Assembly: GCA_902781315.1 (NCBI GenBank)
Contig: CACZIT010000007.1
Coordinates: 40,942 to 104,941 of the forward strand
Source of the DNA: an uncultured Prevotellaceae bacterium
GTDB taxonomy: Bacteria > Bacteroidota > Bacteroidia > Bacteroidales > Bacteroidaceae
Direction of reading: 5' to 3'
Length of the DNA stretch: 64,000 nucleotides
Shown here piece by piece: positions 1 through 64,000 of the stretch; position 1 is the first letter of the stretch; each line of letters begins with the position of its first letter. A program made the translations under genes and the position numbers. Below the pieces are notes generated by a model, which was not told where the DNA came from, did not search any database, and saw only the letters and a program-made list of their open reading frames with translations.

Positions 1-758
1 ATGGTTGCAAGTTTCTCCTCGTTACTGCCCGAGAGCGTGATGATGGGCTGGAGTTTTGCAATTTGCTCGTCGGTGAGTCCGTCTTCACGAAGTTCGGCAT
101 TCACATTCTCCAGGCCAATCTTGTCGAGTTTATCTATAGCCACGGTGATGTCGACTATCTTGTCGGCTGCTCCTATGACTTCGGCAATACCCGTCAGGAT
201 TTTTCGGTTGTTGATCTTGATTTGTACTCTCACTCCGAAGCGCGTGAAGACCGTGTCGATAATCTGCATCAGTTCAACTTCATTCAGCAGAGAGTCGCTT
301 CCCACCACATCACCATCGAACTGGTAGAACTCGCGGTAGCGACCTTTCTGGGGACGATCGGCGCGCCAAACAGCCTGATACTGATAGCGTTTGAAGGGGA
401 ACTGAATCTCATCGCGATGCATCACGACGAAGCGCGCGAAAGGCACAGTCAGGTCGTAACGCAATCCCTTTTCACAAAGCTTGGCAGCCAGATGCAGCGC
501 ATTACGCTCGCGCAGTTCCTCATCTGTCGTTTTCGACAAGAAATCGCCGGAGTTCAGTACTTTAAACAGAAGTTTGTCGCCTTCCTCGCCGTACTTGCCC
601 ATCAGGGTCTGCAGGGTCTCCATAGCAGGAGTTTCGATCTGCTGAAAGCCGTAGAGGGCATAGACGTCACGAATGGTGTTGAAGATATAGTTACGCTTCG
701 CCATCTCGATAGGCGAAAAGTCACGCGTACCTTTGGGAATACTTGGTTTATTTGCCAT
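1..758 (-). CDS. hisS: Histidyl-tRNA synthetase, N-terminal part (gene cut by the window edge)
   Basis: Charges tRNA-His with histidine in the cytoplasm. The first 252 residues are visible, beginning [16 protein letters not shown], the usual start of the Bacteroidales enzyme. The class II motif 2 region reads [17 protein letters not shown], followed by FDGDVVG. The rest of the catalytic domain and the C-terminal anticodon-binding domain lie outside the window. The ATG overlaps the last 11 bases of purA in another frame, so the two are probably translated from one mRNA headed by the Fur-family gene. Identity is secure; full length cannot be judged. Confidence 0.93.
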
Positions 759-2028
759 TTCTCAATATTGTTTGTGCTCTATCGGGGCCAATAGAGATAA
801 TCTTAATCGGTGTTTCAAGTTGCTGCTCCAGGAATGCCACATAGTCGCGGAACTGCTGAGGGAATTGCTCTTCGCTCGTCATGTGGGTCATGTCGCAATG
901 CCAGCCTGGAAGTTCCTCGTAGATGGGCTCTATGCCCGATTCCACGCTGTAGGGGAAATAGTCTATGCGCTCCCCATTCTGACGATAAGCCACGCAAGCC
1001 TTGATGGTGTCGAAGTCGTCGAGCACGTCGCTCTTCATCATGATCAGTTCGGTGACGCCGTTCACCATGATGGCATAGCGGAGTGCCACCAGGTCGATCC
1101 AGCCGCAACGGCGCTCACGTCCTGTCACAGCACCATACTCGTGGCCCAGGTCGCGGATGCGCTTACCCGTCTCGTCGAACAGTTCCGTGGGGAATGGACC
1201 AGCCCCTACACGTGTGCAGTAGGCTTTCATGATGCCATAGACAATCCCTATCTTATTCGGGCCGATGCCAAGACCTGTGCAAGCTCCAGCGCAAATAGTG
1301 TTTGAGGAAGTCACGAAAGGATAGCTTCCGAAGTCAACGTCGAGCATGGTGCCCTGAGCGCCTTCGCAAAGCACGCTCTTTCCTTCGCGCAGGAAGTTGT
1401 TGATTTCATGCTCGCTGTCGACGATGGGGAACTGCTTCATGTACTCAATGCCCTCCATCCACTTGCGCTCCACTTCTGTAATGTCATAATCCGTAAAACC
1501 GAGCGCACGCAACGTCTTCTCGTGCTGCGCCTTGTGGGCCTGATACTTCTCTTCGAAGTTGTCGAGGATGTCGCCCACGCGCAGGCCCATACGGCTCACC
1601 TTGTCGGTATAGGTGGGACCTATGCCCTTGCCTGTGGTGCCCACTTTGTCCTTGCCTTTCGCAGCCTCAATGGCAGCATCGAGCAGCCGGTGGGTCGGCA
1701 TAATGAGATGGGCTTTCTTCGATATGTGCAAGCGCGACTTCAGCTCATGACCGCTGCGCTCCAAGTCGCGAGCCTCGTCCATAAAGAGGTCGGGGGCCAA
1801 CACCACACCATTGCCGATGACATTTACCTTTCCTCCCTGGAATATGCCGGAGGGAATGCTGCGGAGCACATACTTTTCACCCTCAAACTCGAGTGTATGG
1901 CCGGCATTAGGGCCACCTTGGAAACGTGCGATGACGTCGTAATGAGGCGTCAGCACATCAACAACCTTTCCTTTTCCTTCATCGCCCCACTGGAGACCCA
2001 GCAGAACGTCAACTTTACCTGTATTCAT
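748..2028 (-). CDS. purA: Adenylosuccinate synthetase
   Basis: Joins IMP and aspartate using GTP to make adenylosuccinate, the first committed step to AMP; a cytoplasmic homodimer. At 426 aa it is the normal family length. The P-loop-like [11 protein letters not shown] lies at residues 11-21, the IMP-site stretch [12 protein letters not shown] follows near residue 35, and [11 protein letters not shown] and [14 protein letters not shown] are present further on. It sits 33 bases after the Fur-family gene and overlaps hisS by 11 bases, so the three look like one transcription unit. No separate promoter is visible in the short gap to the upstream gene. Confidence 0.97.
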
Positions 2029-2061
2029 GAATCCTGACTATTAGTTGATTATTTTTTCCTT

Positions 2062-2511
2062 TTAATGGATTGCCTTGCTCTGACAGCTCCGGCAGATGCC
2101 ATATATGTACAGCACGAAGCCCTCCTTGTGGAAACGCTTCAGCCGCATCTTGTTCACGGCAGCCTCTATCGAAGACACGTTCACCTCTTCAGACTTCCAG
2201 CAAATCGTGCAGATTTGGTGGCAATGGGTTGAATTCTGATAGCCAGCCTCGTACTTGATGCTTTTCGGGAAGATATGCTTCACGACAAGATGCATAGAGA
2301 TGAACAGTTTCAAGGCATTATAGAGCGTAGCCCTGCTCACCCGGAAGTTATTCTTCAGTAATTCGTCGTTGAGTTCATTGATCGTAAAATGGCCTTTTAT
2401 GCTGTAGATAGCATCCAGGATGGCATAGCGTTCAGGTGTCCTGCGGCATTTGTTGGCCACAAGATAATCTTCAAGTATTTGCCTTACGTGGGCTTTTATT
2501 TTAGTATCCAT
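2062..2511 (-). CDS. Fur-family metal-dependent transcriptional regulator
   Basis: A 149-residue Fur/PerR/Zur-type repressor. The N-terminal winged helix covers about residues 1-85, with the recognition region FRVSRATLYNALKLF. The C-terminal dimerisation and metal domain has HCH at 96-98 and two CxxC pairs (C101/C104 and C140/C143) that would hold structural zinc. The regulatory metal cannot be told from sequence, so I do not name it fur, zur or perR. It is the first gene of a likely operon with purA and hisS, which ties purine and tRNA-charging genes to a metal or redox sensor. Its own promoter element is at 2538-2545. Confidence 0.88.
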   Translation of the reverse strand: MDTKIKAHVRQILEDYLVANKCRRTPERYAILDAIYSIKGHFTINELNDELLKNNFRVSRATLYNALKLFISMHLVVKHIFPKSIKYEAGYQNSTHCHQICTICWKSEEVNVSSIEAAVNKMRLKRFHKEGFVLYIYGICRSCQSKAIH

Positions 2512-2537
2512 TTTTAATCAATTACTCTAAAGACGCA

Positions 2538-2545
2538 CAAAAATA
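2538..2545 (-). promoter_or_regulatory. -7 promoter element (TATTTTTG) for the fur-purA-hisS unit
   Basis: Matches the Bacteroidetes TAnnTTTG element on the minus strand, 26 bases upstream of the regulator's ATG. No convincing -33 TTTG was identified. Confidence 0.5.
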
Positions 2546-2577
2546 CTAAATTTCCAGCACATTCGAGCGCTACATAT

Positions 2578-3201
2578 CTATAAAAAATCTAAACAAAGCG
2601 CATTCCGCGCCATTTTTTCATAATCCTCGCCTAAATCGGCAAAGCGCAGCACACAATTCATCGCGGCATGGCGCACACCAGCCGACTCGCTCTCAAGCGC
2701 CGACGCAGCCTGGTCAAAAAATTCGTTGATGCCCCGCTCGTTGGGTTCCTGTCCGCGCGAAAAGATGCGGGCCAGAATCAGGTAGGCGGCCATTTGATGC
2801 AAATCGTCTTCGGCTGCCATCCATTGGTAGGCCAGTACCGGGGCGTAGTCCAAGTGTTGATAGAGATGGAAACAAGCCATCTCAACCATCTCCTGCGAAT
2901 GGGTCTGCTCCATCCAGATGTCAACAATCTCGGCCGGCATCTGCTCGGGCGGCATCAGCATCGTGGCAAGAATCTTGCACTCGCGAATGTCTTCCTTCCA
3001 CAACTCGATGGCCAGTTCGTAGTCCTTTCCATACTCAATGGCCATCTGCTGCAAGTCTGGCAGGCTGACGCCCCAGTTGATTTTGTAGTCAGCCCCCTTG
3101 TTGCGCATGGAACGTGAAGCCACTCCGTTCATCAACAAACGAAACGATTGTTTGATTTTTTTCAGTTTTTCGTGTGTCTGGTCTGTCATGTTGGCTTTCA
3201 A
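2578..3201 (-). CDS. AlkD-like DNA alkylation repair protein
   Basis: A 207-residue all-helical protein resembling the AlkD/AlkC HEAT-like-repeat glycosylases, which remove positively charged alkylated bases (DNA alkylation repair family, COG4912). The clearest family-like stretches are GVSLPDLQQMAIEYGKDYEL, LWKEDIRECKILATML and the helical repeats after it. A second in-frame ATG four codons in (MTDQTHEK) is an equally good start. It begins 10 bases after the DPP III stop, so it is probably the last gene of the araC-like/DPP III transcript. Whether it keeps glycosylase activity is not evident; some Bacteroidetes relatives are uncharacterised. Confidence 0.75.
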   Translation of the reverse strand: MKANMTDQTHEKLKKIKQSFRLLMNGVASRSMRNKGADYKINWGVSLPDLQQMAIEYGKDYELAIELWKEDIRECKILATMLMPPEQMPAEIVDIWMEQTHSQEMVEMACFHLYQHLDYAPVLAYQWMAAEDDLHQMAAYLILARIFSRGQEPNERGINEFFDQAASALESESAGVRHAAMNCVLRFADLGEDYEKMARNALCLDFL

Positions 3202-3211
3202 TAATTATTCA

Positions 3212-5164
3212 TTACAAGAATCCGTACTCACGACTGTAGCGCAGCATCTGCTCGTCGTAAGTCTCCGAATAGTCAACTTCTATGTCGACGATTTTCCCTT
3301 CGGCATCGGTCACAGGCTTCAGCCAAGGATTGAGGAAGCCTTTGTAGGGCGCCAGGTTCAATCGCTTATATCTTGTCAGGACTTCCTGATGCAAGTCGGC
3401 ATCAATCTTCACGCCATACTTCTCTACCAACTGGCGGGCAGCCTCGAAGTCACCTTCGCTCTTGATGCGCTGCACTTCTGCCAGCAACTGGGCAAACAGG
3501 TCTCGCAGAGCCTTGTAGTCGTTAATGAGCAGATGGGTCTTGCCGTTGCGTCGAATCAGGGAGACAGCCCCCTTGGAATGCTCGTAGGCCCAGCGGGCTA
3601 TCAGGGCCCGGTTTCTCATGTGGGCCTCTTCTATTTGCCGTCCCGGCTCAATACGCACCATTTGGGTGAGCAGGCCGTTGAGCATGTAGGTATAGTACTG
3701 CGACTTGTAGGCATTCCTGTCGGGCACGAGCCCGAGTTCCAGCAGTTTCTCGCTGGCTATGTAGTAGAGCCCGAACAAGTCGGCCCGCGCCTCCTCGATG
3801 GTATTGCCGTAGGCTTTCAGCGCATCAGGGTCTACACCAGGCAGCAACTGTCCGCTGCCGTGTCCCAGACATTCGTGCAGGTCGGTATGCAGGTCGTCGC
3901 AGATGTCGCCATAGCGATTGATCAGGCTACGGGTGGCATCGTCAATCACGAACTCCTCGCTGAATCCGTTTCCGCGCGCTGCCTTGTTGTAGGCATCCGT
4001 GATGTTCGAGATAGTGATGCTCTTCGAACCATATTGGGCGCGTATCCAGTCGGCGTTGGGCAGGTTGATGCCGATAGCCGTAGAGGGATATTCGTCGCCC
4101 CCCAGCATGGCGGCACAAATCACGTGGGCTGTGACGCCGCGCACCTGCTTCTTCTTGAACCGCGGGTCAACGGGCGAATGGTCCTCAAACCATTGGGCAT
4201 TACTGCTGATGGCCTGAGTGCGGCGGGTTCCTATCTTGTCTTTGTATTCCACCAGTCCCTCCCACGATGCCTTCAATCCCAGCGGGTCGCCATACACTTC
4301 TATGAAGCCGTTGATGAAGTCTATGTCGCCATCGAGTTCTTTCAGCCATTCGATGGAGTACTGGTCGAACAGGCGAAGGTCGCCCGTACGATAGTATTGC
4401 GTCAGCAGGGAAATGACCTTCTTCTGCTGGTCGTTCTCGGCTACGTCCTGCGCCTTCTCCAGCCAATAGACTATCTGGCGTATGGCAGCGCCATACAAGC
4501 CGTCGGTCTTCCAGGTCAGTTCCTTCAGAACTCCGTCGGCCTTCACGAGTTTGGAGTTCAGGCCAAAGGAGGGAGGGCAGTCGTCGGCCGCGTTCTTCAT
4601 GGAGCCATAGTAGGCTTCCACCTCGGCCTGGCTGACGCCCTCGTAGAAATTGCATGCCGAGGTCTCGACAAGATCCTGCCCGTCGGCCTTGTTGACACGC
4701 TTAGGAAGTATGTTGGGATTGAAGATGACGGGCACCAGCTCCGCCAGCAGACTTTCGGTCGTCTCGCCATCGCTCAGGGGCAAAAGGGTCGCATCCATCG
4801 CGCCGACCCACTCCCTCAGGTCGTCCTCACCGAACTGTGGGACAAACTTCTCGCAACCATAATGGTGGTAGATGCCATTTGAGAACCACACCCGCTTCAA
4901 GTATTCCAGGAAAGCGCCGAAAGCCGCCGTCTCACGATTGCCCCGATAATGCAGGTAGACGCTTTCGAGCAGTTTCCTGATGCGCAGGTTGTACTTTCCA
5001 AACTGGTCGGTCGTGATGTCCCGACCACACAAGGCTGCCTGGGAGAGATAGTAAATGTATAGTTTCTGGTTGGTAGTAAGTGCTTCAAAACCATTCAGGC
5101 GATATCGCAGTACCTGAATATCAGCAAATCGTTCACCGACGTATTCAAAGTCATGAATCTTCAT
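3212..5164 (-). CDS. Dipeptidyl peptidase III (peptidase family M49)
   Basis: A zinc metallopeptidase that removes dipeptides from peptide N-termini. At 650 aa it is of normal length. The zinc and catalytic motif is HECLGH at 430-435, the variant with cysteine in the middle known from the Bacteroides thetaiotaomicron enzyme, where most relatives have HELLGH. The third zinc ligand region EEARAD is at 457-462. There is no signal peptide, so it should act on imported peptides in the cytoplasm. The ATG lies inside the end of the AraC-like gene (14-base overlap), which suggests coupled translation. Together with the S9 peptidase near 61 kb it fits a peptide-using lifestyle. Confidence 0.92.
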   Translation of the reverse strand: MKIHDFEYVGERFADIQVLRYRLNGFEALTTNQKLYIYYLSQAALCGRDITTDQFGKYNLRIRKLLESVYLHYRGNRETAAFGAFLEYLKRVWFSNGIYHHYGCEKFVPQFGEDDLREWVGAMDATLLPLSDGETTESLLAELVPVIFNPNILPKRVNKADGQDLVETSACNFYEGVSQAEVEAYYGSMKNAADDCPPSFGLNSKLVKADGVLKELTWKTDGLYGAAIRQIVYWLEKAQDVAENDQQKKVISLLTQYYRTGDLRLFDQYSIEWLKELDGDIDFINGFIEVYGDPLGLKASWEGLVEYKDKIGTRRTQAISSNAQWFEDHSPVDPRFKKKQVRGVTAHVICAAMLGGDEYPSTAIGINLPNADWIRAQYGSKSITISNITDAYNKAARGNGFSEEFVIDDATRSLINRYGDICDDLHTDLHECLGHGSGQLLPGVDPDALKAYGNTIEEARADLFGLYYIASEKLLELGLVPDRNAYKSQYYTYMLNGLLTQMVRIEPGRQIEEAHMRNRALIARWAYEHSKGAVSLIRRNGKTHLLINDYKALRDLFAQLLAEVQRIKSEGDFEAARQLVEKYGVKIDADLHQEVLTRYKRLNLAPYKGFLNPWLKPVTDAEGKIVDIEVDYSETYDEQMLRYSREYGFL

Positions 5165-5657
5165 GGGCTTGCTTTTTGAGTTTGGCTGCGGCAGCTCTCT
5201 TTTCCTTCTTTTTCTTCTTCGATTTTTCCATCAGCTCGGGATGCTGCTCGTAGTGAGTCTTCTTGAAGTCACGCGGAGTGGTACCGGTAATCCTGTAGAA
5301 CGACGCATAGAACGACTGGCGATTCGAGAATCCTACGAGATCCGCAATTTCCTCCATGCTCAGGTCTTCATAGCGCTGATCCATCAGCATTGCCATCGCT
5401 TCGTCAATTCGGTATTTGTTCACAAAGGAAGTGTAGTTCATGTGGAACTTCACATTCACCACGGCCGACACATAACGAGTGTTGGTGCCCAGATCCTCTG
5501 CGAGTCTCTTGGCTGAGTAATTCTTATCCTTAAACTTTTTCTGAATAAGGATGATATCAAGTATTTTCTCCTTTAGCTCGTCCATCAAGGGTGCACTCAC
5601 CAACATCCGATAGGCAGCTTTTTTTTCTTTCTTCTCTGTGATGTTGTATTTAGCCAT
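5151..5657 (-). CDS. AraC-type helix-turn-helix regulator
   Basis: A 168-residue DNA-binding protein whose C-terminal two thirds is an AraC/XylS domain: a first helix-turn-helix around KRLAEDLGTNTRYVSAVVN and a second around EEIADLVGFSNRQSFYASFY, ending with the usual GTTPRDFKK. The tail is very lysine-rich (KKKKKEKRAAAAKLKKQ). It has no ligand-binding N-terminal domain. I chose the start MAKYNITEKK because the upstream codons run into the promoter element at 5698-5705. It overlaps the DPP III start by 14 bases, so it may control that operon, but nothing in the sequence identifies its signal. Confidence 0.85.
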   Translation of the reverse strand: MAKYNITEKKEKKAAYRMLVSAPLMDELKEKILDIILIQKKFKDKNYSAKRLAEDLGTNTRYVSAVVNVKFHMNYTSFVNKYRIDEAMAMLMDQRYEDLSMEEIADLVGFSNRQSFYASFYRITGTTPRDFKKTHYEQHPELMEKSKKKKKEKRAAAAKLKKQAHEDS

Positions 5658-5697
5658 AATAAATTTGTTTAAGGAAACAAAAACCTTTTTGACAATG

Positions 5698-5705
5698 CAA
5701 AAATA
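5698..5705 (-). promoter_or_regulatory. -7 promoter element (TATTTTTG) for the araC-like/DPP III unit
   Basis: TAnnTTTG on the minus strand, 40 bases upstream of the chosen ATG at 5657. It excludes the longer reading frame that begins at 5729. Confidence 0.5.
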
Positions 5706-5758
5706 CTGAAAATATTTGAAATAAAGCATCTTTTTACGCTTTTTTTCAAAAAAATTTG

Positions 5759-5766
5759 TAACTTTG
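5759..5766 (+). promoter_or_regulatory. -7 promoter element (TAACTTTG) for the phosphodiesterase gene
   Basis: Perfect TAnnTTTG, 23 bases upstream of the ATG at 5790. It is probably divergent with the araC-like promoter across an AT-rich 130-base gap. Confidence 0.6.
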
Positions 5767-5789
5767 TTCGCAGTTTGTAAAGAAAGAAG

Positions 5790-6968
5790 ATGAAAAGGCT
5801 TATTTTTACACTATCTATTTCATTTTTGTGTGCATTTTCTTGCAATGCGCGCAATACTACAATTGTCATCTCACTCGACGGCTGCCGATGGGACTATCCC
5901 TTCTGGTACGACACGCCGATGTTCGACTTTATGGCTGAAAATGGAGTGGAATCAGGACTCGTTCCGTCGTTCCCCTCGAAGACCTTCCCTAACCACTACA
6001 CGCTGGCCACAGGACTCTATCCCGATCACCATGGAATCATCGCCAACCGATTCATGGATACCGAGACCGGCGACGTGTTTTCGCTGTCGGATGCCGAGCA
6101 GAAATTCAATCCGAAGTATTATGGTGGTGAGCCCATCTGGATCACAGCCAAGCGGCAGGGGGTGCGAACGGCGGTCTTCTACTGGCCGGGCTCTGATGTC
6201 GAGATCATGGGCCAGCACCCTGACACCTATTATAATTATGATGCCAAGCCCCGGCTCGGACTGAAGCAGCGCATCGACGGCATACTCACACAGCTGGCCC
6301 TGCCTGCCGAGGAGCGTCCGCAGCTCATCATGGCCTATCTGGAACAACCCGATGCCAACGGCCACCACTTCGGACCGCAGAGCAAGCGCACGCGCCAGGC
6401 TGTCATGATGGCCGACTCGCTTGTCAGACGGCTCTACGACGGACTCTGCCGCAACAAACTGCAGAAGAGCGTCAACCTCATCGTGCTCTCCGACCACGGT
6501 ATGGCTTGGGTCGACAGCACGCATGTGGTCAACGTGAAGCCGCTGCTGAAGGCCGAATGGGTCAGGAGCATCGAAGGCGAGATTCCTGCATGTATATACG
6601 CTAACGCCGGTTGTGCCGACTCCATCTACCAGGCCCTGAAGGACATCGACCACGCCCGCGTGTGGCGCAAGAGCGAGGTTCCCGCCTACCTCCACTACGG
6701 CTCGTCGCCACGCATCGGCGATGTAGTGGTACTGCCCGACATAGGCTATGTGGTCTACGACAAGCCCATCAGCGCCGGCGGCACCCACGGCTACGACCCC
6801 AACCTGCAGGAGATGCACGCAATGTTCCGCGCCATAGGCCCCGACATTCCCCACCTGCAGTTGCCGCACTTCCCCAACGTGTGCGTCTATAGTCTCATCT
6901 GCCGCCTGCTCGACATAGAGCCCGCCCCCAACGATGGCACCCTGCCTTTTGAATTAACACATTATTAA
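5790..6968 (+). CDS. Nucleotide pyrophosphatase/phosphodiesterase-type alkaline phosphatase superfamily protein, exported
   Basis: A 392-residue enzyme of the NPP branch of the alkaline phosphatase fold, which hydrolyses phosphodiester or pyrophosphate bonds of nucleotides or phospholipid headgroups. The first metal ligand is D30 (VISLDGCRWD) and the nucleophile is T65 in FPSKTFPNHYTLATGLYPDHHG. Later metal ligands lie in EQPDANGHHFGP, LSDHGM and GTHGYD. An N-terminal signal sequence (residues 1-20) ends in FSCNA. The cysteine could be lipidated, but the lipobox is poor. It is the first gene of the uronate cluster, 14 bases before uxuA. Its substrate is unknown, and the link to sugar acids is only positional. 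Confidence 0.85.
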   Translation: MKRLIFTLSISFLCAFSCNARNTTIVISLDGCRWDYPFWYDTPMFDFMAENGVESGLVPSFPSKTFPNHYTLATGLYPDHHGIIANRFMDTETGDVFSLSDAEQKFNPKYYGGEPIWITAKRQGVRTAVFYWPGSDVEIMGQHPDTYYNYDAKPRLGLKQRIDGILTQLALPAEERPQLIMAYLEQPDANGHHFGPQSKRTRQAVMMADSLVRRLYDGLCRNKLQKSVNLIVLSDHGMAWVDSTHVVNVKPLLKAEWVRSIEGEIPACIYANAGCADSIYQALKDIDHARVWRKSEVPAYLHYGSSPRIGDVVVLPDIGYVVYDKPISAGGTHGYDPNLQEMHAMFRAIGPDIPHLQLPHFPNVCVYSLICRLLDIEPAPNDGTLPFELTHY

Positions 6969-6982
6969 TATATATACTACAA

Positions 6983-8236
6983 ATGGAAAGAACATGGAGA
7001 TGGTTTGGCAAGAACGATAAGATTACGCTTGCCATGCTGAAACAAATTGGAGTAGAAGGCATCGTCACGGCCCTGCACGACGTACCCCTGGGCGAGGTAT
7101 GGACGCGCGAGAAAATCCGCGACCTGCGAGAGTACATCGAAAGCTACGGTCTGCGCTGGAGCGTGGTAGAAAGCCTGCCGGTCGTCGAGACCATCAAATA
7201 CGGAGGCCCCGACCGCGACTACCAGATTGAAGTCTACAAGCAATCGCTGCGCAACCTCTCGGCAGAGGGCATCCATTGCATCTGCTACAACTTCATGCCC
7301 GTGCTCGACTGGGCCCGCACCGACCTGCTCCACCTGAACCCCAACGGCTCAACGAACCTCTATTTCAACTACGCCGAGTTTGCCTATTTCGACATCTACA
7401 TCCTGAAGCGCCCAGGTGCACGCGAGGAGTGGGAGCAGTTCCGCTTCCCCGAGGGATGGGGCGAAGGCCGCAGCGTGATTGCCGAGTGCGACGAGCTGGC
7501 TAAGACTATGACCCCCGAGAAGGACCACAAGCTGGTGGAGAATATCGTCATCAAGACGCAGGGCTTCGTCAGCGGCAACTTCTCAGAGAACGACGAGGCA
7601 CCCGTTCAGAAGTTCCGCGAGTTCCTCGACCTCTATAAAGGCATCGATAAGAAGCAGTTGCGCGAAAACATGAAATACTTCCTCGAGGCCATCATGCCCA
7701 CCTGCGAGGAGTGCGATATGAACATGTGCGTGCATCCTGACGACCCGCCCATCGAGATTCTCGGCCTGCCGCGCATCGTGCGCACCGAGGAGGACATCCA
7801 GTGGTTCCTCGACGCCGTGCCCAACAAGCACAACGGACTGACCTTCTGCGCCGGAAGCCTCTCGGCCGGAGCCTACAACAACGTGGTAGACCTGGCACGT
7901 AAGTTCGCCTCGCGCACCCACTTTGTCCACCTGCGCTCCTGCCACATCTTCCCCAACGGCGACTTCACCGAAGCCTCTCACCTTGGCGGACGTGCCGATA
8001 TCATCGAGCTCTGCCGCATTTTCGAAAAGGAGAACCCCGGGCTGCCCATGCGCGTCGACCACGGCATGACGTTCACCGACCAGCCGGGCGGCATCATGGA
8101 CGAGTCGAGCCACGGCCACAACGCAGGCTACACGCTGCTCGGCCGCATGTTCGCCCTCGGACAGGTGCAGGGCATTCTCGCCACCGTCGACCGCGAACTG
8201 GGCATCGAGTACAAACAGCCGGGATTCTTCGACTAA
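6983..8236 (+). CDS. uxuA: Mannonate dehydratase
   Basis: Dehydrates D-mannonate to 2-keto-3-deoxy-D-gluconate in hexuronate catabolism; a TIM-barrel metal enzyme of the cytoplasm. At 417 aa it is close to the longer form seen in Bacteroidetes. Characteristic stretches are WRWFGKNDKITLAMLKQIGV at the start, MCVHPDDPP and GLTFCAGSLSAG in the middle, HLRSCHI, and RVDHGMTF near the end. It lies between the phosphodiesterase and GH8 genes with short gaps and shares the cluster with uxuB, which makes its substrate by reducing fructuronate. Confidence 0.96.
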   Translation: MERTWRWFGKNDKITLAMLKQIGVEGIVTALHDVPLGEVWTREKIRDLREYIESYGLRWSVVESLPVVETIKYGGPDRDYQIEVYKQSLRNLSAEGIHCICYNFMPVLDWARTDLLHLNPNGSTNLYFNYAEFAYFDIYILKRPGAREEWEQFRFPEGWGEGRSVIAECDELAKTMTPEKDHKLVENIVIKTQGFVSGNFSENDEAPVQKFREFLDLYKGIDKKQLRENMKYFLEAIMPTCEECDMNMCVHPDDPPIEILGLPRIVRTEEDIQWFLDAVPNKHNGLTFCAGSLSAGAYNNVVDLARKFASRTHFVHLRSCHIFPNGDFTEASHLGGRADIIELCRIFEKENPGLPMRVDHGMTFTDQPGGIMDESSHGHNAGYTLLGRMFALGQVQGILATVDRELGIEYKQPGFFD

Positions 8237-8268
8237 GTCCCCCAACTGCAAGCAACACCACAAAAAAA

Positions 8269-9597
8269 ATGAAGACATTACTCTTTGCCGCATTATGGCT
8301 CACCCTATCGATGACGTGTTCTGCCCAAGGCCCCTGGAAGGAAGGGGCCTTCAAAACAGGCCGATACCGCAACCTGCTGGTTGAGATGGGGTATAAACCT
8401 GCGGATGTTGACGCAAAAGTGCGTGAAGTGTTTCACGACGTGTTCTACGGACCCGACAAGGTTTACTTCGAGGTGGGCGACTCCTTGGCCTACATCTCCG
8501 ACATCAAGAACCACGATGTTCGCACAGAGGGAATGTCGTATGGTATGATGATTGCTGTGCAGTTCGACAAGAAGGACATCTTCGACCGGCTATGGCGCTG
8601 GAGCAAACGCTACATGCAGCATAAGAATGGTAACCGAGAAGGCTATTTCGCCTGGAGCTGCAAGACCGACGGCACACGTAATGCCCAAGGTGCAGCCTCC
8701 GACGGTGAGCTCTACTACATCACCGCCCTACTCTTTGCCTCCAACCGCTGGGGCAACCAAACGGGTATCGACTACAAGGCTGAGGCTCAACACATCCTGA
8801 GCAGCATACAGCCGCGCGAGTACCAAGTTGAGCAGCCTGGCCCATGGGGAGGCGACAGACGGGGAACAATGTACCTCATCGACCCTGCAACGAAACTCAT
8901 CACCTTTACCCCCGATGGCTTCGGACAACGGTTCACCGACCCCAGCTATCACATTCCTGCTTTTTATGAGGTGTGGGCCAAGTGGGCCGACGACGGACGC
9001 AGCGACTACTGGAAAGAATGTGCCGAAAAGAGTCGTGAGTTTCTGCATAAGGCCATCAACGAAAAGACAGGACTGAATGCCGACAACTGCCAGTATGACG
9101 GCAGCGAGATGCAAATGCCCCGCTTCCCAGGAAGACCACAACAGCAGCAAGCCACTACCCCACGCCGCTTCGGCAACAACAACTTCCGCTACGATTCTTG
9201 GCGTGTGCCCATGAACATGGCACTCGACTACGAGTGGAGCTGTGCCGACCGCGAATGGCAACAGAAGTATGGCGAGACCATCCAGAAATTCTTCTATTCA
9301 CAAGGCATCGACTCGTACGTTGACCAATATCGTGTGGACGGCACGCTGCCTGAAGGTGACGAGATTCTGCAGGCAGGAGGATTCAGAAAGCTCCGCCACA
9401 GCGTCGGACTTGCTGCCACGCTGGCAGCAGCATCGGTGATGTGCTCTCACGACATCAGCAAAGAGTTCGTCAACGCTTTGTGGAATGCTCGCCACGAACC
9501 TGCTGAAGACGGTTACTTCGACGCCTATTACGAGGGATTGCTCCGGCTCTTTGCTTTCATGCATCTGAGTGGGAACTATCGCATTATCACGCCCTAA
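8269..9597 (+). CDS. Glycoside hydrolase family 8, probable reducing-end xylose-releasing exo-oligoxylanase
   Basis: A 442-residue secreted or periplasmic (alpha/alpha)6-barrel hydrolase that most resembles the Rex-type GH8 enzymes, which take xylose from the reducing end of xylo-oligosaccharides. The signal peptide is residues 1-19 (cleavage after CSA). The probable catalytic acid is E87 in RTEGMSYGMM. D145 lies in GAASDGELYY, and a candidate base is D309 in YDSWRVPMN. There is a small glutamine-rich insertion (GRPQQQQATTPRR) near residue 290. Its place between uxuA and uxuB suggests trimming of xylan fragments alongside uronate use. Chitosanase or endoglucanase activity, also known in GH8, is less likely. 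Confidence 0.85.
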   Translation: MKTLLFAALWLTLSMTCSAQGPWKEGAFKTGRYRNLLVEMGYKPADVDAKVREVFHDVFYGPDKVYFEVGDSLAYISDIKNHDVRTEGMSYGMMIAVQFDKKDIFDRLWRWSKRYMQHKNGNREGYFAWSCKTDGTRNAQGAASDGELYYITALLFASNRWGNQTGIDYKAEAQHILSSIQPREYQVEQPGPWGGDRRGTMYLIDPATKLITFTPDGFGQRFTDPSYHIPAFYEVWAKWADDGRSDYWKECAEKSREFLHKAINEKTGLNADNCQYDGSEMQMPRFPGRPQQQQATTPRRFGNNNFRYDSWRVPMNMALDYEWSCADREWQQKYGETIQKFFYSQGIDSYVDQYRVDGTLPEGDEILQAGGFRKLRHSVGLAATLAAASVMCSHDISKEFVNALWNARHEPAEDGYFDAYYEGLLRLFAFMHLSGNYRIITP

Positions 9598-9694
9598 TGT
9601 TCCGTTCTTCAAGAATAACAAGGAAACACGTCTCTGCCTGATGGAAATCAGGTATTGAGATATCTGAAAAAAACTATAACTCTTATCATCTTAC

Positions 9695-11281
9695 ATGAAA
9701 TTAACAGACTTGCTGTCCGGCCAGCTAAATGCCGCAGAGTGGGAAGCGAAAGGCTATGAGCTTCCGAAATTCAATATCGAGGACATTCGTCGCAAGACAC
9801 ATGATGAACCCACGTGGGTGCACTTCGGCGGAGGCAACATCTTCCGCGCCTTCCCCGCTGCCATCCTCAACGACGCCCTGAACACGGGCAAGTACGACCG
9901 AGGCGTCATCGTGGCCGAGACGTTCGACTTCGAAGTCATCGACAAGGCCTATGCGCCCTACGACAATCTCTCGCTCAGCGTGTCGCTCTGCTCCGACGGC
10001 ACCATCGGCAAGAAAGTAGTCGCCAGCGTCACCGAGGCGCTGAAGGCCGACCCGCAGTTCCCCGACTGGCAGCGTCTGGTCGACATCTTCCGCCAGCCCT
10101 CGTTGCAGATGATTTCCTTCACCATCACCGAGAAGGGCTACTCCTACAACGAGGCCGATCTGGAGTGCGGCCTGCAGCCCGTCTTCGCCATGGGAAAGGT
10201 CACGCGCCTGCTGCTCGAGCGGTTCCTCGCCGGCGAACTGCCGCTCACCGTCCAGTCCATGGACAACTGCTCGCACAACGGCGACCGCGTGAAGGCCGGC
10301 GTCATGGCCTATGCCGAGCGCTGGGCACAGGAGGAGCTTGTTCCCGCCGCTTTCCTCGACTATCTGAAGGACGAGACGAAGGTGACCTTCCCCTGGTCGA
10401 TGATCGACAAGATTACGCCCCGCCCCCATCAGAAGGTGAAGGAGCTGCTGGCTGCCGACGGCTTCGAGGACAACGACTACATCGAGACCGAGCGCCACAC
10501 GTTCACCGCTCCCTTCGTCAACGCCGAGGAAGTGCAGTATCTGGTCATCGAGGACCACTACACCAACGGCCGTCCCCCACTCCATCTGGGCGGAGCCCTC
10601 TATACCACACGCGAGACGGTCGACAAGGTCGAGACCATGAAGGTCACCACCTGTCTGAACCCGCTCCACACGGCTATGAGCATCTATGGCTGCATGCTGG
10701 GCTACACGCTCATCTCGGCAGAGATGGCCGACGAAGACCTGCGCCCGTTCGTCCAGAAGCTTGGCTACATCGAGGCCATGCCCGTCGTTGTCGACCCAGG
10801 CGTGCTGAACCCCTACGAGTTCATCGGAGCCGTCATCAACCGCCGACTGCCCAATCCCTTCATGCCCGACGCCCCGCAGCGCATCGCCATGGACACCTCG
10901 CAGAAACTGCCCATCCGCTTCGGCGAGACCATCAAGAAATATCTGGCCCGCGGACTCGACATGCAGAACCTCGTGCTCATCCCCCTCACGCTGGCCGGCT
11001 ATGCCCGCTACCTGAAGGGACTCGACGACAACCTGCAGCCGTTCACTCCCTCGCCCGACCCCATGCTCGACGAGCTGCAGGCCATCGTGGCACCGCTCGA
11101 GGTGGGCAAGCCCGACCAGGACTACTCCTGCCTGCGCCAGCTCTACAGCCGCAAGGACGTCTTCGGGCTCAACCTCTACGAGGCAGGCCTGGGCGAGCAG
11201 ATAGAAGGCATGGTGCGCGAACTCTTCGCCGGAGCCGGAGCCGTGAGGAAGACGCTCCACAAGTACGTCAGCGCCCGTTAG
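9695..11281 (+). CDS. uxuB: Mannitol dehydrogenase family oxidoreductase, probable fructuronate reductase (D-mannonate oxidoreductase)
   Basis: An NAD-dependent long-chain polyol dehydrogenase of 528 aa. It has an N-terminal Rossmann region (VHFGGGNIFRAF) and a C-terminal helical domain. The family catalytic stretch is KVTTCLNPLHTAM. It would reduce D-fructuronate to D-mannonate, the substrate of the neighbouring mannonate dehydratase, and that context is the main reason for preferring fructuronate over mannitol or arabinitol. The 97-base gap after the GH8 gene holds a small hairpin (CCTGAT-GGAA-ATCAGG, 9637-9652) but no clear promoter. Confidence 0.88.
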   Translation: MKLTDLLSGQLNAAEWEAKGYELPKFNIEDIRRKTHDEPTWVHFGGGNIFRAFPAAILNDALNTGKYDRGVIVAETFDFEVIDKAYAPYDNLSLSVSLCSDGTIGKKVVASVTEALKADPQFPDWQRLVDIFRQPSLQMISFTITEKGYSYNEADLECGLQPVFAMGKVTRLLLERFLAGELPLTVQSMDNCSHNGDRVKAGVMAYAERWAQEELVPAAFLDYLKDETKVTFPWSMIDKITPRPHQKVKELLAADGFEDNDYIETERHTFTAPFVNAEEVQYLVIEDHYTNGRPPLHLGGALYTTRETVDKVETMKVTTCLNPLHTAMSIYGCMLGYTLISAEMADEDLRPFVQKLGYIEAMPVVVDPGVLNPYEFIGAVINRRLPNPFMPDAPQRIAMDTSQKLPIRFGETIKKYLARGLDMQNLVLIPLTLAGYARYLKGLDDNLQPFTPSPDPMLDELQAIVAPLEVGKPDQDYSCLRQLYSRKDVFGLNLYEAGLGEQIEGMVRELFAGAGAVRKTLHKYVSAR

Positions 11282-11365
11282 CCTGCTGCCCGCCCCCACG
11301 GGCGGCAGAAGCACGCGCTGCATGTTAATGTTGGTTAATGGTTCACCTAACTGACAATTATTTAG

Positions 11366-11373
11366 TACTTTTG
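11366..11373 (+). promoter_or_regulatory. -7 promoter element (TACTTTTG) for uxaB
   Basis: TAnnTTTG, 50 bases before the uxaB ATG. An imperfect GC-rich inverted repeat (about 11284-11308) lies just after the uxuB stop, so uxaB may be transcribed separately from the uxu genes. Confidence 0.55.
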
Positions 11374-11423
11374 CAGTACGTTCAGCAATAACAAGAAACA
11401 TAACAGATAAACAGAAACATAAC

Positions 11424-12902
11424 ATGGAAAAACTTATGCCTTTAAACAGGCACTTCGCGCCGAAGAGCACGATGCCTGAGCGAGTCATCCAGTTTGGCGA
11501 AGGAAACTTCCTTCGTGCATTCGTCGACTGGATTCTCTGGAACATGAATCAGCGTACCAACTTCAACGGAAGCGTTGTCGTCGTACAGCCCATCGAGCGC
11601 GGCATGGTAGACTGGCTCAACGGCCAGGACTGCCTCTACCACGTCAACCTGCAGGGACGACTCAACGGCGAGGCCGTCAACTCGCTGGAGCGCATCGACG
11701 TCATCAGCCGTGCCCTGAATCCCTACACCCAGAACTGGGCCTACATGGCGCTGGCCGAACAGCCAGAGATTCGTTTCGTCATCTCCAACACCACCGAGGC
11801 CGGCATCGCCTTCGACCCCGCCTGCAAACTCAACGACGCTCCCGCCAGCAGCTATCCCGGCAAACTCGTGCAGCTGCTCTACCGCCGCTATCAGGCCTTC
11901 AACGGCGACCCCACGAAGGGACTCATCATCATGCCCTGCGAGCTCATCTTCCTCAACGGCCACAAGCTGAAGGAGTGCATCTATCAGTACATCGACCTCT
12001 GGAAAGAAGACCTCGGCAAGGACTACGAAGGATTCCGCGAGTGGTTCACGAAGTACAACTACGTCTGCGCCACACTCGTTGACCGCATCGTGCCCGGATT
12101 CCCGCGCAAGGAGATTGCCGACATTCAGCAGAAGATTGGCTATAAGGACAACCTCGTCGTGCAGGCCGAAATCTTCCACCTCTGGGTCATCGAGCGTCCG
12201 GAGAACATGACGTGCGAAGAACTGCGTCAGGAGTTCCCCGCCGAAAAGGCTGGCCTCCACGTGCTCATCGCCGAGAGCGAGAAGCCTTACCACGAGCGCA
12301 AGGTCACGCTCCTCAACGGCCCGCACACCGTGCTCTCACCCGTCAGCTACCTGAGCGGAGTCAACATCGTGCGCGACGCCTGCAACCACCCCGTACTCGG
12401 AAAGTACATCCACAAGGTGCAGTTCGAGGAACTCATGGAGACCCTCAACCTCCCGATGGACGAGCTCAGGCAGTTTGCCGCCGACGTGCTCGAGCGCTTC
12501 AACAATCCGTATGTCGACCACCAGGTGACCTCTATCATGCTCAACAGTTTCCCCAAGTTCCAGGCTCGCGACCTGCCCGGCGTCAAGACCTATCTCGAGC
12601 GCAAGGGCGAGCTGCCGCAGGGACTGGTGTTCGGACTGGCAGCCATCATCACCTACTACAAAGGCGGCGTGCGCGAGAACGGAGCCGAAATCGTGCCCAA
12701 CGACGACGAGAAAATCATGCAGCTGCTCAAGGACCTCTGGGCTACGGGCGACACGCAGAAGGTTACCGACGGCGTGCTCTCGGCCGAGTTCATCTGGGGC
12801 GAAGACCTGCACGGCGTGAAAGGCCTTGCCGAACTCGTCAAGAAAGACCTCGACCTCATCCAGGAGAAGGGCATGCTCGAAGCCGTGAAGACAATCCTTT
12901 AA
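11424..12902 (+). CDS. uxaB: Tagaturonate reductase (altronate oxidoreductase)
   Basis: Interconverts D-tagaturonate and D-altronate with NAD(H), on the galacturonate branch of uronate catabolism. At 492 aa it matches UxaB length. The N-terminal nucleotide-binding segment reads RVIQFGEGNFLRAFVDW, where UxuB-type proteins have VHFGGGNIFRA. The catalytic region is ERKVTLLNGPHTVLSPVSYL. It follows uxuB with its own promoter, so the locus covers both glucuronate (UxuAB) and part of galacturonate use. Genes for the isomerase (uxaC) and altronate dehydratase (uxaA) are not in the window. Confidence 0.93.
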   Translation: MEKLMPLNRHFAPKSTMPERVIQFGEGNFLRAFVDWILWNMNQRTNFNGSVVVVQPIERGMVDWLNGQDCLYHVNLQGRLNGEAVNSLERIDVISRALNPYTQNWAYMALAEQPEIRFVISNTTEAGIAFDPACKLNDAPASSYPGKLVQLLYRRYQAFNGDPTKGLIIMPCELIFLNGHKLKECIYQYIDLWKEDLGKDYEGFREWFTKYNYVCATLVDRIVPGFPRKEIADIQQKIGYKDNLVVQAEIFHLWVIERPENMTCEELRQEFPAEKAGLHVLIAESEKPYHERKVTLLNGPHTVLSPVSYLSGVNIVRDACNHPVLGKYIHKVQFEELMETLNLPMDELRQFAADVLERFNNPYVDHQVTSIMLNSFPKFQARDLPGVKTYLERKGELPQGLVFGLAAIITYYKGGVRENGAEIVPNDDEKIMQLLKDLWATGDTQKVTDGVLSAEFIWGEDLHGVKGLAELVKKDLDLIQEKGMLEAVKTIL

Positions 12903-12919
12903 TTCCACAAACCCAGCAA

Positions 12920-12951
12920 AAGGGCAGCCCCGCTAACACAGGACTGCCCTT
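12920..12951 (+). terminator. Probable intrinsic terminator after uxaB
   Basis: AAGGGCAG (12920-12927) and CTGCCCTT (12944-12951) form an 8-bp stem around a 16-base loop, followed by ATTATTA. It lies in the 67-base uxaB-pfkA gap. Confidence 0.6.
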
Positions 12952-12969
12952 ATTATTACCCTCAACACT

Positions 12970-13947
12970 ATGGCAAAGATTCATAAAATAGGAATTCTCA
13001 CCTCCGGAGGCGACGCGCCAGGCATGAACGCCGCCATCCGCGCCGTCACCCGAGCCGCCATCTGCAACGGCTATCAGCCCGTTGGAATCTATCGCGGCTA
13101 CGAAGGACTGATGAACGGTGAGTTTCAGGAGTTCACAACCGAAAACGTCAGCGGCATCATCGGCATGGGAGGCACCATTCTGAAGACGGCCCGGTCGAAG
13201 GAATTCACGACGCCCGAAGGAAGAGCACGCGCCTACGAGCAAATGCAGCAAGCAGGCATCCAGGCCCTCGTCGTCATCGGCGGCAACGGCTCGCTGACCG
13301 GAGCCATGCAGTTCGCACGCGAATACGACGTGTGCTGCATCGGACTGCCCGGAACCATCGACAACGACCTCTACGGCACAGACTCCACCATCGGCTACGA
13401 CACTACGATGAACACCATCATGGAGTGCGTAGACCGCATCCGCGACACCGCCCAGAGCCATGAGCGCATCTTCTTCGTCGAAGTCATGGGACGCGACGCA
13501 GGCTTCCTCGCACAAAACTCAGCCATCGCCTGCGGTGCCGAAGCAGCCATCGTGCCCGAGGACATGACGCGCGCCGACCAGCTCGCACGATTCATGGAAC
13601 ACGGCATCCGCAAGTCGAAGCGCTCCTGTATCGTCATCGTCTCGGAAAGCCCCAAGTGCGGCGCCCTCTACTACGCCGACCGCGTAAGGAAAGAGTTCCC
13701 GCAGTTCGACGTGCGAGTGTCCATCCTCGGCCACCTGCAACGCGGCGGCTCGCCTACGGCCCACGACCGCATCCTGGCATCGCGCACAGGCGTCGGAGCC
13801 ATCGAGGCCATCATGCAGGGCCAGCGCAACGTCATGGTAGGCGTGCGCAACAACGAAGTGGTCTACGTGCCGCTGTCAGAAGCCATCAGGCAAGACAAGC
13901 CCTTCGACAAGAAACTCTTTAAGGTGCTCGACGAACTGAGCATCTGA
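12970..13947 (+). CDS. pfkA: 6-phosphofructokinase, ATP-type
   Basis: Phosphorylates fructose 6-phosphate to fructose 1,6-bisphosphate. At 325 aa it has bacterial PfkA length. [17 protein letters not shown] opens the protein. The phosphoryl-donor site reads GGNGS (104-108) where E. coli has GGDGS, a substitution I recall as usual in Bacteroidetes copies. The catalytic loop PGTIDNDL (from 127) has glycine where PPi-dependent enzymes have lysine, which supports ATP as donor. [12 protein letters not shown] and [14 protein letters not shown] are also present. A second, PPi-type enzyme is encoded at 23901-25538. A terminator-like hairpin precedes the gene. Confidence 0.94.
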
Positions 13948-13962
13948 CAAACAGCGGGTGGC

Positions 13963-14394
13963 TCAAGCCCCAGGCAGTTCCTTCACGATCTGAATACCAG
14001 GGCGTATATCAGGATCGAGCGTACGGCGCAGATTGTCAATCATCACCTGACTTTCTGCGCCTTTTAGCCACACCACGTCCAGCCGGTAGTTATATACCCG
14101 CGTCACGATGTTCTGCGGCATGTCGTCGGCAAAGATGCCCACGCGCAGTACCTTCCGCGCCTCTCCCCCGGTAACTTCCGAGGCAGTCCCGGTAGTTTCC
14201 GAGGCAGTCCCGTAGCCACCCGAGGCAGCCCCCGAGCTGCGCAGCAGGCGCAGCCGTTCCTCGCTATAGTCAGGCATGATGCCCGCCTGCGAACTGATCA
14301 TCCGCACATAGTCAGGGCTCTCCGGCCTGAAGTCGTACAACTCATATCGTGCATCCATCTGCTCCATATCTCTCATCTCCGTTTCTTTTTTCAT
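13963..14394 (-). CDS. TrpF-like (phosphoribosylanthranilate isomerase-related) short protein, probably not catalytic
   Basis: A 143-residue protein whose order of motifs resembles part of the TrpF barrel: MRDMEQM (compare CGMRDxENI), FRPESPDYVR (compare FxPxSPRYV), RVGIFADD (compare RVGVFVN) and YRLDVVWLKGAES (compare YxLDxVQLHGxES). It lacks the KxCG catalytic cysteine at the N-terminus and ends after about half a barrel. Residues 54-78 are a Gly/Ala/Ser/Thr insertion encoded by three 21-base repeats (14169-14231) in a loop before RVGIF. The start MKKETEMRDM is set by the promoter element just upstream. It may be a decayed paralogue or a repurposed domain. The TrpF link is a judgement from motif order only. 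Confidence 0.6.
   Translation of the reverse strand: MKKETEMRDMEQMDARYELYDFRPESPDYVRMISSQAGIMPDYSEERLRLLRSSGAASGGYGTASETTGTASEVTGGEARKVLRVGIFADDMPQNIVTRVYNYRLDVVWLKGAESQVMIDNLRRTLDPDIRPGIQIVKELPGA
14169..14231. repeat. Three 21-base tandem repeats inside the TrpF-like gene
   Basis: Units start at 14169, 14190 and 14211. The first two differ at two positions and share TTCCGAGGCAGTCCCGGTA; the third is more divergent. Being a multiple of three, they keep the frame and encode repeats of the GTASETT type. Confidence 0.85.
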
Positions 14395-14406
14395 TATTTC
14401 CGCCTG

Positions 14407-14414
14407 CAAAAGTA
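14407..14414 (-). promoter_or_regulatory. -7 promoter element (TACTTTTG) for the TrpF-like gene
   Basis: TAnnTTTG on the minus strand, 12 bases before the ATG at 14394, implying a very short leader. Confidence 0.5.
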
Positions 14415-14734
14415 CAAAAAAGAGTTCATATATTCTTTCCCCGAAAGAAAAAAAAGGGAAAAACTTGGATGGCAACTAAAATTTGCCGACTGGTAGTCGT
14501 GCCCCACCCGTCGCCTATGCATCGAGGGTTTCGTAGGCCCCGCAAATGCCTGGTTTTTCTTGAACGCTTCCCAATCCATGCAGGTGCAAAGGTAAGAAGA
14601 ATTATCGGAAATAGCACCTTTTGGTTATGCGAAATCACCCTTTTTGGCAACTATTCATTCTTTTATAGTCAAAAGAGGTCAAAAACAGAAAACTTTTTTA
14701 TCCTTCAACTTTGAAATGTCGCCGGTTTTTATAG
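14415..14734. other. Non-coding stretch between the TrpF-like gene and the rpe promoter
   Basis: About 320 bases with no gene I can support. It contains a second minus-strand TAnnTTTG match (TACCTTTG, 14587-14594) placed just before a 61-codon frame (14579 to 14394) that reaches the TrpF-like start region. The translation after residue 35 looks random, so I treat it as doubtful. Confidence 0.4.
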
Positions 14735-14742
14735 TACCTTTG
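14710..14742 (+). promoter_or_regulatory. Promoter for the 41-aa ORF and rpe
   Basis: TTTG at 14710-14713 and TACCTTTG at 14735-14742 are separated by 21 bases, the expected -33/-7 arrangement in Bacteroidetes. It would give a leader of roughly 140 bases before the 41-aa ORF. Confidence 0.65.
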
Positions 14743-14887
14743 GAGGCTTCCGTAAGGTACGGAAGGTGCTTCCGCAGGACACAGAAGGGGCATTTGTAGC
14801 ATTCGGAAAAAATTTCTTTCGGGTTATATAATAAATGCTGTAGGGTGTGCGTTATATAAGTAGTAGAACCCCAAAAAAGAATTGCCT

Positions 14888-15013
14888 ATGCAGTATTTTA
14901 CTCAAGAAGAAATGAAACCATCGGAACACGTACTGAACATGATTCGCCAGATTGCCTACACGTACAGGGTGGCTAAGCATAACGGACGAAACGAGGTTTA
15001 CTGCCTGAACTGA
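14888..15013 (+). CDS. Small 41-residue protein of unknown function upstream of rpe
   Basis: An ATG frame beginning MQYFTQEEMKPSEHVLN and ending RNEVYCLN. The composition is protein-like (acidic start, amphipathic middle, conserved-looking YCLN end) and unlike a chance frame. It lies 16 bases upstream of rpe and downstream of a good promoter with a long leader, so it would be co-transcribed with rpe. I recall similar small proteins ending in YCLN in Bacteroidales genomes, but I cannot name a family. A leader peptide is an alternative. Confidence 0.55.
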   Translation: MQYFTQEEMKPSEHVLNMIRQIAYTYRVAKHNGRNEVYCLN

Positions 15014-15029
15014 AAAAACACGCTGAATC

Positions 15030-15689
15030 ATGAAGACTCTGGTATCTCCATCGCTCCTGGCAGCAGACTTTGCCCATCTGTCTGCCGACATCGACATGAT
15101 CAACCGCAGCGAGGCCGACTGGCTGCACCTGGACGTCATGGACGGTGTGTTTGTGCCGAACATCTCGTTCGGCTTCCCCGTGATTGAGGCTGTATCGAAG
15201 ATTTGCAAGAAACCGCTTGACGTTCATTTCATGATTGTGAAGCCCGAACGCTACATCGAGCAGACGGCTCGGCTGGGCGCAATGATGATGAACGTGCACT
15301 ACGAGGCGTCGACGCATCTGCACCGTACGGTTGAAGAGATTCACGCTGCGGGCATGAAGGCAGGTGTGACGCTGAACCCGTCGACGCCGGTGAGCGTGCT
15401 GGAGGACATCATCGGCGACGTGGACATGGTGTTGCTGATGAGTGTGAATCCTGGCTTTGGCGGTCAGAAGTTCATCGAGAACACGATTGCGAAAGTGAAG
15501 CGCCTGCGCGAGCTGATTGCGCAGAGTGGCAGCCACGCGCTGATTGAGGTGGACGGCGGTGTTCAGGCGGAGACGGCTCCGCGGCTGGTGGCCGCCGGTG
15601 TAGACGTGCTGGTGAGTGGCAGCTATGTGTTCAAGGCTGCCGACCCGCTGCAGACCATCCACGAGCTAAAGCGGCTGCGCCGCGTGTAA
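15030..15689 (+). CDS. rpe: Ribulose-phosphate 3-epimerase
   Basis: Interconverts ribulose 5-phosphate and xylulose 5-phosphate in the pentose phosphate pathway; a TIM barrel with a catalytic metal. At 219 aa it has normal length. Motifs in order are SPSLLAADF, DWLHLDVMDGVFVPN with the metal-binding HLDVMDG, DVHFMIVKPE, VLLMSVNPGFGGQKF, and EVDGGVQ near the C-terminus. The last residues KRLRRV and the TAA stop are encoded by the first unit of a tandem hairpin array (15671-15830). The usual enzyme often ends nearby, so the array has probably supplied or replaced the last codons. Confidence 0.96.
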   Translation: MKTLVSPSLLAADFAHLSADIDMINRSEADWLHLDVMDGVFVPNISFGFPVIEAVSKICKKPLDVHFMIVKPERYIEQTARLGAMMMNVHYEASTHLHRTVEEIHAAGMKAGVTLNPSTPVSVLEDIIGDVDMVLLMSVNPGFGGQKFIENTIAKVKRLRELIAQSGSHALIEVDGGVQAETAPRLVAAGVDVLVSGSYVFKAADPLQTIHELKRLRRV

Positions 15690-15830
15690 GGCCCTTCGGG
15701 CTGTGTAAGGCGACTTCGTCGCGTGTAAGGACGCTGACGCGTCGTGTAAGGCGGCTGCGCCGCGTGTAAGGCGACTTCGTCGCGTGTAAGGACGCTGACG
15801 CGTCGTGTAAGGCGGCTGCGCCGCGTGTAA
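15671..15830. repeat. Tandem array of eight micro-hairpins joined by GTGTAAG
   Basis: Eight units of 19-21 bases, each a short perfect hairpin followed by GTGTAAG. A = GCGGC-TGC-GCCGC (15671, 15751, 15812); B = GCGAC-TTC-GTCGC (15710, 15771); C = GACGC-TGAC-GCGTC (15730, 15791); D = GCCC-TTC-GGGC (15691). The order is A-D-B-C-A-B-C-A, so A-B-C is itself repeated with a 61-base period. The stems change while the joining sequence stays constant. Unit 1 overlaps the end of rpe including its stop codon. Confidence 0.95.
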
Positions 15831-15853
15831 CCCGAAGTGGCAGTATCTCATAG

Positions 15854-15878
15854 CCCAGGGCATCGCCCTGGGTTTTTT
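15854..15878 (+). terminator. Intrinsic terminator after rpe and its array
   Basis: CCCAGGGC-ATC-GCCCTGGG followed by TTTTTT: an 8-bp stem, triloop and T-tract. Confidence 0.85.
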
Positions 15879-15930
15879 GATGCCCCCACAGATGTGGCGC
15901 CTGAAGGGGCAGCATTTGCCATAAAAGAAG

Positions 15931-15965
15931 AAATCCCAGCCTCGGAAGAATCCGGGCTGGGATTT
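15931..15965 (-). terminator. Intrinsic terminator of the rpsF-rpsR-rplI operon
   Basis: AAATCCCAGCC (15931-15941) pairs with GGCTGGGATTT (15955-15965). On the minus strand the stem is followed by a T-rich run (TTTCTTCTTTTAT), as expected for the end of rplI. Confidence 0.75.
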
Positions 15966-16006
15966 GCTATTGATTTGCTTTACAGGGCAAATGATAGTTC
16001 CAAACT

Positions 16007-16573
16007 TTACTCTGCTGCGGGAGCCTCCTCCTCGGCAACGGGAGCCTCTTCAACAGCTTCCTCGACGGCCTCGGCGGCTGCCTCAACTGCTGCGGGAGCT
16101 TCCTCTACGACGGGGGCTTCAAGATCCTCGGGGTTCTCGGCAATGACCTTCACGGGCACCTTCACCTCTACTTCCTTGTGGAAGTGGATAACGGCCTCGT
16201 AGTCACCCAGCTGCTTGGCATCGCGCATGGTGACGATCTTGCGCTCAACCTCGATACCCTTCTCGGCGAGAGCAGCCACTACCTGAGCAGCGCCTACAGA
16301 ACCGTAGAGCTGGCCAGTGGCACCAACCTTGGCGGCGATTTCCAGAGCAACACCCTCGAAAGCCTTGGCCTTCTCCTCGGCGTTCTGCTTCAGGACGGCC
16401 AGCTTGTGGGCCTGCTGACGCAGGTTCTCGGCGAGCACCTTCTTTGCGCTCGGCGAAGCGATGACGCCCTTGCCTGTGGGGATGAGATAATTACGGCCAT
16501 AGCCGTTCTTCACATTCACGATATCGTTCTTGTATCCCAGACCGATAATATCTTCTTTCAGTATAATTTCCAT
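16007..16573 (-). CDS. rplI: 50S ribosomal protein L9 with an Ala/Glu-rich C-terminal tail
   Basis: Binds 23S rRNA near the L1 stalk base. The N-terminal domain MEIILKEDIIGLGYKNDIVNVKNGYGRNYLIP is canonical and the C-terminal domain follows to about residue 147. The protein then continues for about 40 residues of alternating Glu, Ala, Pro and Val (EEAPAAVEAAAEAVEEAVEE and similar), making 188 aa against the usual near-150. The tail is acidic and low in complexity and is encoded by GC-rich repeats. It is the last gene of rpsF-rpsR-rplI, 19 bases after rpsR. Confidence 0.97.
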   Translation of the reverse strand: MEIILKEDIIGLGYKNDIVNVKNGYGRNYLIPTGKGVIASPSAKKVLAENLRQQAHKLAVLKQNAEEKAKAFEGVALEIAAKVGATGQLYGSVGAAQVVAALAEKGIEVERKIVTMRDAKQLGDYEAVIHFHKEVEVKVPVKVIAENPEDLEAPVVEEAPAAVEAAAEAVEEAVEEAPVAEEEAPAAE

Positions 16574-16592
16574 TCTGTTTCCTCCTCTTTAA

Positions 16593-16859
16593 TTATTTCA
16601 TCAAATCGGTTACGTAGGGAAGCAGGGCAATCTGGCGGGCACGCTTCACGGCCTGAGCCACACGGCGCTGGTACTTCAGAGAGGTTCCGGTGATGCGGCG
16701 GGGAAGAATCTTACCCTGCTCGTTGAGGAACTTCTTCAGGAACTCGGGATCCTTGTAGTCGATATACTTGATGCCGCTCTTCTTGAAACGGCAATACTTC
16801 TTCTTCTTCGTGTCGATGGAAGGAGCAGTAAGATAACGGATTTCTGATTGTTCTGCCAT
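16593..16859 (-). CDS. rpsR: 30S ribosomal protein S18
   Basis: An 88-residue protein of the small-subunit platform, where it pairs with S6. Family signatures are [20 protein letters not shown] and [30 protein letters not shown]. It has no CxxC zinc site in the N-terminal part. It lies 3 bases after rpsF and 19 before rplI. Confidence 0.97.
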
Positions 16860-16862
16860 AGT

Positions 16863-17207
16863 TTAAGCCTCCTCTTTTTTACCAAGCTTTGCACGGCGCT
16901 TCTCAGCGTAAGCCACCATGTGCTTGTCTTCTTTAACTGTGATGTAACGGATTACCTTCTCGTCGCGGCGGAAGCCGGTCTCGAGCTTTTCAACGATAGT
17001 GGGCTCACCCTTGAACTCCAGCAGACAGTAGAAACCTGTCGACTTCTTCTGGATAGCGTAAGCCATCTTCTTCAATCCCCAGGTCTCTTCGTTCACAATC
17101 TCTGCACCATTGTCTGTGAGAATCTTCTTGAACTTTTCGACCGTTTCCTTCATCTGTTCATCAGACAAAACGGGAGTCAAAATGAAAACGGTTTCGTATT
17201 GATTCAT
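16863..17207 (-). CDS. rpsF: 30S ribosomal protein S6
   Basis: A 114-residue small-subunit protein that binds S18 on the platform. [17 protein letters not shown] at the start, [21 protein letters not shown] in the middle and [14 protein letters not shown] near the end are typical. First gene of the rpsF-rpsR-rplI operon. The promoter element is at 17301-17308, giving a leader of about 85-90 bases that includes an inverted repeat. In many bacteria the S6:S18 complex binds its own mRNA leader, so this one could be regulated that way, but I did not confirm the known motif. Confidence 0.97.
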
Positions 17208-17300
17208 ACTACTTAAAATGATTGATTAAAAATGTTATTAAAACGGTTTTGCACCTCGCTCGGGCTGGCCTGATTTGACCTACTTTCGCAAAATGCGGTG

Positions 17301-17308
17301 CAAAATTA
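17301..17308 (-). promoter_or_regulatory. -7 promoter element (TAATTTTG) for rpsF-rpsR-rplI
   Basis: TAnnTTTG on the minus strand, 93 bases before the rpsF ATG. It is divergent with the element at 17342-17349. Confidence 0.55.
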
Positions 17309-17341
17309 CAACATTTTCTTCAACCAACCAAATTTTTTTAT

Positions 17342-17349
17342 TACTTTTG
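17342..17349 (+). promoter_or_regulatory. -7 promoter element (TACTTTTG) for the small membrane protein
   Basis: TAnnTTTG, 18 bases before the ATG at 17368. Confidence 0.55.
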
Positions 17350-17367
17350 CACCAAAATAAGCATAAT

Positions 17368-17550
17368 ATGATGAAAAAACTGAAAAATCTGGTGGGTTTG
17401 CCCCTTGTTTATGCCGGTGTGGCGGTTCTCGTGCTGAGCTACGTGACGGGGCTGAGTCGTCTGAACGCGGTGCTGGCCTTGGGGTTGCTGCTGGTGGTGG
17501 CAGGCACCGCCGGCTACGTCTGGCGACTGCGCAAAGAGGGCCGCTTCTGA
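17368..17550 (+). CDS. Small two-helix membrane protein of unknown function
   Basis: A 60-residue protein starting MMKKLKNLVGLPLVYAG. Two hydrophobic helices (about residues 10-27 and 32-49) are joined by a short GLSRLN turn, and the protein ends in the basic WRLRKEGRF, so both ends should face the cytoplasm. Short proteins of this kind recur near rpsF in Bacteroidales, but I know no function. The ATG is chosen because it follows the promoter element directly; an earlier in-frame ATG at 17275 would be upstream of the transcript start. Confidence 0.7.
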   Translation: MMKKLKNLVGLPLVYAGVAVLVLSYVTGLSRLNAVLALGLLLVVAGTAGYVWRLRKEGRF

Positions 17551-17971
17551 TTCCCCCCTTGGAATGATGATTTTGCCCTGATTTCCCCTTTATACCCTTT
17601 ACGCCCAATAAAAACGGCACGCAACGGTTCCCCCCTGCAATTGCAAAGGGGATGGCACGACAACATGAGCCCCTCGGGGCCTGCCCGATGCTGTATAATC
17701 GTAAGGGAGGAAAAGGGAAAGGGGGTACGAAGTGATGTGATGAAACTCCGAGTTGAAATGATTTGAGTGCTCTCCGCCTTTGTAATCCACCGGCTTTGCA
17801 GCTTAGTCCGCAGGAATGCAGATTTATGTGGCCCGCCATTAGCAAAAGATGCGTTCTCGGTTTTCTGTATTATTTGATGAGTATCCCGATCGAACGTTCG
17901 CACCCCCAGTTTGTGTATTTGGTAGCACCTCGGTGCAGAGTGGCCTCCTCGCTCTGGAGTGGCCCTCGCGG
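17551..17971. other. 420-base region without a supported gene
   Basis: Several short frames cross it but none looks like protein. It contains a hairpin GCCCCTCGGGGC and, at its right end, the ygiQ 3' repeat cluster (17921-17976). No promoter for an RNA gene was recognised. Confidence 0.4.
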
Positions 17972-17976
17972 CTACC
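17921..17976. repeat. Short repeat cluster touching the ygiQ stop codon
   Basis: On the minus strand the sequence after the last codon runs through two near-copies of GCGAGG(AG)GCCACTC and then CGAGGTGC. GGTAGC at one end can pair with GCTACC at the other to close a branched hairpin. The TAG stop of ygiQ lies inside GGTAGC. Confidence 0.55.
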
Positions 17977-19912
17977 GTTTCTTCTTTCTGTTTGCAAAGT
18001 TACGCCTTTTTTCTGGTTTATCAAAGGATTGTGTGTTAAATTTGTTTAGAATGGCCGGTTTATCGCCCAAAGCGGGTGCTTTCGTATAGAGTTTCTGGAT
18101 GAGGTCGGCTCTTCCGATGCGTCTGAGTTCGCGCTCGATGGCGTTACGCTGGCCTGGTTTGTACCAGAAGAAGAACTGGCGTTGGGCCTGCTTTTCGCGG
18201 TCGGTCTTGGCCGAGAAGACGGGCTCGAGCGTGTAGGGGTCGTAGCCCGTGTACCACATCTCGGTGGCCACGGTCATAGGCGTGGGCGTGAAGTCCTGCA
18301 CCTGCTCCAGGTGGAAGTCGAGGTCTTTCGTGATGACGGCCAGTTCGGCCATGTCCTCGGCTTGGCATCCCGGGTGGGAGGATATAAAATAAGGTATGAT
18401 TTGCTGGCGCAGGCCTTCCTGCCGGCAGACGCGGTCGAAGATGCGCTTGAAGTCGTAGAACAGCTGGAAGGAGGGTTTGCGCATGAGCATCAGCACGCGG
18501 TCGCTGGTGTGCTCGGGAGCCACTTTCAGACGGCCGCTGACGTGGTGGGTGATGAGTTCGCGCGCATACTGGCGGGCAGCCTGATTGCTACGTTCGTCCT
18601 TGCTCTCGTGGAGCAGGAGGTCGTAGCGCACGCCGCTGCCGATGAAGCTCTTCTTGATACCGGGCAGGGCGTCTACGGCATGATAGACGTCGAGCAGGGC
18701 CGAGTGGTCGGTATTGAGGTTGGGACACACCTGCGGATGGATGCACGAAGGGCGCTTGCAGCGCTCACAGGCCTTCAGGTTGCGGCCGTGCATGCCGTAC
18801 ATGTTGGCCGAAGGTCCGCCCAGGTCGCTCAGATAGCCTTTGAAGTCGGGCATCTGGATGACCTTCCTGACTTCCCTGAGAATGTTCTCCTTCGAACGAC
18901 AGGTGATGAACTTACCCTGATGGGCTGAGATGGTGCAGAAGGCGCAGCCGCCGAAGCATCCGCGATGGATGTTGACGGAGTGTTTGATCATCTCGTAGGC
19001 GGGAATGGTCTTGCCGCGATATTTGGGATGCGGCAGGCGCGTGTAGGGAAGGTCGAAGGAGGCGTCGAGCTCCTCGGTGGTCATGGGCGGATAAGGTGGG
19101 TTGACCACCACGTACCGCTGGCCGATGGCCTGCAGCAGGCGGTGGGCATGCATCATGTTCGACTGCTCCTCGACGTGTCGGAAGTTCTCGGCCTGCTTGC
19201 GCTTGTCGCGCAGGCATTCCTCATGGCTGTGGAGCACGATGTCATCGGTGCCGATGCCGCCGGGGATGGCTTCGGCCGAGTCGAGATAAACGGTTTGGGG
19301 AATGTCGTGCAAGTCTCTGACGGAGAGTCCGTTATCGAGTGCCTCTGCAACAGCGAGAATGACTTTTTCGCCCATGCCGTAGGTGATGAGGTCGGCTCCC
19401 GAGTCACAAAGGATGCAGGGGCGCAGCCGGTCTTGCCAGTAGTCGTAGTGGGTGACGCGCCGCATGCTGGCCTCGATGCCTCCCAACACGACGGGCACGT
19501 CGGGGAAGAGCTGCTTCAGAATCTTCGTGTAGACGATGGTGGGATATTCCGGCCGACAGTCGTGGCGTCCGTCGGGGCTGTAGGCGTCCTCCGACCGCAA
19601 CCGGCGGGCCGCCGTGTACTTGTTGACCATGGAGTCCATGGCTCCGGGCGCGATGCCGAAGAACAGGCGCGGACGGCCCAGCTTCTTGAAGTCGCGGAAG
19701 TCGCCGTGCCAGTCGGGCTGCGGTACGATGGCCACCTTGTAGCCCGCCGCCTCCAGCGTGCGCCCGATGACGGCTGCGCCGAAGGAGGGATGGTCTACGT
19801 AGGCATCGCCGGAGAAGAGGATGATGTCGAGCTCCTCCCAGCCGCGCAGCTGGCACTCCTTCTTCGTGGTAGGCAGGAAGTCAGACAGCAAGGGCTGCGC
19901 GCTTCCGTTCAT
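17972..19912 (-). CDS. ygiQ: YgiQ-family radical SAM protein
   Basis: A radical S-adenosylmethionine protein of about 646 aa with an N-terminal cobalamin-binding-like region (UPF0313). The start NGSAQPLLSDFLPTTKKEC and FSGDAYVDHPSFG is typical. The [4Fe-4S] ligands are in CFGGCAFC (about C319, C323, C326). A cysteine cluster CERCKRPSCIHPQVCPN follows, and the C-terminus is Lys/Arg-rich. Its substrate is not known. I use the ATG at 19912, which overlaps the preceding stop as ATGA; an in-frame ATG 11 codons earlier (19945) is possible. It ends at a small repeat cluster. Confidence 0.92.
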   Translation of the reverse strand: MNGSAQPLLSDFLPTTKKECQLRGWEELDIILFSGDAYVDHPSFGAAVIGRTLEAAGYKVAIVPQPDWHGDFRDFKKLGRPRLFFGIAPGAMDSMVNKYTAARRLRSEDAYSPDGRHDCRPEYPTIVYTKILKQLFPDVPVVLGGIEASMRRVTHYDYWQDRLRPCILCDSGADLITYGMGEKVILAVAEALDNGLSVRDLHDIPQTVYLDSAEAIPGGIGTDDIVLHSHEECLRDKRKQAENFRHVEEQSNMMHAHRLLQAIGQRYVVVNPPYPPMTTEELDASFDLPYTRLPHPKYRGKTIPAYEMIKHSVNIHRGCFGGCAFCTISAHQGKFITCRSKENILREVRKVIQMPDFKGYLSDLGGPSANMYGMHGRNLKACERCKRPSCIHPQVCPNLNTDHSALLDVYHAVDALPGIKKSFIGSGVRYDLLLHESKDERSNQAARQYARELITHHVSGRLKVAPEHTSDRVLMLMRKPSFQLFYDFKRIFDRVCRQEGLRQQIIPYFISSHPGCQAEDMAELAVITKDLDFHLEQVQDFTPTPMTVATEMWYTGYDPYTLEPVFSAKTDREKQAQRQFFFWYKPGQRNAIERELRRIGRADLIQKLYTKAPALGDKPAILNKFNTQSFDKPEKRRNFANRKKKR

Positions 19913-20223
19913 GCTTCCTCCTCTACTTGCTGCTTGCTTTTCCATTCTAAGTAGAGCAGGACGAGTTGATGGAGTCCGAAGGCCTTCATGTTGTTGTTGT
20001 AGATGACGTCGAGACAGAGGTCGAGCAGCGCCTTTTCGCCCTGTTCGCTCTCCAGCAGCGAGCGCACCGTGAGTTTCAACTTGTCGAGCACGACTTCATC
20101 GATGATGCCGTTGCTGTCGGTGAGATTGCGCAGCAGCTGGTACTGGTCGATGGTCTGCAGGTGGGAGTCGCTCACCTCGATGGAGCGTGTCCCCGACTGA
20201 TTAGCTTGAATCTTATAAGTCAT
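19909..20223 (-). CDS. Conserved small protein of unknown function
   Basis: A 104-residue soluble, acidic protein with no signal peptide, rich in predicted helix (for example KLKLTVRSLLESEQGEKALLDLCLDVIY). It ends VEEEA, with its TGA inside an ATGA overlap with ygiQ, so translation is likely coupled. It sits 44 bases after the amidase-like gene. I do not recognise the family; an accessory role to YgiQ is a guess from the coupling. Confidence 0.7.
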   Translation of the reverse strand: MTYKIQANQSGTRSIEVSDSHLQTIDQYQLLRNLTDSNGIIDEVVLDKLKLTVRSLLESEQGEKALLDLCLDVIYNNNMKAFGLHQLVLLYLEWKSKQQVEEEA

Positions 20224-20267
20224 TTCAATATCAATTATTTACGGTTTAGAATAAACGTGAAAAACTT

Positions 20268-22871
20268 CTATTTCGAGAGAAGGAACTGCATGACGCCGCG
20301 CATGACGCTGGCGCGCTGCTTGCGGTCCTTGATGCACTCCAGGGGGAAGCCCATCGTGAAGGCGCGGTAGTCCTTGCCCTGATAGGCAACGGCGGCACTA
20401 CTTCCTCCCTCGTACTGCAGGGCACAATAGGCAGGCGCAACGGGCCAGAGCACGTCGGTGCGGGTGGCGGCATAGTGGCGCTCGTTAAGGATGTTGTAGA
20501 AGTCGAAGGCCATGCCCATGCCGTTGACTTGCGACTGGCGGTTGCAGGCGATGAGCTGTCGGGCTTCGTCGGCCATGACGGGTGTCACCTTCAGCAGGCT
20601 GCGCAGGAACAGCTGGTCAGACGGTGCCGACATATCGCTGACGAGATAGGCTCCGCTGACGAGCAGTCGACCGTGGCGCGACGTGAAGCGTCGGAGTATT
20701 TCCTGCATCTTCGGCGTGAAGAGCTGTCGGCCGCGCTCGAGTCCCTGTATCAGGTCGATGCAGTCGAAGTGCTTCAGGTTGAGCATGCCGTCGGCCAGGG
20801 CTTCGGCCGAGCAGCTCACGACGTTATACTGTCGTGCCGAGGCGATGGCTTCGGCATGGGTGCGCACGTAGTCGAACGTGTTGCCCGCAATGTACTGTCC
20901 CTGCAGTTCCGTACCGCAGAAGCCCAGTCCGCCGGGACCCTCGATGCCCATCTTGCTTTTGTCGAAACATTGCTGGTAGCCGCTCCATCCGGCCGTCGTG
21001 CCATAGGTGATGCCGGGATCGGCCAGCAGGTCGAAGCCCTGCAGCGAGTCGTTGTCGACAACCGCCGGCGAAGAGAGCCGCTTGAAATTGTTGACGATGA
21101 GTACGGTCTGGCGGGCATCGGGCTGATAGACGGCCGACAACACTTCCGTGGGGAAGCTCTCTCCCCCACTATTGGTGGCCGTCACGCGGAAGTGGTAGGG
21201 CACACCGGGCTCAAGGCGCACGGTGAAGGCGTTCAGGCGGGTGCTCTCGCCGTTATCGAAGCCGCCTGTGCCCACAGCCGTATAGACGTTGTAGCCCGTG
21301 GGCTTGGCCGTTTTCTCCAGTTGGTCGGCAACGGGTTCCCAATTCAGTCGGACCTTGTCCTTGCCCACAAATTCGATGTGGAAATGGTCGGGAGGCAACG
21401 GCTGTACGGCATAGGAGTCGTGGTGCATCTCGGAGACGAAACGAAGGATGCTCTTATAGATGGAGCGGGCCAGCGTGAAGCGGAACCGCGGGTCTTGCGC
21501 AAGGCGCATATCGGGGAAACTCTGGTGAGAGAGGGTCTCGATGATGGCCGAAGGCACCTCGGGCACTCGCGTCTCGGAGTAGTTGCGGTCATAGAAGTTG
21601 CGACGCGGCCAGGAGCCGTAGAGGTATGTCATATCGCGCACCTCGCCTGCCAGCACCTCGTCGGCCAGATTGTGGGACGCCACACGCGAGATGCTGGCGC
21701 CGAGAAGCCCGTCGTTGAAGCCGGTGGTGCAGATGGCCAGCGGTCCGTAGATGCTCTTTCCGTCAGGATTGAAACCTGCATCGCTGTGCACGGCCAGGGT
21801 CAGCTCTATGGGCACTCGCTTGCCTTCGGCATGGGGTACGTAGGGTGAGCCTCCTGCCAGCCAGTTGGTCATCAGCGAGCGCACGTTGATGTCGTCGGCA
21901 TAGTCGTTCTCGCCGTTCTTCGAGCTATAGACGTCGTAAGGCGCACCCGCCCATTGGGCATAGTAGCGGGCACCCTCGAAGGAGCGCGCCATGCCGCTTG
22001 TGGAGCCGCCTCGCGTGATGTTGCCCATGCCGCCTCCGAAGCGCACGGCATCGGTGGTCACCACCCCGTCGTGGTCGCTCACGTTGGAGAGCACCACGCG
22101 GTTGAACTCGTTGTAGCCCTTGTCGAACTCGAACGTGCCGAGATAGACCCACGTGGCATCGCCCATCTGCTGGTTGACGCGGAAAGTAGTGGCCTGGCCT
22201 TTGTGCCACACCACATACTCGGCATCGGGCACGCTGTTGGGCAAGGTCTGATAGCTCACGTAGACGGCATAGCGGCCTGCCTCGGGAAACGTGGGCTGAT
22301 AGGCCACCGTGCTGGCTTTCTTCTCCTTGCGCGTGGTTCTCACCATGCGGGCCGTACCGGCCTCGAAGGGATTCTCGCCATCGAAATAGACGCCCTCGTG
22401 GCGGGCAAAGCCCGGCTTGGGAGCGTCGCGCCAGTCGTGGCCCACGGCCATCTCGTGATAGCTGTAGAGCGTGGCGTCGTTGTTGTCGACGACTACCTCA
22501 TGGCGCTGCCAGTCGCGCTCGCGCGGGGTGAACACGACGGCGCCGGCATTCTCGAGCATCGGAATGAGATAGGGCACGACGATTGTCTGAGTGAAGAGGT
22601 CCTCGGTCGTACCAAAGAGAAACGGGCGCTGCCACTTCCAGAAACCTTTCTCCTGGTCATAGTAACGTCCGTGGCTGGCCCAGATAGAGACGTGGCGGTC
22701 TTGCAGGCCATGTGAAATCTCGTTGGGCCGCGACACGTTTTTCACCCATGGGGCACCATGATAATCGATGTCGCCCCAAGTAGAGTTCTGTGCCGACATC
22801 TCGGCAGGAGACATCAGCACAGCCAGTAAGAGTGAAACAAAAAGTTGACTGATTCTATTCAATGTTACCAA
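20268..22871 (-). CDS. Exported amidase_3-like protein with golvesin-like insert and fibronectin type III domain
   Basis: An 867-residue exported protein (signal peptide about 1-27). The N-terminal half looks like a zinc N-acetylmuramoyl-L-alanine amidase split by an insert. WASHGRYYDQ near 65 may correspond to the first zinc site, AVHSDAG near 365 to the second, and SAIIETLSHQSFPDM to the terminal glutamate region. Between them, about residues 145-275, is a beta domain like that called golvesin C-terminal-like. A fibronectin III domain covers about 495-585, and the last 280 residues look like a glutamine-amidotransferase-type fold. Relatives are often labelled xanthan lyase without good reason. 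It would act on peptidoglycan or another surface polymer. Its start overlaps the acyltransferase end by 17 bases. Confidence 0.7.
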   Translation of the reverse strand: MVTLNRISQLFVSLLLAVLMSPAEMSAQNSTWGDIDYHGAPWVKNVSRPNEISHGLQDRHVSIWASHGRYYDQEKGFWKWQRPFLFGTTEDLFTQTIVVPYLIPMLENAGAVVFTPRERDWQRHEVVVDNNDATLYSYHEMAVGHDWRDAPKPGFARHEGVYFDGENPFEAGTARMVRTTRKEKKASTVAYQPTFPEAGRYAVYVSYQTLPNSVPDAEYVVWHKGQATTFRVNQQMGDATWVYLGTFEFDKGYNEFNRVVLSNVSDHDGVVTTDAVRFGGGMGNITRGGSTSGMARSFEGARYYAQWAGAPYDVYSSKNGENDYADDINVRSLMTNWLAGGSPYVPHAEGKRVPIELTLAVHSDAGFNPDGKSIYGPLAICTTGFNDGLLGASISRVASHNLADEVLAGEVRDMTYLYGSWPRRNFYDRNYSETRVPEVPSAIIETLSHQSFPDMRLAQDPRFRFTLARSIYKSILRFVSEMHHDSYAVQPLPPDHFHIEFVGKDKVRLNWEPVADQLEKTAKPTGYNVYTAVGTGGFDNGESTRLNAFTVRLEPGVPYHFRVTATNSGGESFPTEVLSAVYQPDARQTVLIVNNFKRLSSPAVVDNDSLQGFDLLADPGITYGTTAGWSGYQQCFDKSKMGIEGPGGLGFCGTELQGQYIAGNTFDYVRTHAEAIASARQYNVVSCSAEALADGMLNLKHFDCIDLIQGLERGRQLFTPKMQEILRRFTSRHGRLLVSGAYLVSDMSAPSDQLFLRSLLKVTPVMADEARQLIACNRQSQVNGMGMAFDFYNILNERHYAATRTDVLWPVAPAYCALQYEGGSSAAVAYQGKDYRAFTMGFPLECIKDRKQRASVMRGVMQFLLSK

Positions 22872-23409
22872 TTGTGAATTTATCAGGATACTTGCCCTTA
22901 TAGTCCTTAAAATAAAGTTTTATCTCGCGCATGTCGGCCTCCAAGTCGCCCGTGGGCATAAACGTGCGGGTGCATTCTATCAGCTTGCGCTCATAGTCGA
23001 GGCCATAGAGCAGGATGGGAATCCCGGCTTTAAGGGCGATGAAGTAGAAGCCTTTCTTCCAGTCGGCATTCAGCGAGCGAGTGCCCTCAGGTGTGATGCA
23101 GAGGTGGAAGCGGTCGGCTTTGCGGGCTTCCTCCGAAAGGTTGTCGGTCATGCTGGTTTTCTTCGTGCGCCAGACGGGGATGCCGCCCATGCGCCGGAAG
23201 ATAGGCCCCAGCGGCCAGAAGAACCACTCCTTCTTCATGAGGAAATTGATGTGCATGCCTTCTGCCCGCATGTAGAGCTGGCCCAGCAGGAAGTCCCAGT
23301 TGCTGGTGTGAGGGGCCAGACAGATAATGAATTTCTCGGGGTGGGGCTCCGTCACATGGGTCACCCACCCCAAGCGCTGATAGAGCAGCCATTTGCAAAA
23401 CTTTCCCAT
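22855..23409 (-). CDS. 1-acyl-sn-glycerol-3-phosphate acyltransferase-like protein (PlsC family)
   Basis: A 184-residue membrane-peripheral acyltransferase. The catalytic HX4D motif is HTSNWD near residue 34, the second block GGIPVWR near 75 and the substrate-binding block PEGTRS near 109. At 184 aa it is shorter than PlsC proper and resembles the small acyltransferases of Bacteroidetes, which may acylate lysophosphatidate or other lipids. It lies 28 bases after the 89-aa gene and overlaps the exported amidase-like gene, so it belongs to the same minus-strand operon that runs on to ygiQ. Confidence 0.85.
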   Translation of the reverse strand: MGKFCKWLLYQRLGWVTHVTEPHPEKFIICLAPHTSNWDFLLGQLYMRAEGMHINFLMKKEWFFWPLGPIFRRMGGIPVWRTKKTSMTDNLSEEARKADRFHLCITPEGTRSLNADWKKGFYFIALKAGIPILLYGLDYERKLIECTRTFMPTGDLEADMREIKLYFKDYKGKYPDKFTIGNIE

Positions 23410-23437
23410 ACCTTTTGCTGATAAATGGGCGCGACCC

Positions 23438-23707
23438 TTATGACAGGTTGCAAATATGGTCTACAATTTCCGACACCTGCTCGTTGAAGCTCATCTTCAG
23501 GTCCTTGAAGAACTTCTTGGGGGGCAGTCCCGGCTCCGGATGTGAGATACGGCTGACGAAGTCGGCGCGCAGTTCGGCAATGTTGACGAGCAGCGACTCC
23601 ACGTTCTTCGGGTCGGGAGTGCCGTGGTACATCGATGCTGCCACACACTCGGCGAACAGTTCTTCGCAAACATAGTTCACCACTAATTTCAGTTCTCTTC
23701 TTTTCAT
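23438..23707 (-). CDS. Conserved small protein of unknown function, first gene of the ygiQ operon
   Basis: An 89-residue soluble protein, MKRRELKLVVNYVCEELFAE and onward, predicted mostly helical, with a PEPGLPPKKFFKDLK segment. It has no signal peptide or recognisable motif. The promoter element at 23737-23744 lies 29 bases upstream, and the gene leads into acyltransferase, amidase-like, 104-aa gene and ygiQ with gaps under 50 bases or overlaps. I cannot name the family; it looks like a conserved Bacteroidetes protein rather than a chance frame. Confidence 0.7.
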   Translation of the reverse strand: MKRRELKLVVNYVCEELFAECVAASMYHGTPDPKNVESLLVNIAELRADFVSRISHPEPGLPPKKFFKDLKMSFNEQVSEIVDHICNLS

Positions 23708-23736
23708 AATGCTGTCACGATTTTAGTTTTAATCCC

Positions 23737-23744
23737 CAAAGTTA
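23737..23744 (-). promoter_or_regulatory. -7 promoter element (TAACTTTG) for the 89-aa gene to ygiQ unit
   Basis: TAnnTTTG on the minus strand, divergent from the pfp promoter across an AT-rich gap. Confidence 0.55.
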
Positions 23745-23839
23745 AGAAAAAAAAGTGAAATAAGCACGATTTTCATGCAAAAAAGTGATTTTATTTCTGA
23801 ATTCTTTGCAAAATCTTTCCATATCTCGCCGAAAAAGAG

Positions 23840-23847
23840 TAATTTTG
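23840..23847 (+). promoter_or_regulatory. -7 promoter element (TAATTTTG) for pfp
   Basis: TAnnTTTG, 53 bases before the ATG. Just upstream the sequence AAAAAAGTGA occurs twice (near 23749 and 23778). Confidence 0.55.
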
Positions 23848-23900
23848 CATCAGTTTTCTAACGAAACAAGTATCACTTTAAATATTTTATTTTAATTAAA

Positions 23901-25538
23901 ATGGAAAAAAGTCTTTTGCAAATTGAACGCGCAGCCTACCTGCCCAAACTGCCGAAAGGCCTGCAGGGTGCTGTGAAGGTAAAGGAAGGTGAGCCCACCC
24001 AGAGTGTAGGCAATCAGGAAGAAATCAAGAAGTTGTTCCCCAACACCTATGGCATGCCGCTCGTAGAGTTTGTGCCGGGCGAGGAGGTGAATGCCAAGAA
24101 GATGAACGTGGGTGTCATCCTCAGCGGCGGACAGGCTCCCGGTGGCCACAATGTCATCACGGGTCTCTTCGACGCCATCAAGAAGCTCAATCCTGAGAAC
24201 CGCCTCTTCGGCTTCATCCTCGGCCCCGGCGGACTGGTTGACCATAAGTACATGGAGATTACCGCCGAGATTGCCGACAACTATCGCAACACGGGTGGCT
24301 TCGACATGATTGGCTCTGGCCGCACGAAGCTCGAGAAGGTGGAGCAGTTCGAGAAGGGTCTCGAAATCATCCGCGAGCTCGACATCAAGGCCATCGTCAT
24401 CATCGGTGGTGACGACTCCAACACCAACGCCTGCGTGCTGGCCGAATACTATGCAGCCAAGCAGTATGGCGTGCAGGTCATCGGCTGCCCGAAGACCATC
24501 GACGGCGACCTGAAGAACTCGCAGATCGAGACGTCCTTCGGTTTCGACACGGCCTGCAAGACCTACTCGGAACTCATCGGCAACATCGAGCGCGACTGTA
24601 ACTCGGCACGCAAGTACTGGCACTTCATCAAGGTCATGGGCCGCTCGGCCAGCCACATCGCCCTGGAGTGCGCCCTGCAGACGCAGCCCAACATTTGCCT
24701 CATCTCGGAGGAAGTGGAAGCCAAGGAGCAGAGCCTGGACGACATCGTGAGCTACATCGCCGAGAAGGTGGCCGACCGTGCCGCCGACGGCAACAACTTC
24801 GGTACCGTCATCATCCCCGAGGGACTCATCGAGTTCATCCCCGCCATCAAGAAGCTCATCGCCCAGCTCAACGACGTGCTGGCTCTGCCCGAGGTGAAGG
24901 ACATGGGCCGCTCCGAGCAGATTGACTTCGCCAAGAGCCATCTCACCGAGGAGAACCTCGCCGTGTTCAACTCGCTGCCTACCAGCGTGGCACGCCAGCT
25001 GGCCCTCGACCGCGATCCCCACGGAAACGTACAGGTTTCGCTCATCGAGACCGAGAAGCTGCTCTCCACAATGGTGGCCCAGAAGCTGGAGAAGATGAAG
25101 AAGGATGGCCGCTACACAGGCAAGTTCGCCGCTCAGCACCACTTCTTCGGCTACGAAGGCCGCTGCGCTGCTCCCTCCAACTTCGACGCCGACTACTGCT
25201 ACGCACTCGGCACCAGCGCCGCCCAGCTCATCGCTGCCGGCAAGACGGGCTACATGGCCATCGTCAAGAACACCACGGCTCCCTCCGACGAATGGGTGGC
25301 AGGCGGTGTGCCCATCACGATGATGATGAACATGGAGCGTCGCAACGGCGAGATGAAGCCCGTCATCCGCAAGGCACTCGTCGAGCTCGACGGTGCTCCC
25401 TTCAAGGCTTTTGCAGCCCAGCGCGACAAGTGGGCCCGCGAGACCTGCTACGTCTATCCCGGTCCCATCCAGTACTGGGGTCCCTCGACGGTATGCGACC
25501 GTCCTACCTGCACACTCGCACTCGAGCAGCAGAAGTAA
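23901..25538 (+). CDS. pfp: Diphosphate-fructose-6-phosphate 1-phosphotransferase (PPi-dependent phosphofructokinase)
   Basis: Uses pyrophosphate instead of ATP to make fructose 1,6-bisphosphate, reversibly. At 545 aa it belongs to the long PFP group. The donor-site motif is GGDDSNTNA (169-177), with the aspartate that blocks ATP, and PKTIDGDLKN (197-206), with the lysine typical of PPi users. GVILSGGQAPGGHNVI opens the catalytic domain and KVMGRSASHIALEC follows. It is probably active by these criteria. It is followed after 15 bases by the GH25 gene, whose first codons contain a strong hairpin that could end the pfp transcript. Confidence 0.95.
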   Translation: MEKSLLQIERAAYLPKLPKGLQGAVKVKEGEPTQSVGNQEEIKKLFPNTYGMPLVEFVPGEEVNAKKMNVGVILSGGQAPGGHNVITGLFDAIKKLNPENRLFGFILGPGGLVDHKYMEITAEIADNYRNTGGFDMIGSGRTKLEKVEQFEKGLEIIRELDIKAIVIIGGDDSNTNACVLAEYYAAKQYGVQVIGCPKTIDGDLKNSQIETSFGFDTACKTYSELIGNIERDCNSARKYWHFIKVMGRSASHIALECALQTQPNICLISEEVEAKEQSLDDIVSYIAEKVADRAADGNNFGTVIIPEGLIEFIPAIKKLIAQLNDVLALPEVKDMGRSEQIDFAKSHLTEENLAVFNSLPTSVARQLALDRDPHGNVQVSLIETEKLLSTMVAQKLEKMKKDGRYTGKFAAQHHFFGYEGRCAAPSNFDADYCYALGTSAAQLIAAGKTGYMAIVKNTTAPSDEWVAGGVPITMMMNMERRNGEMKPVIRKALVELDGAPFKAFAAQRDKWARETCYVYPGPIQYWGPSTVCDRPTCTLALEQQK

Positions 25539-25553
25539 TCGCGCCTTTTTCAA

Positions 25554-26411
25554 ATGACGAAAAAACAGACTAAGAGCCGAAAGACTTCCGCCTCACACAG
25601 GCGGAAGTCTTCTCATCACTCCCCGGGCCATCTGGCCTTCCTCAACCGCTATCCGCGATGGGCATGGTGGCTGGGCGGCATCGGTGTGGTGGCGCTCTAC
25701 GTCTGGTTTTTCTATTATTTTTTCGTGGGACCTACGGGATTCCGCTGGCGGGCCCTCTATGGCGACGCACGCTATCCCGACGGCTACGAGATTCACGGCA
25801 TCGACATCTCCCACTACCAGGGGGAAATAGAGTGGGACAAGTTGCGCCACGCCATGATAGAAGGCTGTCCGCTGCGCTTCGTCATCATCAAGTCTACAGA
25901 AGGCTCTTCCCTACTCGACGAAAACTTCAACAGCTATTTCTACGAGGCTCGCGAGCACGGCTTCGTGCGTGGGGCCTACCACTTCTGGAGCAACCACTCG
26001 TCGGCACGCGACCAAGCCTATCACTTCCTGAAGCAGGTCCACCTGGAGGAAGGCGACCTGCCCCCCGTGCTCGACATCGAGCACAAGCCCAAGGAGCGCT
26101 CCGTGGAAGACTTCCAGCGCGACGTCCTCACATGGCTTCACATCGTGGAAGACCGCTACCACGTGAAGCCCATCATCTATACCTATTATAAATTTAAGGA
26201 GGCCTACCTCAGCGCACCCGTGTTCGACGACTATCCCTACTGGATAGCCCACTACTACGTCGACAAGGTGGAATACAAAGGACAATGGAAATTCTGGCAG
26301 CACACCGACGTAGGACGACTGCCAGGCATCAAGGGCTACGTAGACTTCAACATCTACAACGGCTCCTACTACGACCTGAAGAAACTAACCATCGGACCGC
26401 TCGATGAGTAG
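25554..26411 (+). CDS. Membrane-anchored GH25 muramidase (lysozyme family)
   Basis: A 285-residue protein with a very basic N-terminus (1-35), one transmembrane helix at about 37-57 (WAWWLGGIGVVALYVWFFYY) and an external glycoside hydrolase 25 domain from about 78 (IHGIDISHYQG). The catalytic acidic pair is in PPVLDIEHKP, with D near 84 also expected to take part. It should cut the MurNAc-GlcNAc bond of peptidoglycan in the periplasm. The basic tail is encoded by a 13-bp perfect inverted repeat, and no later ATG lies before the helix. It follows pfp closely and precedes rprX with a separate promoter. Confidence 0.9.
   Translation: MTKKQTKSRKTSASHRRKSSHHSPGHLAFLNRYPRWAWWLGGIGVVALYVWFFYYFFVGPTGFRWRALYGDARYPDGYEIHGIDISHYQGEIEWDKLRHAMIEGCPLRFVIIKSTEGSSLLDENFNSYFYEAREHGFVRGAYHFWSNHSSARDQAYHFLKQVHLEEGDLPPVLDIEHKPKERSVEDFQRDVLTWLHIVEDRYHVKPIIYTYYKFKEAYLSAPVFDDYPYWIAHYYVDKVEYKGQWKFWQHTDVGRLPGIKGYVDFNIYNGSYYDLKKLTIGPLDE
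25581..25611 (+). terminator. Strong hairpin between pfp and GH25, inside the GH25 coding start
   Basis: AAGACTTCCGCCT (25581-25593), loop CACAC, AGGCGGAAGTCTT (25599-25611): a perfect 13-bp stem. The bases after it are CTCATCACT, not a T-tract, so it may be an attenuator or RNA-stability hairpin rather than a full terminator. Confidence 0.5.
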
Positions 26412-26471
26412 TTGCTTATTTTTAATCAAAACACTTTCTTTTAGTTAATTCTTGCAAAATGTGGCAAATTT

Positions 26472-26491
26472 GTTAACATTCAAGCGTTAAC
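26472..26491 (+). promoter_or_regulatory. Paired GTTAAC sites upstream of rprX
   Basis: The palindrome GTTAAC occurs at 26472-26477 and 26486-26491, 14 bases apart, immediately upstream of the -7 element. The position suits a regulator site, possibly autoregulation by the response regulator; this is inferred only. Confidence 0.3.
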
Positions 26492-26507
26492 GATTTAGTT
26501 ATTTCCC

Positions 26508-26515
26508 TATCTTTG
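26508..26515 (+). promoter_or_regulatory. -7 promoter element (TATCTTTG) for rprX, giving a leaderless or near-leaderless mRNA
   Basis: TAnnTTTG ends only 5 bases before the ATG at 26521, so the transcript should start at or next to the start codon. Confidence 0.55.
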
Positions 26516-26520
26516 CAGGC

Positions 26521-28089
26521 ATGAAGAAAAGAACCATTCTGACTATAGCGACCATCATGGGGGCATCGTTCCTCGCCTTGCTCTTCCTCCAGCTGCAGTA
26601 CATCCGCGAGATGGCTGAGATGAAGAAGGAGCAGTTCGACGAGTCAGTCTATCGCGCCCTCTATCAGGCCAGCCGCAATCTGGAGCTGAACGAGACGCGC
26701 AGCTATCTGGAAAAAGACATCAACGAGACCGAACGGCGCGCCTACAGCGTCGACTCCGTAGGCTCGCGCTCAGGACAGCCCGACGGCACCTTCCAGCAGA
26801 GCCACCAGTACTCCGTCGTGGGAAAGGACGGCACCATCTATTCCTCCTTCATGCTGAAAACCATCGAGACCAAGCCCTCGCAGATGCCAAAGGGCATGAT
26901 CCTGCGCAAGGACAAGAGCGCCATCTCGGAAGCCAACAAGTCGATGCAGGAGGTCATGAAGAGCCGATACATCTATCAGAAGGCCCTGCTCGACGAAGTG
27001 GTCTACTCCATCCTCTACTCGGCCAGCGACAAGCCCCTCAAGGAGCGCATCAACTTCAAGATGCTCGACCGCGACCTCAACGCCGAACTCCTCAACAACG
27101 GCATCAACATCCCCTACCACTTCACCGTTTCCACGCAGGACGGACGCGAGGTCTACCGATGCCCCGACTACTCGGAGGAAGGCGAGGAGAACACCTACTC
27201 GCAGGAACTCTTCCGCTACGACCCGCTCTCGAAGAAAGGCGTCGTGAAGATACACTTCCCCGACATCAACTCCTACATATTCTCCTCCGTACGCTTCATG
27301 ATACCCAGCATCATCTTCACCGTTGTGCTGCTCATCACCTTCGTCATCACGCTCATTCTCATCTTCCGACAGAAGCGCTATTCTGAGATAAAGAACGACT
27401 TCATCAACAACATGACCCACGAGCTGAAGACGCCCATCGCCAGCATCTCGCTCGCTGCTCAGATGATGAACGACGACTCGGTCACGAAGAGCGAACAGAT
27501 GACGCGCCACCTCGGAGGCATCATCAACGACGAGTCGAAACGACTCCGGTTCCTCGTCGAGAAAGTGCTGCAGATGTCCATGTTCGACCGCAACTCTACC
27601 ACGCTGAAGAAGAAGGAACTCGACCTCAACGAAATGGTGGAGAACGTCGCCAACACCTTCTCCCTGCGCGTGGAGCATACGGGCGGAAAAATCTACACCC
27701 AGATAGAAGCCATCGACTCCGCCATCTACGTCGACGAAGTGCACTTCCAGAACGTCATCAACAACCTGCTCGACAACGCCGTCAAGTATCGCAAGCAAGA
27801 CAAGCCGCTCGACATCTACATCAACACCTGGAACGACGACGAATGGCTCTACTGCTCCATACGCGACACCGGCATAGGTATCAAGAAGGAAAGCCTGAAG
27901 AAGATATTCGACAAGTTCTACCGCGTTCACACCGGCAACGTGCACGACGTCAAGGGATTCGGACTCGGACTGGCCTACGTCAAAAACATCGTCGAGCTCC
28001 ACAACGGCGAGATAAAAGTGGACAGCGACTACGGACGCGGCACCACCTTCACCATCAAGCTCCCCATCCTGCGCGACGAAGAAGAGTAA
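26521..28089 (+). CDS. rprX: Sensor histidine kinase, RprX type
   Basis: A 522-residue membrane kinase. TM1 is about 7-27, a large extracytoplasmic sensor spans about 28-258, and TM2 about 259-281. The phosphoacceptor is H300 in NNMTHELKTPIASISLAAQ. The N box NNLLDNAVKYRK and G boxes DTGIGIKK and GFGLGLAYVKNIV follow. It is paired with the OmpR-type regulator downstream (118-base gap) and matches the Bacteroides RprX/RprY arrangement, for which the signal is not well defined. The gap holds a C/G-rich palindrome of a dispersed family. The symbol rests on resemblance, not on a search. Confidence 0.88.
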   Translation: MKKRTILTIATIMGASFLALLFLQLQYIREMAEMKKEQFDESVYRALYQASRNLELNETRSYLEKDINETERRAYSVDSVGSRSGQPDGTFQQSHQYSVVGKDGTIYSSFMLKTIETKPSQMPKGMILRKDKSAISEANKSMQEVMKSRYIYQKALLDEVVYSILYSASDKPLKERINFKMLDRDLNAELLNNGINIPYHFTVSTQDGREVYRCPDYSEEGEENTYSQELFRYDPLSKKGVVKIHFPDINSYIFSSVRFMIPSIIFTVVLLITFVITLILIFRQKRYSEIKNDFINNMTHELKTPIASISLAAQMMNDDSVTKSEQMTRHLGGIINDESKRLRFLVEKVLQMSMFDRNSTTLKKKELDLNEMVENVANTFSLRVEHTGGKIYTQIEAIDSAIYVDEVHFQNVINNLLDNAVKYRKQDKPLDIYINTWNDDEWLYCSIRDTGIGIKKESLKKIFDKFYRVHTGNVHDVKGFGLGLAYVKNIVELHNGEIKVDSDYGRGTTFTIKLPILRDEEE

Positions 28090-28165
28090 GGAAACAAGAA
28101 ACTCGAAACAAGAAACTCATAAATAACAAACCCGCCTGCCAACAAACTCCCCACTAACCGGCAGG

Positions 28166-28200
28166 CCATCCCCTCCGCCAGAGGGGTTGGGGGAGGTCCC
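28166..28200. repeat. Copy of the C/G-rich dispersed palindrome between rprX and rprY
   Basis: CCCCTC-CGCCA-GAGGGG followed by TTGGGGGAGGT. It shares the stem and TTGGGGG tail with the copies at 59994-60029 and 63121-63233. Confidence 0.65.
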
Positions 28201-28206
28201 AACACT

Positions 28207-28905
28207 ATGGACGAGAAACTGAAGATTTTATTGTGCGAAGACGACGAGAACCTCGGCATGCTGCTCCGCGAGTATCTGCAGGCCAAGGGCTACACCACCG
28301 AACTCTGCGCCGACGGCGAGGCTGGCTTCAAGGCCTTCATGAAGAGCAAGTACGACATCTGCGTCCTCGACGTGATGATGCCTAAGAAAGACGGCTTCAC
28401 GCTGGCTCAGGAAATCCGTCAGGCCAACGCCGAGATGCCCATCATCTTCCTCACAGCCAAGACACAGAAGGAAGACATCGTGGAAGGCTTCAAGATTGGT
28501 GCCGACGACTACATCACCAAACCCTTCTCCATGGAGGAGCTCGTCTTCCGTATTGAGGCCATCCTGCGCCGCGTGCGTGGAAAGAAGACCAAGGAGTCCA
28601 CACTCTACCACATTGGCCAGTTCACCTTCGACACACAGAAGCAACTGCTCTCCATCGGCGAAAAGCAGACCAAGCTCACCACCAAGGAGAACGAACTGCT
28701 CGCCCTGCTCTGCTCGCATGCCAACGAAATCCTGCAGCGCGACTTCGCCCTGAAGACCATCTGGATTGACGACAACTACTTCAACGCACGCTCCATGGAT
28801 GTCTACATCACCAAGCTGCGCAAGCACCTGAAGGACGATCCGCAAATCGAAATCATCAACATCCACGGCAAGGGCTACAAGCTCATCACCCCCGAGGAAG
28901 AGTAG
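28207..28905 (+). CDS. rprY: OmpR/PhoB-type response regulator, RprY type
   Basis: A 232-residue DNA-binding regulator. The receiver domain covers 1-120 with the acidic pocket CEDDE (10-14), the phosphorylation site D55 in CVLDVMMPKKDGF, FLTAK and the conserved lysine in ITKPFSMEEL. The C-terminal winged helix (about 135-230) includes LTTKENELLALLCSHANEIL and YITKLRKHLKDDPQIEI. It is activated by the kinase encoded just upstream. Two terminator-like hairpins lie downstream (28966 and 29059). Confidence 0.9.
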   Translation: MDEKLKILLCEDDENLGMLLREYLQAKGYTTELCADGEAGFKAFMKSKYDICVLDVMMPKKDGFTLAQEIRQANAEMPIIFLTAKTQKEDIVEGFKIGADDYITKPFSMEELVFRIEAILRRVRGKKTKESTLYHIGQFTFDTQKQLLSIGEKQTKLTTKENELLALLCSHANEILQRDFALKTIWIDDNYFNARSMDVYITKLRKHLKDDPQIEIINIHGKGYKLITPEEE

Positions 28906-28965
28906 TTTTTGCCCACGCAAGGCGCGACATCTTCTTTGTCGTGTTCTTCCGTCAGTTACGAGAAT

Positions 28966-29001
28966 CCCCAGGCCAGCTGACCTGGGGCTTTATATTTATT
29001 T
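28966..29001 (+). terminator. Intrinsic terminator after rprY
   Basis: CCCCAGG (28966-28972), loop CCAGCTGA, CCTGGGG (28981-28987), followed by the T-rich CTTTATATTTATTT. Confidence 0.7.
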
Positions 29002-29058
29002 GACCTCTCCGAGGTCGCACCTGGGAGTTCTTTTATGCTTCTCACATCCCAAACGCAA

Positions 29059-29099
29059 GAAAGGTGTCGACATAAGAAGTCGGCACCTTTCTCTTTTTT
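29059..29099 (+). terminator. Second strong terminator-like hairpin after rprY
   Basis: GAAAGGTGTCGAC (29059-29071), loop ATAAGAA, GTCGGCACCTTTC (29079-29091), then TCTTTTTT. A small triloop hairpin GACCTC-TCC-GAGGTC (29002-29016) lies between the two terminators. Confidence 0.75.
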
Positions 29100-29128
29100 A
29101 TTGAACCCCATGCACCGTCCGCAACCGT

Positions 29129-29282
29129 TTACCAGATTCATTACCACCATCTGGTAATCCATGTACCACGGCCTTGTAATAGTTGTACCAGGCCCTGGTA
29201 AACCATGTACCAGGCCGCGGTAAACCATGTACCAGGCCGCGGTACACACATTACCACGCCCTGGTACATCCCAAAAATCTTA
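29129..29282. repeat. Tandem 22-base imperfect-palindrome array between rprY and hutI
   Basis: Six units start at 29141, 29163, 29185, 29207, 29229 and 29251, exactly 22 bases apart. Each has the form (G/T)TACCA...TGGTA or GCGGTA with a changing centre (for example TACCAGGCCCTGGTA, TACCAGGCCGCGGTA) and a spacer like AACCATG. A partial unit lies at 29129. The hutI stop codon sits in a similar palindrome, TTACCGGTA, at 29280-29288. Confidence 0.9.
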
Positions 29283-30656
29283 CCGGTACTCGATGCCCTG
29301 GAGGAAGACGCGGCGCACGAGGGGCGTCGTGTAGGCGTAGGGCAGGAAGTCGATGCCCGGCATTGGGTCGGTGATGAAGAAGTTGGCCACAGCTCCTCGG
29401 CAGATGGAGCCATAGGAGCCGGCAAGCCCCATAGCGGCAGCGCTGTTGACGGTGGCGGCATTCAGCGCTTCGGCTGGCTGCAGATGCATCTTGATGCAGG
29501 CCAGCGAGACGATGAACTTCATGTCGCCCGAAGGCGTGGAACCGGGATTGTAGTCGCTGGCCAACGCCAGGGGCAATCCGCTGTCGATTATCTTGCGGGC
29601 AGGCGCGAAGGGCATCGAAAGGAAGAACGACGTACCCGGCAGCGCTGTGGGGATGGGGCCAGAAACCTCACCTACAGCCCCCAATGGGGCTTCCATAGCC
29701 TTTGCGGCATTTGTGTCACCCTCGGGGGACGAAAGGGGGGCTTTCTCCGGGGACGAAAGGGGGGCTTTCTCCGGGGACGAAAGGGAAGCCTGATGGGCTT
29801 CCTTCAGCAACTGTATGTCGCGGTCGGTCATGCTCTCGAGGTGGTCAACGGAGAGGGCGCCACACTTCACGGCAACCTCTACGCCGCCGGAGTCGGCCAG
29901 CTCCTGCCCGTGAATCTTGCCGCGCAGGCCGTACTTGGCTGCCACCTCCAGCATGCGCTGGGTTTCGTCGGGAGTGAAGAAGCCGCGGTCGCAGAACACG
30001 TCGACGTAGAAAGCCAGCTTCTCCTCGCCCACGGCAGGTATCATCTCGTTGCACACCATATCGACGTAGTCGCTCTGGCGCCCGGCATAGGAACGCGCTA
30101 CGGCGTGGGCGGCCAGGAGCGTGGGGATGACCTTGATAGGCGTGGTCTGCTTGATGCGGCGAATGACGCGCAGCATCTTCAGTTCGTCCTTGGTGTTGAG
30201 TCCGTAGCCGCTCTTGATTTCGACGGCACCCGTTCCCTTGAGGATGATTTCGCGGATGCGGCGCAGGGCCTGCTCGTAGAGCTCGTCTTCGCTGGCCTCG
30301 TGCAGCCGGTCGGCAGAGTTGAGGATGCCCCCACCCCGCCGGGCTATCTCTTCGTAGGAGAGTCCGCGTATCTTGTCGGCAAACTCGCCCTCGCGGCTGC
30401 CTGCATAGACGATGTGGGTGTGGCTGTCGCAGAACGAGGGGAAGACGGCTCCTCCCTGAGCGTCGATGACCATCTGCATCTCGGCAGGAATGGGATAGTC
30501 GGGCATGGAGCCATAATCGCTGATGTGGCCGTCTTCGACGACGAGCCATGCGTCGCGCAGCACGTTGTACTGGGCCATCTGCTCGCCTCGAAGGAGGTTG
30601 CAGGGCGTTTCGCGCACACCAGCCAGAAGTCCGATATTCTTAATGAGTGTTTGCAT
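29280..30656 (-). CDS. hutI: Imidazolonepropionase, with a 49-residue repeat-derived insertion
   Basis: Hydrolyses 4-imidazolone-5-propanoate to N-formimino-glutamate, the third step of histidine breakdown. It is an amidohydrolase-fold enzyme with metal ligands H79 and H81 in CDSHTHIVYAG and further sites in KSGYGL, HAVAR and KIHGQE. SDYNPGSTPSG is near the C-terminus. At 458 aa it exceeds the usual near-410. The excess is residues 287-335 (APLSSPEKAPLSSPEGD and following), placed before the conserved PTALPGTSFFL and coded by tandem 24-base repeats (29723-29790). It lies 40 bases after hutH. The stop is at the edge of a 22-base palindrome array. Confidence 0.93.
   Translation of the reverse strand: MQTLIKNIGLLAGVRETPCNLLRGEQMAQYNVLRDAWLVVEDGHISDYGSMPDYPIPAEMQMVIDAQGGAVFPSFCDSHTHIVYAGSREGEFADKIRGLSYEEIARRGGGILNSADRLHEASEDELYEQALRRIREIILKGTGAVEIKSGYGLNTKDELKMLRVIRRIKQTTPIKVIPTLLAAHAVARSYAGRQSDYVDMVCNEMIPAVGEEKLAFYVDVFCDRGFFTPDETQRMLEVAAKYGLRGKIHGQELADSGGVEVAVKCGALSVDHLESMTDRDIQLLKEAHQASLSSPEKAPLSSPEKAPLSSPEGDTNAAKAMEAPLGAVGEVSGPIPTALPGTSFFLSMPFAPARKIIDSGLPLALASDYNPGSTPSGDMKFIVSLACIKMHLQPAEALNAATVNSAAAMGLAGSYGSICRGAVANFFITDPMPGIDFLPYAYTTPLVRRVFLQGIEYR
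29652..29798. repeat. In-frame repeat insertion in hutI
   Basis: About 147 bases coding for the extra segment. It includes 2.6 copies of a 24-base unit (29723-29746, 29747-29770, 29771 onward) containing GGGGACGAAAGGGGGGCTTT, and next to it the hairpin AGCCCC-CAAT-GGGGCT. The G/C-run composition differs from the rest of hutI. Confidence 0.75.
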
Positions 30657-30665
30657 TTTTGAAGA

Positions 30666-30700
30666 GGTAATAGGTAATAGGTTAAAGGTTATAGGTTAAA
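30666..30700. repeat. Five tandem heptamers across the hutH stop codon
   Basis: GGTAATA, GGTAATA, GGTTAAA, GGTTATA, GGTTAAA in register from 30666 to 30700. On the coding (minus) strand these read TTTAACC and so on; the hutH TAA (30698-30696) is inside the first heptamer. Confidence 0.85.
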
Positions 30701-32183
30701 GACGGAAGGTGCGCAGGAAGTTGATGGCGCGGTCGATGAGCGGATACATCACGACGTCGTCGCTGATGAAGGGCACCTGCTCGCGGAAGGCATCGCGGAT
30801 GCGCATGATGGCGGGCGACGACTTCTTGGGCAGGCGGAAGTCGAGTGCCTGGGCGGCATTGAAGAGTTCGATGGCCAGCACGCGCTCGGTGTTGAGGATG
30901 ACCTTCTGGAGCTTGATGGCGGCATTGGCACCCATCGAGACAAGGTCTTCCTGATCCTGGCAAGAGGGGATGCTGTCAACCGACGACGGCATAGCGAGGC
31001 TCTTGTTGAGCGACACGCAGGAGGCGGCCGTGTACTGGGTAATCATGAAGCCGCTGTTGAGTCCCGGATTAGCCACGAGGAAATCGGGCAGTCCGCGCAG
31101 GCCCGACACGAGGCGATAGATGCGTCGTTCGGAGATGTTGGCCAGTTCGCTCATGGCGATGGAGAGGAAGTCGATGGGCAGGGCAATAGGTTCGCCGTGG
31201 AAGTTGCCTGCCGAAATGATGAGGTCGTCGTCGGGGCAGACGGTGGGGTTATCGGTGGCCGAATTGATTTCGATGTCGATGACCGACTTCACGTAGCGCA
31301 TGGTGTCCTTGACGGCTCCGTGCACCTGAGGCACGCAACGGAAGGAATAAGGATCCTGCACGTGCACCTTCTCGCCCTTGATGAGCTCGCTGCCGTCGAG
31401 CAACTCGCGGAAGCGGCGGGCGGTCTCGATTTGTCCGAGGTGGGGACGCACGGCATGCACGGCATGCGTGAACGGCTCTATGCGGCCGTCGAAGGCGTCG
31501 AGCGACATAGCGGCGATGGCGTCGGCCCAATCAGAGAGGCGCTGGGCCTCGATGAGCGACCAGACGGCAAAGGCACTCATGTTCTGCGTGCCGTTGAGCA
31601 GGGCCAGTCCTTCCTTGGAGGCCATGCTGATGGGCTGCCAGCCCATGCGGCGCAACATCTCGGCTCCCGACACCACTTCGCCCTGCATGAGCACTTCGCC
31701 CTCGCCCACCAGCGGCAGGCAGAGATGGGCCAGCGGCACGAGGTCGCCCGAGGCACCCAGCGAGCCCTGACGATAGACGACTGGCGTGATGTCGCAGTTG
31801 AAGAAGTCGATGAGCCGTTCTACGGTGTCGAGCTTGCAGCCCGAATAGCCGTAGGAGAGCGACTGAATCTTGAGCAGCAGCATGATGCGCACGATGTCTT
31901 TCTGCACACGCTCGCCCACTCCGCAGGCGTGGCTCTTCATGAGGTTCACCTGCAACTGGGAGAGTTCGTCCTTGCCGATGGAGACCTTGCAGAGCGAGCC
32001 GAAGCCTGTCGTGACACCGTAGACGGGTTCCTTCTGGCGGGCAATCTTCTCGTCGAGGTATTGGCGGCAACGCACGATGCGCTGACGGGCATCGTCGCTG
32101 AGTGCCAGTTTGTAGTCGTTTTTGATTATTTCGCCGATGCGCTCAATCGTGAGGTGCTCGGCGCTGATATGGTGGATATTCAT
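30696..32183 (-). CDS. hutH: Histidine ammonia-lyase
   Basis: Removes ammonia from L-histidine to give urocanate, the first step of the pathway. At 495 aa it is of usual length. The self-formed MIO cofactor comes from A144-S145-G146 in GSLGASGDLVPLAH. YGVTTGFGS near 55 and the YTAASCVSLNKSLAMPSSVDS and CQDQEDLVSMG regions complete the active site. It is in the order hutU-hutH-hutI with short gaps. The last codons and stop overlap a five-copy heptamer repeat. Confidence 0.97.
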   Translation of the reverse strand: MNIHHISAEHLTIERIGEIIKNDYKLALSDDARQRIVRCRQYLDEKIARQKEPVYGVTTGFGSLCKVSIGKDELSQLQVNLMKSHACGVGERVQKDIVRIMLLLKIQSLSYGYSGCKLDTVERLIDFFNCDITPVVYRQGSLGASGDLVPLAHLCLPLVGEGEVLMQGEVVSGAEMLRRMGWQPISMASKEGLALLNGTQNMSAFAVWSLIEAQRLSDWADAIAAMSLDAFDGRIEPFTHAVHAVRPHLGQIETARRFRELLDGSELIKGEKVHVQDPYSFRCVPQVHGAVKDTMRYVKSVIDIEINSATDNPTVCPDDDLIISAGNFHGEPIALPIDFLSIAMSELANISERRIYRLVSGLRGLPDFLVANPGLNSGFMITQYTAASCVSLNKSLAMPSSVDSIPSCQDQEDLVSMGANAAIKLQKVILNTERVLAIELFNAAQALDFRLPKKSSPAIMRIRDAFREQVPFISDDVVMYPLIDRAINFLRTFRL

Positions 32184-32242
32184 GGATTCTTTTCGTTGGT
32201 GTGTATTATATTAATAATAATGGTGTGATGAAAGCTGATATT

Positions 32243-34243
32243 TCAAATGGTGTCGAGCAACGCATCGTCGACGAGGTTGGGCAACGTGACACGGAGTTCA
32301 GGCGTGCGCTCCATCTCGCGACGAATGGCATCCATGGAACCGCTGTTGCGAGCCCACGAACGACGGGCGATGCCGTTGTTGACGTCCCAGAAGAGCATCT
32401 CCTGAATCTTGTGGTCGCTCTCCTCGGTGCCGTCGATGACCATTCCGAAGCCGCCGTTGATGACTTCGCCCCAGCCTACTCCACCGCCGTTGTGGATGCT
32501 CACCCATGTGGCTCCGCGGAAGGAGTCGCCGATGACGTTCTGCACGGCCATGTCGGCACAGAACTGCGATCCGTCGTAGATGTTGGAGGTCTCACGGAAG
32601 GGAGAGTCGGTGCCCGAGACGTCGTGATGGTCGCGTCCGAGCACGACGGGAGCTTTCAGTTCACCCCGGCGAATGGCATCGTTGAAGGCCAGCGCAATCT
32701 TCGTGCGTCCCTCGGCATCGGCATAGAGGATGCGAGCCTGCGAGCCCACGACAAGATGGTTAGGTCCAGCCTCGCGAATCCAATGAAGGTTGTCGAGCAA
32801 CTGGCCGCGAATGTCATCAGTCACGTGATGGCTCATCTCCTCGAGCACCTCGGCAGCCAGACGGTCGGTCGTGGCGAGGTCGGCCGGGTCGCCCGACGTG
32901 CACACCCAGCGGAAGGGTCCGAAGCCATAGTCGAAGAAGAGCGGCCCCATGATGTCCTGCACGTAGCTGGGATAGCGGAAGTGGCCGTCGGCCGTCATGA
33001 TGTCGGCACCGGCACGGCTCGACTCCAGCAGGAAAGCGTTGCCATAATCGAAGAAATACATGCCCTGAGCCGTGAGGCGGTTGATGGCAGCCACCTGTCG
33101 GCGCAGCGATGCCTGGACGGCCTCCTTGAAACGGTCGGGCTCCTCGGCCATCATGCGCTTCGACTCGTCGAGCGAATAGCCAACGGGATAGTAGCCGCCA
33201 GCCCAAGGATTGTGGAGCGATGTCTGGTCGCTACCCAGGTCGACGGGTATCTGCTCGTCGGCCAAGCGTTCCCAGAGGTCGACGATGTTGCCCACATAGG
33301 CCATGCTGACCACCCGCTTCTCGGCCACGGCCTTGCGAATGGCCGGAATGAGTTCGTCGAGGTCGGTATGCAGTTCGTCGACCCAGCCCTGCTCGTAGCG
33401 CTTGTTGGCTGCCAGCGGATTGATCTCGGCCGTCACACTCACCAAGCCGGCAATATTGCCTGCCTTGGGCTGAGCGCCCGACATGCCGCCCAGTCCGGCG
33501 GTGACGAAGAGCGTAGAACGGCTGTCGCCGGCTTTGGAATGCAAGCGTTTGGCGTTGAGCACGGTAATCGTCGTGCCATGCACGATGCCCTGCGGGCCGA
33601 TGTACATGTAGCTGCCAGCCGTCATCTGACCATACTGGCTGACGCCCATCGCATTCATGCGCTCCCAGTCGTCGGGCTTTGAATAGTTGGGAATGACCAT
33701 ACCATTGGTAACCACTACGCGGGGAGCCGTCTTGTGGCTGGGGAACAGGCCGAGCGGATGGCCGCTGTACATCACCAGCGTCTGCTCGTCGGTCATCTCG
33801 CTGAGATATTTCATCACGAGCCGATACTGCGCCCAGTTCTGGAAGATGGCTCCGTTGCCGCCATAGATGATGAGTTCGTGAGGATGCTGAGCCACGCGCG
33901 GGTCGAGGTTGTTCTGAATCATGAGCATAATGGCAGCAGCCTGACGGCTACGGCAAGGATACTCATCGATGGGGCGGGCGTACATCTCGTAGGAAGGACG
34001 ATAGCGATACATATAGATGCGGCCGTACTTCTTCAGCTCTTCGGCAAACTCTGGGAGCAACTGGGCATGCAGCTGCTGGGGGAAGTAACGCAGGGCGTTG
34101 CGCAGGGCAAGCCGCTTCTGCTCGGGCGTGAGGATATCCTTACGCTTAGGAGCATGATTGATGTTGGGATCGTAGGCTTTGGGCTCAGGCAGATAGTCAG
34201 GAATGCCCAGCCTTATCTCTTTGCAGAATTCTTCGTTGTTCAT
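32243..34243 (-). CDS. hutU: Urocanate hydratase
   Basis: Adds water to urocanate to give imidazolonepropionate using tightly bound NAD. At 666 aa it is the long form seen in Bacteroidetes and some other phyla rather than the near-555-aa E. coli/Pseudomonas type. Key stretches are LIIYGGNGAIFQNWAQY, MYSGHPLGLFPS, TAGLGGMSGAQPKA, GSDQTSLHNPW and SIHNGGGVGWGEVINGGFG. It is the gene between ftcD (40-base gap) and hutH (59-base gap). Confidence 0.96.
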   Translation of the reverse strand: MNNEEFCKEIRLGIPDYLPEPKAYDPNINHAPKRKDILTPEQKRLALRNALRYFPQQLHAQLLPEFAEELKKYGRIYMYRYRPSYEMYARPIDEYPCRSRQAAAIMLMIQNNLDPRVAQHPHELIIYGGNGAIFQNWAQYRLVMKYLSEMTDEQTLVMYSGHPLGLFPSHKTAPRVVVTNGMVIPNYSKPDDWERMNAMGVSQYGQMTAGSYMYIGPQGIVHGTTITVLNAKRLHSKAGDSRSTLFVTAGLGGMSGAQPKAGNIAGLVSVTAEINPLAANKRYEQGWVDELHTDLDELIPAIRKAVAEKRVVSMAYVGNIVDLWERLADEQIPVDLGSDQTSLHNPWAGGYYPVGYSLDESKRMMAEEPDRFKEAVQASLRRQVAAINRLTAQGMYFFDYGNAFLLESSRAGADIMTADGHFRYPSYVQDIMGPLFFDYGFGPFRWVCTSGDPADLATTDRLAAEVLEEMSHHVTDDIRGQLLDNLHWIREAGPNHLVVGSQARILYADAEGRTKIALAFNDAIRRGELKAPVVLGRDHHDVSGTDSPFRETSNIYDGSQFCADMAVQNVIGDSFRGATWVSIHNGGGVGWGEVINGGFGMVIDGTEESDHKIQEMLFWDVNNGIARRSWARNSGSMDAIRREMERTPELRVTLPNLVDDALLDTI

Positions 34244-34283
34244 TTTGTTTCTTATTGGTATTTAGCGAGTTAAGGTGTCTGTG

Positions 34284-35990
34284 CTATAGTTTTGATTCTA
34301 CGATGGCAAGAATGGTCTTCTCTTCCTCATTGGCACGGGCGGCCAGGTCGTTGGCCTCAGCAATGAGAGCCTCAGCCTGCTCGCGGTCCTTCAGCGAAGA
34401 GGCATTAATCTTGACGTTCAGACAAGCGCCCAACACGGCGGCGCGGGCAGCCAGAGCCCCTACTCCAGCATCGCTGACGCTGGCGGGATTGCCTTCCTCG
34501 GCCATTGCCTTGCAGATTTCGAATGCGCGGAACGAAGCCTTCATGGTCTTCAGCGGCACCTGCGTGGCATAGAGCGTGGCGGCCTGAATAGCAGCTGAGC
34601 GGGCAGCCTTCTCCTCGTCGGTGGTCTTCGGCATGCCGAAAGCGCTCATGATTTCGTTGAAAGCTTCAGTATCTTCGTCGACAAGATGCAGCAGCTCGGT
34701 GATGAGCCCCTGTCCTTTGTCGGCCCAGGCTGAGAACTCGGCCCAACGATCGTCCCAACCACGCTTGTGGCTGGAAAGGTTGGCAACCATTGTGCCCAAG
34801 GCAGCACCCAGCGCACCCATATAGGCCGAGATAGTGCCGCCACCAGGGGCAGGACTCTCGCGTGACGTCTCGTCGGCAAATCCCTTCACAGTCAGATCGA
34901 CCAACTTCTGGGCATTTCCCTTCTCTGCGTCTTCAAGCAGATACTCGATGACTTTCTCGCGCGGGTTGAAAGGCTTTAGGTCGTCCAGTCCCATCGACTT
35001 AATGGCAATCTTCAGGATGTCCTCCTCAGGAATGCCCGTAGACCGCTGCTGCTTCTCAAGGAAATACTTACCGGCATCGATGAGAGTCTTCTTCGGCACG
35101 AGGCCGACAATCTCCGTACCCGTCACACGAACGCCACGGGCTGCGGCAGCACGGCACACCTCGTCGAAAGCGACATGAAGCGGCGTGACGTTGAGATTGG
35201 TCATGTTCATGGAAACCTGGGCTATGCCATACTCGTCAATAAACCAGCCGATGGCCTTCGTTGCCTTCAGCGTGCCAGGCTGCATGATGGTCTTTCCATC
35301 GGCATCCTTCAACGGCTTGCCTGTCAGCAAGCCACCCTCACGCATGGGACGTCCCTTCTCGCGAACATCGAACGCAATGGCGTTGGCACGACGCGTGGAA
35401 GTGGTGTTGAGGTTGTAGTTGACGGCAATCAAGAAGTCGCGTGCGCCAACGGCCGTGCAACCCGTACGGGCAACACCCTCGTCGAACGGACGTGCGCCAA
35501 AGTCGGGGGCCTTCTCAGGAACAGCCAGCTTTTCCGGCAGAGCCTCGTATTCACCTGCACGACAGACAGCCAGGTTCTTGCGCTCAGGCTTGAAGGCAGC
35601 AGCCTCGTAGCAGTAGCAGGGAATCTGGGCTTCGTCGGCAAGACGCTTTGCCAACTGGCGTGCCAACTCGGCACATTCCTCCAGCGTGATGCCGCTCACG
35701 GGAATCAATGGCAGGACATCGGTGGCACCCATGCGCGGATGGGCACCATGATGCTGGCGCATGTCTATGAGCTGAGCTGCTCGCTTCACGGCACAGAAGG
35801 CTGCTTCGCATACAGCCTCGGGACTACCCACGAATGTTACAACCGTTCGGTTGGTGGCTTCGCCCGGATCGACGTCGAGCAACTTGACGCCCTTTACTTT
35901 TTCTACTTCGTTGGTTATCTGCTTGATAACCTCCATATTGCGACCTTCACTAAAGTTAGGCACACATTCGATAATTCTTTGCTTACTCAT
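34284..35990 (-). CDS. ftcD: Glutamate formimidoyltransferase / formimidoyltetrahydrofolate cyclodeaminase fusion
   Basis: Bifunctional enzyme: the N-terminal domain (about 1-330, IIECVPNFSEGRN, HHGAHPRMGATDVLPLIPV) moves the formimino group from formiminoglutamate to tetrahydrofolate. The C-terminal domain (about 355-568, FADETSRESPAPGGGTISA) releases ammonia to form 5,10-methenyl-THF. At 568 aa it is a full fusion like the animal enzyme; many bacteria keep separate genes. It explains why no hutG/hutF-type step is needed here: the route ends in glutamate, ammonia and a one-carbon unit. It lies 25 bases after ridA. Confidence 0.95.
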   Translation of the reverse strand: MSKQRIIECVPNFSEGRNMEVIKQITNEVEKVKGVKLLDVDPGEATNRTVVTFVGSPEAVCEAAFCAVKRAAQLIDMRQHHGAHPRMGATDVLPLIPVSGITLEECAELARQLAKRLADEAQIPCYCYEAAAFKPERKNLAVCRAGEYEALPEKLAVPEKAPDFGARPFDEGVARTGCTAVGARDFLIAVNYNLNTTSTRRANAIAFDVREKGRPMREGGLLTGKPLKDADGKTIMQPGTLKATKAIGWFIDEYGIAQVSMNMTNLNVTPLHVAFDEVCRAAAARGVRVTGTEIVGLVPKKTLIDAGKYFLEKQQRSTGIPEEDILKIAIKSMGLDDLKPFNPREKVIEYLLEDAEKGNAQKLVDLTVKGFADETSRESPAPGGGTISAYMGALGAALGTMVANLSSHKRGWDDRWAEFSAWADKGQGLITELLHLVDEDTEAFNEIMSAFGMPKTTDEEKAARSAAIQAATLYATQVPLKTMKASFRAFEICKAMAEEGNPASVSDAGVGALAARAAVLGACLNVKINASSLKDREQAEALIAEANDLAARANEEEKTILAIVESKL

Positions 35991-36015
35991 AGTATCACAT
36001 TCTTTTGTAGTTGGT

Positions 36016-36390
36016 TTATCTGGCTGCTATGCACTCTATCTCGACAAGCGCTCCCTTGGGAAGATCCTTCACGGCGAAAGCACTTCGTGCAGGATAGGGC
36101 TGCTGGAAGAACTCACTATAGACCTCGTTCATGGGACCAAAGTTGGCAATGTCGCTCAGGAGCACCGTGGTCTTTACGACGTTGCTTAGTTCAAGGCCGG
36201 CCTCACGCAGAATGGCCTGAGCATTAAGCAGCGATTGGCGGGTTTGCTCCTTGATGCCACCCTCGGGAAATGCTCCCGTAGCAGGATCAATGGGTAACTG
36301 ACCAGAAGCATAAACGAAACCATTAGCTTCGATAGCCTGACTGTAGGGGCCGATGGCGGCCGGTGCATTGTTAGTTGCAATTGCTTTCAT
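36016..36390 (-). CDS. ridA: RidA-family reactive enamine/imine deaminase
   Basis: A 124-residue trimeric protein that hydrolyses reactive 2-aminoacrylate-type enamines released by amino-acid lyases. NAPAAIGPYSQAIEANGFVYASGQLPIDPATG at the start, the arginine in YPARSAFAVKDLPKGALVEIE near residue 105 and the terminal IEC are typical. I chose MKAIATNN as start; the upstream ATG codes an unlikely extension. Its place before ftcD and after maeB is sensible, because amino-acid deamination produces its substrates. Confidence 0.93.
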   Translation of the reverse strand: MKAIATNNAPAAIGPYSQAIEANGFVYASGQLPIDPATGAFPEGGIKEQTRQSLLNAQAILREAGLELSNVVKTTVLLSDIANFGPMNEVYSEFFQQPYPARSAFAVKDLPKGALVEIECIAAR

Positions 36391-36432
36391 ACTATAGTAA
36401 TTAATTGTTGTTATGATGTTCAATGATGATGA

Positions 36433-38724
36433 TTAACCCTGCAATCTCTTGATTTTCTCCACATAGGCATCGATGACAGCCACTGCCGTGATATTGACCA
36501 CGTCACGCACCGTAGAGCCAAAGTCGATGAAATGAATCGGCTTGTTCAAACCCATCTGGATGGGGCCAATGATTTCGACATCGGTATTCAGCGACTGAAG
36601 CATCTTGTAGCTGGAACGAGCGGAAGTAAGATTGGGGAAAATGAGCGTGTTGACATCCTTGCCTTTCAGCTTCGTGAACGGATACTGCGAATCACGCAAT
36701 TCCTTGTCGAGAGCGAAACCAATCTGCATCTCGCCATCGATGGCCAGATTGGGATACATGCGCTGCATCTGCTGTACGGCAAGTTTCATCTTCTGAGCTC
36801 CCTGGCTCTGGTCGCTACCAAAGTTTGAATGCGAGATGAGGGCCATGACGGGCGTCTCGTTGAAGAAGCGGACGGTTTCGTCGGCCAGGCGTGCGATGTC
36901 GATGAGTGTATCGGTGTCAGGATTCTGATTAACCAGCGTATCAGCAATGTAGAGCGTGCCACGTGGCGAATTGATGATGTGCATCGTGGCAGGCGTCTTG
37001 TACTCAGGACGAATGCCAATGACCTCGTTCACCACTTTCAGCGTGTTGCTGTAGCGGGTGTAGAGACCCGTGATGAAGGCATCGGCCTCGCCCGTCTCGA
37101 CCATCATCATGCCGAAGTAGTTGCGCTCGTACATCTTGTCGCCAGCTTCCTGCAGCGTGTAACCCTCGCGTTGGCGCTTCTCGGTGAGGATGCGCGCATA
37201 ACGCTTACGGCGCTCGTGCTCCGACGGATGGCGCAGGTTGATCACCTCGATGCCTTCAAGGTTGAGATCGAGTTCCTTGGCCAGCTTTGCAATAATCTCG
37301 TCGTTGCCCAAAAGAATGGGATAGCACAAACCTTCAGCACGAGCTTGTACGGCTGCACGCAACATCGTGGGATGGGCACCCTCGGCAAACACAACACGCT
37401 GAGGATGGGCGGCTGCAGAGGCATAGAGTTTCTGGGTGAGCTTTGTTTCCTGACCAAGCATCACGCTCAACGAATCCTTGTACTCATCCCAATCCGTGAT
37501 GGGCGAGCGGGCTACGCCACTATCAATAGCAGCCTTGGCCACAGCAGCACTCACCTCGGTAATCAGACGCGGGTCGACAGGTTTCGGAATGAAATAATCG
37601 CGACCAAACGTCAAGTTGTTCACCTTATAAATATCATTCACCACATCAGGCACCGGTTCCTTGGCAAGGTTAGCAATAGCCAGAGCGGCAGCCATCTTCA
37701 TTTCCTCATTGATGGCACGGGCGTGCACATCCAATGCTCCACGGAAGATATAGGGGAAGCCTATAACATTATTAATCTGGTTGGGATAGTCGGAACGCCC
37801 CGTAGCCATCAGCACGTCAGGACGGCTTTCCATCGCATCCTCGTAGGAAATCTCAGGAACAGGATTGGCCAACGCGAATACGATGGGGTTGTCGGCCATA
37901 GAACGCACCATCTCCTTCGTGACGACATTTCCTTTTGAAAGGCCCACGAAGACATCTGCTCCCCTCATGGCTTCCTCCAGCGTGTGAACGTCGCGCCTGT
38001 CGGTAGCAAACATTCGCTTCTGATCGGTGAGATTCTCGCGGTCGCTTGTGATAACGCCCTTGGAATCGAGCATCACCACATTCTCACGACGCACGCCGAG
38101 TGCACAATAAAGCTTCGTGCAAGAAATGGCAGCAGCACCAGCACCATTGACAACCACCTTCACGTCCTCAATATTCTTTCCTGCCACTTCGAGGGCATTC
38201 TTCAATCCGGCAGCAGAAATGATGGCCGTGCCGTGCTGGTCGTCATGCATCACCGGTATGTCGAGCGTCTTCTTCAGGCGTTCTTCAATATAGAAACACT
38301 CAGGCGCCTTGATGTCTTCCAGATTGATGCCACCAAACGTCGGGGCGATGCGTTCAACAGCTTCACAAAACTTCTCGGGGTCTTTCTCATCTACCTCAAT
38401 ATCAAAGACGTCAATGCCGCCATAAATCTTGAAAAGAAGGCCCTTACCTTCCATGACCGGCTTACCGCTCATAGCACCGATATCGCCCAAGCCCAGCACG
38501 GCCGTTCCATTCGAGATGACCGCAACAAGGTTGCCCTTGTCGGTATATTTATAAACATCGTCGGGATTGCTCTGAATCTCCAGACACGGGAATGCGACAC
38601 CAGGCGAATAAGCCAATGAAAGATCAGTCTGAGTACGATACGGTTTGGTTGGCTTCACCTCAATTTTACCTGGGCGGCCATCCTTGTGATACCTAAGGGC
38701 ATCTTCTTTTGTAATTTTTGCCAT
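36433..38724 (-). CDS. maeB: NADP-dependent malic enzyme, phosphotransacetylase-fusion type
   Basis: Decarboxylates malate to pyruvate with NADP. At 763 aa it is the MaeB form. The N-terminal malic domain (1-about 420) shows [25 protein letters not shown] and [14 protein letters not shown]. The C-terminal phosphate-acetyltransferase-like domain (about 430-763, [21 protein letters not shown]) is probably regulatory and binds acetyl-CoA. It is first in a minus-strand run with ridA and the hut genes (42-base gap to ridA), so it could supply pyruvate and NADPH alongside glutamate formation. Whether they share one mRNA is unproven. Confidence 0.94.
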
Positions 38725-38776
38725 ATAATTATAATAATGTGTTTCTAATGTTATGGTATGCAGTAATTAAACTATG

Positions 38777-38784
38777 CAAAATTA
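38777..38784 (-). promoter_or_regulatory. -7 promoter element (TAATTTTG) for maeB
   Basis: TAnnTTTG on the minus strand, 52 bases before the maeB ATG. Confidence 0.55.
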
Positions 38785-38869
38785 CAAAAAAACATTTACT
38801 GCACGGGCCGTTTAGGAAACGTTAACACGAAAAAATTCAAAGAGAACACGCTTTTCATCAAAAAAAGCG

Positions 38870-38877
38870 TAACTTTG
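38870..38877 (+). promoter_or_regulatory. -7 promoter element (TAACTTTG) for the TetR-type gene
   Basis: TAnnTTTG, 21 bases before the ATG at 38899; divergent from the maeB promoter. Confidence 0.6.
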
Positions 38878-38898
38878 TAGCATCAATCATAATTGACG

Positions 38899-39531
38899 AT
38901 GAAAAAATTAAACCATCCGACAGAATACAGAAAGGAACTGAGAGGCCGAATTCTGGAAGTTGCCATGCAGGATTTCATCCAACGTGGCATACGTGCTGTG
39001 AAGATGGATGACATCGCGGGAAGCCTTGGCATCTCAAAACGCACCCTATACGAAATATTTCCCAACAAGGAGAGTTTGCTGCTGGAAGGCATCAGGCTCA
39101 AACAGGCTATGGGCGAGGAAGAGATGGCTAAGTATGTCACTGAAAAGAACCCGAACACAATGGATATTATCATGAAGTTCTACCACATGCAGATGGAAGA
39201 ACTCTCATCGCTGCCGATGACATTCATAACCGAAATCAGTCGCTATCCACTGGTGACGGAGTTCTTGCGCAAGAAGCACCAAAAAAGTGAGGAGAATGCC
39301 AACCGTTTCTTCATACGAGGCGTCAAGGAAGGCTATTTCCGTAGCGACGTAGACTACGAACTCATTTCAAGGCTTGGCGAAGGCATGACGCAAAACGCCA
39401 TTGCCCGGCAATTATACTTTCAATATGAGCCCCAATATATATTCAGAAACATCATCTTCCTTTTCCTAAGAGGCTTTTGCACTCAGAAAGGACTGGAATA
39501 TATCGACAACACGCTGATAGAAAACAAATGA
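38899..39531 (+). CDS. TetR-family transcriptional regulator
   Basis: A 210-residue regulator. The N-terminal helix-turn-helix (about 15-60) reads ILEVAMQDFIQRGIRAVKMDDIAGSLGISKRTLYEIFPNKESLL; the rest is a variable helical ligand-binding domain. I start at the ATG that follows the promoter; a TTG two codons earlier is unnecessary. It is divergent from maeB across a 174-base gap and is coupled to the HAD phosphatase by an ATGA overlap, so it may repress itself and possibly maeB. The ligand is unknown. Confidence 0.88.
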   Translation: MKKLNHPTEYRKELRGRILEVAMQDFIQRGIRAVKMDDIAGSLGISKRTLYEIFPNKESLLLEGIRLKQAMGEEEMAKYVTEKNPNTMDIIMKFYHMQMEELSSLPMTFITEISRYPLVTEFLRKKHQKSEENANRFFIRGVKEGYFRSDVDYELISRLGEGMTQNAIARQLYFQYEPQYIFRNIIFLFLRGFCTQKGLEYIDNTLIENK

Positions 39532-40199
39532 AACAACCATATCACATGCTGAAGGCTGCTCTCTTCGATCTCGACGGTGTTATCTTTGACACCGAAACTC
39601 AGTATTCACGTTTTTGGGGAAGCCAATGCAGGCATTATTTTCCTGACCGCCCTGGACTGGAAAAAGAAATAAAAGGACAAACCTTGGTTCAAATATACGA
39701 AACCGCCTTTGCATCTCTGAAAGATGAGCAACCTATCATTACAGAACGCTTGAACGACTTCGAGAAAAGCATGTCGTACGACTATATTCCCGGGGTAAGA
39801 AAGTTCATCGAGCAACTACATCAGAAGGGCATTCGTACGGCAATCGTGACCAGCAGCAATGTGCCCAAAATGGCCAATGTATATCGCTCGCATCCTGAAA
39901 TAGAACAACTCTTTGATGCCATCCTAACAGCTGAAGACTTCACGGAAAGCAAGCCCCATCCACAATGTTACCTGCTGGGGGCAGAACGCCTGGGCGTGAA
40001 ACCGCAGGAGTGTGTTGGATTTGAAGATAGCTTCAACGGTCTGAAAGCAGTAAAGAGCGCCGGTATGGCCGTCGTTGGCCTGGCCACCACCAACCCAGCC
40101 GACGCCATTGCCCCACTCTCCGACCTCGTGGTCAGCGATTTCCAACAGTTGCAACTTGAAGACTTAGAACAGCTGGTTCACAATAAATTTGTGAAATAG
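39528..40199 (+). CDS. HAD-superfamily hydrolase, beta-phosphoglucomutase-like
   Basis: A cytoplasmic phosphatase or phosphomutase of 223 aa. The catalytic motif FDLDGVIFDTE has the two aspartates of the HAD nucleophile site. Motif II is IVTSSN, the lysine is in ESKPHPQCYL, and motif IV is GFEDSFNGLKAVKSAGM. The helical cap between motifs I and II places it in the beta-phosphoglucomutase/phosphoglycolate-phosphatase group. The start overlaps the TetR stop as ATGA. The substrate cannot be told. Eight residues later there is a second ATG (MLKAALFDLDG) that may be the true start. Confidence 0.85.
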   Translation: MKQPYHMLKAALFDLDGVIFDTETQYSRFWGSQCRHYFPDRPGLEKEIKGQTLVQIYETAFASLKDEQPIITERLNDFEKSMSYDYIPGVRKFIEQLHQKGIRTAIVTSSNVPKMANVYRSHPEIEQLFDAILTAEDFTESKPHPQCYLLGAERLGVKPQECVGFEDSFNGLKAVKSAGMAVVGLATTNPADAIAPLSDLVVSDFQQLQLEDLEQLVHNKFVK

Positions 40200-40213
40200 C
40201 CGTTATCATTGTA

Positions 40214-41662
40214 ATGAAGTTTCGAAATATCATCCTGCTACTATTTGCAACGATCGTATCATTAGCATCGTGCAGCGACGACGAGTCATTCACGCTCTCA
40301 CCGTCGAGGCTGCTCACGTTCTCTGCAGACTCAATAAAATTAGACACATTGTTCAGCAACGTTCCATCGAGGACAAAGGACTTTTGGGTCTACAATCGGT
40401 CGGGAGAAGGAATCAGATGCACTAACATCCGACTGGAGCGAGGCAACCAGTCAGGTTTCCGCGTCAATGTCGACGGGTCATACCTTGGGGCGGCAGTAGG
40501 ATTCCAAACCAGCAATGTAGAACTACGCAACAAAGACAGCATCCGCATTTTTGTGGAAGCCACTACGCCCTATAATTATCAGGACAAGCCTCAACTCGTA
40601 GAGGACAACCTGCTTTTCACCCTTGAAAGTGGTGTCACACAGAAGGTGAACCTCAATGCTTATTCGTGGGATGCACGGCTGCTCAGCAATGTACGCATCA
40701 GCAGGGACTCCGTGCTCTCAGCGACCGACAAGCCTGTGGTCGTCTACGGAGGCATCACCGTCGACAGCGCTGCCACGCTGACACTGGCTGCAGGCAGCAC
40801 GTTCTATTTCCATGCCGACGCGGGCATCGACGTACATGGTACGCTCATCGCTGAAGGCACACCCGAAGCAAACATCGTGCTGCGCGGGGACCGCCTGGAC
40901 CGAATGTTCGACAACCTGACCTATGACCAGATTAGCGGCCAGTGGAAAGGCTTGCACTTCCAGTCGTCGTCGTACGGAAACCGACTCGTCTACACCGATA
41001 TCCACAGCCCCTTCGACGGCATCGTGGCCGACTCGTCAGACGTGGAGCGGATGAAACTCGAGATGGTGTGTTCGACGATTCACAGCTGTCAGGGCTACGG
41101 CCTGCATGCCATCAACAGTCGCATCAAGCTGGAGAACTGCCAGATCACCAATACGCAGAACGACTGCCTCTGCCTGGACGGCGGATGGGCCGACGTCAAT
41201 GCCTGCACCATCGCGCAGTTCTATCCCTTCCAGGCTATCAACTTCATCGGAAATGCCCTGCACTTCACTGCCGACCGCTATAACTTGCTGATGCTCAGCT
41301 GCCAGAACTCGCTTATCACCGGCTGGGGGAGCATCCAGCTCAGAGGCGAACAGGGCGACTCGGCAACGATCTGCAACTATGCCTTTGCCAATTGCATCAT
41401 CCGCGACACGACGAAAATCGAGAATGTCGACACGGTGAAGCTATTCCGCAACGTCGTGTTCGAGAACGATTCCGACATGACAACTGCCTATAAGAAACAT
41501 TTCATCGTCACCGAAAGCAGCTATAGCTACGACTTCCGTCTGGACAGCCTCAGCACCGCCATCGACAAAGGCGACCCGGCTACGGCTCCGCCCATCGACA
41601 GGAACGGACTGCCTCGCGACGAACGACCCGACATAGGTGCCTTCGAATATAAAAAACTATAG
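40214..41662 (+). CDS. Lipoprotein with right-handed parallel beta-helix
   Basis: A 482-residue surface or periplasmic lipoprotein. The lipobox LASC gives a lipidated C20 followed by SDDES, the acidic stretch often seen on surface-exposed Bacteroidetes lipoproteins. Residues about 20-150 look like a beta-sandwich. From about 170 the repeated pattern of short strands (GGITVDSAATLTLAAGSTFYF, GTLIAEGTPEANIVLRG, LHAINSRIKLENCQI) suggests a parallel beta-helix. The last part, SLSTAIDKGDP...RPDIGAFEY, is the ending found on many polysaccharide-associated beta-helix proteins. It starts 14 bases after the HAD gene. Enzymatic role unknown; lyase or binding protein are both possible. Confidence 0.8.
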   Translation: MKFRNIILLLFATIVSLASCSDDESFTLSPSRLLTFSADSIKLDTLFSNVPSRTKDFWVYNRSGEGIRCTNIRLERGNQSGFRVNVDGSYLGAAVGFQTSNVELRNKDSIRIFVEATTPYNYQDKPQLVEDNLLFTLESGVTQKVNLNAYSWDARLLSNVRISRDSVLSATDKPVVVYGGITVDSAATLTLAAGSTFYFHADAGIDVHGTLIAEGTPEANIVLRGDRLDRMFDNLTYDQISGQWKGLHFQSSSYGNRLVYTDIHSPFDGIVADSSDVERMKLEMVCSTIHSCQGYGLHAINSRIKLENCQITNTQNDCLCLDGGWADVNACTIAQFYPFQAINFIGNALHFTADRYNLLMLSCQNSLITGWGSIQLRGEQGDSATICNYAFANCIIRDTTKIENVDTVKLFRNVVFENDSDMTTAYKKHFIVTESSYSYDFRLDSLSTAIDKGDPATAPPIDRNGLPRDERPDIGAFEYKKL

Positions 41663-41666
41663 CGAT

Positions 41667-42146
41667 ATGGAAGATATCAGAATAGAAATCAACATGCAGT
41701 TCTGCCAGATGGACGAACTGTCGGCCGAAGACCAGGAACTCGTCAGAGCCGCCATCGGAGCAACGGCCAACTCCTACGCCCGCTACAGCAACTTCAACGT
41801 CGGCGCAGCCCTGCGACTCGCTGATGGCTCCATCACGACGGGTGCCAATCAGGAGAACGCCGCCTTCCCCTCGGGACTCTGTGCCGAGAGGTGCGCCATC
41901 TTCGCTGCTCAGTCGCACCACCCTGAACACGCCATCACCGCGCTGGCCATCGCCGCCAAGAACGTCAACGGCCTCATGCCCGACCCCGTGTCGCCCTGCG
42001 GAGCCTGCCGGCAAGTCATCCTCGAGATGGAAGACCGCTACCAACAGCCCGTGCGCATCCTGCTCTACGGCACACGCGGCGTTTACTGCATCAACAGCGT
42101 GAAAGACCTCATGCCACTCTCGTTTGTCGACGAGAACATGCGTTAG
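41667..42146 (+). CDS. cdd: Cytidine deaminase
   Basis: Deaminates cytidine and deoxycytidine in pyrimidine salvage. At 159 aa it is the small tetrameric type. Substrate site YARYSNFNVGAAL and GANQENAAFPSG; zinc and catalytic glutamate in CAERCAIF; two more zinc cysteines in PCGACRQV. I start at MEDIRIEINMQFC, four bases after the beta-helix stop. It is the last gene of the TetR-HAD-beta-helix-cdd run, and no terminator is obvious before the tRNA promoter. Confidence 0.95.
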   Translation: MEDIRIEINMQFCQMDELSAEDQELVRAAIGATANSYARYSNFNVGAALRLADGSITTGANQENAAFPSGLCAERCAIFAAQSHHPEHAITALAIAAKNVNGLMPDPVSPCGACRQVILEMEDRYQQPVRILLYGTRGVYCINSVKDLMPLSFVDENMR

Positions 42147-42277
42147 CCCTGTAGCGTCGCCACCACGATGATCTCAGCAGAAGTGCCCTTTGGCGCGGCT
42201 GCAAAGCATAGAAATGGCACATAACGACCCGTTTTGACGATATAATTTCACTTTTTTCAAAAAAAGTTTCAAAAACA

Positions 42278-42309
42278 TTTGGTGATTTCAAAATAAAGCA
42301 TTACCTTTG
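42278..42309 (+). promoter_or_regulatory. Promoter of the tRNA-Ser/tRNA-Glu unit
   Basis: TTTG at 42278-42281 and TACCTTTG at 42302-42309 with a 20-base spacer, the full Bacteroidetes -33/-7 arrangement. About 85 bases of leader precede the first tRNA. Confidence 0.7.
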
Positions 42310-42398
42310 CACCGCATTTGAGAACAATGCTCTGGTAAATTCAGAACCAACCGGTAGAACGGCGAGGCGCAAGCAACAAAGTTCAACCCCGTAAGGAA

Positions 42399-42485
42399 GG
42401 AAGTTTGGGTGAGTGGCTGAAACCAGCAGTTTGCTAAACTGCCGTGCGGGTTACCGTACCGGGGGTTCGAATCCCCCAGCTTCCG
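42399..42485 (+). tRNA. tRNA-Ser (anticodon GCT)
   Basis: An 87-base class II tRNA. The acceptor stem is GGAAGTT with AGCTTCC, the anticodon stem-loop GCAGTTTGCTAAACTGC carries GCT, a long variable arm (CGTGCGGGTTACCGTACC) follows, and the T-arm is GGGGGTTCGAATCCCCC. Discriminator G; CCA is not encoded. It reads AGC and AGT codons. Confidence 0.95.
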
Positions 42486-42529
42486 CAAGGATGCAAGCAA
42501 GAAACATCAGATGCAGTCTTTGAAAGAAT

Positions 42530-42601
42530 GGTCGGTTCATCTAACGGTTAGGATACAAGATTCTCAATCTTGGCATAAGGGTTCGATTCCCTTACCGACT
42601 A
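42530..42601 (+). tRNA. tRNA-Glu (anticodon CTC)
   Basis: A 72-base tRNA. The acceptor stem GGTCGGT pairs with ACCGACT (ending in a G-T pair), the anticodon stem-loop is CAAGATTCTCAATCTTG with CTC at the centre, and the T-arm is AAGGGTTCGATTCCCTT. CCA is not encoded. It lies 44 bases after tRNA-Ser and is probably cut from the same transcript. Confidence 0.92.
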
Positions 42602-42605
42602 CAAA

Positions 42606-42641
42606 AAAGTCCGATGATTTTTCATCGGACTTTTTCTTTTT
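42606..42641 (+). terminator. Bidirectional terminator between the tRNAs and pyk
   Basis: AAAGTCCGATGA (42606-42617) pairs with TCATCGGACTTT (42622-42633), followed by TTCTTTTTT on the plus strand and a T-run on the minus strand, so it can end both the tRNA and pyk transcripts. Confidence 0.85.
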
Positions 42642-42664
42642 TATTAGTTTACTTCCCTAAGCCA

Positions 42665-44122
42665 CTATTCAATTCTATGGTCAGCATATTGAGGCAGATG
42701 GAAGAAATCAATGTTTTCAAACACACGTCTCACAGGATTGATTTCGAGGAAGGTAGTACCAGCAGCCAAGCCGAGATTACCACTCAGATAGGCAATCTTA
42801 TCATCCATCGTGACATATCCCTTTTGCTTCAACATGCGCAGAGCTGCGAGGAAGATGAACTCCGGCGACTTAGAGTCGTGCTGATAGATGGGTATCACGC
42901 CATAGCTGAGATTGAGCAGGCGCTGCGTCTTGTCGCGATAGCATATGGCCAGAATAGGCTTCGGACCACGGAATGAGGCCAAATAGCGCACCACCTCACC
43001 AGTCATCGAGTCGGCGATGATACCTGCTACACCCAAGCGGCGCGTAGAGTCGATGGCGGCATGAGCCAGGAACTCCTTCTGCGAACAGTTGGGTGACAGC
43101 GGAAGGTCGAAGTGGCTCAGTCGCTGGCGGTCCTTCTCAGCCTGTTCGGCAATAGTGGCCATCGTCTCGACTGCTTCGACAGGATACTTACCCGTGGCAG
43201 TCTCACCGGAAAGCATCAGCGCATCGGTGCGCATCTGGACAGCATTGGCGATGTCGGTCACCTCAGCACGCGTGGGGCGAGGCTGCGTAATCATGGAGTG
43301 CAGCATCTGCGTGGCCACGATTACAGGCTTGCGGGCATGCACACACTTGCTGATGATCTCGCGCTGGATACCAGGAATGCGTTCCAGCGGAATCTCGATG
43401 CCCAGGTCACCACGGGCAATCATGATACCATAGCTGGCCTCAATGATTTCATCAATATTATCGACACCCTCCTGGTTTTCTATCTTCGAAATAATCTTGA
43501 TGTCGCTGTTGTGTTCGTCCAGAATATCCTGCACAGCTTTTACGTCGGCTGCCGAACGAACGAAAGAATGAGCAATGAAATCTATGTCATTCTCAATTGC
43601 AAAGAGAATGTTCTTCCGGTCCTTTTCAGTGATGGCAGGCAGATCAATATGCACTCCAGGCACATTGACACTCTTGCGGGCTCCAAGTACGCCGTCATTC
43701 TCAACACGGGCGATAATCATAGGCCCAGTATTTTCCATAACAAGCATATCAAGGGCACCATCGTCAAAAAGAATATGGTCGCCTTCATGCACATCAAGAC
43801 AAAAATCCTTGTAGGACAGGTTGATGATGTCGTGAGTGGTTTCCATTTCCGGACGCCCGAATATCTTCACCACGTCGCCCGTCTTGTAGCTGATAGGCTC
43901 CTTCACGTTGGTAGAACGCACCTCGGGGCCTTTTGTGTCAATAAGGATTCCGATGTGAGATGATACGGCACGAACATTTTCTATAACGCGTTTCATTCCT
44001 TCCTGTGTAGCATGAGCAGTGTTCATACGAACGACGTTCATACCAGCAAAAAACAACGTACGCAGAAATTCCACATCACAACGGAAGTCGCTGATGGAAC
44101 ATACTATCTTTGTTTGTTTCAT
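42665..44122 (-). CDS. pyk: Pyruvate kinase
   Basis: Transfers phosphate from phosphoenolpyruvate to ADP. At 485 aa it is normal. The catalytic lysine is in IISKIENQEGVDN, followed by IMIARGDLGIEIP and the metal and substrate site ATQMLHSMITQPRPTRAEVTDIANAV and LSGETATGKYPVEAV. The N-terminal motif reads RMNTAHAT where many pyruvate kinases have RxNFSHG. The start MKQTKIVCSISD is preferred over an upstream ATG in the intergenic hairpin region. It follows the nitroreductase gene by 42 bases. Confidence 0.95.
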   Translation of the reverse strand: MKQTKIVCSISDFRCDVEFLRTLFFAGMNVVRMNTAHATQEGMKRVIENVRAVSSHIGILIDTKGPEVRSTNVKEPISYKTGDVVKIFGRPEMETTHDIINLSYKDFCLDVHEGDHILFDDGALDMLVMENTGPMIIARVENDGVLGARKSVNVPGVHIDLPAITEKDRKNILFAIENDIDFIAHSFVRSAADVKAVQDILDEHNSDIKIISKIENQEGVDNIDEIIEASYGIMIARGDLGIEIPLERIPGIQREIISKCVHARKPVIVATQMLHSMITQPRPTRAEVTDIANAVQMRTDALMLSGETATGKYPVEAVETMATIAEQAEKDRQRLSHFDLPLSPNCSQKEFLAHAAIDSTRRLGVAGIIADSMTGEVVRYLASFRGPKPILAICYRDKTQRLLNLSYGVIPIYQHDSKSPEFIFLAALRMLKQKGYVTMDDKIAYLSGNLGLAAGTTFLEINPVRRVFENIDFFHLPQYADHRIE

Positions 44123-44164
44123 AATAATATTTATGAGATTACCGGGGAGATTCCCCATTCATAT

Positions 44165-44785
44165 TTATTTACCTACAGGGTGATTGAGCATGGGAATCTG
44201 GGTGTCAGAGAGATGAAGCTCACGCACCAAGGCATCGTGTTCCATCGTGGCTCTGGCCACAGTTTTCAGTCCCATTGCCGTGCAGATGAGGTAGATGTTC
44301 TCGGAGACATAACCTGCATCCATAGCACCGAGGTCTCGCTTGTTGTGCACCTTTGAAATGTCGCTGACCAAAACAAGGCTCACGGGTGCTTTGGCAGAAA
44401 ACTCCTGCCGGCTGGCAACAGCTTTGCGCAGGTCGAGAGCCGACACACGGGTCAACGAATTTTCAACCGCATTATAGAGCCAGGCACCATCTGCCCTACA
44501 CACGAAAACCATAATGTCCTGAGCGTTGATGGCCGACGGGGCGGTAATCTTCTTGCTTGCAGGACGATTGATGCCGCAAGCAGCCCAAAGCACGTTCGAC
44601 AGTTCCTGATCAGTAAGATCTACGTCAGCATATTCACGCTCCGACTGACGCTGCATCAGCACATCGACAAGCGAAAACTTATTAACCTTCTTATCCCACT
44701 GGGGAGCGGGCAACTGGATTTTTTGTTGTGCCACCGCACTCATGCTGAAAAGTGCCACGATGGCAAGGGCGAAATACTTTTTCAT
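44165..44785 (-). CDS. Exported SagB-type nitroreductase-family protein
   Basis: A 206-residue FMN-dependent oxidoreductase fold, with a cleavable signal peptide (1-19, cleavage after VAQ). QRQSEREYADVDLTDQELSNVLWAACGINRP is the hallmark N-terminal block of the SagB/ThcOx group. PSAINAQDIMVFV and GAMDAGYVSENIYLICTAMGL complete the fold. In this group it more likely oxidises or reduces a small molecule than makes azoline peptides; no peptide-precursor or cyclodehydratase gene is nearby. It starts 11 bases after the large BNR_4/LamG gene. A triloop hairpin GGGGA-GAT-TCCCC (44143-44155) follows it. Confidence 0.85.
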   Translation of the reverse strand: MKKYFALAIVALFSMSAVAQQKIQLPAPQWDKKVNKFSLVDVLMQRQSEREYADVDLTDQELSNVLWAACGINRPASKKITAPSAINAQDIMVFVCRADGAWLYNAVENSLTRVSALDLRKAVASRQEFSAKAPVSLVLVSDISKVHNKRDLGAMDAGYVSENIYLICTAMGLKTVARATMEHDALVRELHLSDTQIPMLNHPVGK

Positions 44786-44796
44786 TGTTCTAAAGT

Positions 44797-47658
44797 TTAG
44801 TGTACGATAATTTTCTGTCCTTGAGTAATATATAAGCCTGGCTTCATGTTGTGAAGACCATCAGCATACATCCGACGGCCACAAACATCATAAACGCTCC
44901 CGTCTTTCCAGACCGGGTTCGTTTCATTCAGTCCCTTCACAGCAGTTATATCCGACTGGATTTGATTGATTTCTTCCTTCGTCAATGCTATATCATAAAG
45001 CCGGAAGCCGCCTATGGTGCCTGCAAAATCCTGATTGTCAGCTTTCACACTGCTATCCCACCACTGCGTACGGCCGATATAGTTGCGGGAATCTGAGTTG
45101 TTTTCCACCAGCTGATAAGGTTCCGACTGATTGTTGGTTCCTGAGGCATCAAGTTTTCCGTCGATGTAGATACAGGTCTTTTTCGTTGCAGCATCGAAAG
45201 TAACGGCCAGCTGATAATCTTGATTGGTCTTGAGCGACGTTTTACCGTTGACCATCGTCGTAGTGCCACCGTTATATTTAATGCCTGCCGATAGTTGGTT
45301 GGCACGCAAGAAGACACTATTACCGGAACTCGAACCAAAGTCATAGAGGCGAGGCTGACCCGTAAGGCGTTTGACATTGGCAGAGAGCAGGAAGGTGTAG
45401 GAGCGAAGTCCATCCAAGAGTCCTTCGGGTGCATGCTCGTATTTGTTCGTACTGAACCCTGTTGCCGTATTGCGCGTGAGATCAATGGTTTCATCATGCT
45501 GATAACGGAGATTATTGTTTATGTCACGTGGATGAACGGTCACGTTCCACGTCTTGCTGGTACTGTACGACTTGCCATGAGGGATGAAGGTCGTAAGTTT
45601 TACTACAGTCTCCGTCTCCGGGAGCGTCACCAAACCGCTGGTCGAGATCACGTCCTCACGATCTGACCGCCACGCCAATTCTTTTCCATTCACAGTCTTG
45701 CTTGGCAGAACAATATCCGTATAGACATCAGCTGACACGGAAATGGGTTCCAGCTGGCCTTCTTCAAGGCTCATCTCCAAGAAACTGATGCCTACACTGC
45801 TGTCGTAGACGCGATAGTTGTACAGTTTTCCCTTGAAACCACCAATTGTAATCTTATCGAGCATCAGTCCTTCTACCTCAAAGCGCTGGTCGATCAGTCC
45901 ATTGCGGTAGATAGTGAGGAGTCGGGTTGCCTTGTCGTATTGAATGGCAGTATTAAAGAGCCCATGCTTCGTCATATACGACTTGCCGTCGGTACCCGTC
46001 GACTCCGTCTTCCACGCATCCGAGGTGCAGAGCATGTTCTCACTGCTGTAAGTCTTTCCATCGATAATGACGTAGGGCTTCAGCGTTTTTTTGTCGACTC
46101 CATACTCCATATTTCCCATCGAAAGCATCACCCCGCCGTAGGCATTCGCGTCGAGACTCCAATTCAGAAGAATGGTAAACTCATCGGCATCGCGGAACTT
46201 TCCATGTTCCCACGGATCAATCAGATAGTTGTCCTCAGGCGTCACCTCCACATTAGGCGATTCGTTGCACAACGGTGCCAACGAAGGATAGTCGCCTGCT
46301 GCAAACTCGCAATTCATCCGAATACTGGTGGGATAGCCACTTGGATAGTTCTTGTTCACCATCCAATAATAGTAGTCGCCATTCATCCACAACAATCTCA
46401 GCTTCGACTGATCCGCACCAGGCATTACGAACGGACGCATGTTGTTTTTCTGCGAATTGCGCGTAACTTGCTCTGAACCAGCCACCTTTCCATCGTCACC
46501 GACCGTGTATTTCCAAATCTCATAGACGCCGTCTTTGTTGTAGACGCCATTCTTCGTGGGAATAGAAAGATAGAGGTCGTTGGTGTTGGCGGGATCAATG
46601 GCCATTCCTCCCGAATAACACCGTTCCGTGGAGTTCCAGTTTTGATGGAAAGCATGTCCGGCATATTGCACCCACGTGCGCTGCCATTCCGAACCCGTCC
46701 AGCGACCATACCAATAGACATGACTGGTCTTGGCATCGTCAATATGAGTGAAAGCGATGACTGGCCGTTCATCCTTGTCGAGCGATATCTGCCAGACCCA
46801 ATTGCGAATGTTGTTGGTGTTGTCAACGATTGTTGAGGGATAACTATTGGCATAGCCCGTTGTCTTGTTCACGTTGAATGTGCCGTTTTTCACGATGCTT
46901 AGCTGCTTGCCATTGATATCGCGCAGGATGGGACCATTACCCTTGTTGATATCAATCACGTTGAAATAGAGCCAGTTAGGCTGTTCGTTGTCAGGATGGC
47001 CCGTGGTATAGCAAAGATAAATCTTGTCTTTACCATTGCTGTGATATTTGGCATAGGGACGTGCTCCGGTAGATTGCACGATTTGCTTTGGGCCAAAGTC
47101 GAAGCGACAATTGTCGTCGGCATCAGGCATGGTCAGGCGGGCTATTGTGGGATGCCAGTTGATGCCTCGCCAGCAGAGGTAGATGTGTTCCGGATCGTCG
47201 CTCATGATGAAAGGCGAAGGATAGGTGGTATTATTGGCCGTTGCAAGATACTTCTCCTCGCCTAACTGGGTGATGTCGAGCGGTTTGCGTGAGATGCGAT
47301 ACCATATCTTTGCCTCATCGGTGTGACGGGTATAGAAAATCATGATGCGCTCGTCGGGCAACACCAGGAAAGTAGGATTGTTGTGGTCGTCGGGCTGGAA
47401 ATAGCTGCGCACGAGCACCTCTTCCTTGCTCTCAACCCCATCCTGGCCGACCTTCATCTGCGCTGCCTTCACGTTTCCGTGAACGTCGATGTAGCCCACG
47501 TAGGCTACACCTTTATAATATAACGCGCGCGAATCGGCAAACCAGCACCATGCGCCTTCGTCGGACACGACAGTACCCTCATAGCTATCCGCTTCTTGAG
47601 CTACTACAGGAATGGCTGCAGACAGAAGCACAAATACACTCAACAACAGTTTCTTCAT
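44797..47658 (-). CDS. Large exported BNR_4 propeller protein with two LamG-like domains; candidate polysaccharide-active enzyme
   Basis: A 953-residue exported protein (signal peptide 1-20). The N-terminal region (about 30-440) opens with DEGAWCWFADSRALYYKGVAYVGYID, the pattern of the BNR_4 beta-propeller family, some members of which are ulvan or related polysaccharide lyases. Two concanavalin-like/LamG domains follow (about 470-625 and 735-910, the latter with KTSLKTNQDYQLAVTF and IYIDGKLDASG). The end, VYDVCGRRMYADGLHNMKPGLYITQGQKIIVH, resembles the short beta-strand C-terminus carried by many Prevotella surface proteins. I chose MKKLLLSVFVLL as start because upstream codons run toward the promoter. 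Substrate unknown. Confidence 0.75.
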   Translation of the reverse strand: MKKLLLSVFVLLSAAIPVVAQEADSYEGTVVSDEGAWCWFADSRALYYKGVAYVGYIDVHGNVKAAQMKVGQDGVESKEEVLVRSYFQPDDHNNPTFLVLPDERIMIFYTRHTDEAKIWYRISRKPLDITQLGEEKYLATANNTTYPSPFIMSDDPEHIYLCWRGINWHPTIARLTMPDADDNCRFDFGPKQIVQSTGARPYAKYHSNGKDKIYLCYTTGHPDNEQPNWLYFNVIDINKGNGPILRDINGKQLSIVKNGTFNVNKTTGYANSYPSTIVDNTNNIRNWVWQISLDKDERPVIAFTHIDDAKTSHVYWYGRWTGSEWQRTWVQYAGHAFHQNWNSTERCYSGGMAIDPANTNDLYLSIPTKNGVYNKDGVYEIWKYTVGDDGKVAGSEQVTRNSQKNNMRPFVMPGADQSKLRLLWMNGDYYYWMVNKNYPSGYPTSIRMNCEFAAGDYPSLAPLCNESPNVEVTPEDNYLIDPWEHGKFRDADEFTILLNWSLDANAYGGVMLSMGNMEYGVDKKTLKPYVIIDGKTYSSENMLCTSDAWKTESTGTDGKSYMTKHGLFNTAIQYDKATRLLTIYRNGLIDQRFEVEGLMLDKITIGGFKGKLYNYRVYDSSVGISFLEMSLEEGQLEPISVSADVYTDIVLPSKTVNGKELAWRSDREDVISTSGLVTLPETETVVKLTTFIPHGKSYSTSKTWNVTVHPRDINNNLRYQHDETIDLTRNTATGFSTNKYEHAPEGLLDGLRSYTFLLSANVKRLTGQPRLYDFGSSSGNSVFLRANQLSAGIKYNGGTTTMVNGKTSLKTNQDYQLAVTFDAATKKTCIYIDGKLDASGTNNQSEPYQLVENNSDSRNYIGRTQWWDSSVKADNQDFAGTIGGFRLYDIALTKEEINQIQSDITAVKGLNETNPVWKDGSVYDVCGRRMYADGLHNMKPGLYITQGQKIIVH

Positions 47659-47694
47659 AATAATAATTATTATTAAATCTTTACCTATTTCGTG

Positions 47695-47702
47695 CAAAGA
47701 TA
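47695..47702 (-). promoter_or_regulatory. -7 promoter element (TATCTTTG) for the BNR_4/LamG gene
   Basis: TAnnTTTG on the minus strand, 36 bases before the chosen ATG at 47658. Confidence 0.6.
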
Positions 47703-47760
47703 CAAATAAGTAAGCAAAATACAAAATAAAAAAGGTTTTTTACCAGTAAAATGAGTTATT

Positions 47761-47795
47761 TTGGTCGGCAAAATAAGTCAAATTGGTCGGCAAAA
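47761..47795 (-). promoter_or_regulatory. Direct repeat TTGGTCGGCAAAA x2, candidate operator
   Basis: Identical 13-mers at 47761-47773 and 47783-47795, 22 bases apart (two helical turns). They lie about 60-95 bases upstream of the BNR_4/LamG -7 element and next to the dinB stop. This suits an activator site. Confidence 0.45.
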
Positions 47796-47799
47796 CAAC

Positions 47800-48888
47800 T
47801 TAATTTGCATCAAAATCAAGCCAGCCTTCTTCCCAAACAGCACCGTCGAGCGTTTCTTCCGACATCGAGGAATGGGAAACGGAGAGCCCCAGCAGGCGAA
47901 TGGGACGCTGGGAAGAGAAGTCGACCTCGCCCAACAGTTTCTTTGCCAACGGCAGAATCTCGTCCTTTGTCTTCAGGATGGAGGAAGAAGAGAGGCTGCG
48001 CGTGATCTGGACAAAATCGAAGTATTTCACCTTCAGCGTCAATGTGCGGCCTTCAAAACCCGACTTTTCGATGCGACGAACCAATTCGAGAACCGTATTA
48101 TAAAGTTCTATGAGCACAGCCGAACGGCTGCCAAGATCGGAGAGGAATGTCTGTTCGCATCCCACCGACTTTCTCTCTCGTTCAACGATAACCTCACGTT
48201 CGTCAATACCACGGGCGAACTGATAATAGGCAGGGCCCGCCTTGCCAAACACATCTGTGAGATGCTGCAACGAAACCTCACGCAACTGGGCCCCATTGAA
48301 GATGCCCATCTTGTGCATGCGCTCTGCCGTTTTGGGCCCTACTCCCCAGAAACGCTCTATGGGCAGCTGGGCGATGAAATCCTGCGCACGGTCGGGATGA
48401 ATGACATAGATGCCATCGGGCTTCCTGTAGTCTGAAGCAATCTTGGCCAGGAACTTGTTGTAGCTGACGCCGGCCGATGCCGTCAGCCCCGTGCGCTCAC
48501 GAATCTTCTGCTTGATGGACATCGCGATGTCTTGGGCAAGTTCAATGCCCATCTTGTTTTCGGTAACATCCAAGAAAGCTTCGTCCAGCGAAAGCGGTTC
48601 AACCAAATCGGTGTATTCGTGGAACACCTCATGCACCTGCCTCGACACCTCCTTATAGATATGGAAATGAGGCTGAACCACGATGAGTCCAGGGCAGCGA
48701 CGCTTGGCTACAACAATGGATTGCGCCGAATGCACACCATAGGGACGGGCCTCATAGCTGGCCGTCGACACCACGCCACGCTCGCCGTCGAAGCCCACAG
48801 CAATAGGCTTGCCGCGCAGCTCCGGACGGTCCCTCTGCTCAACCGATGCAAAGAACGCATCCATGTCTATATGAATGATTTTACGCAT
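47800..48888 (-). CDS. dinB: DNA polymerase IV
   Basis: A Y-family translesion polymerase, 362 aa. The catalytic carboxylates are in IHIDMDAFFASVEQR (near residues 6-8) and SLDEAFLDVT (near 100). A helix-hairpin-helix segment FWGVGPKTAERMHKMGIF and a C-terminal little-finger domain follow. No canonical beta-clamp motif is obvious at the very C-terminus, which ends WEEGWLDFDAN. The -7 element lies 10 bases before the ATG, so the leader should be extremely short. No SOS box could be defined. Confidence 0.95.
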   Translation of the reverse strand: MRKIIHIDMDAFFASVEQRDRPELRGKPIAVGFDGERGVVSTASYEARPYGVHSAQSIVVAKRRCPGLIVVQPHFHIYKEVSRQVHEVFHEYTDLVEPLSLDEAFLDVTENKMGIELAQDIAMSIKQKIRERTGLTASAGVSYNKFLAKIASDYRKPDGIYVIHPDRAQDFIAQLPIERFWGVGPKTAERMHKMGIFNGAQLREVSLQHLTDVFGKAGPAYYQFARGIDEREVIVERERKSVGCEQTFLSDLGSRSAVLIELYNTVLELVRRIEKSGFEGRTLTLKVKYFDFVQITRSLSSSSILKTKDEILPLAKKLLGEVDFSSQRPIRLLGLSVSHSSMSEETLDGAVWEEGWLDFDAN

Positions 48889-48898
48889 GATGGTGGTG

Positions 48899-48906
48899 CA
48901 AAGTTA
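48899..48906 (-). promoter_or_regulatory. -7 promoter element (TAACTTTG) for dinB
   Basis: TAnnTTTG on the minus strand, 10 bases before the dinB ATG; near-leaderless. Confidence 0.5.
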
Positions 48907-48949
48907 GTAAAAAACGTCGAAAAAACTTGCACCATTCATTTTTTTTCTC

Positions 48950-48957
48950 TATATTTG
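48950..48957 (+). promoter_or_regulatory. -7 promoter element (TATATTTG) for the DUF4332 gene
   Basis: TAnnTTTG, 57 bases before the ATG at 49015. Confidence 0.5.
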
Positions 48958-49014
48958 CCCATTGAAATCGATCATCCTTAAAAATTTATTTATTAACTAA
49001 ACAACATTAAACTT

Positions 49015-49422
49015 ATGGCTTACAAAATTATTGACGTCGAGGGAATCGGCGAAGTTTACTCAAAGAAACTGATTGATGCAGGCATCAATACCGTAGAAGA
49101 ACTACTTGAAAAGGGCTGCAAGCCCGCCGGACGCAAAGAACTCGAAGAGGCTACAGGCATCGCCGGCAAGCTCATCCTCACATGGTGCAACCACGCTGAC
49201 CTGATGCGCATCAACGGTGTAGGTCCCCAGTTCTCCGAGCTGCTCGAAGCTGCTGGCGTAGACACAGTGAAGGAGTTCCGCCATCGCGTACCTGCCAACC
49301 TCCAGCCCAAGCTTGAAGAAATCAATGAGCAGAAGCACCTGGTAGGTCGTGTTCCGAGCCTGAAGGAAGTCGAAAAAATGATTGAGCAGGCTAAGGAGTT
49401 AGAGCCGAAAATGGAATACTAA
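49015..49422 (+). CDS. DUF4332 helix-hairpin-helix protein
   Basis: A 135-residue soluble protein composed of helix-hairpin-helix repeats: VEGIGEVYSKKLIDAGINTVEELLEKG (about 8-34) and RINGVGPQFSELLEAAGVDTVKEF (about 64-87). The same pattern occurs in RuvA and the C-terminus of topoisomerases, so it probably binds DNA or RNA without sequence preference. The family is annotated DUF4332 and has no agreed function. It stands alone with its own promoter and a strong terminator. Confidence 0.88.
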   Translation: MAYKIIDVEGIGEVYSKKLIDAGINTVEELLEKGCKPAGRKELEEATGIAGKLILTWCNHADLMRINGVGPQFSELLEAAGVDTVKEFRHRVPANLQPKLEEINEQKHLVGRVPSLKEVEKMIEQAKELEPKMEY

Positions 49423-49452
49423 ACAGCATCCTTTTTGCTGATGAACAATGCG

Positions 49453-49487
49453 AAGGGTGTGCCAAAATCGTCGTTTGGCACACCCTT
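49453..49487 (+). terminator. Terminator after the DUF4332 gene
   Basis: AAGGGTGTGCCAAA (49453-49466), loop ATCGTCG, TTTGGCACACCCTT (49474-49487): a perfect 14-bp stem followed by ATTGGTGTTATTT. Confidence 0.8.
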
Positions 49488-49565
49488 ATTGGTGTTATTT
49501 ACCCTTTTATCACACTTTTTCAGCAAAAAAATTCAAATAAATTTTCAAATCTCTCGAAAAACTCG

Positions 49566-49573
49566 TATCTTTG
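49566..49573 (+). promoter_or_regulatory. -7 promoter element (TATCTTTG) for the HU gene
   Basis: TAnnTTTG, 47 bases before the ATG at 49621. Confidence 0.6.
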
Positions 49574-49620
49574 CAACCCAAAACTGACAAGTATTTAAGA
49601 AGTTAGCAGAAAAAAGACAA

Positions 49621-49896
49621 ATGACAAAGGCAGATATCATTAACGAAATCACCGAAACCACCGGCCTGCAGAAACGCGACGTGGCCGTAGTTGTCGAGGG
49701 CTTCATGGAGGCTATCAAGAACAGCCTGTTGCAGAAGCGTGAGAATGTTTACCTGCGTGGCTTTGGAAGCTTCATCGTGAAGCACCGTGCCGCCAAGACA
49801 GCACGCAACATCCAGAAGAATACGACTATCACCATTGAAGCTCACGACCAGCCGAGCTTCAAGCCCGCCAAGAGCTTCATCGAACAGATGAAGTAA
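49621..49896 (+). CDS. HU/IHF-family DNA-binding protein
   Basis: A 91-residue nucleoid protein that bends DNA as a dimer. TKADIINEITETTGLQKRDVAVVVEGFMEAI forms the helical body; the DNA-embracing arms begin at VYLRGFGSFIVKHRAAKTARNIQ, and the C-terminal FKPAKSFIEQMK is typical. Length and motifs fit HU rather than the longer HU-like gene at the right end. It is followed 57 bases later by the 29-aa basic protein and rng. Confidence 0.95.
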   Translation: MTKADIINEITETTGLQKRDVAVVVEGFMEAIKNSLLQKRENVYLRGFGSFIVKHRAAKTARNIQKNTTITIEAHDQPSFKPAKSFIEQMK

Positions 49897-49953
49897 TTGC
49901 TTGCGATACATTGGAAATCTGAGTTATTAACAATTATAAATTATTTAACAACT

Positions 49954-50043
49954 ATGCCAAACGGTAAAAAGAAAAAAGGCCACAAGATGGCCACGCATAA
50001 GCGTAAGAAGAGACTGCGCAAGAACAGACATAAGAGCAAGTAA
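49954..50043 (+). CDS. 29-residue very basic protein (AURKAIP1/COX24-like, probably ribosome-associated)
   Basis: MPNGKKKKGHKMATHKRKKR and a further LRKNRHKSK: about 60 percent Lys, Arg or His. The KRKKRLRKNRHK core resembles the C-terminal motif of AURKAIP1/COX24 proteins (mitochondrial mS38), small basic relatives of which are ribosomal in some bacteria. It lies between the HU gene and rng, and its placement before an RNA-processing enzyme suits a ribosome or rRNA role. Shorter than most gene callers accept, but clearly protein-like and in a conserved setting. Confidence 0.75.
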   Translation: MPNGKKKKGHKMATHKRKKRLRKNRHKSK

Positions 50044-50095
50044 AAGAAACTGAATGGTCTGTTCCGAATACAGCTAAGTACAAGGAGTTAAAGAA

Positions 50096-51670
50096 ATGAC
50101 CAGCGAAGTTGTAATTGACGTCCGACAGAAGGAAATCTCAATAGCTCTGCTGGAGGATCAGAAACTGGTGGAATACCAGAACGAGCCTCGATCAGCCTCC
50201 TTCTCCGTCGGAAACATCTACATTGCAAAAGTCAAGAAGCTCATGCCTGGGCTGAACGCATGCTTTGTGGATGTAGGTTATGAACGCGACGCCTTTCTAC
50301 ATTATCTTGACTTAGGTAATCAATTCAGCTCTTACGAAAAGTACCTGAAACAGGTACAAAGCGACAGGAAGCGCCTCTATCCCTTCAGCAAGGCTCAACG
50401 TCTGCCTGACCTGAAGAAGGAAGGAAGTGTGCAGACTACTTTACAGACAGGACAGGAAGTTCTGGTACAGATTGTAAAGGAACCCATCTCGACCAAAGGT
50501 CCGCGACTGACAGGTGAATTGTCGTTTGCAGGCCGCTATCTGGTGCTCATTCCTTTCAACGACAAAGTATCAGTATCTTCGAAAATCAAGAGCGGAGAAG
50601 AGCGAGCCCGCCTGAAACAGCTCATCCACAGCATCAAGCCGAAGAACTGCGGAGTCATCGTCAGAACCGTAGCCGAAGGCAAGCGTGTAGCTGAACTCGA
50701 TGCTGAGCTGAAAGTGCTCACTCGCCGCTGGGAGGAAGTCATCCAGAAAGTCCAGAAGACACAACAGCGTCCACAGCTGGTGTTCGAGGAAACGGGAAGA
50801 GCAGTGGCTCTTTTGCGCGACTTGTTCAACCCGACGTATGAGAGCATTCACGTGAACGACGACGACGTCTACGAAGAAGTAAGAAACTACGTCTCGCTCA
50901 TAGCTCCCGAGAAAGTGGGCATTGTGAAGCGCTACACGGGCAAGGTGCCCATCTTCGACAACTTCAACGTCACGAAGCAAATCAAGTCGAGCTTCGGAAA
51001 AATTGTCAACTACAAGCATGGTGCCTATCTCATCATCGAGCATACAGAGGCCCTGCATGTTGTAGACGTGAACAGCGGAAACCGCGCAAGAGGCGTTGAA
51101 GGTCAGGAAGCCAACGCACTGGACGTCAATCTGGGTGCTGCCGACGAACTGGCACGCCAACTGCGACTGCGCGATATGGGAGGCATCATCGTCGTTGACT
51201 TCATCGACATGAACCTGGCCGAAGACCGCCAGATGCTCTATGAGCGCATGTGCAAGAACATGCAGAAAGACCGTGCGCGCCACAACATCCTGCCCCTGTC
51301 AAAGTTCGGCCTGATGCAAATCACCCGCCAAAGGGTAAGGCCGGCAATGGACGTCAGCGTTGAAGAAACCTGTCCTACTTGTTTCGGAAAAGGAACCATC
51401 AAGTCGAGTATCCTTTTTACAGACCAACTGGAGAGCAAGATTGCCAACCTCGTCAACAAGATTGGTGTCAAGAAATTCTATCTGCACGTGCATCCTTATG
51501 TTGCCGCATACATCAATCAGGGATTCATTTCGCTGAAGCGGCGGTGGCAGATGAAGTACGGTATGGGCGTAAGAATCATTTCCTCTCAGAAGCTCGCATT
51601 CCTGCAATACGAGTTCTACGATGCCAACAAGCAATTCATCGACATGAAAGAGGAGATTGAAACAAAGTAA
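50096..51670 (+). CDS. rng: Ribonuclease G/E family endoribonuclease
   Basis: A 524-residue endoribonuclease that matures rRNA and starts mRNA decay. The S1 RNA-binding domain starts near GNIYIAKVKKLMPGLNACFVDVGYERDAFLHYLD. The catalytic region includes VDVNSGN and IIVVDFIDM, which hold the magnesium-binding aspartates. The zinc-link is CPTCFGKG. Its length matches RNase G more than RNase E, which has a long C-terminal scaffold. It begins 52 bases after the 29-aa basic gene and ends before a bidirectional terminator. Confidence 0.94.
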   Translation: MTSEVVIDVRQKEISIALLEDQKLVEYQNEPRSASFSVGNIYIAKVKKLMPGLNACFVDVGYERDAFLHYLDLGNQFSSYEKYLKQVQSDRKRLYPFSKAQRLPDLKKEGSVQTTLQTGQEVLVQIVKEPISTKGPRLTGELSFAGRYLVLIPFNDKVSVSSKIKSGEERARLKQLIHSIKPKNCGVIVRTVAEGKRVAELDAELKVLTRRWEEVIQKVQKTQQRPQLVFEETGRAVALLRDLFNPTYESIHVNDDDVYEEVRNYVSLIAPEKVGIVKRYTGKVPIFDNFNVTKQIKSSFGKIVNYKHGAYLIIEHTEALHVVDVNSGNRARGVEGQEANALDVNLGAADELARQLRLRDMGGIIVVDFIDMNLAEDRQMLYERMCKNMQKDRARHNILPLSKFGLMQITRQRVRPAMDVSVEETCPTCFGKGTIKSSILFTDQLESKIANLVNKIGVKKFYLHVHPYVAAYINQGFISLKRRWQMKYGMGVRIISSQKLAFLQYEFYDANKQFIDMKEEIETK

Positions 51671-51703
51671 ACCTCGCCCCTGACAGAACAACACTGGAAA
51701 AAG

Positions 51704-51744
51704 AAGCCCTGACATACTGATCATCAGATGTGTCAGGGCTTTTT
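51704..51744. terminator. Bidirectional terminator between rng and the HAD phosphatase
   Basis: AAGCCCTGACA (51704-51714) pairs with TGTCAGGGCTT (51731-51741), then TTT on the plus strand and TTCTTTTTCC on the minus strand, so it serves both convergent genes. Confidence 0.85.
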
Positions 51745-51767
51745 CGTGCGCTTCAGAGTTGGAAGAC

Positions 51768-52415
51768 TCAAAGCAAATCAGAAGGAGTATGGGCCAGGCG
51801 GGTGGCTCCATGCTGGAGCAGGAACGCTTCGTCGCGGAATCCCCACAGCACACTGATACAAGGCAGATGGCAGGCCTCGGCCGTCAGAATGTCCACATCG
51901 CTGTCGCCAACGTAGACTGCCGACTCGCCACTTTCGCCCAACTCGCGAAGGGCCACCTCAACGGCATCGGGTGCCGGCTTGCGCCTGATGCCTGGGGCCT
52001 CACCCACAGCCACGTCTATCAGATTGCCGAAAAAATGCCGGCACAACGACTGCGTGGCCTCCATAAACTTGTTGCTGACTACGGCAATCTTGCAGCCACG
52101 CTGCTTCAGCCCCTCAAGCATCTCTACGATGCCTTCGTACGGCTCAGTCAGGTCAGCCTGATGCTCCAGGTAATATTGCCGGAACGTCTGAAGCACCTCG
52201 TCCACCCTACCCTCGCCTACTTGCTCCGGCAGAGCTCGCTCCATCAGTTTCCGAACACCGTTGCCTACGAATCGGCGCACTTCGTCAAGGCTGCGCTCTT
52301 CGTACCCATGTTGGCGCAAAGCATAATTGCAGGCACCGGCCAGATCGCCAAGCGTATTGAGCAGCGTGCCGTCGAGGTCGAAGATATAGGTATCGAATTT
52401 CATATTCTTCATCAT
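51768..52415 (-). CDS. HAD-family phosphatase, phosphoglycolate phosphatase-like
   Basis: A 215-residue HAD hydrolase with a helical cap. Motif I is IFDLDGTLLNTLGDL, motif II IAVVSNK, the lysine in RRKPAPDAV, motif IV YVGDSDVDILTAEAC. FVGNGVRKLMERAL is the cap segment shared with Gph proteins, so removal of phosphate from 2-phosphoglycolate is the best guess. The promoter element at 52424-52431 ends only 8 bases before the first ATG, so the real start may be the fifth codon (MKFDTYIFDLDG, 52403). It is convergent with rng. Confidence 0.85.
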   Translation of the reverse strand: MMKNMKFDTYIFDLDGTLLNTLGDLAGACNYALRQHGYEERSLDEVRRFVGNGVRKLMERALPEQVGEGRVDEVLQTFRQYYLEHQADLTEPYEGIVEMLEGLKQRGCKIAVVSNKFMEATQSLCRHFFGNLIDVAVGEAPGIRRKPAPDAVEVALRELGESGESAVYVGDSDVDILTAEACHLPCISVLWGFRDEAFLLQHGATRLAHTPSDLL

Positions 52416-52423
52416 AGCGGGTG

Positions 52424-52431
52424 CAAAATTA
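52424..52431 (-). promoter_or_regulatory. -7 promoter element (TAATTTTG) for the HAD phosphatase
   Basis: TAnnTTTG on the minus strand; its closeness to the ATG implies a near-leaderless mRNA or the later start at 52403. Confidence 0.5.
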
Positions 52432-52467
52432 CGAAAAAAATTTGAAGAAGAAAAAAATCGCGTTTTG

Positions 52468-52499
52468 TTTTGTAGAATGTTCTTTTTGCACTAACTTTG
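52468..52499 (+). promoter_or_regulatory. Promoter for mltG
   Basis: TTTTG at 52468-52472 and TAACTTTG at 52492-52499, 19 bases between them; the ATG is at 52528. Confidence 0.6.
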
Positions 52500-52527
52500 C
52501 AGCCGAAATAAAAAAGCAATACATATC

Positions 52528-53574
52528 ATGAATGCAAAATTGAAGACAAAATACGCACTTCCGGCAATCGCCTGCCTGCTGCTCGTATTGGGATTCGTGG
52601 CTTATTATCTGGTGGCTCCCCTGTCGTCAAGCAAACAAACGGAATACCTCTACATTGACAACGACGACACGGTGGACTCCGTCTATGCGAAGCTCACTCC
52701 CATCGCCAACAAACACGGACTGAACGGCTTGCGCACCATCATCAGGCACAGCCAATACCCCGACAACATCCGGACTGGCCGCTATGCCGTCGAGCCCAGT
52801 CAGGGTGCTTTCTCGCTTTTCAGGAAACTGAAAAACGGCCAGCAAACGCCGCTCAACCTCACGATACCAAGCGTGAGAACCATCGACCGCCTGTCGGCCG
52901 AACTGGGTAAGAAGCTCATGCTCGACAGCGCAGAAATCATGAACGCCCTGAGCGACCAAGCCATGTGTGAGAAATATGGCTACGACACGACCACCATCGC
53001 CTGCATGTTCATCCCCAACACCTATCAAATCTATTGGAACGTGGGACTCGAGAAGTTCTTCGACCGCATGCAGCAGGAGAGCAACAACTTCTGGAACGAT
53101 GAACGCAAGGCAAAGGCCGAGAAGATGGGGCTCACTCCCGAGCAGGTCATCACCCTTGCCAGCATCATCGACGAAGAGACGGCCAACAACGACGAAAAGC
53201 CCCAGATAGCAGGCATGTATCTGAACCGCCTCTGGCTGAAGAACAGCGAATATCCCAACGGAATGCCGCTGCAGGCCGACCCCACCATCAAGTTTGCCTG
53301 GAAGAAGTTCGAGCTGCGCCGCATCTACAACAAGCTGCTCAGCATCGACAGTCCCTACAACACCTACCGAAACACGGGACTGCCTCCAGGCCCCATCCGC
53401 ATTCCGTCGGTGGCTGGCATCGATGCCGTACTGAACTACACCCACCACAACTATCTCTACATGTGCGCTAAGGAGGACTTCAGCGGCACCCATAACTTTG
53501 CCGCCACCTATTCCGAGCATCTGCAGAATGCGGCCCGCTATGCCAAAGCGCTCAACCAGCGCGGCATCGAATAA
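52528..53574 (+). CDS. mltG: Endolytic murein transglycosylase MltG
   Basis: Cleaves nascent peptidoglycan strands and ends their elongation at the inner membrane. 348 aa. One transmembrane helix at about 12-31 (ALPAIACLLLVLGFVAYYLV), then a periplasmic LysM-like region and the YceG domain. The catalytic region is ITLASIIDEETANNDEKPQIAGMYLNRL with the conserved glutamates. ADPTIKFAW and the end block TGLPPGPIRIPSVAGIDAVLN are family hallmarks. It is a single gene, followed 16 bases later by the convergent ComEC-like gene. Confidence 0.93.
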   Translation: MNAKLKTKYALPAIACLLLVLGFVAYYLVAPLSSSKQTEYLYIDNDDTVDSVYAKLTPIANKHGLNGLRTIIRHSQYPDNIRTGRYAVEPSQGAFSLFRKLKNGQQTPLNLTIPSVRTIDRLSAELGKKLMLDSAEIMNALSDQAMCEKYGYDTTTIACMFIPNTYQIYWNVGLEKFFDRMQQESNNFWNDERKAKAEKMGLTPEQVITLASIIDEETANNDEKPQIAGMYLNRLWLKNSEYPNGMPLQADPTIKFAWKKFELRRIYNKLLSIDSPYNTYRNTGLPPGPIRIPSVAGIDAVLNYTHHNYLYMCAKEDFSGTHNFAATYSEHLQNAARYAKALNQRGIE

Positions 53575-53590
53575 AGAAATTTCCCCTCTG

Positions 53591-55183
53591 CTAACGCATT
53601 CGAAGAAAAATACTCTTCGCCATCGTCTTCAGCAATAAGCGGACGATGGCGATGATTGTTATGAGCAGCACATAGACCAGCGCTGTCTGAAGACTGCTCA
53701 GCTGAATGCCCTCAACACTTGCACCAGGCAATGAGGAGATGAGGGAAAGACTCTTGTTCAGCAACGACGAACAGCTTATAACGAATTGACCTGCAAGCGC
53801 TTGCGCCTGCGGAATAAACGAAAGCATGAAAAACACCAGAGAGGCATAGAGGATGATGGTGGCAAGCGGAACTGCTATCAGATTGGTCAGGAGGAAATAG
53901 CAGGAAAAGCGCCCGAAATAATGAGCCACCAGCGGAGCCGTCGTCAGCTGGGTGGAGATGCTGACAGCCACCATACCCAACAGCCATTTCAGCACAACGA
54001 CTCCCCATCTCTTCCGCTCTTCCACGATGTATTGCCGGTCGTGAGTGAACAACCGGAGCACGAAGGGCTGATCGGAAGAAGGCATCACCAACTCGCTCAA
54101 CATTCTATAAATAGGCTTGAAGAACAGCTGAATGCCCAGCACGGCCAGGAACGACAGTTGGAAACTAATATCCCACAAACTAAGCGGATTGGCCACCAGC
54201 ATGATGATGGCGGCCAGCGCGAGGGTGTTCAGCGAGAACGCCTTGCGCCGAAGCAGCTCTATGGAGGCATAGACCGACAGCATCGTGGCTGCCCTCACCA
54301 CCGAGGGCGAGGCCCCCACCATCAGGACAAAGAGCCAGATGACGGGCAGCACGGCCACCTGTCCCAGCAATCGCCAACGGGTGCGGAAGAAGACGAGGGT
54401 GAGAAAGAAATAGATGATGCCCAGATGCAGCCCCGAAAGAGCCAGCACGTGGGAAGCTCCGCTGACGCTATATTCATCGCGCAGTTGGCGTGAGAGGCCC
54501 GACTTGTCGCCCAACACCATCGCGGCCACCACAGCCGCGTCGTTGCCTTCGCCCGTCTGTTGAAGCTTCACCAGCAGGCGCTCCCTGAACATCATCAGCC
54601 TGAGCCTGGCCCTCTGCACAACGCTCAGGGAGCCGATGTCGGCAGGCGTCAGCCGCCAGTTGCTATGATTGACGAAGCTCGAGGGCATTTCTCTGTGAGG
54701 CTCCGTCTCGATAGCAGAAGTGGCCATGAAGCCGCTCCCCAGATGCAGCTGCCGATAGCGGCCCGTCAGCGTGTCGCGCAAGAGCGACACCTGCAGGGCA
54801 AAAGGCTTCCGGGCACTCACCACCCACGCCTCAAACCGCAACGTCTTGCCTCTTGTTGCAGGCGGCGAGCTTACGATGGCCTCATACGTGCGCTCTCCAC
54901 CCTCCACCAGGTTCCGCCGGGCCTTCTTGGCAGCCACGAGATAGAAGCCGAAGAACAGGATAGAGAGCAGGACGAGCAGGCTCTTCTGCACCGACTTCCT
55001 CATAGCCTTTTCAATTCTGACCTTCCTGGCATCAAGCACCAGCGAGGCCAGCAGCAGGCTCCCGGCAACTACAAGCCCCGTCCACAAGGGGAAGTACGCC
55101 CCCAGCCAGTCGCCAAACAAAATGCCCAGAATAAGCACGAGGCCTATTCTGAGCAATGGGGCTTTATGGAAAGCGTTTCCCAT
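53591..55183 (-). CDS. ComEC/Rec2-family membrane protein without the hydrolase domain
   Basis: A 530-residue integral membrane protein with many hydrophobic helices. The competence domain signature is EYSVSGASHVLALSGLHLGIIYF. In B. subtilis ComEC this domain forms the DNA channel. The protein ends after a final helix (LVYVLLITIIAIVRLLLKTM); the C-terminal metallo-beta-lactamase-like nuclease domain of full ComEC is absent. The start MGNAFHKAPLLRIG is 13 bases after the DUF3078 stop, so the two genes are probably co-transcribed. Whether it still imports DNA is unknown. Confidence 0.85.
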   Translation of the reverse strand: MGNAFHKAPLLRIGLVLILGILFGDWLGAYFPLWTGLVVAGSLLLASLVLDARKVRIEKAMRKSVQKSLLVLLSILFFGFYLVAAKKARRNLVEGGERTYEAIVSSPPATRGKTLRFEAWVVSARKPFALQVSLLRDTLTGRYRQLHLGSGFMATSAIETEPHREMPSSFVNHSNWRLTPADIGSLSVVQRARLRLMMFRERLLVKLQQTGEGNDAAVVAAMVLGDKSGLSRQLRDEYSVSGASHVLALSGLHLGIIYFFLTLVFFRTRWRLLGQVAVLPVIWLFVLMVGASPSVVRAATMLSVYASIELLRRKAFSLNTLALAAIIMLVANPLSLWDISFQLSFLAVLGIQLFFKPIYRMLSELVMPSSDQPFVLRLFTHDRQYIVEERKRWGVVVLKWLLGMVAVSISTQLTTAPLVAHYFGRFSCYFLLTNLIAVPLATIILYASLVFFMLSFIPQAQALAGQFVISCSSLLNKSLSLISSLPGASVEGIQLSSLQTALVYVLLITIIAIVRLLLKTMAKSIFLRMR

Positions 55184-55196
55184 AAGGGGGGGGAGT

Positions 55197-56390
55197 TTAG
55201 AACGCGTAGTTGAAGCCGATGGAGAGGAACTCCTTGAACATCCAGTAGCCGTGATGGTCGTCGCGTTGGCGGTTGTCGTCGAAGCGCGGATGGATGAACA
55301 GCTTCGAGGAGATGTACTTGTTGAACTGGAACGAGAACGTGTTTTCCCATTCATACTCCACACGCTTGTAGCTGGTGAAGCCATACATGCGCGACTTCCA
55401 CGAGATGTTCTCGGCCATCTTCCAGGTGAAGTCGACGGTGAACTGCGAACCCAGGTCCACCAGCGAGTGGCGGTCGGCCTCCAGTCCGTGCCGCGAGGGG
55501 AACCACTGCTGCGTGTCGCCGTTCATGAAGATGGTACGGTCTACGTAGCGATAGTTCACGGCCAGCGGCGAGATGTTCACCGTACCCGTCAGTTTCTTGT
55601 TGAACCACTCCATCTTGTAGTCCATACCGATACCCACATTCAGGTTGAAGGGCGACATGAAGTCGGAGTAGGTGCGCTTGTCGTTGGCTTTCAGGCCTCG
55701 CGTGAACTGCGTGTAGGCCAGCAGCTGCAGCGTGTAGTACCAGTGCTTGGTGGCCTGCAGACCCACCTTCGACGTCAGACGGATGAGGTCTTCGTTGGGC
55801 TTGAACTTATTCACCGAGTCGGAGGGCGATGTCTGGAAGCCCAGTTTCATCTCCAGCTTGTTGTCCCACTTCCACTTCGACTTGTTGTTATAATTGGCCT
55901 CCAGCGTCAGGCTCGACAGCATCGAGTAGTTGCTCTCGCCGCCTTTGTACCAGTTGCCCGACACGTAGTTCTGCAGGAACTGCAGGAAGCCGTCGCCCTT
56001 GAAGGTCCAGAAGTTAGGCTTCTTCACCTCCACGTCGGCTTTGGGAGCCTCGGGTTCTATGGGAGCGGCTTCTTCGGCCGGCGGGGGTAGCACGGGAGTG
56101 GGTGCCTCGGCCTGCTCGGCTGCCGTCGTCAGCTCGTTGCGCAGGGCGGCATCGGTGGTCTGCACCAGGTCGGGACGACGCAGATACATGTCGAGCAGCG
56201 CGTTGCTCATCTCCGAGGGCTCACCGTCGAGCGAAAGGGCCTCGTGGGCCACGCTGCCGTAGTAAGTGAACGGAAGGAAAAGGGGTGAATACTGGCCGGA
56301 ACTGGCCGTCGGCGTGTTCTGCCCGGAGGCAGTCAGCATCCCCAAGCCGCAGAAGGCTAAAGTCAGGAAAAGGTTGTTCTTCTTCATCAT
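55197..56390 (-). CDS. DUF3078 outer-membrane-like beta-barrel protein
   Basis: A 397-residue exported protein of a Bacteroidetes-specific family (DUF3078). Signal peptide about 1-24 (cleavage after ASG). A proline/glutamate/alanine-rich linker (about 95-125, PTPVLPPPAEEAAPIEPEAPKA) is followed by alternating aromatic beta-strands (NFWTFKGDGFLQFLQNYVSGNWYKGGES and onward) to an F-terminated end GFNYAF, as in outer-membrane barrels. Function unknown. It precedes the ComEC-like gene. Of the two adjacent ATGs I take the first, which follows the promoter at 56411-56418. Confidence 0.85.
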   Translation of the reverse strand: MMKKNNLFLTLAFCGLGMLTASGQNTPTASSGQYSPLFLPFTYYGSVAHEALSLDGEPSEMSNALLDMYLRRPDLVQTTDAALRNELTTAAEQAEAPTPVLPPPAEEAAPIEPEAPKADVEVKKPNFWTFKGDGFLQFLQNYVSGNWYKGGESNYSMLSSLTLEANYNNKSKWKWDNKLEMKLGFQTSPSDSVNKFKPNEDLIRLTSKVGLQATKHWYYTLQLLAYTQFTRGLKANDKRTYSDFMSPFNLNVGIGMDYKMEWFNKKLTGTVNISPLAVNYRYVDRTIFMNGDTQQWFPSRHGLEADRHSLVDLGSQFTVDFTWKMAENISWKSRMYGFTSYKRVEYEWENTFSFQFNKYISSKLFIHPRFDDNRQRDDHHGYWMFKEFLSIGFNYAF

Positions 56391-56410
56391 GTATTTTTTA
56401 AAATTTGGTA

Positions 56411-56418
56411 CAAAGTTA
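56411..56418 (-). promoter_or_regulatory. -7 promoter element (TAACTTTG) for DUF3078-comEC
   Basis: TAnnTTTG on the minus strand, 20 bases before the ATG. Confidence 0.6.
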
Positions 56419-56514
56419 AACATTTCCGTTCAGAAATCCACCATTTCCTTCAACAATTTTCACCGATAGCGAAAAAAACTTCCTTCTTTCATCTTCCATC
56501 TTTCATCTTTTTTG

Positions 56515-56522
56515 TATCTTTG
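56515..56522 (+). promoter_or_regulatory. -7 promoter element (TATCTTTG) for yidC
   Basis: TAnnTTTG, 30 bases before the ATG at 56553. Just upstream the phrase TTCATCTTCCATCT is imperfectly repeated. Confidence 0.6.
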
Positions 56523-56552
56523 CACCTTGAAAAAAACGTAACATAACGACAA

Positions 56553-58460
56553 ATGGATAAAAACACTACTACAGGATTCATCCTGATTGCACTCGTGCTG
56601 ATAGCATTCAGCTACTTCAACCGCCCCTCGGCAGAGGAGCAGCGTGCCGCCTTCGTGCAGGACTCCATCGCCCAAGTGGCACGCATGAACGCAGAAAAGA
56701 AACAACAGGCCGAAGCTGCCGCAAAGGCTGCCGAAGCCAAGCAGAAAGCCGAAGAGGACACCACCGCCCTCTTCCACAACGCCCTGAAGGGCACAGCCGC
56801 CGACGTGGTGCTGAAGAACCAGCGCGTGGAGCTCACGCTCTCGTCGAAGGGTGCCACAGTGGTGAAAGCCGTCGTCAAGGGCTTCAAGGACCGCAAGGGC
56901 AACCCCGACGTGACGCTCTTCAACGGCAAGGAACAGAGCCTGAACTACATGCTGTCGGCCAAGGAGGCCAACATCGCCACGCAGGAACTCTTCTTCCAGC
57001 CGTCCAACGTCAGCGACACCACCGTGACCTTCACCGCCGAGGCCGCTCCCGGCAAGCAGATCGTCATGAGCTACCAGCTGGGCCGCGACTACATGCTCCA
57101 TATGCAGATGCACGTTGAAGGAATGGCCGGACTCTTCGCACCCAACACGCAGTCGATGGACGTCGACTGGCAGGAGCTCTGTCCGCAGCAGGAGCGTGGC
57201 TTCATGTTCGAAAACCGCTACTGCACGCTCACGTATAAAGAGAAAGAAAGCTCCACCGACCACCTCAGCGAGACCTCCGAGAAGCGCGACGAGCAGATAG
57301 AGGAAGCACTCGACTGGGTGGCCTTCAAGGACCAGTTCTTCTCCTCCATCATGATTGCCAAGAACGACTTCCAGGCCAACTCCCTCATGACGAGCGTTCC
57401 GCAGGAGAAGGGCTCGGGCTACCTGAAGCAGTTCCAGGCCAAGATGAAGACCTTCTTCGACCCCTCCGGCCGCACGCCCTCAGAGTTTGAGTTCTACTAC
57501 GGCCCCAACGACTTCCGCAAGCTGCAGGCCGTCGAGACCGAGAGCACCTTCGGCAAAGACCTCGAGATGCAGAAGCTGGTCTATCTGGGCTGGCCCATCG
57601 TGCGCTGGATCAACCGTTTCTTCACCATCTACGTCTTCGACTGGCTGACGGGCTTCGGCCTGAACATGGGCATCGTGCTCATCCTCATCACCCTCCTGCT
57701 GAAGGCCATCACCTATCCGCTCGTGAAGAAGAGCTACATGTCGTCGGCAAAGATGCGCGTGCTGAAGCCGAAACTCGAAGAGGCCACCAAGCAGTTCAAC
57801 AACCCCGAAGACCAGATGCAGAAGCAGCAGGCCATGATGCAGGAGTATGCCAAGTACGGCGTGAGCCCGATGGCAGGCTGCCTGCCCATGCTCATCCAGA
57901 TGCCCATCTGGATTGCTATGTTCAACTTCGTGCCTAACGCCATCCAGCTGCGCGGCGAGAGCTTCCTCTGGATTGACGACCTCTCCACCTACGACCCCAT
58001 CATCGAGTGGCAGAAGAACATCTGGGGCATCGGCGACCACCTCTCGCTGACGTGCATCCTCTTCTGCGTGGCCAACGTGCTCTACTCCTTCATGACCATG
58101 CGCCAGCAGAAAGACCAGATGGTGGGCCAGCAGGCCGAGCAGATGAAGATGATGCAATGGATGATGTACCTCATGCCGGTGATGTTCTTCTTCATGTTCA
58201 ACGACTACTCCTCCGGCCTGAACTTCTACTACTTCATCTCGCTCTTCTTCTCGGCTGCCATCATGTTCCTGCTCCGCAAGACCACCAACGACGAGAAGCT
58301 GCTCCGCAAGCTCGAAGCCCGCTACGAGGAAAACAAGCGCAACCCGCAGAAGAAGCTCGGCGGACTGGCTGGCCGTCTGCAGGCCATGCAGGAAGAGCAG
58401 CAGCGACTCCAGAAGCAGCGTGAGGAGCTGGCCCGCAAGCGCAAAGGCTTAGGGCAGTAG
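56553..58460 (+). CDS. yidC: Membrane protein insertase YidC (Oxa1 family, long Gram-negative form)
   Basis: Inserts and folds inner-membrane proteins, alone or with SecYEG. 635 aa. An N-terminal anchor helix (TTGFILIALVLIAFSYF) is followed by a coiled Ala/Glu/Lys segment, then the periplasmic beta-sandwich domain to about residue 345. The Oxa1 domain (about 350-590) contains LLLKAITYPLVKKSYMSSAKM, YGVSPMAGCLPMLIQMPIWIAMF and MPVMFFFMFNDYSSGLNFYY. The C-terminus is Gln/Arg/Lys-rich. In related genomes pyrG often precedes it; here the neighbour is DUF3078-comEC. Confidence 0.96.
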   Translation: MDKNTTTGFILIALVLIAFSYFNRPSAEEQRAAFVQDSIAQVARMNAEKKQQAEAAAKAAEAKQKAEEDTTALFHNALKGTAADVVLKNQRVELTLSSKGATVVKAVVKGFKDRKGNPDVTLFNGKEQSLNYMLSAKEANIATQELFFQPSNVSDTTVTFTAEAAPGKQIVMSYQLGRDYMLHMQMHVEGMAGLFAPNTQSMDVDWQELCPQQERGFMFENRYCTLTYKEKESSTDHLSETSEKRDEQIEEALDWVAFKDQFFSSIMIAKNDFQANSLMTSVPQEKGSGYLKQFQAKMKTFFDPSGRTPSEFEFYYGPNDFRKLQAVETESTFGKDLEMQKLVYLGWPIVRWINRFFTIYVFDWLTGFGLNMGIVLILITLLLKAITYPLVKKSYMSSAKMRVLKPKLEEATKQFNNPEDQMQKQQAMMQEYAKYGVSPMAGCLPMLIQMPIWIAMFNFVPNAIQLRGESFLWIDDLSTYDPIIEWQKNIWGIGDHLSLTCILFCVANVLYSFMTMRQQKDQMVGQQAEQMKMMQWMMYLMPVMFFFMFNDYSSGLNFYYFISLFFSAAIMFLLRKTTNDEKLLRKLEARYEENKRNPQKKLGGLAGRLQAMQEEQQRLQKQREELARKRKGLGQ

Positions 58461-58475
58461 CCCCCACATCATCAG

Positions 58476-58517
58476 TTCCCATCACTTCCCATCACTTCCC
58501 ATCCACTCCCATTATCA
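58476..58517. repeat. Four tandem copies of a TTCCCATCAC decamer after yidC
   Basis: Units at 58476, 58486, 58496 and 58507 (the last two 11 bases, degenerate), occupying most of the 66-base gap between yidC and the DUF1846 gene and ending ten bases before the latter's ATG. Confidence 0.8.
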
Positions 58518-58526
58518 CCCCCCAGT

Positions 58527-59990
58527 ATGAAAATAGGATTCGACAACGACAAGTACATCAAGCTGCAATCGGAGCACATCCGTGAGCGCATCGCACAGTT
58601 CGACGGAAAGCTCTACATGGAGCTCGGCGGAAAACTCTTCGACGACCACCACGCCTCGCGCGTGCTGCCAGGTTTCAAACCCGACTCCAAGCTGCGCATG
58701 CTCGCACAGCTGCGCGACAGCATCGAAATCATCATCGTCGTCAGCGCCGCCGACATCGAGAAAAACAAGGTGCGCGCCGACCTCGGCATCACCTACGACG
58801 AAGACGTGCTCCGACTGCGCGACGAGTTCCAGCGACGCGACTTCATGGTGGGCTCCGTCGTCATCACCCACTACACCGGACAGCATGCCGCCGAGCAGTT
58901 CCACCACCGGCTCGAGCGCATGGGCATACGCAGCTACTTCCACTACCCCATCGACGGCTACCCGCACAACGTGGAGCTCATCGCAAGCGACGAAGGCTTC
59001 GGCAAAAACCAGTACGTCGAGACCTCACGGCCCCTCGTCATCGTGACGGCTCCCGGACCCGGAAGCGGCAAGATGGCCACCTGCCTCTCGCAGCTCTACA
59101 ACGAGAACAAGCGAGGCATCCGCGCAGGCTACGCCAAGTTCGAGACCTTCCCCGTGTGGAACCTGCCGCTGAAGCACCCCGTCAACATCGCCTACGAGGC
59201 CGCCACAGCCGACCTCAACGACGTCAACATGATCGACCCCTTCCATCTCGAAGCCTACGGCAAGACAGCCATCAACTACAACCGCGACATCGAGATCTTC
59301 CCCGTGCTCAACGCCCTCTTCGAAAACATCTACGGCGAGAATCCCTATAAGTCGCCCACCGATATGGGCGTCAACATGGTGGGCTTCTGCATCTCGGACG
59401 ACGAAGTGTGCTGCAACGCCTCGAAGGACGAAATCATTCGCCGCTTCTACGATGCCACCAACAAGATGGCCAACGGAGCCGACAACGAAAACGAGGTCAA
59501 CAAGATTCGGCTGCTCTTCAATCAGGCGAAAATCTCTACCGCCACGCGGCCCGTCACCGTAGCCGCCTACGAACGCAAGATTCAGAGCGGCAACCACGCC
59601 GCCGCCATCCAGCTCGAAGACGGCACCATCATCACCTCGAAGACCACGCCCCTGCTGGGCTGCTGCGCCGCCCTGCTGCTCAACGCCATGAAGCATCTCG
59701 CCGGCATCGACCACGAGGTGAAGCTCATACCGCAGAGCATGATAGAGCCCATCCAGAAGACGAAGATAGAATACCTCGGCGGCCACAATCCTCGCCTGCA
59801 CACCGACGAAGTGCTCGTGGCCCTGAGCGTGCTCTCGCAACGCGACGAGAACTGCCGTAAAGCTTTAGAGCAGCTGCCGCAACTGCATGGCTGTCAGCTG
59901 CATACCACCGTCATGCTCAGCGAGGTCGACCGCAAAATCTGGCGAAAGCTGGGCTGCGGCCTCACCTGCGATCCCGTAAAGAAAAAATAG
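58527..59990 (+). CDS. DUF1846 protein of unknown function
   Basis: A 487-residue cytoplasmic protein of the DUF1846 family, recognised from MKIGFDNDKYIKLQSEHIRERI, LYMELGGKLFDDHHASRVLPGF and VIVTAPGPGSGKMATCLSQLY. GPGSGK looks like a phosphate-binding turn but the family is not known to hydrolyse ATP. The family is spread through Firmicutes and Bacteroidetes, and crystal structures exist, but I know no confirmed reaction. It follows yidC and precedes the S9 peptidase with a repeat-containing gap. Confidence 0.9.
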   Translation: MKIGFDNDKYIKLQSEHIRERIAQFDGKLYMELGGKLFDDHHASRVLPGFKPDSKLRMLAQLRDSIEIIIVVSAADIEKNKVRADLGITYDEDVLRLRDEFQRRDFMVGSVVITHYTGQHAAEQFHHRLERMGIRSYFHYPIDGYPHNVELIASDEGFGKNQYVETSRPLVIVTAPGPGSGKMATCLSQLYNENKRGIRAGYAKFETFPVWNLPLKHPVNIAYEAATADLNDVNMIDPFHLEAYGKTAINYNRDIEIFPVLNALFENIYGENPYKSPTDMGVNMVGFCISDDEVCCNASKDEIIRRFYDATNKMANGADNENEVNKIRLLFNQAKISTATRPVTVAAYERKIQSGNHAAAIQLEDGTIITSKTTPLLGCCAALLLNAMKHLAGIDHEVKLIPQSMIEPIQKTKIEYLGGHNPRLHTDEVLVALSVLSQRDENCRKALEQLPQLHGCQLHTTVMLSEVDRKIWRKLGCGLTCDPVKKK

Positions 59991-59993
59991 TGG

Positions 59994-60029
59994 AGCCTAC
60001 CCCCAACCCCTCCCTCAAGGGAGGGGAGC
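59994..60029. repeat. Copy of the C/G-rich dispersed palindrome after the DUF1846 gene
   Basis: CCCCTCCCT-CA-AGGGAGGGG (60007-60026) with flanking CCCCCAA and AGCCT. It is the inverted orientation of the copies at 63121-63233. Confidence 0.75.
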
Positions 60030-60081
60030 AATGAGAAAGGGACAAGGACTCCTTGAAACTCAACCTATCAACACCATCAAT

Positions 60082-62253
60082 ATGAACACTTTTAGAAACA
60101 TCCTTGTGGCAGCCCTGCTCATGCTCGGCACCACCCTCCAAGCACAAGACATGATTCAGAAGCAGAACATCCGACTGCTCTCCGACCGCATGACGCCCGA
60201 AGCACTCTGGGCGATGGGACGCATCGGCGGCTACGCAGCCTCGCCCGACGGTCGGCACATCGTTTATAACGTGGCCTACTACAGCGTTCGTCAGAACAAG
60301 AGCCACCACATCCTCTACATCATGGATGCCGACGGCCAGAACCAGCGACAGCTCACCACATCGGCCAAGAACGAGACCGACGCCGCCTGGCTCTCCAACG
60401 ACCGCATCGCCTTCATCACCGGAGGCGAAGTCTGGACGATGAACATCGACGGACAGGACCGCCGGCAGCTCTCCCAGACCGACGGACAAGTTGAAGGATT
60501 CCTCTTCTCGCCCGACCAGTCGAAGGTCATCCTCCTGAAGTCGCTGCCCTACTACGGCTCCATCAAGAAGAACCCCGACGACCTGCCGAAGGCCACCGGA
60601 CGCCTCGTCACCGACATGAACTACCGCCACTGGGACCACTACGTAGAGACCATCGTTCACCCCTTCCTGGCCAGCGTGGCTCCCGACGGCACCATCGGCC
60701 AGGCCAAGGACATCCTCGAGGGAAAGCCCTGGGAGTGCCCGATGGCACCCTTCGGAGGCATCGAGCAGCTCGCCTGGAGCACCGACTCCAAGCAGATTGC
60801 CTACACCTGCCGGCAGAAAGAGGGAGTGGACTACGCCATCTCTACCGACTCCGACATCTTCCTCTACGACGTGGAGAGCGGCACAGCCCGCAACCTCTGC
60901 AAGCCCGCAGGCTACACGGCTCCGAAGAGCGACCCCACGAAGACGTTGAAACACCAGAAGGTGAACAGCGCCGAGAACCTCCAGAACAATCCCGGCTACG
61001 ACCAGAACCCGAAGTTCTCGCCCGACGGCCGCTACGTGGCTTGGCTCTCTATGGCCCGCGACGGCTATGAGAGCGACCGCCAGCGACTCTGCCTCTACGA
61101 ACTGAAGACAGGCCAGAAGCGCTACGTCACCGAGTCGTTCGATTCCAACGTCGACGACTTCTGCTTCAGCGACAACCAGAAGGACGCCTTCATCTACTTC
61201 ATCGGCGTCTGGCACGCCACCGAGAACCTCTATGCCATCTCCTGGAAAGGCGAAGTGAAGCAGCTCACCAACTACCAGGCCGACTTCGGCTCGCTGCAGA
61301 TGCTCAACAACGGCCGCCAGATTCTCGCCGAGCGCCACGACTACTTCCATCCGGCCGACCTCTATGTCCTGACGCCCAACTTCAAGAAGCCCGAACGCAC
61401 CGCCATCCAGCAAATCACCCGCGAAAACCAGCACATCCTCTCGCAGCTGGCCAGCGGCACCAGCGAGCCCCGATGGGTGAAGACCACCGACGGCCGCGAC
61501 ATGCTCTACTGGGTCATCCTGCCGCCTCACTTCGACGCCACGAAGAAATACCCCACCCTGCTCTTCTGCGAAGGTGGGCCGCAGAGCCCCGTCTCGCAGT
61601 TCTGGTCCTATCGCTGGAACTTCATGATCATGGCCTCGCAGGGCTACGTCGTCATCGCACCCAACCGCCACGGACTGCCCGGCTTCGGCTCTGAGTGGTG
61701 CGAGGAAATATCAGGCGACTGGACCGGCCAGTGCATGCAGGACTACCTCACCGCCATCGACGACGCCTGCGAGCAGCTGCCCTACGTCGACCGCGACCGT
61801 CTGGCTGCCGTAGGTGCCTCGTTCGGAGGCTTCAGCGTCTACTACCTCGCCGGCCACCACCAGAAGCGCTTCAAGTGCTTCATCGCCCACGACGGCGCCT
61901 TCAACCTCGAGTCGATGTACACCGACACCGAGGAGGTGTGGTTCTCCAACTGGGAGTACGAGGATGCCTTCTGGAACAAGGACCTCTCCGAGAATGCCCG
62001 CAAGACCTACGAGAACTCCCCCCATCGCTTCGTCGACAAGTGGGACACCCCCATCCTCTGCATCCACGGCGAAATGGACTACCGCATCAATGCCAATCAG
62101 GGCATGGGCGCCTTCAACGCAGCCCGTCTGCGCGGCATCCCCGCCGAGCTCCTCATCTTCCCCGATGAGAACCACTGGGTGCTGAAGCCCCAGAACGGCA
62201 TCCTCTGGCAGCGCACCTACTTCGACTGGCTCAACCGCTGGATCGGGAAGTAA
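60082..62253 (+). CDS. Exported S9-family prolyl oligopeptidase-type peptidase (DPP5/acylaminoacyl-peptidase-like)
   Basis: A 723-residue serine peptidase with signal peptide about 1-21 (cleavage after LQAQ). An N-terminal beta-propeller (WAMGRIGGYAASPDGRHIVYNV, DAAWLSNDRIAF, PKFSPDGRYVAWLSM) leads to an alpha/beta-hydrolase domain from about 470. The catalytic triad is S580 in VGASFGGFS, D in HGEMDYRI and H in DENHWV. The catalytic serine context GASFGGFSVYYLAGHH resembles Porphyromonas/Prevotella DPP5, which removes hydrophobic dipeptides in the periplasm. I start at MNTFRNILVAALLM because the longer frame begins in a repeat. Its stop is followed at once by hairpin repeats. Confidence 0.9.
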   Translation: MNTFRNILVAALLMLGTTLQAQDMIQKQNIRLLSDRMTPEALWAMGRIGGYAASPDGRHIVYNVAYYSVRQNKSHHILYIMDADGQNQRQLTTSAKNETDAAWLSNDRIAFITGGEVWTMNIDGQDRRQLSQTDGQVEGFLFSPDQSKVILLKSLPYYGSIKKNPDDLPKATGRLVTDMNYRHWDHYVETIVHPFLASVAPDGTIGQAKDILEGKPWECPMAPFGGIEQLAWSTDSKQIAYTCRQKEGVDYAISTDSDIFLYDVESGTARNLCKPAGYTAPKSDPTKTLKHQKVNSAENLQNNPGYDQNPKFSPDGRYVAWLSMARDGYESDRQRLCLYELKTGQKRYVTESFDSNVDDFCFSDNQKDAFIYFIGVWHATENLYAISWKGEVKQLTNYQADFGSLQMLNNGRQILAERHDYFHPADLYVLTPNFKKPERTAIQQITRENQHILSQLASGTSEPRWVKTTDGRDMLYWVILPPHFDATKKYPTLLFCEGGPQSPVSQFWSYRWNFMIMASQGYVVIAPNRHGLPGFGSEWCEEISGDWTGQCMQDYLTAIDDACEQLPYVDRDRLAAVGASFGGFSVYYLAGHHQKRFKCFIAHDGAFNLESMYTDTEEVWFSNWEYEDAFWNKDLSENARKTYENSPHRFVDKWDTPILCIHGEMDYRINANQGMGAFNAARLRGIPAELLIFPDENHWVLKPQNGILWQRTYFDWLNRWIGK

Positions 62254-62640
62254 GTGCGCGGCTTCGCCGCAGTTCAATGCGCTTCGCGCGGTTGAGAACG
62301 TTGAGAAGCGCCGTTGGCGCGGTTGAGAAAGTTCTTTCTCCGCTTCGCGTCGAGCGGAGAGTTTAGAGTTGAGAGTTTAGAGTTTAGAGTCAGTTGAGAG
62401 TTCTTTCTCTGCTTCGCAGCGGGTGAATGCTGCTTCGCAGCGGTTGAGAAAGTTCTTTCTCCGCTTTGCTACGAAAGCGCCCCTACGGGTCGAGCGGAGA
62501 AGCGCCGTTGGCGCGGTTGAGAAAGTTCTTTCTCCGCTTCGCTCTGAAAGCGCCACCCTTCGGGATGTCGAGCGGAGAAGCGCCGTTGGCGCGGTTGAGA
62601 GAGTTCTTTCTCCGCTTCGCAGCGGGTAAAAGTCCCGTAG
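62254..62640. repeat. Mosaic of GC-rich micro-hairpins downstream of the S9 peptidase
   Basis: Starts one base after the stop with GCGGC-TTC-GCCGC. A 46-base block (GAGAAGCGCC-GTT-GGCGCGG, then GAGAAAGTTCTTTCTC and CGCTTCGC) occurs at 62303, 62497 and 62575; the last two are 78 bases apart as a tandem. Other members are CCCTACGGG, CCCTTCGGG, GCTGCTTCGCAGC and a simple run of GAGTTTA-like heptamers (62359-62400). I see no coding sequence here. Confidence 0.85.
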
Positions 62641-62655
62641 GGACGAGATAGGGGT

Positions 62656-62847
62656 AGCCAGCCAATTCATTGGCTGGTTTAAGAGGTCGCAATTAGATGC
62701 GGGTGTGCCGTAGGTACATCGACATAAGAGGAATATGAGGAAAGCAACAGGTAATGTCGCGTACCTAAAGGCACGCTGGGTATTGTGTGGTGGCTCCATT
62801 ACCAGCCAATGAATTGGCTGGCTATCTTTCTTGCGTACCTACGGCAC
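62656..62847. repeat. Nested inverted-repeat element, MITE-like
   Basis: The outer palindrome CAGCCAATTCATTGGCTG occurs inside exact 23-base inverted copies (62656-62678 and 62801-62823). Inner and outer copies of GTGCCGTAGGTAC (62705-62717) are matched by GTACCTAAAGGCAC (62761-62774) and GTACCTACGGCAC (62835-62847). There is no coding capacity. It looks like a non-autonomous mobile or REP-type element. Confidence 0.65.
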
Positions 62848-63120
62848 GCTTTGTGCCATCTGCTATATCATTGCCATTGGTTATCAATTATCGGTTATTG
62901 CATGTAAAGTTTTTTCTTTTCAGAGCATTGTTCCGTAGTTTACGTAGCTATATTCCGTACGATGCAGAGCTATGTTCCGCACGATATATAAGCGCGTCTT
63001 TTAGGCTATATTTGCCCGTTCTGCGCGAAGCAAAGCTATGCTTTGGAGAGTGAGGAAGCATGCTCCGCATGCGATAGAGCATGCCTCCATAGTCGTAATT
63101 GCGCTTCAAGACTAATCAAG
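62848..63120. other. Non-coding stretch with scattered triloop hairpins
   Basis: Contains CAAAGC-TAT-GCTTTG (about 63030-63044) and GCATGC-TCC-GCATGC (63058-63072). No gene or promoter recognised. Confidence 0.4.
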
Positions 63121-63233
63121 CTCCCCTCCCCTCGGAGGGTCGGGTGAGGTTACTCCCCTCCCTGCAGGGGAGGGGTCGGGGGAGAGGCTCTTCCCCCTCC
63201 CTGCAGGGGAGGGGGTTAGGGGGGAGAGGCTTT
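63121..63233. repeat. Three tandem copies of the C/G-rich dispersed palindrome
   Basis: Copies at about 63121-63150, 63153-63189 and 63190-63233, each CTCCCCTCCC...GGGAGGGG followed by (T/TA)CGGG or TTAGGGG and GAG(A)GGCT. Stems such as CCCCTCCCTGCAGGGGAGGGG (63155-63175) are near-perfect. They end just before the HU-like stop. Confidence 0.8.
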
Positions 63234-63239
63234 TAGTCT

Positions 63240-63686
63240 TTACGGCTCCTCCTCCCCGCCGCTCTTGTCGACGCTGTAGGCATCGTACTCCGCCACCTTC
63301 AGGCCGTTCAGGAACTCCTTGCGGCGCGCAGGGTCGGAAGCCGTCCAGTGCGTCTCGGGCTGGAAGTTCATTCGCGAGCCCACGATGTGCTTCGCAGCCG
63401 TGAACTCCTTCGCGCTCTCGGCAGCCTTCGTCTTCAGGCCCACCTTGAAGCGGCCGAAGCCGTCGAGCTTCACGCCGTAGCCCGCGTCGAAAGCCTCACG
63501 CATCACCACCACCAGCTCCCTGAGCACGGCGATGACGTCACTCTTCTTCGCCGACACGTTCTCCTGAATATGGTCGGCAATCTTCTCCAGGTCCCAGTAG
63601 CCCAGGCACTTCGCCTTGGCGTACCACTTACCCACGTTCACGCTTTTCGGATTGTTCTCCTGTCGGAGAGTGTAAAATACTGGCAT
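63240..63686 (-). CDS. Long HU-like DNA-binding protein
   Basis: A 148-residue relative of HU/IHF of the kind Bacteroidales carry in many copies. It begins MPVFYTLRQENNPKS. The HU-like body is WDLEKIADHIQENVSAKKSDVIAVLRELVVVMREAFDAGYGVKLDGFGRFKVGLKTKAAESAKEF, where GFGRFKVGL corresponds to the arm base of HU. An extra C-terminal segment after about residue 105 ends in acidic SGGEEEP. It probably binds DNA structurally; no mobile element is visible beside it. The minus-strand promoter is about 100 bases upstream. Confidence 0.85.
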   Translation of the reverse strand: MPVFYTLRQENNPKSVNVGKWYAKAKCLGYWDLEKIADHIQENVSAKKSDVIAVLRELVVVMREAFDAGYGVKLDGFGRFKVGLKTKAAESAKEFTAAKHIVGSRMNFQPETHWTASDPARRKEFLNGLKVAEYDAYSVDKSGGEEEP

Positions 63687-63786
63687 AATTCTTTTCCTTT
63701 CTTTTGGTATTAGTTTGTTATCCTGATTGCGGAGACCACTTTCGCACGTGCTTTTCACCAACATCCTCCGCTTAATATTGATACTG

Positions 63787-63794
63787 CAAAGTTA
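63787..63794 (-). promoter_or_regulatory. -7 promoter element (TAACTTTG) for the HU-like gene
   Basis: TAnnTTTG on the minus strand, 100 bases before the ATG at 63686. Confidence 0.55.
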
Positions 63795-63836
63795 CGAAAA
63801 AATTTTGAAACTTCCAAATCGTAAGCACGAAAAACA

Positions 63837-63869
63837 GCACTTTCGGGTACGAAAAATGCACTTTTGGGT
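63837..63869 (-). promoter_or_regulatory. Direct repeat GCACTTT(C/T)GGGT x2, candidate operator
   Basis: Copies at 63837-63848 and 63858-63869, 21 bases apart, 40-80 bases upstream of the HU-like promoter element. From there to the window end (64000) I see no gene. Confidence 0.4.
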
Positions 63870-64000
63870 CCTTTTGATGTTTTCTTGGAGAATGTAGAAG
63901 AACAAAGGTGTTTCAGGCGATTTGCAACCCCATGCAAACTACCATTTTAACCCCATTCTTATCACAGATGACAGATGACAGTTTATTTATGAGCCCATCA

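Follow-up and report, generated by a model that had tools for sequence, protein, structure and literature searches.

Tandem mini-hairpins behind rpe belong to a dispersed repeat whose pairing is kept while its stem letters change

Introduction

At the 3' end of rpe, in the 64-kb stretch of DNA analyzed here (the window), a row of small hairpins is joined by a constant heptamer, GTGTAAG. What kind of element is this row, and what keeps its hairpins perfect? A preliminary description suggested that structure and not sequence is kept, and offered three functions: an RNA-stability or transcription-end structure, a protein-binding array, or a self-amplifying repeat. The locus was compared with the rest of its genome, with orthologous gene ends in relatives and with known repeat systems. 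In our reading, the arrays are DNA repeats that are dispersed, can expand, and are maintained by hairpin shape.

The array at the 3' end of rpe

The rpe gene (ribulose-phosphate 3-epimerase; 15030..15689, plus strand; Pfam PF00834, E 2.5e-76) encodes a protein ending in ...ELKRLRRV*. Eight hairpins on GTGTAAG linkers, with a unit length of 19-21 bases, were found at 15671-15830 on the same strand, exactly where they had been described. Unit 1 (15671..15690) reads GCGGC-TGC-GCCGC plus GTGTAAG and overlaps the rpe stop codon. It is followed by unit 2 (15691..15709; GCCC-TTC-GGGC plus TGTGTAAG), unit 3 (15710..15729; GCGAC-TTC-GTCGC plus GTGTAAG) and unit 4 (15730..15750; GACGC-TGAC-GCGTC plus GTGTAAG). 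The hairpin of unit 2, GCCC-TTC-GGGC(T), has an extra T at one linker. Units 5-7 (15751..15811) repeat hairpins 1, 3 and 4, and unit 8 (15812..15830) is GCGGC-TGC-GCCGC plus GTGTAA, so that the order is 1, 2, 3, 4, 1, 3, 4, 1. The eighth linker is GTGTAAC, not GTGTAAG. TRF reported a period of 61 bases with 2.1 copies at 100%, and the duplication of a three-unit block is thereby borne out. All seven copies of GTGTAAG in the window lie inside the array. This count is not significant alone, being reached in 6 of 100 shuffles; the unusual features are the clustering of the linkers and the pairing, not the linker number. The covariance model R1, built on two units, matches at 15744-15789 with 72.6 bits, a segment that is itself part of the model.

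The first hairpin is coding. Its codons CGG CTG CGC CGC GTG TAA close rpe as ...KRLRRV*, and the stop codon is the TAA of the first linker. None of 30 rpe orthologues of relatives ends in this way and 20 of the 30 end in L-K/R-x-L*, so the array appears, from this comparison, to have altered the C-terminal tail of Rpe. The closest Rpe proteins (91%) among 58 genomes searched are those of Prevotella sp. RGIG7592 and Prevotellaceae RUG178, so the own genome is likely to be a Prevotella. Because many relatives end in K-x-L, it is possible that the first hairpin arose de novo from native codons (K-R-L, followed by a copied arm). As a counterpoint, the same hairpin recurs in another array of the genome (C31:16114).

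The next gene after the array is rplI (ribosomal protein L9), which is convergent to rpe. Between the two, about 20 bases past the array and outside it, the consensus scan placed a terminator-like hairpin of 10 pairs with a loop of 3 and a T run (15852..15877, plus strand; 15852-15874 in the scan). One such hairpin was found, compared with 1.7 expected in shuffles. The array itself contains no G+C-rich hairpin with a T run, and an intrinsic terminator was rejected as its identity. Among the Rfam families searched against 14600-16800 (Rfam 15), the best was Gut-1 with 20.3 bits, compared with a gathering score of 50; a known RNA family, part of one refuting outcome named in the preliminary description, did not turn up. 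CRISPR arrays have a constant repeat of about 21-48 bases and unique spacers. Here, the constant part is 7 bases and the variable part is palindromic and recurring, and the preliminary description had rightly set CRISPR aside.

A second dispersed repeat lies directly behind the array at 15831-15876 and contains the terminator-like hairpin; at least 12 other BLAST matches in the genome cover about this region. Other short tandem repeats of the window are located at 62301-62629, 29151-29266 and 14167-14232, the first of them with weak matches to R1 (best 16.4 bits).

Pairing and stem letters

A unit consists of a hairpin of 4-6 pairs, nearly always with a loop of 3-4 bases, and a constant linker of about 7 bases. 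Units stand head to tail. The linker is GTGTAAG in the window array and GGGTAAG or GTTCAA elsewhere. The pattern TGTAAGN{9,17}GTGTAAG matched 70 times in the whole genome, compared with 4 matches for the reversed control. Perfect hairpins of at least 4 pairs, with one trailing base allowed, were present in 66 of the 70 inserts, a count made with no selection by similarity to the window array. For a second sample, 21 loci of the genome were picked by similarity to the window array, and whatever stood between two G[TGA]GTAA linkers, if 9-17 bases long, was taken as an insert regardless of pairing. Of these 102 inserts, 96 had a stem of 4 or more pairs without mismatch, compared with about 6.8 per shuffled set. 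Four stems had been noted at first; this sample contains 21, and GCCC-TTC-GGGC recurs in it 11 times. Among inserts of exactly 13 bases, 52 of 55 were perfect 5+3+5 hairpins of the form G-NNN-C-loop-G-NNN-C. Positions 1, 5, 9 and 13 were G, C, G and C in all 52, and the three middle pairs, which match by definition of the 52, were variable, with an entropy of 1.2-1.6 bits at the middle stem positions. With wider linkers, 135 of 143 inserts were hairpins, containing 645 Watson-Crick pairs, 4 G.T pairs and 10 other non-pairs. Apart from the whole-genome 66 of 70, the counts of stems, pairs, loops, gene positions and neighbour pairs in the own genome come from the 21 loci similar to the window array. 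Alignment A1 was chosen from perfect hairpins, and its 100% pairing proves nothing; alignment A2, fitted to structure, leans toward kept pairing likewise. The sampled inserts firmly establish that pairing is maintained while stem letters change, as the preliminary description had proposed.

The loops are also biased. On the strand shown, TNC or TNNC loops, which are GNA or GNNA on the CTTACAC strand, were counted in 98 of 135 hairpins of the own genome (G000), 21 of 31 in G201 (RUG178), 32 of 53 in G202 and 3 of 7 in G203 (RGIG7592). Copies share ancestry and cannot be taken as independent; with each distinct hairpin counted once, the numbers were 44/73, 14/22, 19/33 and 1/4, respectively.

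Two explanations can be weighed at this point. The first is a protein-binding array in double-stranded DNA, with the linker as the site. In favor of this, the linker hardly changes within an array, unlike the rest of the unit. However, perfect pairing outside the linker would not be needed for binding, and the linkers differ between genomes, which makes this explanation very unlikely. The second manages without a transposase: slippage on heptamer-like direct repeats would lengthen the row, and fold-back template switching (quasi-palindrome correction) would copy one arm from the other. This explains that both arms change together with few intermediates, as in the 4 and 10 exceptions among the pairs above, a rarity of mismatched stems that unit insertion alone leaves unexplained. 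On the other hand, slippage does not explain why the outer pair is fixed as G-C and the inner as C-G, nor the loop preference or the presence of the same hairpin at many separate places, such as the 11 occurrences of GCCC-TTC-GGGC.

Copies elsewhere in the genome

The preliminary description treated the array as a feature of the rpe 3' end. This view had to be given up, and the array is a repeat dispersed over the genome. In a BLAST search the array region matched at least 46 places of the own genome, its own locus among them (best 40 of 64 candidates scored); of the other matches listed, 33 overlap the array part and 12 the DNA behind it. R1 gave at least 95 matches at E 1e-3 or better (best 150 of 1883 candidates). 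These form at least 59 clusters on 25 of 60 contigs, the weakest clusters being included uninspected.

Gene positions around 28 arrays were called with a simple gene finder written for the analysis. The upstream gene could be identified for 26 of the 28 and lies on the same strand for 20. Thirteen of the 28 arrays start within 40 bases of the stop codon of the upstream gene, in the orientation of that gene. In four arrays (L001, L004, L007 and the window array) the stop codon is located inside a linker or the linker-like ATGTAAG. A convergent downstream gene was identified for 8 of the 28 arrays, and none of these 8 lies within 40 bases of its stop; for 9 of the 28 no downstream gene was identified. 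The L010 array begins 21 bases ahead of a divergent gene. The remaining arrays are further from genes, and several lie within larger composite repeats.

The preference for upstream stops in sense orientation, together with its lack at convergent stops, speaks for hairpins that act in mRNA, as 3'-end structures selected for transcription termination or decay protection. A terminator role has been proposed for hairpin clusters that follow stop codons, in the part of PMC8355165 considered here, and the likeness is that several hairpins stand side by side directly behind a stop. The clusters of that part of PMC8355165 are predicted per gene, whereas the present rows are dispersed repeats that are mostly absent at the orthologous gene ends compared. 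In addition, rpe already has its terminator-like hairpin a short distance further on. G.U pairs are not in excess (4, compared with the 10 other non-pairs), a weak point from small numbers. A 3'-end role in RNA is the less likely reading, and we regard it as improbable.

Composite repeats were seen at L012 (about 1230-1750), L013 (about 1350-1700), L016 and L001 (4800-5240). Inverted arrays flank GTCCCGTAGGGACGGGAT, then comes the palindrome CCAGCCAATTCATTGGCTGG, and then a core of about 115 bases with inverted ends GTGCCGTAGGTAC... This order looks like nested palindromic elements round a MITE-like core. Dispersed short direct repeats of the AAAGTAAC type occur in many places in G047 and G201, and also upstream of the own L007 array.

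Occupied and empty sites

Fourteen array loci were compared with the orthologous gene ends in G201 (RUG178), G203 (RGIG7592), G047 and G006, giving 42 comparisons. The upstream DNA was 70-90% identical, and units were sought within 250 bases. Left out were the partial matches L244 and L253, as too short or probably not the orthologue; the L236 stretch ends soon after the gene. No unit was present at 38 of the 42 sites. Arrays were found at 3 sites and a single unit-like hairpin at 1, the rpe of RUG178, and all four positive sites belong to RUG178. From these alignments we firmly take the units to be lineage-specific DNA, absent from most of the orthologous places compared and often at gene ends. 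Such a mixture of occupied and empty sites is a general mark of mobile elements, with gain and loss indistinguishable here. The empty gene ends also speak against selection for a function in mRNA, and whole arrays at sites that are empty in relatives are left unexplained by slippage.

At L004 the gene end GAGGTGTAAGG precedes the first unit and GTGTAAGGAG stands after the last. The gene end reads GTGTAAGG with the units behind it, and its counterpart in G047 is GTATAAGGAG with nothing inserted. At the site itself G047 has GAGGTATAAGGAG without units, and two other relatives have GAAGTGTGAGG and GAAGTGTGATG. The gene hpt (TIGR01203, above cut-off) gives a different picture. In relatives it ends in GTG GAA and a stop, in G006 in GTT GAG and a stop. 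In the own genome GGCCCGCAGGGCGTG stands before TAAGG and the protein gains GPQGV, so that the first unit sits between GAA and TAAGG and not 3' of TAAG.

At L009 the own genome and RUG178 (L256, about 890-1000, C28) hold arrays at one gene end, with different hairpins. At L014 an A-B-C block stands behind a first hairpin in both genomes. RUG178 has amplified it to ten units, and one stem has changed from GGCC/GGCC in the own genome to GACC/GGTC. Growth by blocks was also evident in neighbour pairs, of which 3 were repeated inside arrays compared with 0.12 expected (0 of 1000 shuffles). This agrees with the slippage account and with the duplicated block of the window array. Neighbour pairs common to different arrays numbered 6 compared with 2.1 expected (10 of 1000 shuffles), a mild excess. 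In these counts, a few L005 hairpins were counted on both strands and some palindromes that are not units were included. Dispersal looks to be mostly unit by unit.

Arrays in other genomes

The pattern search matched 2 of 200 genomes of the same genus and R1 matched 2 of 100 relatives, the own genome included in both. In a larger set R1 matched at least 12 of 398 genomes of the genus including the own (at least 11 of 397 others; best 15 candidates per genome). Rows of at least 3 hairpins were present in 7 of 11 other matching genomes (G082, G094, G171, G172, G247, G303 and G368), several of them with GTTCAA or GGGTAA as linker; the coordinates of G368 and G172 are those of RUG178 and RGIG7592. 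A single unit was present in G047, and in the matching genomes G140, G268 and G374 no row of at least 3 hairpins was seen. Related arrays with other units thus exist in related genomes, as the preliminary description had invited one to look for. Model R2 matched 4 of 392 other genomes of the order. These were rejected as the same repeat, being either one hairpin with identical letters or an unconvincing match.

A scan of genome contigs for linker arrays gave at least 102 stretches. GTGTAAG copies were directly adjacent in 49 of them, from many phyla, and in some arrays heptamers stand side by side (GTGTAAG-GTATAAG in RUG178). Both observations favor slippage on the heptamer, an account that we hold to be unlikely overall, if the least so of the alternatives. 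Most other stretches among the scan matches listed were, by eye, ordinary tandem repeats; L025, L027, L042, L050 and L074 were the clear cases of variable hairpins among them. The units of L025 (UBA3630, DFLB01000073.1) are the same as those of the own contig C37, and the contig is probably mis-binned, because identity at rpe is only 60% between that genome and the own. In four Dysgonamonadaceae stretches (L063, L078, L107 and L122), tandem GTGTAAG alternates with 16-base inserts whose TTACA-like letters are partly complementary to the linker; this is a different repeat.

The window comes from a draft assembly of 60 contigs with several arrays near contig ends, and an assembly artefact was considered. 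However, arrays of the same build with their own stems are present in three separately deposited assemblies, RUG178, RGIG7592 and RGIG2694, and RUG178 has an orthologous array with related units. An artefact, which the preliminary description had named as a way to fail, is scarcely credible.

Searches of the open-licence PMC literature found no description of such mini-hairpin arrays. Scattered over one genome and largely absent from close relatives, the rows suggest a spreading or expanding DNA repeat of a sort that has been little described.

Folding of the two strands

The window array was folded as DNA and as RNA and compared with shuffles. As DNA, the CTTACAC strand gave z = -2.77 and the other strand z = -1.89. 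The RNA of the gene strand was no more stable than shuffles (z = 0.18), and its best fold is not a chain of small hairpins, a further result against the mRNA role. In single-stranded DNA, GNA or GNNA loops on G-C pairs are extraordinarily stable and nuclease-resistant, according to the portion of PMC4686876 used here. Because the loops on the CTTACAC strand are of this kind, that strand as single-stranded DNA is the likelier folded form. The simple hairpin chain is not the computed optimum, since the best folds of both the DNA and the gene-strand RNA pair different units with one another. Among the three functions offered at first, the self-amplifying repeat is favored, whereas RNA structure has lost ground through the RNA folding and the many empty orthologous sites.

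Known systems and candidate enzymes

REP elements are the nearest known kind. They are patchy between lineages, and the mini-hairpin arrays resemble them in this and in having many extragenic copies in one genome. REP/RAYT systems likewise consist of small palindromes with many copies per genome, largely between genes, as the relevant parts of PMC3733652 and PMC6006769 describe. In the definition given in the part of PMC6006769 concerned, the foot of a REP element is GTAG or GTGG and its fully paired basal stem is 7-20 pairs long. Here, the foot is mostly TAAG, TAAA or CAA instead of GT[AG]G. The stems have 4-6 pairs, and their letters are not conserved between copies (21 stems in the sample). 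The flanking of a cognate Y1 gene by the same repeats was not seen at the 22 Y1 loci compared.

These 22 loci represent 20 genomes (3 own loci, 1 each of 19 others and none of G203) and contained no convincing R1 array. The best R1 score there was 13.4 bits, and a single-hairpin match of 11.0 bits stands beside the gene of G038; the three own loci had no match to the array model. Y1_Tnp was counted in 30 of 45 genomes; with G000 and G200-G203 set aside, it occurs in 25 of the remaining 40. It was not found in G047, which has a unit. A Y1 gene as the obvious owner of the arrays was therefore rejected: none of the 22 loci adjoins an array, and the domain is widespread. An IS200/IS605 insertion sequence was also rejected, as units of about 20 bases and hairpin rows below 250 bases leave no room for a tnpA of their own. 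A viral carrier was rejected on the viral contigs searched. The pattern GTGTAAGGN{9,14}CGTGTAAGG matched 13 of them, and in 13 of 13 stretches there was no hairpin between the linkers.

Two other repeat kinds come close in part. Hairpin elements of sponge mitochondria spread between genes with kept structure and tandem insertions, and have conserved stems and varying loops, as far as the cited part of PMC2800124 goes; compared with these, the middle stem pairs vary too here, and the kind of genome is different. Heptamer direct repeats such as TAACTGA are 7 bases long with TAA inside, intergenic and patchy, occurring in five Bacteroidetes and missing from some close relatives; they are bare, and in the best-studied genome they mostly stand before start codons (PMC4679880, in the sections drawn on here). 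They resemble the linker alone. In the present arrays, which often follow stops, perfect hairpins stand between the heptamers, and exact heptamers without spacer are only occasionally adjacent (L050).

A model for dispersal

The reading that we prefer, to which we assign a probability of roughly 40%, is that the array belongs to a dispersed family of minute DNA repeats, which is kept and multiplied by its hairpin shape and moved by a single-strand-acting enzyme. Where the DNA is single-stranded, as at a replication fork, unusually stable GNA/GNNA mini-hairpins would form on the CTTACAC strand. An enzyme acting in trans on single strands, most plausibly an HUH/Y1 transposase of the IS200/REP type, would recognize shape and linker. 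The unit would be moved or copied to the 3' side of a GTGTAAG- or TAA(G)-like sequence, which may sometimes be native to a gene end. Arrays would then lengthen by tandem duplication of one to three units, and stop codons would be preferred because the target contains TAA and because insertions at other places are lost.

Transposition of this kind accounts for the head-to-tail order, the constant linker, unit-wise dispersal and the position behind GTGTAAG. It is also in line with the dispersed copies, pairing without conserved sequence, the loop preference, the empty orthologous sites, the L004 insertion behind a native-looking target and block growth at L014. The strand bias of the DNA folds, set against the unremarkable RNA fold, points the same way. 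Against it stand the Y1 loci, none of which ties a candidate enzyme to the arrays. Y1 genes do not track the arrays, and none of those compared is flanked by them. Known REP/IS200 recognition depends on a conserved foot, the first hpt unit is placed otherwise than predicted, and the predicted DNA folds pair units mutually.

A bolder version, which we consider rather unlikely, is a class of mobile DNA that inherits only secondary structure and a short linker. Any C-G-closed GNA/GNNA mini-hairpin of single-stranded DNA with a linker could then be moved or copied. Its letters would drift while its shape is policed, and native GTGTAAG gene ends would serve as seeds.

If the preferred reading is right, a bacterial chromosome contains a repeat that is kept by shape, and Prevotella and its kin would offer a natural test bed for the creation and spread of palindromes by replication-fork hairpins. 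The arrays would also be fast-changing loci for telling strains apart. With their edited ends, rpe and hpt illustrate a way in which conserved proteins can gain residues from such repeats.

Hairpin rows of other kinds were observed in the same genome. At L019, positions 1371-1493 and 3285-3409 (own C31) carry rows with a different linker, CTCTCAAC/GTTGAGAG. Each of L123, L124 and L125 (own C11, C29 and C25) holds a transposase gene of the single-domain Y1 (IS200-like) type, flanked by palindromes. Hairpins resembling GACCTC-TCC-GAGGTC form a tandem row downstream of the one in L123, and GACCTC hairpins of a similar kind adjoin an array in L003.
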